Assembly (NCBI GenBank): GCA_022827945.1
Contig: JAJEIT010000019.1
Span: 1 to 34,845 of the forward strand
Direction of reading: 5' to 3'
Length of the DNA stretch: 34,845 nucleotides
Source: Dehalococcoidia bacterium
Lineage (GTDB): Bacteria > Chloroflexota > Dehalococcoidia > Tepidiformales > Tepidiformaceae
A model generated the notes under the pieces. The model ran no database searches. It was not told the DNA's origin and saw nothing but the letters and a program-made list of their open reading frames with translations. Shown piece by piece: positions 1-34,845 of this stretch (position 1 is the first letter of the stretch; each line of letters opens with the position of its first letter). The position numbers and the translations under genes are program-made.

Positions 1-855
<855 letters not shown>

Positions 856-864
856 CCGTTGCCC

Positions 865-1359
865 CTAGCCCCGCGTCTTCCCGATGGTGGCCCACTGCGC
901 GCCCGTGGCCGCCACCAGCTCGTCCGTACCTGTGCCGAATAGCGCGTCGCTCGCCCCCGCCGCCGCCCACACCCGCGAGAACCGCGCCAGGCTGTCGTCC
1001 GCGATCAGGTCCCAGTCCCCGGGCAGGCCTACAGGCGGCACGCCTCCCACGCGGTAGCCCGTCAACTCGAACACCTGGTCCGCCGTTGCCATCTTCAGCC
1101 GCTTGCGGGACACGCCCAGCAGCCGCGCCAGCGCCGCCGTGTCCGCCTGCCGGTCGCCCGCTACCAGCGCCGCGGTCGGCCGCCCGTCCGCCAGCAAGAT
1201 GAGCGTCTTCACGATCTGTCCCAGCTCGCACCCCAGCGCGTTTGCGGCGTCCTGTGCCGTCGCCGTGCCGTCCGCGAACCGCTCGACAGGCGACTCGATG
1301 CCGCACGCGCGCAGCGCCTCTGCCACCCGCTCCGGCCCGCTCGCGTCCCCTTCGCTCAC
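865..1359 (-). CDS. YbaK/ProX-type aminoacyl-tRNA deacylase
   Basis: A single-domain 164-aa protein of the YbaK/EbsC family, which hydrolyses mischarged aminoacyl-tRNAs (typically Cys-tRNAPro) in trans. The family lysine is present in IVKTLILLAD (K51), and the substrate-loop glycines and proline are in GYRVGGVPP (G105, G106, P108). The size is normal for a free-standing editing protein. I chose the GTG start because it overlaps the stop of the upstream methyltransferase by 4 bases (GTGA), implying translational coupling. A longer open frame runs upstream but lies wholly inside the methyltransferase gene. Exact substrate specificity (Cys, Ala or Ser on tRNAPro) cannot be read from the sequence. 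It converges on clpX with a 9-base gap. Confidence 0.88.
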   Translation of the reverse strand: MSEGDASGPERVAEALRACGIESPVERFADGTATAQDAANALGCELGQIVKTLILLADGRPTAALVAGDRQADTAALARLLGVSRKRLKMATADQVFELTGYRVGGVPPVGLPGDWDLIADDSLARFSRVWAAAGASDALFGTGTDELVAATGAQWATIGKTRG

Positions 1360-2087
1360 GCCGGCCTCTTCCCGATGAAGATGCGCTGGCCCGGATACTC
1401 CTCCGGCTCGAAGGGAGGATACGTGCTCGCCTCGAACCCGGCCGCGCGCAGCGCCTCCAACCACTCCTCTTCGGCGAACAGCCCCTCGATGCAGTGGTCG
1501 TGCTCGACTCGCACCGAGCCGTCCGCTTCGAGCAGTGTGTAGACGAGGTCGACCTCGTACAGCGAGTCGTCCGGGTCCTCGTCCCGTACCCATTCCAGGT
1601 AGCGCAGCGCCCGCCCGTCGGCGCCGTCGTGCCCGCCGTGATCGGTGCCGGGCTGGAAGCTCTCGCGGACATAGTCCGGGGCGAACAGCGCCGCCCCGCC
1701 CGGACGCAGGTGCGTGAACGCGGTCACCGCCGCCGCCCGGATGTCCTCGAGCTCGGTCAGGTACACCACTGCGTCGTGGACGAACACCACGTCAAAGGTG
1801 CGGCCCAGCCTCACCGTGCGCATGTCGCCCTGGATGTGCTCGCACTCGGGGTTGATGGTGCGGCTCTGCGCCAGCATCTCCGGCGACAGGTCCGTAAGCG
1901 TGCAGGTGAACCACTGCTTCAGGTGCGAGGCGTTGTTCCCGCCCCCCGAACCCAGTTCCAGCAGCGTGACGGCGGGTCCGTCGCATGACTCGACCAGCCC
2001 CTTGCGGTAGTGCGTGGCCTCGGCCACGTACTCCCCGGGCGCGGTCAGCAGGTGGAACCAGTCGGCGAGATCGGAGTAGAGACGCAT
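1356..2087 (-). CDS. class I SAM-dependent methyltransferase, substrate unknown
   Basis: A 243-aa protein with a Rossmann methyltransferase domain. Motif I is LLELGSGGGNN (residues about 42-52), an acidic strand-2 segment LTDLSPEML follows, and then a motif-IV-like stretch FDVVFVHDAVVYL. The C-terminal half (LEWVRDED... VYTLLEADGSVRVEHDHCIEGLF) resembles small-molecule methyltransferases with a substrate-covering antiparallel sheet, but I do not recognise a specific substrate. I chose the ATG at 2087 rather than an in-frame ATG 33 bases upstream. A TACGAT box lies 10 bases before the chosen start and the longer version adds only an Arg-rich tail. There is no Shine-Dalgarno, so the mRNA may be nearly leaderless. 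It is divergent from tlyA and translationally coupled to the YbaK gene. Confidence 0.85.
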   Translation of the reverse strand: MRLYSDLADWFHLLTAPGEYVAEATHYRKGLVESCDGPAVTLLELGSGGGNNASHLKQWFTCTLTDLSPEMLAQSRTINPECEHIQGDMRTVRLGRTFDVVFVHDAVVYLTELEDIRAAAVTAFTHLRPGGAALFAPDYVRESFQPGTDHGGHDGADGRALRYLEWVRDEDPDDSLYEVDLVYTLLEADGSVRVEHDHCIEGLFAEEEWLEALRAAGFEASTYPPFEPEEYPGQRIFIGKRPA

Positions 2088-2097
2088 GCGGGCCGCG

Positions 2098-2127
2098 ATC
2101 GTACCCCGCCGCCCGCGCACAGCCCAA
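2098..2127 (-). promoter_or_regulatory. putative promoter of the methyltransferase-YbaK unit
   Basis: Read on the minus strand, a -35-like TTGGGC (2122-2127) is separated by 18 nt from a -10-like TACGAT (2098-2103). The -10 box ends 10 nt before the ATG, so transcription would start within a few bases of the codon. Only half of the -35 matches consensus. The position and the absence of a Shine-Dalgarno are the main support. Confidence 0.45.
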
Positions 2128-2143
2128 AGATGCGCTCATGCGC

Positions 2144-2149
2144 TAGCCT
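2144..2149 (+). promoter_or_regulatory. putative -10 box of tlyA (leaderless arrangement)
   Basis: TAGCCT is followed by exactly 7 nt and then the tlyA ATG at 2157, with no Shine-Dalgarno between. With a normal -10-to-start distance the transcript would begin at or next to the ATG. No convincing -35 is seen. The same geometry recurs at other operon heads in this window. Confidence 0.4.
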
Positions 2150-2156
2150 TACGCGG

Positions 2157-2900
2157 ATGGCTCGCGTTCGCGCCGACCAGTTGCTCGTCCACCGGGGCCT
2201 CGCAGAGTCTCGCGAGATCGCCCGGCGGCTCATCATGGCCGGGCGCGCCCGCAGCGGCACCCTCACCCTCGTGAAGCCCGCCACCATGCTGGACGAAGGC
2301 GCGCCGCTCGACCTCTCCGAGCTCGAGCCCTACGTCAGCCGCGGCGGCCGCAAGCTCGAAGCCGCCCTCGACACCTTCGGCGTCAACCCGAGTGGTCTCC
2401 GCTGCCTCGATGTCGGCGCCTCCACCGGTGGCTTCACCGATTGTCTGCTGCAGCGCGGCGCCGTCTCCGTGCTCGCCGTTGACGTCGGTCGAGGACAGCT
2501 CCACCAGCGCCTGCGGGAGGATCCGCGCGTCACTTCCATGGAGCGCACGAACGCCCGTGACCTCCCCGAGCTCCCGCCCCTCGACCTGTTCGTCGCCGAC
2601 GTCTCCTTCATCTCGCTCCGTAAGGTGCTGCCCTCCGTCGCCTCCCGCCTCCCCGCCCGCACGCCCGGCGTGGTCCTGCTGAAGCCCCAGTTCGAGGCCG
2701 GTCCCGCCGACGTGCCCCGCGGCGGCGTCGTTCGCGACGATGCCGTGCGCCGCCGCGTGCTCGACGAGTTCCAGGAGTGGGCGCTGGACGAAGGTTGGGA
2801 CGTGCTCGATTCCGTCGACTGCGCGATCACCGGCGATCGCGGCAACCGTGAGATAGTCGTGTACATGCGCACACCGGCCGGCGCGGAGGCATCGTGCTGA
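2157..2900 (+). CDS. tlyA: TlyA family rRNA (cytidine-2'-O)-methyltransferase
   Basis: TlyA methylates 2'-OH of cytidines in 16S and/or 23S rRNA; in mycobacteria its loss gives capreomycin resistance. The 247-aa protein has the expected two domains. The first is an S4-like RNA-binding domain (residues about 3-60, RADQLLVHRGLAESREIARR). The second is an FtsJ/RrmJ-type Rossmann domain opening with SRGGRKLEAAL, motif I LDVGASTGGFTDC (about 84-96), then VLAVDVGRGQL, FVADVSFISL and LLKPQFEAG. The start is the ATG directly before ARVRADQLL; upstream codons in the same frame overlap the divergent methyltransferase. It leads a tlyA-nadK-recN run, an arrangement common in several bacterial phyla, and its stop overlaps the nadK GTG by 7 nt. 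Long-recognised haemolysin annotations for this family are historical. Confidence 0.94.
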   Translation: MARVRADQLLVHRGLAESREIARRLIMAGRARSGTLTLVKPATMLDEGAPLDLSELEPYVSRGGRKLEAALDTFGVNPSGLRCLDVGASTGGFTDCLLQRGAVSVLAVDVGRGQLHQRLREDPRVTSMERTNARDLPELPPLDLFVADVSFISLRKVLPSVASRLPARTPGVVLLKPQFEAGPADVPRGGVVRDDAVRRRVLDEFQEWALDEGWDVLDSVDCAITGDRGNREIVVYMRTPAGAEASC

Positions 2901-3748
2901 AGCGCGTCCTTGTCCTGCGACCCGAAGGCGTCGAGCCTGCCCTCGTCCTCGCCGGGCGCATCGCCGATGCCTGCGAGCAGGCCGGCGTCGAGGTGCGGGT
3001 GGCGGGCGCCTGGGGTCACGTCCCCGCCGAGGCCCTCGCCGGGGCCGAGTTGATCATCTGCGCCGGCGGCGACGGCACGGTGCTGCGCGCCGCCCGCCTC
3101 GCCGTGCCCCGCCCCATTCCCATCCTCGGCGTGAACATGGGTCGCCTCGGCTTCCTGACCTCCCTTAACCGCGACGCCTTCTTCGACCAGTTCGACCGCA
3201 TCGTCGCCGGTGAGTGGGAGACCGAGGAGCGCCTCATGGTTGCCGCAACCGTCACCGAGGGCGAGGCTGCCGGACGCTCCTTCCACGGCCTCAACGACAT
3301 CGTCCTCAGCCGCCGCTCCCCCGGCCGCCCCGTCTACGTCGAGCTGGCGGTCGATGGCGACCGCGTCGCCCTCTATCGCTGCGACGGCATGATCGTGGCG
3401 ACCCCGACGGGCAGCACCGGCTACTCCCTCAGCGCCGGCGGCCCCATCCTCTCCCCAGTCGAACGCCACCTCGTCGTGACGCCTGTCTCCGCCCACCTCG
3501 CCATCGGCCGCTCGCTCGTGCTGGAACCGTCCTCGACCGTCACCCTGAGCGTTCGCTCCGACGAGGGCGCCATCCTCACCGTCGACGGCCAGGAGGATCT
3601 GCGCCTCGCCGGCGGCTCCCGCGTCTCCCTCACCGCCAGCGAGCACGCCGCCTGCTTCGCCCTGCTCGACCCACCCTCGTCCTTCTTCGGACACCTCGCC
3701 GAGCGCCTCGAGGTGCAGCTCAGCAGCGCCATGAACAACGGTGATTGA
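2894..3748 (+). CDS. nadK: NAD kinase
   Basis: ATP- or polyphosphate-dependent phosphorylation of NAD to NADP, the only de novo route to NADP in most bacteria. The 284-aa cytoplasmic protein shows the diagnostic GGDGT motif (residues 58-62), the NMGRLGF segment (81-87) and the TPTGSTGYS conserved block (170-178), followed by the C-terminal all-beta domain with GQEDLRL. It starts with GTG, overlapping the tlyA stop, and its own stop overlaps the recN GTG by 8 nt, so the three genes are very likely co-translated. Length is normal for the family and no key residue is missing. Confidence 0.96.
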   Translation: MLKRVLVLRPEGVEPALVLAGRIADACEQAGVEVRVAGAWGHVPAEALAGAELIICAGGDGTVLRAARLAVPRPIPILGVNMGRLGFLTSLNRDAFFDQFDRIVAGEWETEERLMVAATVTEGEAAGRSFHGLNDIVLSRRSPGRPVYVELAVDGDRVALYRCDGMIVATPTGSTGYSLSAGGPILSPVERHLVVTPVSAHLAIGRSLVLEPSSTVTLSVRSDEGAILTVDGQEDLRLAGGSRVSLTASEHAACFALLDPPSSFFGHLAERLEVQLSSAMNNGD

Positions 3749-5423
3749 GCAGCTCACCGTCACCGGATTCGCCGTCGCCCGCGACGTCACCCTCGCCCCC
3801 GGTCCCGGCCTGAACGTCATCACCGGCGAAACCGGCGCCGGCAAGTCGATCATCGTCGATGCCCTCGACTTCCTCTTCGGCGGCCGGCATGGCCGCGGCG
3901 TCGTTGCCGACGGCGCCGAGAGCGCCCGCGTCCGTGCCAGCGTGCGCACCCCCGACGACGCCCTCACGGTCGAGCGCACGGTGCGCCTCTCGGGGCGCAC
4001 CGCCGGCCGCATCGGGGACGACAACGCCCCCGCCGACCGCCTCCGCGAGCTGGGCGCTCGCGTTATCGACATCCACGGACAGTCCGAGCAGCTCACGCTG
4101 CTGCGGCCCGCCGTGCAGCTCGCCGTCCTCGACGCCTTTGGCGGCCTGCGCGACCAGCGCGACGCGCTCACCGCCCAGGTCCGCGAGCTGCGCGCCCTCC
4201 GCCGCGAGATCGAAGCCATCGGAGCCGACTCGCGCGAGCGCGAACGCCTCCTCGACCAGCTCCGCTTCGAGGTCGACGAGATCGCGCAGGCCGGCCTTGT
4301 TCCCGGCGAGGATGATGCCCTGCGCCGCGAGCAGCGCCGTCTTGCCAGCATCGAGCGGCTGCTGGCCGCCTCCGCCACGGCCCTGGAGGCGCTCGACGCG
4401 CCGGCGATCGCCGAGGCCGTCGCCGCCCTCGAGGAGATTGCCGAGGCCGATCCCGACGCCACGGGCCTCGTCGCCGAGGGCGTCACGCTCGAGCAGGCTG
4501 CCGCCGACCTCGGCCGCTCCCTCCGCGCTTACCGCGAGGCGCTCGAGGACGACCCGGAGCGCCGCGAGGCCATCGATGCCCGTCTCGACCTCATTGCCCG
4601 TCTCCGCCGCAAGTACGGCGAGAGCGTCGAGGCCATCCTCCAGTACGAGTCGTCGGCGCGGGAGCGGCTGCGGGCCATGGAGACCGCGGGCTCGTCGCTC
4701 GAAGAGCTCCGTGAGCGCGCGGAAGCCCTCGCGGGGTCGGCGGCGGAGGCCGCCGCCTCCCTCTCGCTCGCCCGGCGCGAGGCCGCGAGCCGCCTCATCG
4801 CGGAGGTCGCGGCTGAGCTGGCCCGGCTGGAGATGCCCGGCGCCTCCCTCGCCGCCGGATTCGCCTGCGAGGACGCCCCCGACGGCCTCGCCGTCACCCT
4901 CCCCGACTACGAGGTCGTCGCTCCCGATGCCGCCTCCTCCGGCGACGGCGAGCCCGGCCGCCGTGCCTTCACCGAGTCCGGCGTCGACCAGATGGAGCTG
5001 CTGGCTTCGTTCAATCCCGGCTCCCCGCCCCGACCCCTCCGCAGCGTCGCCAGCGGCGGCGAAACCTCGCGCTTCCTGCTTGCCCTTACGACCGTGCTCG
5101 GCGCCGCGGCCGAGCCCCGCCTCGTCGTCCTCGATGAGGTCGACGAGGGCGTTGGTGGGCGCGCCGGCTCCGTCGTCGGCGAGGCCCTCCGCCGTCTCGC
5201 CGAGCGCCACCAGGTGCTCTGCGTGACTCACCTGCCGCAGGTCGCCGCCTACGGCGCCCGCCACTTCGTCGTGACCAAGGCCAGCGACGACGACCGCACC
5301 TGGAGCGACATCGAGGAGGTCGAGGGCGAGGCGCGCCTGCGCGAGCTGGCGCTCATGCTCGGCGGCGACACGCCCGCCAACCGGACGGCAGCGGCGGATC
5401 TACTGCGGGCCGCGGGAGAGTGA
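3741..5423 (+). CDS. recN: DNA repair protein RecN
   Basis: SMC-like ATPase that acts early in double-strand-break repair, gathering broken ends for RecA. The 560-aa protein has Walker A GETGAGKS (29-36), a Q-loop segment IDIHGQSEQLTLL, a long central helical region rich in Arg/Glu/Ala heptads (about 150-380, coiled coil), the ABC signature SGGETSRFLLAL (from residue 438) and Walker B LVVLDEVDEGVGG (D465/E466). It ends with the D-loop/H-loop region VLCVTHLPQVAAYG. GTG start, overlapping nadK. It ends 4 bases from the convergent molybdoenzyme gene, with a small hairpin over the junction. Confidence 0.96.
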   Translation: MIEQLTVTGFAVARDVTLAPGPGLNVITGETGAGKSIIVDALDFLFGGRHGRGVVADGAESARVRASVRTPDDALTVERTVRLSGRTAGRIGDDNAPADRLRELGARVIDIHGQSEQLTLLRPAVQLAVLDAFGGLRDQRDALTAQVRELRALRREIEAIGADSRERERLLDQLRFEVDEIAQAGLVPGEDDALRREQRRLASIERLLAASATALEALDAPAIAEAVAALEEIAEADPDATGLVAEGVTLEQAAADLGRSLRAYREALEDDPERREAIDARLDLIARLRRKYGESVEAILQYESSARERLRAMETAGSSLEELRERAEALAGSAAEAAASLSLARREAASRLIAEVAAELARLEMPGASLAAGFACEDAPDGLAVTLPDYEVVAPDAASSGDGEPGRRAFTESGVDQMELLASFNPGSPPRPLRSVASGGETSRFLLALTTVLGAAAEPRLVVLDEVDEGVGGRAGSVVGEALRRLAERHQVLCVTHLPQVAAYGARHFVVTKASDDDRTWSDIEEVEGEARLRELALMLGGDTPANRTAAADLLRAAGE

Positions 5424-5424
5424 C

Positions 5425-5440
5425 GCGCTAGGAGTAGCGC
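5425..5440. terminator. short hairpin at the recN / molybdoenzyme convergent junction
   Basis: GCGCTA (5425-5430) and TAGCGC (5435-5440) form a perfect 6-bp stem with a GGAG loop. The left arm contains the stop codon of the minus-strand gene and lies 2 bases after the recN stop. There is no T-tract on either side. It could work as a weak bidirectional terminator or 3'-end stabiliser. Confidence 0.4.
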
Positions 5441-6021
5441 TGTTCCTTCCAGGGGTCGCCGTACATGTGGTACCCGTACATCTCCCAGAACCCGGGCCGG
5501 TCCTCGTCGATGAACTGCATGCCGCCGATCCACTTCGCGCTCTTCCAGAAATAGAGGTGGGGCACCACGAGGCGTATCGGCCAGCCGTGCTCCTTCGTCA
5601 GCGGCTCGCCGTCGTGGCTCCGCGCGAAGAGCACGCCCTCCGCCAGCAGGTCCTCCAGCGGCACATTCGTCGTATAGCCGCCGTAGCTGTGGACCATCAC
5701 GACCTTCGCCTCGGGCTTCACCTTCACCGCGTCGTACAGCGCGCGGAAGGGAACGCCCTCCCAGTTGTTGTCGTATTTGCTCCACGTCGTCACGCAGTGG
5801 ATGTCGCTCGTGTCGGTCGTGTTCCCCAGGGCGTTGAACTCGTCCCAGGTGAACTTGCGCTCCTCCTCGACGAGCCCCCAGACGTGGAAGCGCCACGTCT
5901 CCGTGTCGAGCCGCGGGATGGCGCCGTAGTGAAGCACCGGCCAGCCGGCCGTGAGCCGCTGACCGGGCGGTAGCCGGAGCCTGCCGTCGGGGCGCACTTC
6001 GCGCGTCGCGCTCTGGGACAT
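5428..6021 (-). CDS. sulfite-oxidase-like molybdopterin-dependent oxidoreductase
   Basis: A compact 197-aa protein of the oxidoreductase molybdopterin-binding (SUOX-fold) family, similar in length to YuiH/MsrP-like proteins. The molybdenum-ligating cysteine is C76 in DIHCVTTWS. Other family features are the RLDTETWRFHVWGLV entry strand, VVMVHSYGGYTTNVPLEDLL, the Arg-containing HGWPIRLVVPHLYFWKSAKW and the C-terminal YGYHMYGDPW. No Tat signal, heme domain or dimerisation domain is present, so it is probably cytoplasmic and accepts electrons via unknown partners. The start is an ATG with a GGAG about 9 nt upstream. The physiological substrate is unknown. A molybdate importer encoded 12 kb away could supply the cofactor metal. 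Confidence 0.88.
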   Translation of the reverse strand: MSQSATREVRPDGRLRLPPGQRLTAGWPVLHYGAIPRLDTETWRFHVWGLVEEERKFTWDEFNALGNTTDTSDIHCVTTWSKYDNNWEGVPFRALYDAVKVKPEAKVVMVHSYGGYTTNVPLEDLLAEGVLFARSHDGEPLTKEHGWPIRLVVPHLYFWKSAKWIGGMQFIDEDRPGFWEMYGYHMYGDPWKEQRYS

Positions 6022-6050
6022 CCGCTGAACTCCACAAACGGTGTGACCCC

Positions 6051-6080
6051 AGCCTACGGGCGCTCGCGCGACTGCGGCAA
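6051..6080 (-). promoter_or_regulatory. putative promoter of the molybdoenzyme gene
   Basis: On the minus strand TTGCCG (6075-6080) and TAGGCT (6051-6056) are separated by 18 nt. The predicted transcript would have a leader of about 25 nt containing GGAG before the ATG at 6021, unlike the leaderless units elsewhere in the window. The boxes match consensus only moderately. Confidence 0.4.
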
Positions 6081-6103
6081 GGCCGCGCACGTTAAGGCGG
6101 CAG

Positions 6104-6895
6104 TCACTGGCGCCGCCCGTTGCGGTTGGCCGCGCGCCACAGCCCGAGCCACTGCTCGAACGAAACGACCCCCGGTCGCGCGTCACGCTCGATCCCGAGC
6201 GACCGGGCCGTCCGCTTAAACTGCTCGTATCCAAGCACGCCCGCGAGGTTTCGGCGCACGCTCCCTCGGCCCTGCGAGAAGCCCTCCCGGACGAAATCGT
6301 TCCAGCGGCCCGCCTCCGGGGCCGCGACGAGCGGTTGGCGGCGCAGCCGGGCCGTGAGCAGCACACAGTCCGTTCTGGGAGGTGGCACGAAGTCCCGCCG
6401 GCGCAGCGCCAGCGCCACCCGGAACTCGAACCACGGCTTGGCGAGCACCGACACCATCGTCTCCTCCCCGAACCCGCCCCACCGCATCGCGGCGTCGCGC
6501 GACACGATCAGGTGGATGGAGCGCGGCCGGTTCCGCGCTCCGAGCAGGAGCCGCATCGCCTCCGAGGTGTGCGCGAAGGGCAGGTTCGCGACCACCTCGT
6601 ACCGGTCGCGCCGGGGGAGCCGAGCCTCGCGGAAGTCGCCGAGTACCGGGCGAACGCGAGGCTCGCCATCGAACCGTCCCCGTAGCCGCTGCCAGAGCCG
6701 CCGGTCTCGCTCGATCGCGACCACCTTCCCCGCGCGTCCCAGGATGGCCGCCGTCAGGGTGCCCTCGCCCGCGCCGAACTCGTACACGAGCGCGGGTGGC
6801 GACAGGCCTGTCGAGGTGACGATGCGCTCCGCGACCTTCTCGTTGCGGAGCCGGTGCTGGGAGAGCGTTGTGGCAAGAGGGGAGCGTCTGGGCAT
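6104..6895 (-). CDS. Erm-type 23S rRNA adenine N6-methyltransferase
   Basis: A member of the KsgA/Erm superfamily. In Erm enzymes mono- or dimethylation of A2058 of 23S rRNA protects against macrolides, lincosamides and streptogramin B. The 263-aa protein shows the N-terminal SQHRLRN element (residues 12-18; the family has SQNFL or SQHFL), motif I EFGAGEGTLT (39-48), AIERD (60-64), GDF (86-88) and catalytic motif IV NLPF (104-107). A C-terminal helical domain containing QGRGSVRRNLAG follows. The start context (erm-like tail ahead of SQH) and motif IV favour Erm over the housekeeping KsgA. KsgA normally carries NLPY and a different C-terminus, but a KsgA-related function cannot be fully excluded. 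The gene stands alone, with 191 bases of non-coding DNA upstream and no resistance or mobile genes nearby. Confidence 0.82.
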   Translation of the reverse strand: MPRRSPLATTLSQHRLRNEKVAERIVTSTGLSPPALVYEFGAGEGTLTAAILGRAGKVVAIERDRRLWQRLRGRFDGEPRVRPVLGDFREARLPRRDRYEVVANLPFAHTSEAMRLLLGARNRPRSIHLIVSRDAAMRWGGFGEETMVSVLAKPWFEFRVALALRRRDFVPPPRTDCVLLTARLRRQPLVAAPEAGRWNDFVREGFSQGRGSVRRNLAGVLGYEQFKRTARSLGIERDARPGVVSFEQWLGLWRAANRNGRRQ

Positions 6896-7086
6896 TGCGG
6901 GAACCTCGCCGCGCGCAGACGTGTCCGAAATGGAAAGAGAGCTTGGGAATGCGGCGGCGACTCAGCCCGATCCAAGCCGTCGGGCGGTGGGCGAACCGGG
7001 GGCGCCCTCGGGGCGGCCCGGGCGCTAGCTGCGAGTCCTGCCTGCTGCCATTCCGCCAGTGAGCGTACGGCTGCTCCCTGCCTCGA

Positions 7087-8256
7087 TCAACGCGCGCCCT
7101 GCCGGTCGTGGCGCCGAAGCATGGCGGTGGCAGTGGCCGTGAGCGGCCCCGCGCGCTGCGCCTCGCGCGCATAGCTCGACTCGCCCCGCTGCACCGCGAA
7201 CAGCGATGACCACAGGAACGGCGTGTACTCGCTCGCCAGCATCCAGGGCCGCCGCGCGCGCTTGAGCATCCCGTAGAACATGTAGGCGATGCCCCGCGCC
7301 GCATCCAGCTCCGGCTGGATCTCGTCCTCCAGCTCCTCCTGGTAACGACGCATGTCGCCGTCGCCCGCGATCGCCCGCAGCGCCGCCCGCGCCGCCAGCC
7401 GCCCCGAGTGGATCGCGTAGGAGATGCCTTCCGCCGTGAACTCGTCCGCCAGCCCGGCCGCGTCCCCCGCGAGCACAACGCGCTCCCCCGCCACCGTCTC
7501 CCCGCCCCGCCGGAAGCGGATCTTGTGCCCCCGCGCTATCTCGACCTCCGCTTCCCGCAGCCCCAGCCGCTCCAGGTAGCGCTCTACCAGCGCCTTCATC
7601 CGCCCCGCCTCCTCCTGTGGCAGCACGATGCCGATCGAGAGCAGCTCCGCCTTCGGGAAGAGCCACGCGTATCCCCATGGGTCGTACCCGAGGTCGATCA
7701 GCGTCGTCGCCTCCCCCACGGAGGCGTCACTCGGGCGGCCCCGCACCTCCACCTCCCAGGCCGCGCACTCCGCCAGGTCGCCCCCCAGCCCCGCCATCCG
7801 CCCCACCGGCGAATGCGCCCCGTCCGCGCAGATCAGCGTCTCCGCCTCCGCCTCGAAACCGTCGGCTCGGATGCGCGCCCGCCCGTTCAGGTCGAGCTCT
7901 CGCACGACCGTGCCCGTCCGCAGCTCCGCGCCTGCGCGCTGCGCGTGCTCCAGCAGCAGCATGTCGAAGCGGTCGCGCATGACCATGCGCGCGAACGGCC
8001 CTCGCGAGCGCTTCGTGAACGCCATCTTCCCCCGCGCCGACATCTCGATCCGCGAGACCGAGTCCTCGACCACGCTGTCGATGGGAAACGGCAGCATCCG
8101 CTCCGCGCGCAGGGGAACACCGCCCCCGCAGGCCTTGTAGCGCGGCCACTCCGCCCGGTCGACCACGAGCACCCGCGCGTCCGCCGCGGCCAGCTCGCGA
8201 GCCGTCGTGCTCCCCGCCGGTCCCGCCCCCACCACGATCGCGTCGAATGTGCCCAT
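7087..8256 (-). CDS. geranylgeranyl reductase family FAD-dependent oxidoreductase
   Basis: A 389-aa flavoprotein of the GGR/ChlP group, which saturates isoprenoid chains (archaeal-type lipids, chlorophyll phytyl chains, menaquinone side chains). The FAD-binding GAGPAGS lies at residues 10-16 with D33 at the end of strand 2. The family motif KACGGGVP lies at 41-48. The second FAD motif VVLAGDAAGLADEFTAEGISYAIHSG is intact, as is the PKAELLSIGIVL substrate-domain strand. In a bacterium without archaeal lipids, a role in menaquinone or polyprenol saturation is the simplest guess. The ATG is preceded by TAGAAT plus 6 nt and no Shine-Dalgarno. Its neighbours suggest no pathway. Confidence 0.86.
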   Translation of the reverse strand: MGTFDAIVVGAGPAGSTTARELAAADARVLVVDRAEWPRYKACGGGVPLRAERMLPFPIDSVVEDSVSRIEMSARGKMAFTKRSRGPFARMVMRDRFDMLLLEHAQRAGAELRTGTVVRELDLNGRARIRADGFEAEAETLICADGAHSPVGRMAGLGGDLAECAAWEVEVRGRPSDASVGEATTLIDLGYDPWGYAWLFPKAELLSIGIVLPQEEAGRMKALVERYLERLGLREAEVEIARGHKIRFRRGGETVAGERVVLAGDAAGLADEFTAEGISYAIHSGRLAARAALRAIAGDGDMRRYQEELEDEIQPELDAARGIAYMFYGMLKRARRPWMLASEYTPFLWSSLFAVQRGESSYAREAQRAGPLTATATAMLRRHDRQGAR

Positions 8257-8262
8257 TCCGCG

Positions 8263-8268
8263 ATTCTA
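8263..8268 (-). promoter_or_regulatory. putative -10 box of the geranylgeranyl-reductase-like gene
   Basis: On the minus strand TAGAAT is followed by only 6 nt and then the ATG at 8256, with no Shine-Dalgarno. This fits a leaderless transcript. No good -35 is visible. Confidence 0.4.
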
Positions 8269-8340
8269 GCGCGGCCCCCCTTCACCGCCTTCCGCCAAAT
8301 CACGATGTATAGTGAACAATTGAGCGCAAGGGGGATGCCC

Positions 8341-8430
8341 ATGCCGATGCAGTACTTCCTGATCAACACCATCCCCGTCGTCGTTACCGCCGCCGCCCTT
8401 GGCTGGATCATCGGCGACCTCGTCTGGTAA
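8341..8430 (+). CDS. 29-aa hydrophobic membrane peptide
   Basis: A short reading frame ending in TAA encodes a peptide with one predicted transmembrane helix (about residues 5-27: FLINTIPVVVTAAALGWIIG) and a polar start. AAGGGGG at 8328-8334 lies 6 nt before the ATG at 8341, an ideal Shine-Dalgarno distance. An earlier in-frame ATG at 8335 would directly abut it. A TATAGT box lies at 8308-8313. The Shine-Dalgarno, the hydrophobic pattern and the independent position between two genes support it being real. No function can be assigned. It is 42 bases upstream of the next gene and may be co-transcribed with it. Confidence 0.5.
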   Translation: MPMQYFLINTIPVVVTAAALGWIIGDLVW

Positions 8431-8458
8431 GGCCTTGCCCCTGCAGCCCGCGGGCGCG

Positions 8459-8464
8459 TACCGT
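8459..8464 (+). promoter_or_regulatory. putative -10 box of the Cse60-like gene
   Basis: TACCGT is followed by 8 nt and the ATG at 8473. The intervening bases are C/G-rich and lack a Shine-Dalgarno, the same geometry as other proposed leaderless starts in the window. Confidence 0.35.
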
Positions 8465-8472
8465 CCCGCGCC

Positions 8473-8676
8473 ATGAGCGGCATCGATACGAGCGCGAGCT
8501 ACCTCTACACCGCCGTCCTCTCCGCGGATGACGCTGCTTCCCTCGACGAGGCCACGGACGCGTGGCTCAACGACCACATTGCGAACGAGGTCGTCTCCAT
8601 GCAGCTCGCCCCCGGCGGTGATCGCCTTCACCTGCTCATCATCTACAAGGGCGAGCGAAGGGTGCGCCGCGCGTGA
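8473..8676 (+). CDS. small protein, weakly Cse60-like
   Basis: A 67-aa acidic-to-neutral protein. The pattern is an N-terminal beta strand (YLYTAVLS), a helix (DEATDAWLNDHIAN), then EVVSMQLAPGGDRLHLLIIYKG. It resembles the small Cse60 family, known from sporulating Firmicutes, which ends in a similar strand followed by LIIY. This is a pattern resemblance by eye, not a demonstrated homology, and function is unknown. The stop overlaps the GTG of the following cupin gene by 4 bases (GTGA), so the two are very likely translationally coupled and may act together. Confidence 0.7.
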   Translation: MSGIDTSASYLYTAVLSADDAASLDEATDAWLNDHIANEVVSMQLAPGGDRLHLLIIYKGERRVRRA

Positions 8677-9023
8677 GCAAGTTCGTCCGTACCCGCAACA
8701 ACGCCGCCGGCAAGGCCGTCATCGAGGAGAACCGCGAGCTCCCCGACACCCGCGCCCACGACTTCGAGGTGCCCGCTGGCATCGACGGCCGCTGGCTCAT
8801 CGTCGAGTTCGAGCCCGGCCAGACGACCGGCTGGCACGCCGTCCACTGCGACGTCTACGTCTACATCGCGAAGGGCCAGCTTGAGTTCGCCCTTGACGGC
8901 GGCGAGTCCGTGACCGTCTACGAGGGCGACCTCGTCATCGAGGGCGACAACACCCTCCACTCGTGGACCAACACCGGCGACGGCCCCGCGAAGGTCTCCG
9001 CGATCGAGGTCGACCTGCCTTAG
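8673..9023 (+). CDS. single-domain cupin protein
   Basis: A 116-aa small beta-barrel of the cupin superfamily. Motif 1 is GQTTGWHAVHCDVYVYIAKG with potential metal ligands H55 and H58, followed by the acidic/aromatic strand. Motif 2 is GDLVIEGDNTLHSWTNTG with H96. The usual Glu of motif 1 is not at its standard place, so metal binding is plausible but the reaction is unknown. Small cupins of this sort act as dioxygenases, isomerases or ligand sensors. GTG start overlapping the previous gene. A terminator-like hairpin follows the stop directly. Confidence 0.82.
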   Translation: MSKFVRTRNNAAGKAVIEENRELPDTRAHDFEVPAGIDGRWLIVEFEPGQTTGWHAVHCDVYVYIAKGQLEFALDGGESVTVYEGDLVIEGDNTLHSWTNTGDGPAKVSAIEVDLP

Positions 9024-9024
9024 G

Positions 9025-9047
9025 AGGGCGCTGGAGTCCGGCGCCCT
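9025..9047 (+). terminator. hairpin after the cupin gene
   Basis: AGGGCGC (9025-9031) pairs perfectly with GCGCCCT (9041-9047) around a 9-nt loop, beginning 2 nt after the cupin stop. There is no T-tract, so it is a candidate for a GC-rich terminator or mRNA-end structure. The rest of the gap to 9219 shows only a relatively A/T-rich patch around 9100-9125 with the palindrome GTGTACAC (9100-9107) and a TACACT box, possibly the promoter of the next gene. Confidence 0.5.
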
Positions 9048-9219
9048 GTGCTCCGATGCGGAAAATGCTGGGTAGGTTGCCCCGGATAGTTGCGCGGTCG
9101 TGTACACTAATAGTCGAAAAACAAGGACAGTGCTGGGGAAGGCAAGCGGAGATGCGCCAACGAGAGGCACGGATTCCAGTCGAACCCAGTCACCGGAAGT
9201 CCAGGTGAGCTGACACGCC

Positions 9220-9456
9220 ATGGTCACGCTGGATACGCATGAAGCCGTCACCAAGCTTCAGGACGCAGGCGCCCCCGAGCCGCTCGCGAAGGCTGCGGTG
9301 GAGGTCATCGACGGCGGGATCGAGAAGGGCCAACAGGGGCTCGTGACCGAGGCGATCCTCTACAAGGCGCTTCTGGCCCAATCCGGCATCATGTTTGGGC
9401 TCATGCTCGGCATTGCCGCCGCCTCTCTCGGCATTGCGCACTGGATGTTCGGCTAG
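9220..9456 (+). CDS. small DUF1640/MCUR1-like membrane-anchored protein
   Basis: A 78-aa protein. The N-terminal half (LDTHEAVTKLQDAGAPEPLAKAAVEVI) matches the start of the DUF1640/CCDC90 coiled-coil family, whose members open with a similar T-D-T-x-x-x-V-x-x-L-x-x-A-G pattern. The long coiled coil typical of the family is almost absent here. The C-terminus is one hydrophobic helix (GIMFGLMLGIAAASLGIAHWMFG) that would anchor it in the membrane. AGGTGAG about 10 nt before the ATG can act as the Shine-Dalgarno. The family's bacterial function is not established. It is monocistronic and converges on the VOC gene. Confidence 0.72.
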   Translation: MVTLDTHEAVTKLQDAGAPEPLAKAAVEVIDGGIEKGQQGLVTEAILYKALLAQSGIMFGLMLGIAAASLGIAHWMFG

Positions 9457-9467
9457 CTCTTGTTCAC

Positions 9468-9507
9468 CCTCCGAGGGACCGGCACCGTGTCAGCCGGCAG
9501 TCGGAGG
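9468..9507. terminator. two-tier hairpin between the convergent DUF1640-like and VOC genes
   Basis: The outer stem is CCTCCGA (9468-9474) with TCGGAGG (9501-9507). The inner stem is CCGGC (9479-9483) with GCCGG (9493-9497), around a 9-nt loop. It sits 11 nt after the plus-strand stop and 35 nt after the minus-strand stop, so it can serve both transcripts. No T-tract is present. Confidence 0.5.
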
Positions 9508-9542
9508 ATCCTGGGTAGCTGGCGGAACTACGTAAACAGTCC

Positions 9543-9992
9543 CTAGCTCGCGCTCGCCGGCACCGGCGCCTGCGACAGCAGCTCGATCGTGTTCCCGTCC
9601 GGGTCCCAGCCGTACACCACGCGGATCCCCCCGTCGTAGTCCAGCACCTCGGACTTGAACTCCATGCCCGCCGCCTTCAGCCGCGCGTACTCCTCGTCCG
9701 CCGAGTCCACCATCAGGCAGATGTGGAAGCCGCCCACGTCCGACGTGCGCAGCGGGTTGTGGTCGTATCCGGTCGGGGCGTCGTACTTGATCACTTCGAG
9801 CGAGTAGTCGTTCAGGCGCAGCACCGCCGCCGTGATGTCCGCTCCGGGAATGGCCTGCAGCGTCTCGATGAACTCGTTGTCGAGGTGCAGGCGCGTGCCC
9901 GTGTCCTCGAAGCCGAGCAGCTTGTAGAAGGCGACCGCGCGATCAAGATCGCGCACCGTGATCGAGGTGTGGCCCACTCCGCGGATGCCCAT
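9543..9992 (-). CDS. VOC (glyoxalase/dioxygenase superfamily) protein
   Basis: A 149-aa protein with two beta-alpha-beta-beta-beta modules typical of the vicinal-oxygen-chelate fold. The first contains VGHTSITVRDLDRAVAFYKLLGFEDTG and the second GGFHICLMVDSADEEYARLKAAG, ending in YGWDPDGNTIELL. Metal-ligand candidates are the His of VGHTS, the Glu of SLEVIKY, the His of GFHICL and the Glu of TIELL, so all four positions are filled. It could be a lactoylglutathione-lyase-like, epimerase-like or ring-cleavage enzyme; sequence alone does not decide. The ATG is used because an upstream extension is only frame read-through into the SDR gene. It is last in a co-directional minus-strand block with an SDR 35 nt upstream. 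Confidence 0.83.
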   Translation of the reverse strand: MGIRGVGHTSITVRDLDRAVAFYKLLGFEDTGTRLHLDNEFIETLQAIPGADITAAVLRLNDYSLEVIKYDAPTGYDHNPLRTSDVGGFHICLMVDSADEEYARLKAAGMEFKSEVLDYDGGIRVVYGWDPDGNTIELLSQAPVPASAS

Positions 9993-10027
9993 CGCTGTCC
10001 CCCTGGCGTGTGCTGAGGGAACGGATG

Positions 10028-10789
10028 CTAGCGGATGGTGACGCCCGAATCGACCATCAGCCCGTTCCCGATGACGTACCCGGCGCTTTCCTCGCCCAGG
10101 AGGAACGCGCACGCCTCCGCGATGTCGCGCGGGCCGCAGATGGCGCCGGTCGCCGTCTGCTGGGCCATGCGCTCGCGTGCCCCCTCTTCTTCGAGGATGT
10201 CCTCCGTCATGCCGCTCTCGACGAACCCCGGGCAGATGTAGTTGACGCGGATGCCGTGCGGGAGCAGCTCGATCGCCATCGAACGCGAGAGCGCCGCCAC
10301 CCCGCCCTTCGAGGCGGAGTAGGCGGCCAGGTTCGGCAGGCCCAGCACGGCCGCCACCGAGGCGATGTTCACGATCGCGCCCTTGCGGCCGTCCGCCACC
10401 ATCGAGCTCGCCACCGCGTGCCCGATGACGAACGTGCCCGTCAGGTTCACGTCGATCACCTCGCGCCACGTCTCCAGATCCGTCTCCAGGGAACCCGCGT
10501 AGCGAAGAATGGCGCCGCAGTGCACCAGCCCGTCGATGCCGCCCCAGGCGGAGCGCACCTGCGCGACCAGCCGCTCGACCGCCTCGGGGTCGGCCACGCT
10601 GATGGGCTCGGCGATGACGTCGGCGCCGGCGTCCCGTAGCGTCCGCTCCGCCTCCGCCAGGCCCGCCGCCGCCGGGTCGACGATCGCCACACGCGCGCCC
10701 CGTTCGGCGAGCAGCTCGGCCACGCCCCGACCCATCCCCGAGGCCGCCCCCGTGACGATGATCACCTTCCCCTCGAACGACGCGCTCAT
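10028..10789 (-). CDS. SDR family NAD(P)-dependent oxidoreductase
   Basis: A classical short-chain dehydrogenase of 253 aa. The nucleotide-binding TGAASGMG lies at residues 13-20 and the catalytic set is S144 (NIASV), Y157 and K161 (YSASK). The segment VNLTGTF and the proline/glycine CPGF after the active site are also present. An aspartate at the end of strand 2 (IVDP, D38) suggests NAD rather than NADP. The substrate is an unknown alcohol or ketone. It lies 25 nt downstream of the first beta-barrel protein gene and 35 nt upstream of the VOC gene. It is therefore probably part of the same transcript and pathway. Confidence 0.92.
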   Translation of the reverse strand: MSASFEGKVIIVTGAASGMGRGVAELLAERGARVAIVDPAAAGLAEAERTLRDAGADVIAEPISVADPEAVERLVAQVRSAWGGIDGLVHCGAILRYAGSLETDLETWREVIDVNLTGTFVIGHAVASSMVADGRKGAIVNIASVAAVLGLPNLAAYSASKGGVAALSRSMAIELLPHGIRVNYICPGFVESGMTEDILEEEGARERMAQQTATGAICGPRDIAEACAFLLGEESAGYVIGNGLMVDSGVTIR

Positions 10790-10814
10790 GCGGCCCTCGC
10801 TCCGGGCCGACGCA

Positions 10815-11990
10815 CTACTCGAATCCCCACTGGGGAAGCGGTGGCGTGCCGCTCATCTCCATGTGGCCGATCCCCTCGCGGCCGTTGAAGCGGCAGCGAA
10901 CGGCGTGCTCCCCGTCCCAGAGCTGGTGCGCGAAGCTGTCGTACGTCGAGTAGTCGCTCAGGTCGTACTTGTCGTACTCCTCGTGCCAGTCGCCCTGCCA
11001 GCCCCCCAGGAACCGCGGCTGGCCGTAGCCCTCGCCCCGGATGTGGCGGGTGGAGTTCGGCTTGATGATCTCGAACTCGAGGTCGTACTCCGTGCCGAAC
11101 TCGTCGATGAGCGTGATCTGCGCTTCCTGGAACTTCTTCGTCCCCGGCTGCGCCACGATGTCGATGTTCGTGAAGTCGACGATGCGGATCTCCTGGCGCG
11201 GGTCGTCGATGCGCCACGTAACCGCCCCGTCGAAGTGGCTGCCGCGGTTGTCCGCGAGTGTCCCGCCGAGGCGCGGCTTGCCCATGAACTCGTCCATCCA
11301 CCACCAGAAGCCGATGTCGTCGAACTGGATGTGGCTGTGCCAGTGGATGCGGCCCGCGCCCCGCGGCGAGACGCCTCCGCCGCCCGGCGCCGGGCCCGTC
11401 CAGCCCTGCCATCGCTCCCCGCCGAGGCTCGCCCAGCAGCGGTCGCGCTGGCCCCACGTGTTCTCGTGGTTCACCTCGTACGTCACGCCGTCGACGTTCA
11501 GCTCGCCCGTCCAGCGCCCCATGATCTCGAAGTAGGGCAGCAGCCCAGGGAGCGTGGGTGAGCCCGCGAACGCGATCGGCGTGCGCGTCTGAACGGGACG
11601 CAGGTACGTGTCCATCGTCAGGTCGTAGCTGATGCCCCAGTGGTTGTCCGGCGAGAGCGTGAAGCGCGCCTTCCGCAACGGATCGATGACCTCCATTGAG
11701 GCGGGACCCACCTGCTGGTTGGTGCGCGCCGACTTGTAGCCGTCCCGCTCGATCGTGCTCGAGTAGCGCAGGTTGTACTGCGTGTCGCCGTGAACAATGA
11801 TCTGGCCGTTTTCGATCATTCCGGTGTTCGGCCAGACCGGCCAGTTGGCGCCCACGATCCAGCGCCCCTCGGTGTCCATGCACTGGAACCAGTGCTGGTC
11901 CACGTAGCGCGGGTCCGTGTCCCGGAGCGCGTCCACGGGGCTCGGTGTCTGGTGATAGAAGTGTTCGTCCAGCTCGGTCAGCATCGTCAT
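10815..11990 (-). CDS. CrtC/AttH-like beta-barrel protein, paralogue A (DUF7064/7065-like), function unknown
   Basis: A 391-aa protein with no signal peptide, rich in Trp, Tyr and Asp. It contains the hallmark NTWGQRDRCWAS, comparable to the conserved (G)xRDxxWG of hydroxyneurosporene-synthase (CrtC)/AttH lipocalin-like proteins. It also has SHIQFDDIGFWWWMDEF and a C-terminal GEGYGQPRFLGGW. The whole length aligns by eye with the neighbouring paralogue: the start TELD, WxDxxWF, VIDPLRKARFTL, and G-GYG-P-F near the end. GAGGAGAAG lies 7-8 nt before the ATG. CrtC-type enzymes hydrate isoprenoid double bonds, and a hydratase or lipid-binding role would fit the surrounding beta-oxidation-type genes. 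That is inference only. Confidence 0.75.
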   Translation of the reverse strand: MTMLTELDEHFYHQTPSPVDALRDTDPRYVDQHWFQCMDTEGRWIVGANWPVWPNTGMIENGQIIVHGDTQYNLRYSSTIERDGYKSARTNQQVGPASMEVIDPLRKARFTLSPDNHWGISYDLTMDTYLRPVQTRTPIAFAGSPTLPGLLPYFEIMGRWTGELNVDGVTYEVNHENTWGQRDRCWASLGGERWQGWTGPAPGGGGVSPRGAGRIHWHSHIQFDDIGFWWWMDEFMGKPRLGGTLADNRGSHFDGAVTWRIDDPRQEIRIVDFTNIDIVAQPGTKKFQEAQITLIDEFGTEYDLEFEIIKPNSTRHIRGEGYGQPRFLGGWQGDWHEEYDKYDLSDYSTYDSFAHQLWDGEHAVRCRFNGREGIGHMEMSGTPPLPQWGFE

Positions 11991-12013
11991 CGCTCTTCTC
12001 CTCGCTCCCTCGC

Positions 12014-13129
12014 CTAGATGCTCAGGCGGACCACGCCGTACGCGGTCTGCTCTCCCGCCGTGATCTCGCAGAAGTGCTCGATCGCGAACGGGTTGATGTG
12101 GCCGGAGTCGTTGTCGACCAACCCCGCGACGGTTCCCACATCGGTCGTGTCGTGCGTCTCGCTCTGGGCGACGCCGTCCTTGTACTCGATGTGGCGGAAG
12201 TCGGGATGCCCGTACCCGAGCCCCTTCGCGTAGATGGTCGTGAGCGGCTTCAGGCTGAGCTCGTGCGTTCCCCCGTCCCGGTCCAGAAGGGAGGCGCTGC
12301 CGCCCTTGAGCCGCTTGCCGTCCATCTCGAACTGCAGGTCCAGGTCGGCGCCGCTGATGCGGAGTGGGTCGCCCTCGCCGTGCGGCCCCGCGAGACAGCC
12401 GTCGAGGCGCGTCACGCCGGTGTCGTCGCCGAGTCCGCCGGTGGCGGACGTTCCGCCGCCTTCCGGCTCGATCTGCCAGACCCACCCGGAGAGCGGTCCG
12501 GCGGTCGCGACCATCCAGAACGAGCGGCTGCCGATCGAGCTCGGCGGCCGCCCGAGGTGGGGCACCTGTCCGAACACGGGCCGCACCCCCCACGAGCGCT
12601 CGCGCGCCCCAATCGCGCCCTCGACGGCGATCGTCTCGCCCTCGACGGTCACGCTGCCGCTGGCCGTGCCCGCCTGCGAGTACTGGTACAGGTCCCAGAT
12701 CACCTGGCGCCCGTCGCGCCGGTGCTGGACCGGGCCCGCGACCTCCATCGGCTGCAGGTCCGACGAGAACTCCAGGTCGAAGCTGATGGCCTGGCCCTCC
12801 GCCGGCTCCAGCGCGAAGCGCCACGAGCGAAACGGATCGACGATCTCGGCGGTGATGCCGCCGACCTCGCGACGGTCGCGGTCGCCCTCGACACGCCGCC
12901 CGAAGCGCACGTCGTACTGCTTGCCCCCGTAGGCGACGCTCGCCGCGGCGTCCATGGTGGCGGTCGGGGGATAGACCCCCATGTGGCCCGCCACGCTGAG
13001 CGAGCCGTCCGTCGTCCCGATGTGGAACCAGAGCTCGTCGACCCAGCGCGGATTGCGCCCCTCGACGTGCTCCATGTTCTCGATGATCTGGTGGATGGCG
13101 TAATCGTCCAGTTCGGTTGCCACGGTCAC
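12014..13129 (-). CDS. CrtC/AttH-like beta-barrel protein, paralogue B (DUF7064/7065-like), function unknown
   Basis: A 371-aa cytoplasmic-looking protein, first gene of the twin pair. Conserved landmarks are WVDELWFHIG, VDPFRSWRF, GARERSWGVRP (the RDxxWG-type motif, with E for D) and YAKGLGYGHPDFRHIEY. It aligns along its length with the 391-aa neighbour but is clearly diverged, so the duplication is old and the two may form a heteromer or act on successive substrates. It starts at GTG 13129; a second GTG at 13123 sits at a better distance (6 nt) from the GAAGGG Shine-Dalgarno and may be the true start. A recognisable promoter lies upstream. The 23-nt gap to paralogue A indicates co-transcription. 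Confidence 0.75.
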   Translation of the reverse strand: MTVATELDDYAIHQIIENMEHVEGRNPRWVDELWFHIGTTDGSLSVAGHMGVYPPTATMDAAASVAYGGKQYDVRFGRRVEGDRDRREVGGITAEIVDPFRSWRFALEPAEGQAISFDLEFSSDLQPMEVAGPVQHRRDGRQVIWDLYQYSQAGTASGSVTVEGETIAVEGAIGARERSWGVRPVFGQVPHLGRPPSSIGSRSFWMVATAGPLSGWVWQIEPEGGGTSATGGLGDDTGVTRLDGCLAGPHGEGDPLRISGADLDLQFEMDGKRLKGGSASLLDRDGGTHELSLKPLTTIYAKGLGYGHPDFRHIEYKDGVAQSETHDTTDVGTVAGLVDNDSGHINPFAIEHFCEITAGEQTAYGVVRLSI

Positions 13130-13147
13130 CCCTTCGTCGCGGTTGTG

Positions 13148-13165
13148 CGGGCGCGACCGCGCCCG
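13148..13165 (-). promoter_or_regulatory. hairpin in the 5' leader of the twin beta-barrel operon
   Basis: CGGGCGC (13148-13154) and GCGCCCG (13159-13165) form a perfect 7-bp stem with a 4-nt loop, between the proposed promoter and the start codon. It could be an attenuator or just a consequence of high GC. No T-tract follows. Confidence 0.3.
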
Positions 13166-13182
13166 ACCGCGAAAGCCCCGCG

Positions 13183-13211
13183 AATCTAGACGAGCGGCGG
13201 GCGCCTTTCAA
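13183..13211 (-). promoter_or_regulatory. sigma-70-like promoter of the twin beta-barrel / SDR / VOC operon
   Basis: On the minus strand TTGAAA (13206-13211) and TAGATT (13183-13188) are separated by exactly 17 nt. The boxes match consensus at 5 of 6 and 4 of 6 positions, among the best in the window. The predicted leader is about 45-50 nt and ends in GAAGGG before the GTG. The promoter separates this unit from the upstream enoyl-CoA hydratase gene. Confidence 0.55.
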
Positions 13212-13267
13212 TGCGCCCACGGTGTTCAGCCGCCTGCGAGATGGGCTCTGGTGCCGTGAAAGTGTCC

Positions 13268-14041
13268 CTATCGACCCTTGAACGTGGCGGCGCGCCGCTC
13301 CTGGAAGGCGGCCACGCCTTCTTTCGCGTCCTCGGTGTAGGCGAGGTCGTCGAACAGGTCGTGCTCAAGCTGGAGGCCATCCGCGAGGGACATGTCGAGC
13401 CCCTCGCGCATCGCCCGCTTGGCCGCGCGCAGCGCCAGCGGACCGCGCGAGCAGAGCGTCTCCGCCAGCTGGCGAGCCGCGGCCTGCAGCCGGTCGGGCG
13501 GAACAACCTGGTTCACGAGCCCGTACTGGTGCGCCGTCTCCGCGCCGATCTGGTCGCCAGAGAAGACGATCCCGGCTGCGATCGCCCAGGGCAACTCGCG
13601 CGCCAGCCGCTGCGTCGCGCCCCAGCCCGGGATGAAGCCGAGGGTGATCTCGGGCGCGCCCAGGCGCGCGCCCTCGGCCGCGATGCGCAGATCGCACGCC
13701 AGCACGATCTCGAGGCCGCCGCCGAGCGCGAGGCCGTTCACGGCCGCGATGAGGGGCTTCGTGACCGTCTGGCCGCGCATAATCGTGTCGGGTTCGTCGT
13801 AGCGGTTCCCGCGCGGGTCGTCGATCAATGTCGGAATCGTTTCCTTCAGGTCCGCGCCCGCGCTGAACGCCCGTCCCCCCGCACCCGTGACAATGCCCAC
13901 CCAGACATCGTCGTCCGCCTCGAGCTTCGCGCACGCCTCGGAGAACTCGCTCCACGTCTCGAGATCGATCGAGTTGAGGGCATCCGGTCGGTTGATGGTG
14001 ATGGTCGCGATGTGATCGCTGACTTCGTACAGCAGTGCCAC
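13268..14041 (-). CDS. enoyl-CoA hydratase/isomerase family protein
   Basis: A 257-aa crotonase-fold enzyme that adds water to trans-2-enoyl-CoA in beta-oxidation-like pathways. The oxyanion-hole segments FSAGADL and GLALGGGLEI are present. Both glutamates needed for hydratase activity are kept: E111 in GGLEIVLACD and E131 in APEITLGFIPG. The usual PGAGG reads PGWGA here. The start is GTG with GGGAGG 5 nt upstream. It is 12 bases downstream of the 3-hydroxyacyl-CoA dehydrogenase gene, and the pair would catalyse consecutive steps (hydration, then oxidation). The chain-length or ring substrate is not evident. Confidence 0.92.
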   Translation of the reverse strand: MALLYEVSDHIATITINRPDALNSIDLETWSEFSEACAKLEADDDVWVGIVTGAGGRAFSAGADLKETIPTLIDDPRGNRYDEPDTIMRGQTVTKPLIAAVNGLALGGGLEIVLACDLRIAAEGARLGAPEITLGFIPGWGATQRLARELPWAIAAGIVFSGDQIGAETAHQYGLVNQVVPPDRLQAAARQLAETLCSRGPLALRAAKRAMREGLDMSLADGLQLEHDLFDDLAYTEDAKEGVAAFQERRAATFKGR

Positions 14042-14053
14042 GCCTGCCTCCCG

Positions 14054-14905
14054 TTAGTTGTATTCGAAGAATCCGCGGCCGCTCTTGCGGCCAAGGTGGC
14101 CGAGCGAGACGAGCCGTCGCAGCGTTGTTGGCGCCTTGAATCGCGCTTCGCCGTATTCCTCGAACATGGCGTCGCTGATGTGGATCATCGTGTCCAGCCC
14201 GATCAGGTCCGCTGTCGCCAGCGGTCCCAGCGCGTGGTTCAGCCCCACCTTGCAGGCCTGGTCGACATCCTCGGCCGAGGCGATGCCGCCCTCGACCATG
14301 TGGATGGCGTCGAAAATGAACGGCACCAGCAGCCGGTTCACGATGAATCCCGGCGAGTCCTTCACCCGCACGGTCAGCCGGTCGATCGAGTCGCAGAAGG
14401 CCATGGCCGCGTCGATCGTCTCCTGTGAGGTGCTCTCCGAGGAGATCACCTCCACCAGCGGCAGCACCGTCGGCGGATTGAAGAAGTGGATGCCGATGAC
14501 CTGCTCGGGCCGCCCCGAAGAAGCCGCCATCTCGCTCAGCGAGAGCGATGACGTGTTGCTCGCAAGGATCGCCTCCGGCTTGCAGACCTCCCCGAGCTGC
14601 TCGAAGAGGTCCTTCTTGAGGGGCAACTCTTCGACCACCGCCTCGATCACGAGGTCACTCTCGGCGAAGCCATCGACGCTCTCGACGCCCTTCAGGCGGG
14701 CCAGCGTGCGGTCGTGCCGCTCGCGGCTCAGCCGCCCGCGCTCGACCTGGCGACCGAGCCGGCGCTTGATCGTCGCCAGCCCCTGCTCGAGGCGCTCGGG
14801 TTCTGATTCAGTCACGCGGACGCGGTACCCGTGCGCCGCGCAGATCTGGGCGATTCCCGCGCCCATGATCCCGCAGCCGACCACGCCCACTTCCCGGATG
14901 GTCAT
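14054..14905 (-). CDS. 3-hydroxyacyl-CoA (3-hydroxybutyryl-CoA) dehydrogenase
   Basis: NAD-dependent oxidation of (S)-3-hydroxyacyl-CoA to 3-ketoacyl-CoA. The 283-aa protein has the Rossmann motif GCGIMG (10-15), SNTSSLSLSEMA, the catalytic dyad H140 (GIHFFNP) and E152 (LVEVI), and PGFIVNRLLVPF. It closes with GLDTMIHISDAMFEEYGEARFKAP and the typical C-terminus GHLGRKSGRGFFEYN. Length is that of the stand-alone Hbd/FadB2 type. I chose the ATG before TIREVGVV because GGAAGGGAAG precedes it. It lies directly upstream of the enoyl-CoA hydratase gene. No acyl-CoA dehydrogenase or thiolase is in the window, so the pathway is incomplete here. Confidence 0.94.
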   Translation of the reverse strand: MTIREVGVVGCGIMGAGIAQICAAHGYRVRVTESEPERLEQGLATIKRRLGRQVERGRLSRERHDRTLARLKGVESVDGFAESDLVIEAVVEELPLKKDLFEQLGEVCKPEAILASNTSSLSLSEMAASSGRPEQVIGIHFFNPPTVLPLVEVISSESTSQETIDAAMAFCDSIDRLTVRVKDSPGFIVNRLLVPFIFDAIHMVEGGIASAEDVDQACKVGLNHALGPLATADLIGLDTMIHISDAMFEEYGEARFKAPTTLRRLVSLGHLGRKSGRGFFEYN

Positions 14906-14989
14906 CGTCTTCCCTTCCTGGCCACCATGCCCGCCCAACCGGCGAGCCGCCGTGCATTGTCGCACACGAGTTGCGATCGCTTCGGGCGA

Positions 14990-15874
14990 TCAGGCGATCT
15001 CGTGTCCCGCCAGCACCTCCAGCGCCTTTACCAGGCCCGAGTGGTCGAGGTCGCTCCAGCCCTGCGCCGCACAGGCATTCATCAGCTCCTGTGCCGTGGC
15101 AGCGTTCGGCAGGCTGATGCCCAGCGCCCGCGCGCCCTGCAGCGCCAGCCCCAGATCCTTCTGGTGCAGCGCGATGCGGAAGCCGGGGTCGAACGTGCGC
15201 TCCACCATGCGCTGCCCGTGCACCTCGAGGATGCGCGATCCGGCGAAGCCGCCCATCAGCGCCTCCCGCACCCGCGCCGGGTCCACCCCCGCCTTCGAGG
15301 CGAACAGAAGCGCCTCCCCCACCGCCTCGATCGTGAGCGCCACGATGATCTGGTTCGCCACCTTGCAGGTCTGGCCTGCCCCCACGTCGCCGACCAGCGT
15401 GATGTTCGCGCCCATCAGCTCGAGCAGGGGACGCGCCCGCTCGAACGTCTCGCCGCTGCCGCCCGCCATGATCGTGAGGCTGGCCCCCTTTGCCCCTACC
15501 TCGCCCCCGGAGACGGGCGCATCCAGGTAGTCGCAGCCCTTCTCGGCGATGCGCTCGGCGAACTGCTTCGTCTCGATCGGCGAGATCGAGCTCATGTCGA
15601 TGACGGTGGTGCCCGCCTGCAGTCCCTCCGCCACGCCGCCCGCCCCGAACAGCACGTCCGCCACGTCGGGCGTGTCCGGAACCATCGTGATCACGACTTC
15701 GCTTCGCGAGGCCGCCTCCGCCGCTGTCGCGCACTCGACCGCGCCCCCCTCCAGTAGCTCCGCCGGCAGCGGCGAGACGTGCCGGACGACGAACAGTTCG
15801 TGGCCTGCCGCCTGCAGGTGGCCCGCCATCGGCCGCCCCATGATCCCCAGCCCGATAAACGCGATTCGTGTCAT
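14990..15874 (-). CDS. NAD(P)-binding beta-hydroxyacid dehydrogenase, tartronate-semialdehyde-reductase-like
   Basis: A 294-aa member of the 3-hydroxyisobutyrate / 2-hydroxy-3-oxopropionate reductase family. Dinucleotide motif GLGIMGRPM (8-16), substrate segment DAPVSGGEVGAKGASLTIMAGG (split across about 118-139), catalytic K171 with N174 in GQTCKVANQ, and C-terminal KDLGLAL are intact. Its stop-start neighbour hydroxypyruvate isomerase overlaps by 4 nt (ATGA). That strongly favours the GarR/GlxR role: tartronate semialdehyde to glycerate, downstream of glyoxylate carboligase or hydroxypyruvate. 3-hydroxyisobutyrate dehydrogenase remains an alternative. Second gene of the two-gene operon. Confidence 0.88.
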   Translation of the reverse strand: MTRIAFIGLGIMGRPMAGHLQAAGHELFVVRHVSPLPAELLEGGAVECATAAEAASRSEVVITMVPDTPDVADVLFGAGGVAEGLQAGTTVIDMSSISPIETKQFAERIAEKGCDYLDAPVSGGEVGAKGASLTIMAGGSGETFERARPLLELMGANITLVGDVGAGQTCKVANQIIVALTIEAVGEALLFASKAGVDPARVREALMGGFAGSRILEVHGQRMVERTFDPGFRIALHQKDLGLALQGARALGISLPNAATAQELMNACAAQGWSDLDHSGLVKALEVLAGHEIA

Positions 15875-16665
15875 GACGCCCCCTCGCTCGCTCGATACTC
15901 GGCGAGCCACCCCAGGCCCGCCTCGGTCGTCGTTCCCGGCGCGTACTCGCACCCCACCCAGCCCTCGTAGCCGATGGCGTCGAGGTGGTTCAGGAAGAAC
16001 GGGTAGTTCACCTCGCCCGTGCCCGGCTCGTGCCGGCCCGGGTTGTCTGCGATCTGGATGTGCCCGATGACCCCCAGGTGTTCCTCGACCGTGCGCGCCA
16101 GGTCGCCCTCCATGATCTGCATGTGGTACGCGTCGTACTGCAGCCCCACGAGCCCGTCTCCGACCGCGTCCATCACTGCCAGCCCCTGCGCGCTCGTGTT
16201 CACGAAGAACCCGGGGATGTCGCGCGTGTTGATCGGCTCGGTCAGGAGTTGAAGCCCCGCGTCCCGGAACGCCTGCCCCGCGTACCGCAGGTTTTCGACC
16301 AGCGCCGCCTGCGCCGCTTCATCGGAGACTCCTTCCGGTTTCACACCTGCGAGGCAGTTCGCCCGCGGACAGTCCAGCGCCTGCGCGTACCCGATCGCTG
16401 TCGCGACCCCATCGCGGAACTCCTCCGTCCGGCCCGGGTGGCAGGCGATGCCGCGCTCCCCGGCCGCCCAATCCCCCGCCGGCAGGTTGATCAGCGCTTG
16501 CGTCAGACCATGCTCCCGCAAACGTCTCGCCAGTTCGTCCTCGGGGTTCTCGTAGGGGAAGGGATACTCCACCGCCTCGAATCCGTGCCGCTTCGCCAGT
16601 TCGAAGCGGTCGAGGAAGGGGGCCTCGGTGAAAAGAAAGTTCAGGTTTGCAGCGAATCTCACCAT
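15871..16665 (-). CDS. hyi: hydroxypyruvate isomerase family TIM-barrel protein
   Basis: A 264-aa xylose-isomerase-like TIM barrel. Family features are the start RFAANLNFLFTEAPFLDRFELAKRHGF, AVEYPFPYE, the acidic residue in LLTEPINTRDIPGFF, LQYDAYHMQIMEGD, HIQIADNPGRHEPGTGEVNY and the closing VGCEYAPGTTTEAGL. The enzyme interconverts hydroxypyruvate and tartronate semialdehyde in glyoxylate/allantoin-type metabolism. It is co-translated with the GarR-like reductase (ATGA overlap), so the pair would turn hydroxypyruvate into glycerate. Glyoxylate carboligase is not in the window. The ATG follows TATCAT plus 7 nt with no Shine-Dalgarno, so the message may be leaderless. Confidence 0.9.
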   Translation of the reverse strand: MVRFAANLNFLFTEAPFLDRFELAKRHGFEAVEYPFPYENPEDELARRLREHGLTQALINLPAGDWAAGERGIACHPGRTEEFRDGVATAIGYAQALDCPRANCLAGVKPEGVSDEAAQAALVENLRYAGQAFRDAGLQLLTEPINTRDIPGFFVNTSAQGLAVMDAVGDGLVGLQYDAYHMQIMEGDLARTVEEHLGVIGHIQIADNPGRHEPGTGEVNYPFFLNHLDAIGYEGWVGCEYAPGTTTEAGLGWLAEYRASEGAS

Positions 16666-16672
16666 CCCGCGA

Positions 16673-16678
16673 ATGATA
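16673..16678 (-). promoter_or_regulatory. putative -10 box of the hyi-garR operon
   Basis: On the minus strand TATCAT is followed by 7 nt (TCGCGGG) and the ATG at 16665. There is no Shine-Dalgarno, so a leaderless transcript is predicted. Confidence 0.45.
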
Positions 16679-16729
16679 CGGTGCCGCCGTCCGCCCGGCC
16701 CCTTTCCCGGCGGAAGCGCCCGCGCCCGC

Positions 16730-16735
16730 TAGAAT
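16730..16735 (+). promoter_or_regulatory. putative -10 box of the monooxygenase-methyltransferase unit
   Basis: TAGAAT lies 26 nt before the ATG at 16762. The short leader contains GGAG at 16751-16754, 7 nt before the start codon. It is divergent from the hyi promoter at a distance of about 50 bases. No clear -35 is visible. Confidence 0.4.
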
Positions 16736-16761
16736 GGAGCCATCACGAACGGAGCACGCCG

Positions 16762-17085
16762 ATGTTCATCGCGATGAACCACTTCAACGTCAACCCCGAT
16801 CGCGGACACGACTTCGAGGAAGTCTGGAAGGGCCGCGAGAGCTATCTGAAGGACCTCGACGGGTTCATACAGTTCTCCCTGCTCAAGGGCGACGACCCCG
16901 GCGACTACATCTCCCATACCATCTGGGAGTCGCGCCAGGACTTCCTCAACTGGGCCCAGTCCGACCACTTCCGCCGCGCCCACGAGCAGTCCGGCCCCGC
17001 CAAGGGCGTGCTCGAAGGCCACCCTCAGGCGAAGTTCTACGAGGCCGTCATTGTCGAGCAGGGAGCGGGCGCCGCTGTCTCCTGA
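16762..17085 (+). CDS. antibiotic biosynthesis monooxygenase / IsdG-HmoA-like protein
   Basis: A 107-aa ferredoxin-like-fold ABM domain protein. The residues used for heme ruffling and degradation in IsdG/IsdI (Asn, Trp, His) appear to be present. They are N6 in MFIAMNHF, W64 in FLNWAQ and H74 in RRAHE; the W-to-H spacing of 10 matches IsdI/IsdG. Around them, GRESYLKDLDGFIQFSLL and YISHTIWESRQDF are typical of HmoA-type enzymes. A heme-degrading monooxygenase is therefore the leading guess. A generic ABM quinone/polyketide oxygenase is the alternative. The start has GGAG upstream. The 3' end overlaps the next gene by 35 nt. Confidence 0.8.
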   Translation: MFIAMNHFNVNPDRGHDFEEVWKGRESYLKDLDGFIQFSLLKGDDPGDYISHTIWESRQDFLNWAQSDHFRRAHEQSGPAKGVLEGHPQAKFYEAVIVEQGAGAAVS

Positions 17086-17752
17086 GTCGCGGGAAGAGAA
17101 CCCGCTCCTCCCGGAGCACTTCCGCCGAGTTGACGAGTCCGACGACTCGTCGTTCTACGTCCAGCCGCGCCTCGTCAACCACATCGACGACGCGGCCATC
17201 GCCGCCCTCGGCGACTTCTACCGCGAGACCTTCCCCGAGGGCGGCCACCTCCTCGATCTCATGTCGAGCTGGGTCTCCCACTTCCCGTCAGACGTCACCT
17301 ACTCGGGCGTGACCGGCCTCGGCCTGAACCAGGTCGAGCTCGAGAGCAACCCCGTCCTCACGCGCCGCACCATCCACAACCTGAACGAGAACCCCACCCT
17401 GCCCTACGAGACCGACGAGTTCGACGGCGCGGTCGTGAGCGTGTCCGTGCAGTACCTGACGCGGCCCGTTGAGGTGTTCGCGGAGGTCGGGCGCGTGCTC
17501 AAGCCGGGCGCGCCCTTGGCCATCACCTTCTCCAACCGCATGTTCCCGACGAAGGCCGTCCGCATCTGGCAGCTCTTCGGCGACGAGCAGCGCGCAAACC
17601 TCGTGGCCCTCTACTTCGAGCTCTCGGGGGCGTTCGAGAAGGCCCGCGCCTTCGACCTGAGCCCCAACCCCGGCCGCTCCGACCCCGTCTACGCCGTCGT
17701 CGCCCCGGCGCTCGACCCCGCCGCCGAAGCTGACACAACCGGCATCACGTGA
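17051..17752 (+). CDS. SAM-dependent methyltransferase-like protein, atypical motif I
   Basis: A 233-aa protein. The segment HLLDLMSSWVSHFP occupies motif I but lacks the usual glycine-rich LDxGxGxG. The later part VVSVSVQYLTRPVEVFAEVGRVLKPGAPLAITFSNRMFP matches class I methyltransferases. SAM binding through an altered loop, or loss of activity, are both possible. I took the TTG start because no ATG or GTG precedes the conserved region, so the true start is uncertain. It overlaps the monooxygenase gene by 35 nt. Its 3' end overlaps the convergent modC by 64 nt, affecting only the low-complexity tails of both proteins. Confidence 0.72.
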   Translation: MSSRERAPLSPESREENPLLPEHFRRVDESDDSSFYVQPRLVNHIDDAAIAALGDFYRETFPEGGHLLDLMSSWVSHFPSDVTYSGVTGLGLNQVELESNPVLTRRTIHNLNENPTLPYETDEFDGAVVSVSVQYLTRPVEVFAEVGRVLKPGAPLAITFSNRMFPTKAVRIWQLFGDEQRANLVALYFELSGAFEKARAFDLSPNPGRSDPVYAVVAPALDPAAEADTTGIT

Positions 17753-18810
17753 AGGTCTTCGGGCGGTAGCTCCAGCGTCCACGACTTCTGCCCCGCCACC
17801 CCCAGCACCTCGTACGGCCTCGCCGCAATCTCCACCTCGACCGTCTCCTCCAGCGCCGACTCGAACCGCAGCGTGTGCGTCGCGCCGTACGCCAGCTCCT
17901 CGCGGATCGTGCCGCGCACGAGGTTCGGCTGGCCGGGGTCGTCCGCGTCTAGGCGCCGCAGGTTCACCCGCTCCGCCCGGATGGCGATGTCGACCGCTTC
18001 CCCCTCCCCCGGCCGCCAACCGTTCGGCGCGGGCGCCCGCAGCCTCGCCCCGCCCGCCTCGACAGTCAGGATGCCGTCCCGTGTCGCCGCCACCCGCCCC
18101 CTCAGGATGTTCGCGACCCCCGTCAGCTCCGCCACCCGCCGGTTCGCCGGTGCCCGGAAGACGCGCTCCCGACCGTCGAACTGCAGCAGCCGGCCCGCGT
18201 CGAACACCGCCAGCCGGTCGGCCACCAGGTGTGCCTCGCGCAGGTCGTGCGTTACGAAGATGACGCTCAGGTCGAGCTCGCTGCGCAGCCGGATCAACTC
18301 GCGGCGCAGCTCCACCCGCAACGACTCGTCGAGCGCGCTGAACGGCTCGTCGAGCAGCAGCAGGCTCGCATCACACGCAAGCGCCCGGGCGAGCGCCACG
18401 CGCTGCTGCTGCCCTCCGCTCAGCGACCGCGGCTTGCGGTCTCGGAAGTCGCCCAGGTGCATCAGGTCGAGCACCTCGCCGAGGCGCCACTCCCGCCCCG
18501 CCCCCGTCATCCCGAACCCGACGTTTTCGGCCACGGTCATGTGCGGGAACAGCGCGAGGTCCTGCACGACGTACCCGATCCGTCGCGCCTGCGGTGGCAG
18601 GTTCAGCCCTGTGCCCGAGTCGAACACCGCCTCCCCGCCGATCACGATGCGCCCCTCGTCCGGTTGCAGCAGTCCCGCGATGAGCTGCAGCGTCAGGCTC
18701 TTCCCCGCCCCCGAGTGCCCGAACAGCACGACGATCTCGTTCCCCGCCTCGAAGCGCGCGTCATAGGAGAAGTCCCCGAGCTGCGTGCGTGCCGCGAATT
18801 CGAGCGTCAT
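17689..18810 (-). CDS. modC: molybdate ABC transporter ATP-binding protein ModC
   Basis: The 373-aa ATPase that drives molybdate import. It has Walker A GHSGAGKS (31-38), the Q-loop in YVVQDLALFPHMTVAENV, signature LSGGQQQR (130-137), Walker B LLLLDEP (150-156), D-loop SALD and switch His in VIFVTHD. A C-terminal TOBE (oxyanion-binding) domain follows (about 300-360, GTIREELAYGATHTLRFESALEETVEVEI). It starts with ATG overlapping the modB stop (ATGA). Its last 64 bases are antisense to the end of the convergent methyltransferase gene. Tungstate transport is an alternative for the system, but gene order modABC and domain content favour molybdate. Confidence 0.94.
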   Translation of the reverse strand: MTLEFAARTQLGDFSYDARFEAGNEIVVLFGHSGAGKSLTLQLIAGLLQPDEGRIVIGGEAVFDSGTGLNLPPQARRIGYVVQDLALFPHMTVAENVGFGMTGAGREWRLGEVLDLMHLGDFRDRKPRSLSGGQQQRVALARALACDASLLLLDEPFSALDESLRVELRRELIRLRSELDLSVIFVTHDLREAHLVADRLAVFDAGRLLQFDGRERVFRAPANRRVAELTGVANILRGRVAATRDGILTVEAGGARLRAPAPNGWRPGEGEAVDIAIRAERVNLRRLDADDPGQPNLVRGTIREELAYGATHTLRFESALEETVEVEIAARPYEVLGVAGQKSWTLELPPEDLHVMPVVSASAAGSSAGATTA

Positions 18811-19619
18811 GGCGTCCCCCGCCCCCGCGTCGAGAGCAGCCAGAAGGCCGCCAGCGCCACAAGCGCTACCGCCAGCAGCAGGATCGCCAGCGCTACCGCC
18901 GCCGTCAGCCCGTCGGCGCGCTCGAACGCGCTCAGGATGGCGAGCGGCATCGTCTGCGTTTCGCCCTGCAGGTTCCCGGCGAAGATGAGCGTCGCACCCA
19001 GTTCCCCCAGCGCCCGCGCCCAGCACAGCGCCGCCCCCGCCGCCAGCGACGGCCAGCTCAGCGGCAGCACGATCCGTGCGAACGCTCGCAGCCTTGAAGC
19101 CCCCAGTGTGTGCGCGACCCGCTCGTACTGGGCGTCGACGCTCCCGAATCCGGCCCGCGCCGCACGCACGTAGAACGGCGCTCCCACGAACAGCTGCGCC
19201 ATGATCACCGCCGCCGTGCTGAACCCCAGCGTCAGCCCGAACCAGTCGTCGAGGGGCGCTCCCAGCAGCCCCTTCCGCCCGAACGCCGTCAGCAGCGCCA
19301 CGCCGGCGATCGTCGGGGGCAGCACGATCGGCAGGTCGATGAGCGCCTCGACCGCTCCCTTCCCCGGGAAGCGCGCGTGCGTGAGCCAGTAGGCCACCGG
19401 CGTCCCCGCCACCACCGCGATTAGCAGCGCCACCGCCGACGTCCACAGCGAGAGCACGAGAGCATCCAGGGCCGTGTCGCTCGTGATTGCGTCCCAGGTG
19501 CCGCTGCCGCCGATGCCGCGTTCGAGCAGGCCTGCGAACGGCAGCACGAAGAACACCGCGAACACTGCGATCAGGAGCGCCAGCCCCGCGTGCGGCGCCC
19601 GTGCCCGCAGGGCGGTCAC
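18807..19619 (-). CDS. modB: molybdate ABC transporter permease ModB
   Basis: A 270-aa inner-membrane permease with about six hydrophobic helices: the first is LLIAVFAVFFVLPFAG and the last AILLLAVALVALAAFWLL. The EAA loop that contacts ModC is visible as YERVAHTLGASRLRAFARIVLPLSWP. Other landmarks are ALIDLPIVLPPTIAGVALL and ARALGELGATLIFAGN, typical of ModB/CysT-type permeases. It overlaps modA upstream and modC downstream by 4 nt each, so the operon is translated as a coupled unit. Confidence 0.94.
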   Translation of the reverse strand: MTALRARAPHAGLALLIAVFAVFFVLPFAGLLERGIGGSGTWDAITSDTALDALVLSLWTSAVALLIAVVAGTPVAYWLTHARFPGKGAVEALIDLPIVLPPTIAGVALLTAFGRKGLLGAPLDDWFGLTLGFSTAAVIMAQLFVGAPFYVRAARAGFGSVDAQYERVAHTLGASRLRAFARIVLPLSWPSLAAGAALCWARALGELGATLIFAGNLQGETQTMPLAILSAFERADGLTAAVALAILLLAVALVALAAFWLLSTRGRGTP

Positions 19620-20380
19620 GGTGTCACCCCCACGGCCGTGAATCCGTGACGTGCGAGCGTCGCCATGCCCTGCGGCGATGTCGCGAACGCCACGAACGCC
19701 CGCGCCGCGTCGCTCTCCGCGAGGAGCGCGATGCGGTACTCCGCCGCCACCTGGAACCGCTCGGGAATCGCGATCGCGCGGATGCCCGCGTCCGCCAGCC
19801 GCAGGTCGCTCGCGTAGACGATGGCCGCGTCCGCCTCCCCCAGCTCCACCTTCGCGAGCGTGGCGCGCACGTTCGCCTCGTTGCTGCGTACGTTTGCCAG
19901 CACGCGCACCGCGAAGTCGGTCCCTGCGAGCGCCAGCGACTCCCGCGCGTAGCGCCCCGCCGGAACGTCCTCGGCCGCCAGCATCAGCCGCAGACCCGGC
20001 AGCGTGAGCTCCTCGAAGGTCTCGATGCCGTCCTGTCCGGTGGCTATCACCAGTGTGTTCGTGGCCAGCGCGCGCTCCTCGACGACGAGCCCCGCCGCAT
20101 CCAGCGCCGCGACCTCGTCGGGACTCGCGCTCGCGAACACGTCGGCGGGCGCGCCCTCCAGCACCTGCGTTCGCAGCGTCGCCGAGCCCGCGAACGACAG
20201 CCGCACCGTCACCCCGGGGTGCTCCTCCTCGAACGCCTCCGCCAGCTCCCCAAACGCCTCGGTCAGCGAGGCCGCCGCGAACACCGTGATCGTCTCGGTC
20301 GGCTCCTCACCGTCGCCGCACGCGCCCAGACCCAGCGCGGCGACCGCGAGCGCCCCCGCGGCGGCGACTCGCAGGCTCAC
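19616..20380 (-). CDS. modA: molybdate-binding lipoprotein ModA
   Basis: The 254-aa extracytoplasmic oxyanion-binding protein. The N-terminus is a lipoprotein signal, with hydrophobic AAAGALAVAALGLGAC and Cys as the lipidation site after an LGA lipobox. The ligand-binding serines of ModA are recognisable in FAAASLTEAF and SFAGSATL, and GAPADVFASAS and the tyrosine of AAIVYASDL are also present. The GTG start overlaps the padR stop by 4 nt (GTGA); longer upstream reading in this frame lies inside padR. It would capture molybdate (or tungstate) and hand it to ModB/ModC. Confidence 0.93.
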   Translation of the reverse strand: MSLRVAAAGALAVAALGLGACGDGEEPTETITVFAAASLTEAFGELAEAFEEEHPGVTVRLSFAGSATLRTQVLEGAPADVFASASPDEVAALDAAGLVVEERALATNTLVIATGQDGIETFEELTLPGLRLMLAAEDVPAGRYARESLALAGTDFAVRVLANVRSNEANVRATLAKVELGEADAAIVYASDLRLADAGIRAIAIPERFQVAAEYRIALLAESDAARAFVAFATSPQGMATLARHGFTAVGVTP

Positions 20381-20919
20381 GGCGTCCCGGCGGGAGCAGA
20401 AAGCGTCGCCAGGTGCTCGCGCAGCCACTCGACGGTGGCGTCCGCCGCCGACAGCTTCGATTGCGCCACCAGCCGCAGGAACCCGTCGCCCGCTTCGGCG
20501 ACCCGCTCCCGCGCACGCTCGCGATACGCCTCGCACACCCGCAGCTGGTCCCGCACCAGCGCCGCCTCCGCCTCGGGATCGACGGCATGGAGCACGTACA
20601 GCTTCACGAGCAGTTCGAAGCGCACCTCCCGCAGCCGTTCGACCGGCTCGCGCAGCCACGCCGCCACCACCGCCTCCCCCTCGGGCGTCAGCGCGAACCG
20701 CTTCCTCGGTGGCCGCAGCCCCTCCCGCTCCTCGCGCCAGGTGACCAGCGCGCGCCCCTCCAGGTTCCGCAGGTACGTGTAGAGCGAGCCCTGCTCGATC
20801 GGGCAGACCTCCCGCAGGTCCTCTCCCTCGAAGTAGCGCGCCATCTCGTAGCCGTACATCGGACGCGTACGCAGCAGGGCGAGAACGGCGTGTTCACCGG
20901 CGAGAAGCTCGCGTGTCAT
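20377..20919 (-). CDS. PadR family transcriptional regulator heading the molybdate operon
   Basis: A 180-aa winged-helix regulator. The N-terminal PadR domain contains GEHAVLALLRTRPMYGYEMARYF, then CPIEQGSLYTYLRNLEGRALVTW and a wing RKRFALTPEGEAVVAAWL. A C-terminal helical dimerisation domain of the longer PadR (Vir-like C) type follows. I chose the ATG before TRELLAG because it follows a clear -10 box; the in-frame codons upstream would lie inside the promoter and operator. The stop overlaps modA. A perfect palindrome in the promoter suggests autoregulation, so padR and modABC would be controlled together. The effector is unknown. Confidence 0.93.
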   Translation of the reverse strand: MTRELLAGEHAVLALLRTRPMYGYEMARYFEGEDLREVCPIEQGSLYTYLRNLEGRALVTWREEREGLRPPRKRFALTPEGEAVVAAWLREPVERLREVRFELLVKLYVLHAVDPEAEAALVRDQLRVCEAYRERARERVAEAGDGFLRLVAQSKLSAADATVEWLREHLATLSAPAGTP

Positions 20920-20928
20920 GGCCCCGGG

Positions 20929-20957
20929 ACTGTAGCGAGCGCCCCAATACTTGGCAA
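20929..20957 (-). promoter_or_regulatory. promoter of padR-modABC
   Basis: On the minus strand TTGCCA (20952-20957) and TACAGT (20929-20934) are separated by exactly 17 nt. The -35 matches 5 of 6 consensus bases and the -10 matches 4 of 6. The -10 ends 9 nt before the padR ATG, so the transcript would be leaderless or nearly so. The palindromic operator covers the whole -35 box. Confidence 0.65.
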
Positions 20958-20966
20958 CCAAGTATT
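20946..20966. promoter_or_regulatory. perfect palindromic operator, likely PadR binding site
   Basis: AATACTTGG (20946-20954) and CCAAGTATT (20958-20966) are exact inverted repeats separated by 3 nt. The half-site is A/T-rich compared with its surroundings. It overlaps the -35 box of padR-modABC and lies 26 nt before the padR start, the classic position for an autorepressor. Sites containing CTTGG-n-CCAAG are familiar for winged-helix regulators of this kind. Confidence 0.75.
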
Positions 20967-21017
20967 AGGCCAGGCCATTGAAGGCCGGGGCTGTTGGCTC
21001 ATGCGCGAAAAGGGTGG

Positions 21018-21827
21018 CTAGTCGTTGAGCGCGTACCCCGCCCGGATCCCCTCGATCCGGGCCTCGACCCCCGCCTTCGTGTCTTCGTGCGTCACGATGT
21101 AGAGGTGCTCGTTCCGGATCGCGTCGAGCACCCGCGCCGCCACCTCGGAGGGGGGCATGCCCTGCGAAATCCCCTGGCGGATGGGCTCGGCGTAGTCGGG
21201 AACGTCCTCGGGACCGCCGTGCGCGTCGGGCCGGTTCCGCCCCGCCTCGACGATCTTCGTCGCGACCCCGCCCGGGCACAGCACCGACACCCCAATGTTC
21301 ACCGCTTCGAGGTCGTGGTTCAGGTGCTCGGACAGCCCCACGACCGCCTGCTTCGAGGCCACGTACGAGGCCATCCCCGGAGGCGCGAACAGCCCCGCGC
21401 TCGACGAGGTGTTCACGAGGTGCCCCTCGCCCTGCTCGATCATCCGCGGCAGGAACTGCGTCACCCCGTTGATCACGCCGTCCAGGTTCACGCCCATTAC
21501 CCAGTCCCAGTCCGAGTCGCTCATCTCGGCGGCGGAGCGGAAGGTCACGACGCCCGCGTTGTTGCAGAGCGCGTGCACGCCCCCGAACGTCTCGAACGCC
21601 TTGTCGGCCAGCTCCTTCACGGAAGCGCGGTCGGCGACGTCGGTGCGGACCGCGATCGCGCTCCCGCCCGTGTCGTTGATGGAGTTCGCCACCCCTTCGG
21701 CGGCGCTCAGATCGATATCCGAGACCACGACCGACATCCCCTCGGCCGCGAACGCGCGGCACAGCGCCTCGCCGATGCCGCTCCCTCCACCAGTCACGAC
21801 TGCCGTCTTCCCACTTCCGAGTTCCAT
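21018..21827 (-). CDS. SDR family oxidoreductase
   Basis: A 269-aa short-chain dehydrogenase. It has the nucleotide motif TGGGSGIGEAL near residue 12, DID at the end of strand 2, NNAGVVTF, VNLDGVINGV, the serine run NTSSSAGL and the catalytic YVASK followed by VLCPGGVAT. The active-site set is complete. GGGAGG lies about 10 nt before the ATG and a TAAGAT box about 30 nt before it. The substrate is unknown. It is divergent from the halogenase gene with about 100 bases between them and is a separate unit from padR-modABC. Confidence 0.92.
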   Translation of the reverse strand: MELGSGKTAVVTGGGSGIGEALCRAFAAEGMSVVVSDIDLSAAEGVANSINDTGGSAIAVRTDVADRASVKELADKAFETFGGVHALCNNAGVVTFRSAAEMSDSDWDWVMGVNLDGVINGVTQFLPRMIEQGEGHLVNTSSSAGLFAPPGMASYVASKQAVVGLSEHLNHDLEAVNIGVSVLCPGGVATKIVEAGRNRPDAHGGPEDVPDYAEPIRQGISQGMPPSEVAARVLDAIRNEHLYIVTHEDTKAGVEARIEGIRAGYALND

Positions 21828-21930
21828 GGTCGGTGCGCCTCCCAGCGAGCGCGCATCTTACCGCTTCCGCCCGAGCACGCGAGCATCCCCCGCCCACCCC
21901 TCCCGACCCCATCCGTGGCACGATAGCCGC

Positions 21931-23454
21931 GTGACACAGCCGCAGGGCGAGTACAAGACGGTCGGCATCATCGGGGGCGGCACCGCCGGCTACCTGACCG
22001 CGCTCGCCCTGCGCAAGAAGCTCCCCCACCTGCGCGTCACCCTCATCGAGTCCCCCACGATCCCCATCATCGGTGTCGGCGAGGGCACGACCCCCATCAT
22101 GGTCAAGTTCCTCCACGCCTACCTCGAACGCGACGTGCACGAGCTCTACCGCAAGGTGCAGCCCACCTGGAAGTTCGGCGTCAAGTTCGAGTGGGGACAG
22201 CCCGGCGACTACTACTTCAACTACGCCTTCCACCCCGGCCCCATCCTCGACTCCGTCTACTACGGCGGCGAGTTCAACGACTACTCTCTCGGCTCCCTGC
22301 TCATCTCCAACGAACGCGCGCCCATCGTCACCAACGAGGGCGGCCAGCTCACCTCCCTCATCGACCGCATCCCCTTCGCCTACCACCTCGATAACGGCCG
22401 CTTCGTCGCCTACCTGAAAGAGCAGGCCGTTGCCGACGGTGTCGAGCTGCTTGAGCGCTCCGTGACAGACTTCATTCCCGAGGAGGACGGCGACAGCCTC
22501 GACCACATCGTCACCGACGACGGCGAGGAGCGGCGCTTCGACCTCTACGTCGACTGCACCGGCTTCCGTGCCGAGATCATCGGCGAGACCCTCGGCTCGC
22601 CCTTCCACAGCTACGAAGGCAGCCTCTTCTGCGACCGCGCCATCGTCGCCAACGTGCCCCACGGCGGGCATATCAAGCCCTTCACCACCGCCGAGACGAT
22701 GAACGCCGGCTGGTGCTGGAATACCCCCTCCGTCGAGGACGACCACCGCGGCTACGTCTTCTCCTCGCAGTTCCTCTCCGATGACGAGGCCGCCGAGGAG
22801 ATGCGCTCGAAGAACCCCGGCATGGGCGACCACCGCGTCATACGCTTCAAGACCGGCCGCCGCGAGCACTTCTGGAAGGGGAACGTGGTCGCCATCGGAA
22901 ACTCCTACGGCTTCGTCGAGCCCCTTGAGTCGACCGGGCTGCATATGATCATCCTCGAGATCAACCAGCTCGTCCTGAACTTCCCCCGCTCGAAGAAGGA
23001 CACCGCCATCCGCGGCATCGTGAACCGCACTCTCAACGCCCACTGGGATGACGTGCGCTGGTTCCTCGCCGTCCACTACCGCTTCAACAAGAAGCTCGAC
23101 ACCCCCTTCTGGCAGGCCTGCCGCAACGCCGTCGACATCGGCGGCGCGCAGGAGCGCGTCGACCTCTTCCGCGAGCGCACCCCCCTCACCTACCGCCAGT
23201 CGCAGTTCTTCAAGCCCGAGGAGGTCTTTGGCGACTTCGCCTACGACGTGCTCCTCCTCGGCCAGCGCGTGCAGGGTCGCTACCTGGAGGCGAGCCAGCC
23301 CCGCGTCGAGTGGCAGAAGCGCGTCGACGGGCTGCGCGAGCTGGCCGGCAACGCCCTCACCCAAGAGCGCGCCTTCGAGACCCTCAACGGCGCCCCCCCG
23401 CAGATCCTCGGCAGTATGGTCACGTCCCCCAACACCTGGGTCGTCTGGCCCTAG
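21931..23454 (+). CDS. flavin-dependent (tryptophan-halogenase-type) halogenase
   Basis: A 507-aa protein of the tryptophan halogenase family, which uses FADH2, O2 and halide to form HOCl/HOBr and a lysine-bound haloamine. The FAD motif GGGTAGYLTAL is at 15-25, GVGEGTTP at 48-55, and the catalytic lysine fits K81 in TWKFGVKF (K79 in PrnA/RebH). The WxWxIP signature reads W261-C-W263-N-T-P266, with Thr for Ile. The C-terminal active-site strand GFVEPLESTGLH (E330, S334) is intact. It starts with GTG. No flavin reductase, NRPS or PKS lies nearby; an APH-type kinase follows at 10 bp. The substrate is unknown, and a non-halogenating monooxygenase is possible because of the altered motif. Confidence 0.9.
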   Translation: MTQPQGEYKTVGIIGGGTAGYLTALALRKKLPHLRVTLIESPTIPIIGVGEGTTPIMVKFLHAYLERDVHELYRKVQPTWKFGVKFEWGQPGDYYFNYAFHPGPILDSVYYGGEFNDYSLGSLLISNERAPIVTNEGGQLTSLIDRIPFAYHLDNGRFVAYLKEQAVADGVELLERSVTDFIPEEDGDSLDHIVTDDGEERRFDLYVDCTGFRAEIIGETLGSPFHSYEGSLFCDRAIVANVPHGGHIKPFTTAETMNAGWCWNTPSVEDDHRGYVFSSQFLSDDEAAEEMRSKNPGMGDHRVIRFKTGRREHFWKGNVVAIGNSYGFVEPLESTGLHMIILEINQLVLNFPRSKKDTAIRGIVNRTLNAHWDDVRWFLAVHYRFNKKLDTPFWQACRNAVDIGGAQERVDLFRERTPLTYRQSQFFKPEEVFGDFAYDVLLLGQRVQGRYLEASQPRVEWQKRVDGLRELAGNALTQERAFETLNGAPPQILGSMVTSPNTWVVWP

Positions 23455-23464
23455 GCGGTCCGCG

Positions 23465-24433
23465 ATGGCTGCCATCCCGCCGCTGCCGCCCCAGGGCGCG
23501 CGCCTGCACTGGAAGCAGGCCCCGAAGCGCCTCCGTGATGCCTTCGAGGCCTGGGCCGGAAGCCCCGTGGCCGAGGCCGTCACCCAGCCCTCCGGCTTCT
23601 CGCCGGGCGTGGCCGCGCGCGTTCGCCTCGCGGACGGCCGGCGGGTGTTCGTGAAGGCCGTCGGCCCCGACATCAACCCCGACAGCGCCGGCATCCACCG
23701 CCGCGAGCTTCGCATCATCTCCGGCATGCCGGAGGATGTGCCCGCCCCCCGCCTCCTCTGGTCGCGCGACGAGGGCGAAGGCGGCTGGGTCGCCCTCGCC
23801 TTCGAGGACATCGAGGGCGAACACCCCCAGCAGCCCTGGGAGCTGCGCGAGCTCGACCGCGTCCTCGAGGCGCTCGTCGCCCTCGGCGAACGGCTGACGC
23901 CGAACCCCTTGCCCCCCGGCGCCGCCCCCAGCGCCTCCGAGACTTTCCCGAGCGACGCGTGGCGAACGCTCCGCGACGAAGGGGGTCGTCGTCCCCGGAA
24001 CCTCCCCCCCTGGTACCGCAGCAACCTCGAAATGCTCGCCGAGCTTGAGGCGGCCGTCCCCGAAGCCGTGGTGGGCGACACCCTCGTCCACTACGACATT
24101 CGCGCCGACAACATCCTGCTCTCGCCCGATCGCGTCTGGTTCCTCGACTGGCCCTGGGCCTGCGTTGGCGCCCCCTGGGTCGACGTCATCGTCCTGGCGC
24201 CCAGTGTCACGATGCAGGGCGGCCCCCCTCCCGAGGAGGTCGTTGCTGCCCACCCCGCCTGTCGCACCGCCGACTCGGAGAGCGTGACGGCCGTGGTGGC
24301 CGCCCTGGCCGGCGCCTATACGGAGTGGGGCTCGCGGCCCCCTCCGCCCGGCCTCCCCACCCTCCGCCCCTTCCAGCAGGCGCAGGCATCTGTCGCGCGC
24401 GACTGGCTCCTGCGGAGGCTGGGCGAGGCCTAG
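23465..24433 (+). CDS. APH/choline-kinase-type phosphotransferase
   Basis: A 322-aa protein of the aminoglycoside phosphotransferase fold. The N-lobe has RVFVKAVGP as the likely ATP-binding lysine strand. The catalytic loop is HYDIRADN (H209, D211, N216), and the metal-binding aspartate D228 lies in WFLDWPW. The hydrophobic WALAFEDIEGE-type hinge (reading WVALAFEDIEGEH) is present. Such proteins phosphorylate small molecules (antibiotics, choline, sugars, acyl-CoA-linked substrates). It begins 10 nt after the halogenase stop, so co-transcription and a shared pathway are likely. One CTAG at 24430-24433 supplies stop codons for this gene and the convergent one. Confidence 0.85.
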   Translation: MAAIPPLPPQGARLHWKQAPKRLRDAFEAWAGSPVAEAVTQPSGFSPGVAARVRLADGRRVFVKAVGPDINPDSAGIHRRELRIISGMPEDVPAPRLLWSRDEGEGGWVALAFEDIEGEHPQQPWELRELDRVLEALVALGERLTPNPLPPGAAPSASETFPSDAWRTLRDEGGRRPRNLPPWYRSNLEMLAELEAAVPEAVVGDTLVHYDIRADNILLSPDRVWFLDWPWACVGAPWVDVIVLAPSVTMQGGPPPEEVVAAHPACRTADSESVTAVVAALAGAYTEWGSRPPPPGLPTLRPFQQAQASVARDWLLRRLGEA

Positions 24434-24446
24434 CCCTGCCCCTCGC
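24423..24446. terminator. hairpin across the kinase / orphan gene convergent stop codons
   Basis: GCGAGG (24423-24428) and CCTCGC (24441-24446) form a 6-bp stem with a 12-nt loop that contains the shared CTAG stop of both genes. No T-tract is present. It may separate the two transcripts. Confidence 0.35.
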
Positions 24447-25701
24447 TCATCCCCCTGGCGATGCGTTCGCCGGCCGCCGCCGCGTCCTCGAACGCGACCG
24501 CCTGGCGGCTGAGCACCGGGTACAGCGTGAAGATCGGCGTGTTGTACGGGATCACCGCCGACTCAACCTCCGGCTGGAGCGCGAGGTGCAGGTTCACGTA
24601 GTTGTAGCTGAGCCCTTCTTGCCAGGGCTCGCCGCCGCTGCGCTCGTACTCCTCCGTCGTCCCGAGCCCGTACGTGCGCGTCATCAGACCGGTCGCCGCC
24701 GTCAACCCGAGGTCGCCCAGCTCCGGCGCCCCCTGGATCAGGATGGCCACCTGTGAGGCGTCGAACCACACCTTCAGGTTGCAGCTCACCTGGATGTAGT
24801 TCCCAAGGCTGCCGAGGTGCTGCAGCACCGTCAGCGGGAACGCCAGCTCCGGCGGCGCGTTGCCCGGAGCCGGCCCGTCGAAGCGGAACTCCGGCTCCTT
24901 TACGCCCGAGGCCGAGATGTACACGAGATTCGGGTCGTCGACTGGCACCCCGACGACCGTCCCGTCCCGGTCGCTCGTGAGCTGCCCCATCTGATAACGC
25001 AGCGGGAAGGAGTAGCCCTCCTTCCCGTAGAAGATGCGCACGCCCGTCTCCAGCGGCTCCTCCGGCGTGCGGCTCAGCTTCAGGTCGAACGGCAGCATCA
25101 CGTGGAAGGCGTGCGTGCGCGCGTTCATGAACGGGCCGCAGGCCCCCTCGAACTCTTTGTGGATGGCCGTGTTCTCCGGCTCGAACTGCTGCGCCGGGCC
25201 CGTGTAGCTCTGCGCCCGCCGCGCCTCCGGCGTCAGGTGGTACCGGTCCTGGTAGTGCGCCGCCGCCCGCTTCTGGGCGATGTCGGTGAAGTACTCCGGG
25301 GCCATGCTCTCGACGATGATGTGTTCGCGCTCCCCCGTGTCCGAGCGGTTCACGCGCACGGCCTCGTGGTACCGATCCAGCTCGTGCGCGGTCTTCCGCA
25401 GCTCCTGCCCCACCTGTCCCTCGACCGGCGTTCCCGCCAGCCGCGTGCGCGGCAGCAGCGCCTGCGCCCGCTGCAGGAAGTCGAGCTTCGCGCTGTAGCG
25501 CCGCGGCTCCGGCGCGAACGACTGCGCCGCCGCCAGCAGCAGGCTCACCTGCTCATCAGGCAGCAGCCCCAGCGCTTCGAGGTCGTTATCCCGGATGAAG
25601 GCGGCCGCCAGCGGTGCGAACGCCTGCTCCCGCCGGATGCCCAGCGTGAGCAGGTAGTTCAGGTAGCTGCGCGCCTCTTCCGGCGTCATCGTCTCGGCCA
25701 T
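24430..25701 (-). CDS. 423-aa conserved-looking protein of unknown function
   Basis: No family recognised. The protein is soluble, without signal peptide or membrane segment. The N-terminal third is helical (MTPEEARSYLNYLLTLGIRREQAF, then LLPDEQVSLLLAAAQSF). The rest looks beta-rich with many aromatic residues: FHVMLPFDLKLSRTPEEP, VRIFYGKEGYSFPLRYQMGQL, VYISASGVKEPEFRFDGP and YNYVNLHLALQPEVESA. An uncharged, catalytic-looking motif is not evident. The start ATG follows TACGAT plus 9 nt without a Shine-Dalgarno. It overlaps the kinase gene by 4 nt tail-to-tail. Clean frame and codon use leave little doubt that it is a gene. Confidence 0.7.
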   Translation of the reverse strand: MAETMTPEEARSYLNYLLTLGIRREQAFAPLAAAFIRDNDLEALGLLPDEQVSLLLAAAQSFAPEPRRYSAKLDFLQRAQALLPRTRLAGTPVEGQVGQELRKTAHELDRYHEAVRVNRSDTGEREHIIVESMAPEYFTDIAQKRAAAHYQDRYHLTPEARRAQSYTGPAQQFEPENTAIHKEFEGACGPFMNARTHAFHVMLPFDLKLSRTPEEPLETGVRIFYGKEGYSFPLRYQMGQLTSDRDGTVVGVPVDDPNLVYISASGVKEPEFRFDGPAPGNAPPELAFPLTVLQHLGSLGNYIQVSCNLKVWFDASQVAILIQGAPELGDLGLTAATGLMTRTYGLGTTEEYERSGGEPWQEGLSYNYVNLHLALQPEVESAVIPYNTPIFTLYPVLSRQAVAFEDAAAAGERIARGMSEGQG

Positions 25702-25710
25702 CGCGCCCGG

Positions 25711-25716
25711 ATCGTA
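25711..25716 (-). promoter_or_regulatory. putative -10 box of the 423-aa orphan gene
   Basis: On the minus strand TACGAT is followed by 9 nt and the ATG at 25701, without a Shine-Dalgarno. It is the same box as upstream of the methyltransferase at 2087. Confidence 0.4.
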
Positions 25717-25739
25717 CACCCCACTGCCGCCGTTTCCGC

Positions 25740-25745
25740 TACCAT
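25740..25745 (+). promoter_or_regulatory. putative -10 box of the NTF2-like gene
   Basis: TACCAT lies 39 nt before the ATG at 25785. The leader includes GGGAGAGG just upstream of the start, so this is a leadered transcript, in contrast to the divergent gene. Confidence 0.35.
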
Positions 25746-25784
25746 CGCGCCCACGCAACGAATCCACGCACGGGAGAGGCGCCC

Positions 25785-26243
25785 ATGGTTGGCCAGGCCG
25801 AAGTCGAGATCGCACGCAAGCTCTTCGAGGAAGGCTGGAGCGGAGGACACGTTGATGCGCCCCTCCAGTTCATGACCGAGGACGTTGTCATGCGCGACAT
25901 CGTCGGCCACGCCGAGCCCATGCGCGGTCACGACGCCGTCCGCGAGTTCTGGGCGGCCGCCGCCGACACGCTGAAGGTGCTCCCCGAGGAGATCTACGTC
26001 GCCGACACCGGCGTGGTCGTGATGTGGATGGCCTATGGGCAGATCCCACAGGACGCCAAGGAGAACGCCGGGCGCTGGGGAACCGCCGAGGGCGTTTCCC
26101 GCCTCGAGTTCCGCGACGGCAAGGTCTGCCTCGAGGTCGACTACTGGCACGGTGGCCAGGGCGTCTGCGACGACTGGGAGGCGCACTGGAACGCCCGTCG
26201 TGCCCGGCCCTGGCGCGAGCTAGGCGCCATCACGGGCGCCTAG
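25785..26243 (+). CDS. NTF2-like / SnoaL-like domain protein
   Basis: A 152-aa cone-shaped NTF2-fold protein. The pattern EIARKLFEEGWSGGHVDAPLQFMTEDVVMRDIVGHAEPMRGHDAVREFWAAA (split over residues about 8-58) is typical of SnoaL-like proteins, with a helix, then the strand carrying the first acidic residues, then GHDAVREFW. The end RLEFRDGKVCLEVDYW also fits. Members act as isomerases, cyclases or hydrolases or just bind ligands; nothing indicates which here. GGGAGAGG lies 7 nt before the ATG. Its stop codon is within a long perfect inverted repeat shared with the convergent gene. Confidence 0.82.
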   Translation: MVGQAEVEIARKLFEEGWSGGHVDAPLQFMTEDVVMRDIVGHAEPMRGHDAVREFWAAAADTLKVLPEEIYVADTGVVVMWMAYGQIPQDAKENAGRWGTAEGVSRLEFRDGKVCLEVDYWHGGQGVCDDWEAHWNARRARPWRELGAITGA

Positions 26244-26248
26244 CTCGC
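26215..26248. terminator. perfect 14-bp inverted repeat over the NTF2-like stop codon (bidirectional terminator candidate)
   Basis: The left arm at 26215-26228 and the right arm at 26235-26248 are exact reverse complements (GCGAGCTAGGCGCC against GGCGCCTAGCTCGC), with a 6-nt loop ATCACG. The stop TAG at 26241-26243 is in the right arm. The minus-strand gene ends 11 nt beyond. The structure is symmetrical and has no T-tract. Confidence 0.7.
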
Positions 26249-26259
26249 AACCGGAGCCG

Positions 26260-28812
26260 CTATTCGGAGGATGCCTCCTCGGCCACTTCCGGCCGGGGAA
26301 CCTCGATTGCACCGCTGCGCAGCCAGACTCCCGGCGGCAGTTCAGCCGGCAGGAACCGAACGTCCGGCGCGATCGCGGCGCCGTGGGAGTCGCGGAAGCC
26401 CAGCTCGATGCGGCCATCGGCATGGCGCCTCGCGCGGATGGTCCCGATGGACACCCCGTCCACCTCGACGTCGCTGGTGGCGTACCACACGCCCGCCGGC
26501 GCGTCCGCCGGAAGGAAGCGCTGCACCGGCAGGATCTGCCCGCCGGCCGGGAGCTCGACGCCGTGCTCGATGCGGCCGTCCTCCGCCAGCCGCGCGATGA
26601 GGCGCAGCTCATACGGTGGCGGCGGCGGGAGCTCGACCGGCTCCGCCTCCGGCACGTCCGGCGCGTTCAGGGCCGAGAGTTCTGCGTTCTCGATTCCCAG
26701 CCGGGCGAGGAAGCGTGCGTTGTCGTTGTCCACGAGGTTCGCCCCGCAGAGAGCTGCGCCGACTCCGTATCCGAAGATGGGCAGGGCGGCTCGGAGCTCC
26801 GCGTCCAGCGCCCTGAAGCGCTCGATCCCCTCATTCGCGCGGACAAGGGCGTCGAAGCTGGTGTCGGCGCCGCAAGCCCCTTCGAAAGCGAGTTGACGGG
26901 CCATCGCCGCGACAACCCCGTTCTGCCATCCGCCCTCGGCTACGCGGGCAGCCCTCACGACAGTGGCCGCGGTGGCGACCGGCGCAAGGATGCGCTCGGC
27001 GTAGGCGACCTCGGTCTGCAGCGCGAACGCCTCCTCGAAGGAGAGCGCCTCGCCGCCGGCGACCCGCTCCTCGAGCGCGCTCCACGAAGCGGCCAGCGAT
27101 GCGTATTGCCGCGCCGCCTTGTCGCCGACCATGAGGACGAAGTCTTCGACCGCCACCGGGTTGACGGCCTCGCCGCGGGAGAGCGGTCCGTCCAGGCCCG
27201 ACTTGGCGATCAAGCGCTCGTATTCCTCGGCGAAGAGCCTCAGAAGCGTGCTGGAGGAAGCGTTCGCGACCTCGATCGCCGCCGGTTCATCCGAGGCGGT
27301 GAGCCCCTCCAGCCCCGGCCGCTCGAAGATTCCGTTGAGCACGGTCGCGGCTACGGCCGCGGTGTAGGTCGCCTTCGCCTCTGCGAGGGCTTCGACCTCC
27401 GCCTCGGAGTCGGCCGCGGAGGTCACCGTGGTGGTAACGACGCCCTTCTCGTCGGCTGCCGCTTCGACCGTGTGGTCCGCCCCGTCGACGGAGACGGTGG
27501 CCGGACCGAACGTCGGGCCGGTGACCACGCGCAGGTTCCGCCAGATGCCGTGGAACCCGATTTCGATATCGGGGGCGTTTTCGTCCTCGACCTCCTGGAA
27601 GGCGATGGCGGCTACGAATACCCATGACGGCCCGGGACGTGGGAGGGCGATCTGGATGGGACGGATGAAGGGGAGGGCCGTGCTTGTTTGGCTGGCCATC
27701 CCTGGGCTGGAGTGGTAGCTGACGCCAGGCTGGAAGAGATCCTCGGATGCGTTGATCCGGGGCAAGGATTGGAACGCCCGTGGCCCCACCGCGTACATGA
27801 TGACGTACGAACCTTCGGGGAGGCCGCCACCGCCAACGTTGCTCACCCGGAAGTTGGCCGCGAACGGCTCTCCGGCGATAACGACGTCGGGGGCATGCGT
27901 CTCCTCCACCTTGAGGAGGAACCTCTCCTGCGCCGCCACTTCGTCGACTAGGTGGATGGTCAGTTCGAAGTCGGCAACAAGGGGCTGAAGGTCGCGTTGC
28001 AGGTAGGTGGTGGCCTCGATCAGGTAGATGCCGGCGGGCAGATACTCCTCGATGCGCGAGTTGCGCGCCCCGCCGCCGTCGTCGTTCGCGCCGATCACGC
28101 CCGCCGTGGGTGATGCCAGCGAGAGCACTGGATCACCGTTCTCCGACGTGAGATCGATCCGTACGCGGCCGCTGGCCGGCATGGTGAACGAGTAGTTGTA
28201 GGCCGGGTGCGTTTCCACGATCCGTGACCCGCACGTCTCGAGCGTCCAGACGCCGGTCGCCGTCAGGTCGGCTTCCGCCGTCAGTACCCCGAGATCGATC
28301 GTCTCACAGCCCTCGACATACCCGACAGCGAGCGAGTAGTTGGCCGGGCCTCGTCCGCGGCCTCCCACCGTCGTCGCCTCGATCCGGTACGCCCCGGCTG
28401 ACAGGTCGCGCTCGATGCGCGCGTCGACACCGGCTGCGCCGTCGTCGTCGTCCGCGATGCGCTCGCCGGCGTCGCTCAGCAGGTAGAGGTACGAGTCGGC
28501 CTCGCTGGAGCGCAGGTCGATCCGCACGCGGCCGGCCTCCTCCACCTGGAAGCGGTACGAGTGCGCGTCGCTGCCGTGGCGGAAGGCCGAGTCGCAATCC
28601 TCCGTCGTCCAGCGCCCGTCAGTCGTGAGTTCGTCGTTCTCCGGACCGATCGCGCCAAGGTCTGTCACGTGGCACTGGCCGTCGTCCGCTGTCACCAGCG
28701 TGGGCCCCTCCAGGGCCATGAAGGCGGCGATGAGAGCGACAGTGAGGAGCGCGGGCGCCAGGAGTCGCCCGCTGATTCGGGCGCTGAAGTGGGACGAAGC
28801 AATCGAAAGCAT
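26260..28812 (-). CDS. large secreted/membrane-anchored mosaic protein with PPC-like domains and C-terminal repeats
   Basis: An 850-aa protein. An N-terminal hydrophobic segment (LLAPALLTVALIAAFMALEG, about 17-36) acts as signal or anchor. Two tandem PPC-like beta-sandwich units follow (about 47-170 and 170-290), each introduced by a C...TDLG/TIDLG...W-T-E-x-C cysteine pair. They contain FQVEEAGRVRIDLRSSEADSYLYL and FTMPASGRVRIDLTSENGDPVLSL. A CARDB-like beta domain comes next (APDVVIAGEPFAANFRVSNVG), then a helical Ala/Glu-rich middle (about 450-720) and a PPPPP linker. At the end are two copies of DGRIE-x-G...(RFLPA)..P-G-VW...V. A GTG start 36 nt upstream is possible, but GGAGA suits the chosen ATG. 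Function unknown; cell-surface location is likely. Confidence 0.8.
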   Translation of the reverse strand: MLSIASSHFSARISGRLLAPALLTVALIAAFMALEGPTLVTADDGQCHVTDLGAIGPENDELTTDGRWTTEDCDSAFRHGSDAHSYRFQVEEAGRVRIDLRSSEADSYLYLLSDAGERIADDDDGAAGVDARIERDLSAGAYRIEATTVGGRGRGPANYSLAVGYVEGCETIDLGVLTAEADLTATGVWTLETCGSRIVETHPAYNYSFTMPASGRVRIDLTSENGDPVLSLASPTAGVIGANDDGGGARNSRIEEYLPAGIYLIEATTYLQRDLQPLVADFELTIHLVDEVAAQERFLLKVEETHAPDVVIAGEPFAANFRVSNVGGGGLPEGSYVIMYAVGPRAFQSLPRINASEDLFQPGVSYHSSPGMASQTSTALPFIRPIQIALPRPGPSWVFVAAIAFQEVEDENAPDIEIGFHGIWRNLRVVTGPTFGPATVSVDGADHTVEAAADEKGVVTTTVTSAADSEAEVEALAEAKATYTAAVAATVLNGIFERPGLEGLTASDEPAAIEVANASSSTLLRLFAEEYERLIAKSGLDGPLSRGEAVNPVAVEDFVLMVGDKAARQYASLAASWSALEERVAGGEALSFEEAFALQTEVAYAERILAPVATAATVVRAARVAEGGWQNGVVAAMARQLAFEGACGADTSFDALVRANEGIERFRALDAELRAALPIFGYGVGAALCGANLVDNDNARFLARLGIENAELSALNAPDVPEAEPVELPPPPPYELRLIARLAEDGRIEHGVELPAGGQILPVQRFLPADAPAGVWYATSDVEVDGVSIGTIRARRHADGRIELGFRDSHGAAIAPDVRFLPAELPPGVWLRSGAIEVPRPEVAEEASSE

Positions 28813-28905
28813 GGGGGTTCTCCGGGTGCGAAGGCGACGTAATGACACGCAGTCTCGATCGATGGAACAAGGCTAGAGGCTTGCCCTCCACCGGGCCAGT
28901 CTGCC

Positions 28906-28939
28906 TGCTTACCGGCGAGCGGTTAGGCCACCGTAAGCA
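28906..28939. repeat. spaced inverted repeat upstream of the DUF3179 gene
   Basis: TGCTTAC (28906-28912) and GTAAGCA (28933-28939) are exact inverted repeats 20 nt apart, in the 160-base divergent region between the large secreted protein gene and the DUF3179 gene. It lies just upstream of the TACACT box and could be an operator or a hairpin. The remainder of the gap shows nothing I can name. Confidence 0.35.
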
Positions 28940-28959
28940 AGCGACCAGCCCTGGAGCCC

Positions 28960-28965
28960 TACACT
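28960..28965 (+). promoter_or_regulatory. putative -10 box of the DUF3179 gene
   Basis: TACACT is followed by 7 nt (GTTGGCC) and the ATG at 28973; no Shine-Dalgarno intervenes. A leaderless transcript is predicted. No convincing -35. Confidence 0.45.
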
Positions 28966-28972
28966 GTTGGCC

Positions 28973-30598
28973 ATGCCCCTCCGTCTGCTCACCATGGCTG
29001 CCGGCCTGACGCTCGTCCTGGCCGCCTGCGGTGGCGACTCCGGCGACCAGCCGCCTGCAGCCTCGCCCTCCCCGGACCGTGCGACCCCTATGCCGGAATC
29101 CTCCCCCACCACTCCTCCACCGGAGAGCGCCACGCCCGTCTCGGATTCCACCGGCACTCCCCGGCTCGAGCCCACGCTCACGCCGGAGGAGATCACCGAC
29201 GAGCACATCCTGAGCCTCATCTATTGGACCGAGATCGACTTCTGGAACCGTTTCGTTCTCTTCCCCGACACCTCCGACGCGACCCGCGACATCCTGCGTG
29301 CGATGGCAAGCGACCCCGAGGAACGGTGGCTCCCCTACCTCGTCGATCTCGCCGCCGTGCCCGTTCCCTACAGCGGCTTCGTCTACCGCCTCCTCAGCGA
29401 CCTTCGCCCCGATCACCCCTACCCCATCTTCCCTATCACCGAGGAGCTCGGCTTCCGCACGCCCGATGACGAAACGCCCCTCTACGTCGAGTTCAAGCAC
29501 CGCCTGATCGAGGGCATCCAGGAGGATATGGGCGCGTTCCTCGACCCGGACAAGCCGCGCACCATCTCCGCCCAGGAGATCTTCTGGGGCGGCGTGACCG
29601 TCGACGGCATCCCGCCACTGGAGCACCCGGACTTCATCTCCCCCCAGGAAGCGGCGGCCTGGATCGGCCCGAAAGACCGCGTCATCGGCGTCGAGATCAA
29701 CGGCGACGCGCGCGCCTATCCCCGCCGCATTATCGACTGGCACGAGATGGTCAACGACACCGTGGGCGGCGTCCCCGTCTCCCTCGCCTACTGCACCCTC
29801 TGCGGGAGCGCCATCCTCTACGACGGTCGCGTCGGCGACGAGGTCTACCGCTTCGGCACCAGCGGCCTCCTCTACCGCTCGAACAAGCTCATGTACGACC
29901 GCACCACCAACACCCTCTGGGAGCAGTTCACCGGCGAGCCCGTCTGGGGCGATCTCGTCGGGAGCGGCATCCAACTCGACGTCCTCCCGGCCGTGCACAC
30001 CACCTGGGACGAGTGGCTCGCCGAGCACCCCGACACGCTCGTGCTCGACATCGAGACCGGCCACGCCCGCGACTACGGCGAGGGCGTTGCTTACTCCCGC
30101 TACTTCGCCAGCTCCGGCCTGATGTTCCCCGTCCCCGACCGCAGTGGTCCCCTCGCCGTCAAGGACAGCGTCTACGCCGTCCGGCTCAACGACCAGGTCG
30201 TCGGCTACCCCATCCTCCTGCTCGGCGAACGGGACTTCCTGCAGGACGAGATCGGCGGCGACCCCGTCGTCGTGTTCGCTACCCCCGACCGTTCCGGCGG
30301 CCGCGCCTATGCGGCGCCCCCCGGCCGCGTCGTCGCCTACGACGTGGAGGCCGGCGTCGCCACCACCGAAGACGGCTCCACCTGGCAGGTCACCGAAGGC
30401 GCCCTCGTCGGGCCGTCCGGCGAGAAGCTTGAGCGCCTTCCCGGCCACAATGCCTTCTGGTTCGCCCTCGTCAACCACGCTCCCCGCTTCCGCCTCTACG
30501 GCGAGGAGGAACCACAGAGCTCCCTCATCGGCTCCGGCTGCAACCTCTTCGCCTACCTCGAAGGCACTCACATCGCCGCCACCACCTGCTCCCTCTAG
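28973..30598 (+). CDS. DUF3179 domain lipoprotein
   Basis: A 541-aa lipoprotein. The signal LLTMAAGLTLVLAAC ends in the lipobox LAAC with C19 as the anchor. It is followed by a Pro/Ser/Thr-rich linker (about 20-70) that would extend the domain from the membrane. The DUF3179 domain includes ISPQEAAAWIGPKDRVIGVEINGDARAYP, IIDWHEMVNDTVGGVPVSLAYCTLCGSA with the C274-x2-C277 pair, FGTSGLLYRSNKLMYD, NTLWEQFTGEPVWGDLVGSG and HNAFWFALVNHAP. These cysteines are the hallmark of the family, whose function is unknown. The N-terminal 80-200 region is an additional helical domain. It stands alone in its transcription unit. Confidence 0.88.
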   Translation: MPLRLLTMAAGLTLVLAACGGDSGDQPPAASPSPDRATPMPESSPTTPPPESATPVSDSTGTPRLEPTLTPEEITDEHILSLIYWTEIDFWNRFVLFPDTSDATRDILRAMASDPEERWLPYLVDLAAVPVPYSGFVYRLLSDLRPDHPYPIFPITEELGFRTPDDETPLYVEFKHRLIEGIQEDMGAFLDPDKPRTISAQEIFWGGVTVDGIPPLEHPDFISPQEAAAWIGPKDRVIGVEINGDARAYPRRIIDWHEMVNDTVGGVPVSLAYCTLCGSAILYDGRVGDEVYRFGTSGLLYRSNKLMYDRTTNTLWEQFTGEPVWGDLVGSGIQLDVLPAVHTTWDEWLAEHPDTLVLDIETGHARDYGEGVAYSRYFASSGLMFPVPDRSGPLAVKDSVYAVRLNDQVVGYPILLLGERDFLQDEIGGDPVVVFATPDRSGGRAYAAPPGRVVAYDVEAGVATTEDGSTWQVTEGALVGPSGEKLERLPGHNAFWFALVNHAPRFRLYGEEEPQSSLIGSGCNLFAYLEGTHIAATTCSL

Positions 30599-30612
30599 CA
30601 ATCCGGTACCCG

Positions 30613-30633
30613 CGCTCGCGAGCGGCGTAGGAT
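30613..30633 (+). promoter_or_regulatory. 12-bp palindrome next to a -10-like box upstream of the OYE/TMADH-like gene
   Basis: CGCTCGCGAGCG (30613-30624) is a perfect 12-bp palindrome. TAGGAT (30628-30633) begins 3 nt after it and fits a -10 box. The palindrome would sit in the -35/-10 spacer, an operator-like position. High GC makes chance palindromes more likely. Confidence 0.35.
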
Positions 30634-30662
30634 GCCGCCAACGCCACTGCGAGGACGCCGCG

Positions 30663-32624
30663 ATGACGCAGGCCACCAGCCTGGACGTGCTCTGGGAACC
30701 GCTGCAGGTCGGCACCATGGCCCTGAAGAACCGCATCATGGTGCCGACGCACGGCGCCGGCGTCGGTAACATCCTCGGCAGCGACCGGCAGGCCGCGAGC
30801 TTCCGCGCCTACTACGTTGGGCGGGCTCGGGGCGGGGCGGCCTGGGTCGGTGGCAGCAACTGCTTTGTCCTCAATCCGCTCATCCCGGGCTTCGAACCGA
30901 CGGGCGTGGGGGCCACCACGGATAGCAACTTCCGCAATCCTCTCTTCCTCGAACGCTATGGACGCTACGCCGACGAGCTCCACGAGGAGGGCGCCTTCGG
31001 CACCCTCCAGATGATCCTGATGGGCGGCATGCCTCACGGCCCAACCGGTGGCCGCCAGAGCAGCTGGGCCACCAACGTCATGCCCCACGAGATGGAGCCG
31101 CACGAGATTGAGCAGCTCGTTGAGGAGTACGGCTACTCGGCCGGCCGCGCCCTCGAAGCGCGGCTCGACGGACTCGAGATCCACGCCAATCACGACGACG
31201 TCGTGCAGTGGTTCCTCTCCCCCCTGACCAACCACCGCGAGGACGACTACGGCGGCTCCGTCGAGAACCGCCTGCGAATGCTCCTCGAGATCAACCGCGC
31301 CATCCGCGCTGCGGTGGGGAACGGGCTCACGCTGGGCGTGCGCCTCTGCATGGACGAGATGATTGACGGCGGGTACGACCTTGAAGAAGCGCGCGAGATC
31401 GTCCGCCTACTCACGGCCAGCGGCGATGTCGACTACTTCAGCTTCGACGTCGGCGGAAACTGGGCCGGCCCCAGCTACATCCAGCCTCTCCATTACGAGC
31501 CGGCCGAGTGGGCGCCCATGTCGGGCGCGCTGAAGGCGGAAACGGACCTGCCCGTCGTCTACGCCGGCCGCGTTACCGATGCCGGGGTGGCCGCGCAGGT
31601 GCTCGCCGACGGTTATGCAGATGTCGTCGGCCTGAACCGCGCGACCATCGCCGACCCGCAGCTCCCCAACAAGGCGCGCGAAGGCCGCCTTGGCGACGTG
31701 CGCCCCTGCATCGGCATCAACGACTGCATTCACCGTGGCCTCGTCGATGGCCTTCCCTTCGGCTGCGCCGTCAACCCGAGCGCCAACCATGAGCTCGAAG
31801 AGCCGCATCCACCTGCCCCGGAGCCCCGCCGCATCCTCGTCGTCGGAGGTGGCCCCGCCGGTCTCGAGACCGCCTCCATCGCGGCCGAGCGCGGTCACAA
31901 CGTCATGCTTTGGGAGCGCGAGCCCGTCCTCGGCGGCCAGATGGCGATCGCCGCCAACGCGCCCATGCACCGCCCCTTCGCCCAGTTCGTCGCCTTCGAG
32001 GAGCGCCGTCTCGCCCGTCTCGGGGTCGGTGTCAGCGTCGGGCGCGGCGCCACCGCCGAGTCCGTGCTCGAATTCGGCGCCGATGCGGTCGTGCTCGCGA
32101 CCGGCGCGACCTCCCGCCGCCCCGCCGTCCCTGGTGTCGACCTCCCCAACGTCGTCGACATCCGCGACGTGCTCCTCGGCAATGCCGAGGTCGGCCAGCG
32201 GGTCGTCGTGGTCGCCCAGGACGACCACATGCCGCCTCTCTCTGTCGCCGACCACCTCGCCGGGCAGGGCAAGGAGGTGCGTGTCCTCTACCAGACGCTC
32301 CAGGTCGCCCCGCTCGTGGGGAAGTACACAATCGGTGGCATCATGACCCGCCTTGTGTCGCAGGGTGTCCAGTTCGAGCAGATGCACCGGCTCGTAGGCA
32401 TCGAGCCGGGAGCGCTCCACACGAAGAACATCTATACCAACGCCCCCACGGTCGTGGAGGGCTTCGACACCGTCGTGCTAGCCTGCGGCGGCGCTTCCGA
32501 GAACGCCCTCTACCGTGAGCTGCAGGGCAAGGTTGCCGACCTCCACCTCCTTGGGGACGCGTACGCGCCCCGCCGCATCACCTTCGCCACGCGGCAGGCG
32601 TGGTCACTTGCGCGCCAGCTCTAG
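30663..32624 (+). CDS. OYE/2,4-dienoyl-CoA reductase/TMADH-type flavoprotein with an incomplete Fe-S cysteine set
   Basis: A 653-aa three-domain enzyme: an N-terminal FMN TIM barrel (about 1-345, ending at VVGLNRATIADPQLPNKAREG), a 4Fe-4S segment, and a C-terminal FAD/NAD domain starting with ILVVGGGPAGLETA. The cluster segment reads C349-I-G-I352-N-D-C355 then C368. The spacing is identical to TMADH (345, 348, 351, 364), but the second cysteine is isoleucine. The active-site tyrosine region reads HANHDDVVQWFLSP, with Asp at the usual Tyr position (D179). It starts at ATG 30663. A reductase or dehydrogenase acting on an enone or amine is expected. The KstD-like gene follows after 22 nt, so they form an operon. 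Confidence 0.9.
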   Translation: MTQATSLDVLWEPLQVGTMALKNRIMVPTHGAGVGNILGSDRQAASFRAYYVGRARGGAAWVGGSNCFVLNPLIPGFEPTGVGATTDSNFRNPLFLERYGRYADELHEEGAFGTLQMILMGGMPHGPTGGRQSSWATNVMPHEMEPHEIEQLVEEYGYSAGRALEARLDGLEIHANHDDVVQWFLSPLTNHREDDYGGSVENRLRMLLEINRAIRAAVGNGLTLGVRLCMDEMIDGGYDLEEAREIVRLLTASGDVDYFSFDVGGNWAGPSYIQPLHYEPAEWAPMSGALKAETDLPVVYAGRVTDAGVAAQVLADGYADVVGLNRATIADPQLPNKAREGRLGDVRPCIGINDCIHRGLVDGLPFGCAVNPSANHELEEPHPPAPEPRRILVVGGGPAGLETASIAAERGHNVMLWEREPVLGGQMAIAANAPMHRPFAQFVAFEERRLARLGVGVSVGRGATAESVLEFGADAVVLATGATSRRPAVPGVDLPNVVDIRDVLLGNAEVGQRVVVVAQDDHMPPLSVADHLAGQGKEVRVLYQTLQVAPLVGKYTIGGIMTRLVSQGVQFEQMHRLVGIEPGALHTKNIYTNAPTVVEGFDTVVLACGGASENALYRELQGKVADLHLLGDAYAPRRITFATRQAWSLARQL

Positions 32625-32646
32625 GCGCGCGCCAGAGGAGAGAACG

Positions 32647-34293
32647 ATGGCGCTTCCCGAACGCTGGGACCTCGAAGTCGACGTGGCCGTGCTCGGCTCC
32701 GGCGCGAGCGCGACGACCGCCGCGATCCTCGCCGCCGACAACGGCGCCGAGGTCGCTCTGCTTGAGCGCGCTGAGGTGGTCGGCGGCACGACCGCCCTCT
32801 CCGGCGGCGTCCTCTGGGTGCCGAACAACCCCCACATGGCCGAGGCGGGCATTGAGGACTCGCGCGAGGACGCCCTCGCCTACCTGAACTCCCTCTCCCT
32901 CGGAATGATGGACGGCGAGCTCGTCGAGGCCCTTGTCGACACCGGCCCCGAGATGCTGCGTTACATGGAGGAGAACACCCCCGTCTCCCTGCACGTCTTC
33001 GAGGGGTACCCCGACTACCACCCCGAGAATCCCGGCGGAAAGCCCGAGGGTGGGCGCTCCCTCGACAACGACCTCTTCCCCTTCGAGGAGCTGGGCCCCT
33101 GGGCCGACCGCATCAACCGCCAGCCCGACGCCGTCTCCTTCCCCGCGACCATGCTGGAGATCGACACGAAGCGCATCGACGACGTGCCCCCCCCCGTGAT
33201 GGAGGCGCGCCGCGCCCGCGACATGCGCTCGACCGGTCAGGCCCTCGCCGGCTCCCTCATCAAGGGCTGTCTCGACCGCGAGATCCCCGTCCACACCGCC
33301 ACCCGCGCCCGCGAGCTCATCCTCGACGACGGCGATGCCGTCGTCGGCGTGCGCGCCGAGCGCGACGGCCAGGACTACTTCGTGAAGGCGCGCAAGGCCG
33401 TCGTCATCGCGAGCGGCGGCTTCGAGTGGAACGAGGAACTGGTGAAGGCGTTCCTCCGCGGCCCCATGACCGCTCCCACCTCGACCCCCGAGAACGAGGG
33501 CGACGGCCTCCTGATGGCGATGGGCGCCGGCGCGGCCCTCGGCAACATGAGCGAGGCCTGGTGGATCCCCGGGATCCACGTCCCCGGCGACGAGATGCGC
33601 GGCCGCACCTTCGCCCGCCTCATCCTCGCCGAACGCACCTGGCCCCGCTCGATCATCGTCAACCGCAAGGGCAGGCGCTTCATGAACGAGGCCGCCAACT
33701 ACAACGCCGTCGGCCACGCCTTCCACACGTTCGACCCCAACACCTTCGAGTTCATCAACCTCCCCGCCTGGCTCATCGTCGATAGCCAGTACCAGCCCCC
33801 CATCGCCCGACATAACGTCGGCCCGGACGCTCCCCACTGGATCCGTCGCGCCGGCACGCTCGCCGAGCTTGCCGCGCAGATCGACGTCGATGCCGACGGG
33901 CTCGAGGAGACGGTCGCGCGCTTCAACGAGGATGTCGCCCGGGGCGAGGATCCCGAGTTCGACCGCGGGGTCAGCGCCTACGACAGCTACAACGGCGACC
34001 GCTGGAAGAAGGCGCCCTTCACCACCCTCGGACCGATCGACACGCCCCCCTACTATGCCGCCCAGATCGAGTCGGGCGCCCTCGGCACCAAGGGCGGGCC
34101 GAAGACGAATTCGAAGGCGCAGGTGCTGCGCGCCACCGGTGGGGTCATCCCCGGCCTCTACGCCGTCGGGAACGCCATGGCGGGCGTCACCGCTATGGTC
34201 TATGGCGGCGCCGGTGGCACCCTCGGCCCCGGCATGACCTTCGGCTACATCGCCGGCAAGAGCGCCGCCGAGGAGCCCGACCACATCGCCTGA
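32647..34293 (+). CDS. FAD-dependent 3-ketosteroid-Delta1-dehydrogenase-like oxidoreductase
   Basis: A 548-aa flavoprotein of the succinate dehydrogenase/fumarate reductase/KstD group. The FAD motif is VLGSGASATTAAILAAD (third Gly replaced by Ala), then GGTTALSGGVLWVPNNPHM, typical of KstD. Other KstD-like signatures are GYPDYHPENPGGKPEGGRS, VNRKGRRFMNEAANY, PPYYAAQIESGALGTKGGPKT and GLYAVGNAMAGVTAMVYGGAGGTLGPGMTFGYIAG. The Tyr residues in GYPDYHPE, NEAANY and PPYY sit in the regions of the KstD catalytic tyrosines. GAGGAGAGAACG precedes the ATG. Substrate may be a steroid, a terpenoid or another cyclic ketone; Delta4-dehydrogenase is an alternative. Confidence 0.88.
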   Translation: MALPERWDLEVDVAVLGSGASATTAAILAADNGAEVALLERAEVVGGTTALSGGVLWVPNNPHMAEAGIEDSREDALAYLNSLSLGMMDGELVEALVDTGPEMLRYMEENTPVSLHVFEGYPDYHPENPGGKPEGGRSLDNDLFPFEELGPWADRINRQPDAVSFPATMLEIDTKRIDDVPPPVMEARRARDMRSTGQALAGSLIKGCLDREIPVHTATRARELILDDGDAVVGVRAERDGQDYFVKARKAVVIASGGFEWNEELVKAFLRGPMTAPTSTPENEGDGLLMAMGAGAALGNMSEAWWIPGIHVPGDEMRGRTFARLILAERTWPRSIIVNRKGRRFMNEAANYNAVGHAFHTFDPNTFEFINLPAWLIVDSQYQPPIARHNVGPDAPHWIRRAGTLAELAAQIDVDADGLEETVARFNEDVARGEDPEFDRGVSAYDSYNGDRWKKAPFTTLGPIDTPPYYAAQIESGALGTKGGPKTNSKAQVLRATGGVIPGLYAVGNAMAGVTAMVYGGAGGTLGPGMTFGYIAGKSAAEEPDHIA

Positions 34294-34296
34294 GCG

Positions 34297-34315
34297 ACTC
34301 CGCCCGCTCCGGAGT
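34297..34315 (+). terminator. terminator-like hairpin after the KstD-like gene
   Basis: ACTCCG (34297-34302) and CGGAGT (34310-34315) with a 7-nt loop, followed by TTCCC. It competes with an alternative stem GCCCGCT (34302-34308) / AGCGGGC (34326-34332), so only one of the two can form at a time. A short U-run is present. Confidence 0.4.
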
Positions 34316-34358
34316 TTCCCGTGTGAGCGGGCGCCGGTAGGCTGGCGCCCGGGGACAT

Positions 34359-34386
34359 GGCCCGCCCCTGGACGGGCGCTGTGGCC
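34359..34386 (+). promoter_or_regulatory. two-tier hairpin in the sucC leader
   Basis: GGCC (34359-34362) pairs with GGCC (34383-34386). Inside it CGCCC (34363-34367) pairs with GGGCG (34374-34378) around a 6-nt loop. It ends 4 nt before the CGGAGG Shine-Dalgarno of sucC. A TAGGCT box (34338-34343) lies upstream. It may control translation start, or be an accident of base composition. Confidence 0.35.
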
Positions 34387-34400
34387 GCCCCGGAGGAACG

Positions 34401-34845
34401 ATGAAGGTTCACGAGTACCAGGCGAAGGCCCTCTTCGCGAAGTACGGAGTCGAAGTGCCCGGCGGACGCGTCGCGAGCACCCCCGCGGAGGCCCGCGCCA
34501 TCGCCGAAGAGCTCGGCGGCAAGGTCGTCGTCAAGGCCCAGATCCACGCCGGCGGGCGTGGCAAGGGACGCCTCGTCTCGGAGTCCGAGACCGCCGCCAT
34601 GTACGAGCGCCTCACCACCGACCCCGGCAACCACGAGGGCCAGGTCCGTGGCGACCGCGTCGGCGGCGTGCGCCTTGCAAGCACCGCCGAAGAGGCCGAG
34701 CAGGAAGCCGCCAGCATCCTCGGCAAGCACCTCGTTTCCATCCAGACCGGGCCCGAGGGCAAGCTCGTCAAGAACGTCCTCGTCGAGGAGCAGTCGGCCG
34801 TCGCTTCCGAGTTCTACCTCGCCATCATCATCGATGGCGCCCAGG
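34401..34845 (+). CDS. sucC: succinate-CoA ligase (ADP-forming) beta subunit, 5' part
   Basis: The first 148 codons of an ATP-grasp acyl-CoA synthetase subunit; the gene runs off the window. The N-terminus MKVHEYQAKALFAKYGV is the standard SucC opening. The nucleotide-binding segment is VVVKAQIHAGGRGKG (K45, GGRGKG at 51-56), followed by GVRLASTAEEAEQEA and LVSIQTGPEGKLVKNVLVEE. It catalyses succinyl-CoA to succinate with nucleotide phosphorylation in the TCA cycle, with SucD (not in the window). Malate-CoA ligase beta (MtkA) shares this N-terminus and cannot be excluded from the fragment. GGAGG is 4 nt before the ATG. Confidence 0.93.
   Translation, partial: MKVHEYQAKALFAKYGVEVPGGRVASTPAEARAIAEELGGKVVVKAQIHAGGRGKGRLVSESETAAMYERLTTDPGNHEGQVRGDRVGGVRLASTAEEAEQEAASILGKHLVSIQTGPEGKLVKNVLVEEQSAVASEFYLAIIIDGAQ

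Follow-up and report, generated by a model that had tools for sequence, protein, structure and literature searches.

The halogenase gene and its surroundings

The window, a stretch of 34,845 bases that makes up contig C59 of a 2.85 Mb Dehalococcoidia genome in 99 contigs, carries an intact gene for a protein that matches the flavin-dependent halogenase family PF04820 (Trp_halogenase) with 385 bits (E 5.7e-115), against a curated Pfam cut-off of 21. Exactly 10 nt after its stop codon, on the same strand, begins the gene of an APH-type kinase (Table 1). Both genes had been recognized in a first-pass annotation of the same DNA, and coordinates and family matches agree with it: the halogenase has its catalytic Lys (K81), its FAD motif (GGGTAG) and its EPLEST segment, and the kinase matches PF01636. 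The annotation had also remarked that WCWNTP replaces WxWxIP, a long-used signature of flavin-dependent halogenases, and its numbering of the changed residue as T265 is correct. Since this diagnostic motif is altered, we place the protein in PF04820 by homology and treat its halogenating activity as a prediction. A scan for promoters and terminators found no signal. Elsewhere in the window, a FAD_binding_3 protein (7087-8256) matches Trp_halogenase weakly (29.8 bits).

Table 1. Positions of the features discussed, in window coordinates unless a locus is named.
Feature	Position	Strand	Start, evidence or remark
Short-chain dehydrogenase; oriented divergently to the halogenase, gap of 103 nt	21018-21827	-	
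Flavin-dependent halogenase, MibH side of PF04820, 507 aa	21931-23454	+	GTG start; PF04820, 5UAO match, tree
GGGTAG dinucleotide (FAD) binding motif, residues 15-20	21973-21990	+	sequence motif
G52 (GVGEG vs GVGEA), opening the Trp1 substrate motif; fixed in the lineage	22084-22086	+	alignment
Catalytic Lys K81, in WKFGVKF	22171-22173	+	by motif, Lys79 of PrnA/RebH; Lys in all aligned sequences
WCWNTP, residues 261-266, WxWxIP variant with T265	22711-22728	+	alignment
EPLEST, residues 330-335; E333 and S334/T335 halide site	22918-22935	+	alignment
APH-type kinase, 322 aa, genus-limited neighbour	23465-24433	+	ATG start; PF01636 64.8 bits, E 1.3e-17; alignment
Protein matching no known family, convergent with the kinase	24430-25701	-	
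SnoaL-like protein, a neighbour kept in both genera	25785-26243	+	
Family-5 binding protein and two Opp permeases, in the kinase's place	L031:3757-7770 and L033:288-4122		two other genera (G016, G018)

The closest relatives by sequence are MAGs of Dehalococcoidia/Chloroflexi, among them UBA2991 and one Tepidiformaceae chromosome. Members of the genus have been recorded in marine water and in sponges, and the window genome may itself come from a sponge. Each of the nine genus genomes encodes the full-length halogenase (the eight orthologs are 84-97% identical to the window enzyme), and so does G016, a genome of a sister genus (69%). Two further genomes have fragments at contig ends, an N-terminus in G012 and a C-terminus in G018. 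GGGTAG, K81, E333, S334 and T335 are retained in all ten orthologs, and dN/dS, computed against species with unsaturated dS, is 0.06-0.21, which indicates that purifying selection on the gene is strong. Such conservation in other genomes, together with these dN/dS values, argues for more than a chance open reading frame. The branch is rare: a search of 400 genomes of the phylum at E 1e-60 returned, besides the window genome, a single 40% relative, and among 394 Actinomycetes genomes at E 1e-90 the only MibH-like gene was that of Microtetraspora.

As for the other neighbours, the short-chain dehydrogenase is kept in 9/9 genus genomes and has a 49% counterpart beside the G016 halogenase. One genus member, G004, has a gene for a 558-aa protein (L034:8312-9988) inserted between dehydrogenase and halogenase, the order of halogenase and kinase being intact. 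The protein convergent with the kinase has exactly the distribution of the full-length halogenase, being present in those ten genomes and absent from 28 other genomes of the family, a co-occurrence that could be explained by the shared ancestry of the two genera; it gave no Pfam or NCBIfam match and nothing credible in a PDB profile search. In G016, and next to the fragment of G018, an Opp-type (peptide-type) ABC transporter (Table 1) lies directly downstream of the halogenase. Its linkage to the halogenase lends the function proposed below only weak support, because such SBP5/Opp systems are common and the Opp genes of the host genus, where several such systems exist, are either 5-14 kb from the halogenase or were not seen.

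Placement with MibH

The best relative of the halogenase in the PDB is MibH (5UAO), with 468 bits over the full length, ahead of PyrH (224) and BrvH (200); carrier- and phenol-type halogenase structures reach at most 31 bits in the same comparison. Identity to MibH is 45% (full length) and to the BrvH/Xcc4156 group 33%. Phylogenetic placement, which the first-pass annotation had named as a check, puts the window gene together with MibH, the Microtetraspora, Archangium and Sorangium enzymes and one from a Streptomyces plasmid, with 100/100 support, in trees of few references from which phenolic and pyrrole halogenases, SrpI and ChlH were left out. PyrH, BrvH, Xcc4156 and 9luq fall outside this group, again at 100/100.

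A pattern search of the ten orthologs found the Trp4 motif in none of them. This motif, which holds tryptophan by its amino and carboxyl groups, was defined for halogenases of free tryptophan (groups A and B); MibH and BrvH do not have it and do not take free tryptophan, the substrate of MibH being a lanthipeptide (PMC8269204). Placement with MibH and absence of Trp4 make free tryptophan a less likely substrate of the predicted enzyme, and a free indole-type molecule is possible.

We inspected stretches of 13-25 kb around the four closest relatives outside the two genera. In Sorangium (L012, a MAG) a lantibiotic dehydratase lies about 2.7 kb upstream of the MibH-type halogenase; in Microtetraspora a SagD-type YcaO protein is encoded about 5 kb away, and in Archangium a radical SAM enzyme is nearby. 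On the plasmid of Streptomyces sp. NBC_00557 (L068, 282840-308279) the halogenase stands beside an NRPS, a tryptophan 2,3-dioxygenase and a flavin reductase, a possible candidate cluster for a peptide containing halogenated Trp or kynurenine. This NRPS-type locus speaks against a clade devoted exclusively to RiPPs, and the four neighbourhoods together point to a clade that is linked to peptides without being limited to RiPPs. The Sorangium genome has a second copy of the halogenase elsewhere (L067), 50% identical to the window enzyme.

A halogenase without its usual cluster

No NRPS, PKS or PF01613 flavin reductase was present among the window proteins scanned, as the first-pass annotation had stated. 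Its view that the gene lies outside any visible biosynthetic cluster holds for the genus too: LanC-like, YcaO and NHLP leader families gave no match in 11 genomes (the NHLP search having no positive control), nor did NRPS condensation domains in 10 genomes. A precursor peptide encoded at the locus itself was considered and rejected, the gaps around the halogenase being just 10-103 nt. By these searches, the gene appears to encode a halogenase of MibH type that lacks the cluster usually found with it. Against a peptide substrate stands the finding that neither a precursor peptide nor a RiPP enzyme turned up in the genomes searched; as RiPP and NRPS machinery went undetected, such a peptide would have no identified source.

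The same result lends weight to a stand-alone enzyme that halogenates free L-tryptophan or indole, yielding for example a halo-indole signal or defence compound, and there is a precedent in BrvH, a halogenase mined from metagenomes that takes indole (PMC5945002). The window enzyme nevertheless branches outside both the BrvH and the PyrH groups and has no Trp4 motif, and MibH itself is without activity on free tryptophan (PMC8269204), so that we consider this reading unlikely.

The flavin reductase domain PF01613 has four matches in the window genome, on contigs C37, C57, C61 and C89 and none on C59, and each genus genome has four such domains and G016 three. With these domains elsewhere in the genome, FADH2 can come in trans.

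A fixed change in the WxWxIP motif

We aligned the motifs of the 10 orthologs with those of 20 other halogenases. The change at residue 265 proved to be real and stronger than the first-pass annotation had said, being fixed in the lineage: Thr in 10/10 orthologs, Ile in 20/20 comparators. Two of the comparators have lost the Pro of the motif, both with Ile in place, and none has lost the Ile. Four further substitutions, at conserved positions, are fixed along with T265. Position 52 is Gly in all orthologs (Ala in 17, Ser in 2 and Gly in 1 of the 20 comparators), and the others are F82 (Leu in 17/20), V84 (Ile in 18/20) and F181 (Val in 19/20). Three of the four adjoin the catalytic Lys or sit in the Trp1 motif, since F82 and V84 come shortly after K81 and G52 belongs to Trp1. 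V84, at Lys+3, corresponds to residue 82 of Thal/RebH, a position associated with regioselectivity. The Trp1 substrate motif is used here as in PMC8269204. Both Trp and the Pro of WCWNTP, as well as K81, E333, S334 and T335, are all kept.

A proposed role of WxWxIP is the suppression of hydroxylation, that is, of monooxygenase action (PMC10696468, PMC5945002), and a 2023 review called its role at the level of residues unresolved (PMC10696468). With I265T in a motif proposed to bar monooxygenase activity, halogenation by the window enzyme remains a prediction. The lineage might even have turned into a flavin monooxygenase or an uncoupled oxidase, as the complete fixation of Thr, the four accompanying changes and the proposed blocking role of the motif would suggest. 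An enzyme that had lost halogenation should, however, show relaxed constraint on the Lys and the halide site, both of which are conserved together with the remaining motif residues; we hold such a conversion to be quite unlikely.

The kinase is a neighbour within the genus

The first-pass annotation had seen in halogenase and kinase a functional pair, which could halogenate and then phosphorylate a small free molecule. Such a two-step pathway on a free aromatic compound draws on the 10-nt spacing on one strand and on the kinase's position next to the halogenase in 8/9 genus genomes, with similar short gaps. Further, the kinase catalytic residues (K64, H209-x-D211-x4-N216, D228) are invariant in 8 orthologs, and the pair is intact in G004 despite the gene inserted upstream. 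All neighbours are syntenic within the genus, however, so the co-location of these two says little. In addition, G008 has no kinase, the next gene following directly after a halogenase that is intact and 89% identical, and in the sister genus (G016) the kinase is absent, with a family-5 solute-binding protein and two Opp permeases in its place. Conversely, G022 has a 49% relative of the kinase, and no halogenase was found there. The kinase also evolves faster (dN/dS 0.14-0.32 vs 0.06-0.21).

The kinase is thus not conserved as a partner above the level of the genus, an outcome that goes against the proposed functional unit on the annotation's own terms. Given its absence from G008 and G016, halogenation followed by phosphorylation is no conserved pathway, and we regard it as very unlikely. 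In the gene tree G004, which has the kinase, branches before G008, so that one gain and one loss of the kinase is the simplest reading. From this distribution we take the kinase to be a genus-level addition that the predicted halogenation would not need.

Comparisons of the kinase pointed to no particular substrate class. Sequence comparison with the PDB at E 0.1 gave no relative of it, profile comparison gave no convincing one, and its NCBIfam matches lie far below the cut-offs. A link to class V lanthipeptides through its weak LxmK match was considered and rejected (20 bits against a cut-off of 315). The structure models of the kinase (AlphaFold, pLDDT 47) and of the convergent protein (pLDDT 53) were kept out of fold searches. 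Contig C49 of the window genome encodes another FAD enzyme from the halogenase superfamily (L036:5094-6749, 551 aa), which keeps WLWAIP and has Val at the aligned position of the catalytic Lys; an ORF downstream of it (L036, 3674-4546) has an HxDxxxxN segment that looks APH-like by eye.

Proposed function and comparison with known systems

With somewhat better than even confidence, we favour a working two-component halogenase of MibH descent, its reductase encoded elsewhere, that acts on an aromatic group of a substrate probably other than free tryptophan, with the kinase dispensable. Homology, catalytic residues, phylogeny, distribution and selection are observed here, and the activity, the halide, the substrate and the flavin supply are predicted from them. 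FADH2 would be delivered by a flavin reductase from another locus, and the flavin peroxide would oxidise halide to HOX, the choice between chloride and bromide not being readable from sequence. HOX would pass to K81/E333, and an aromatic group, most likely an indole or tryptophanyl group, would be halogenated. The substrate would be a peptide or a different molecule that bears an indole, either taken up or synthesized in trans, and the changes A52G, L82F, I84V, V181F and I265T amount to a remodelling of the HOX/substrate region in this lineage.

More tentatively, it is possible, if doubtful, that a MibH-derived lineage underwent natural remodelling of its halide/substrate region, including the otherwise invariant Ile of WxWxIP, and that, with no known biosynthetic cluster, its substrate is a peptide (the cell's own or imported) or some other molecule that is not an amino acid. 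Having fixed Thr in place of this Ile while under purifying selection, the lineage offers a natural experiment on the role of WxWxIP, and, if this proposal is true, it provides a natural test of whether the motif really separates halogenation from oxygenation.

Among known systems the closest is MibH, the Trp-5-chlorinase of the antibiotic peptide NAI-107/microbisporicin, which shares with the window enzyme its clade, 45% identity, the catalytic residues and the absence of Trp4. The two differ in that the host genus here has no lanthipeptide cyclase detectable by LanC, and in the five lineage-fixed changes, with T265 and G52 in place of Ile and Ala. ChlH (chlorolassin) and SrpI (a sponge proteusin), compared here by description only, are Trp halogenases that act on peptides; ChlH is 58% identical to MibH (PMC12518702), and mining that used MibH led to SrpI, which comes from sponge microbiomes (PMC12615548). 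Unlike these systems, the 11 genomes here gave no NHLP leader, in the search without positive control, and the loop reported to contact the leader in SrpI, PQQVS (PMC10858898), is not matched by PGPIL, which stands at the equivalent residues 102-106 of the window enzyme when counted from the catalytic Lys. The indole halogenases BrvH and Xcc4156 resemble it in having neither a Trp4 lid nor a site of the free-Trp type, but they are only 33% identical and form a separate branch at 100/100. Finally, putative Trp halogenase clades from Aplysina sponges, known as PCR fragments only and likened to the window gene by description, were attributed to Chloroflexi by correlation with abundance (PMC6644159). 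Beside that earlier attribution, Chloroflexota of a marine and sponge genus now gain a concrete halogenase candidate.
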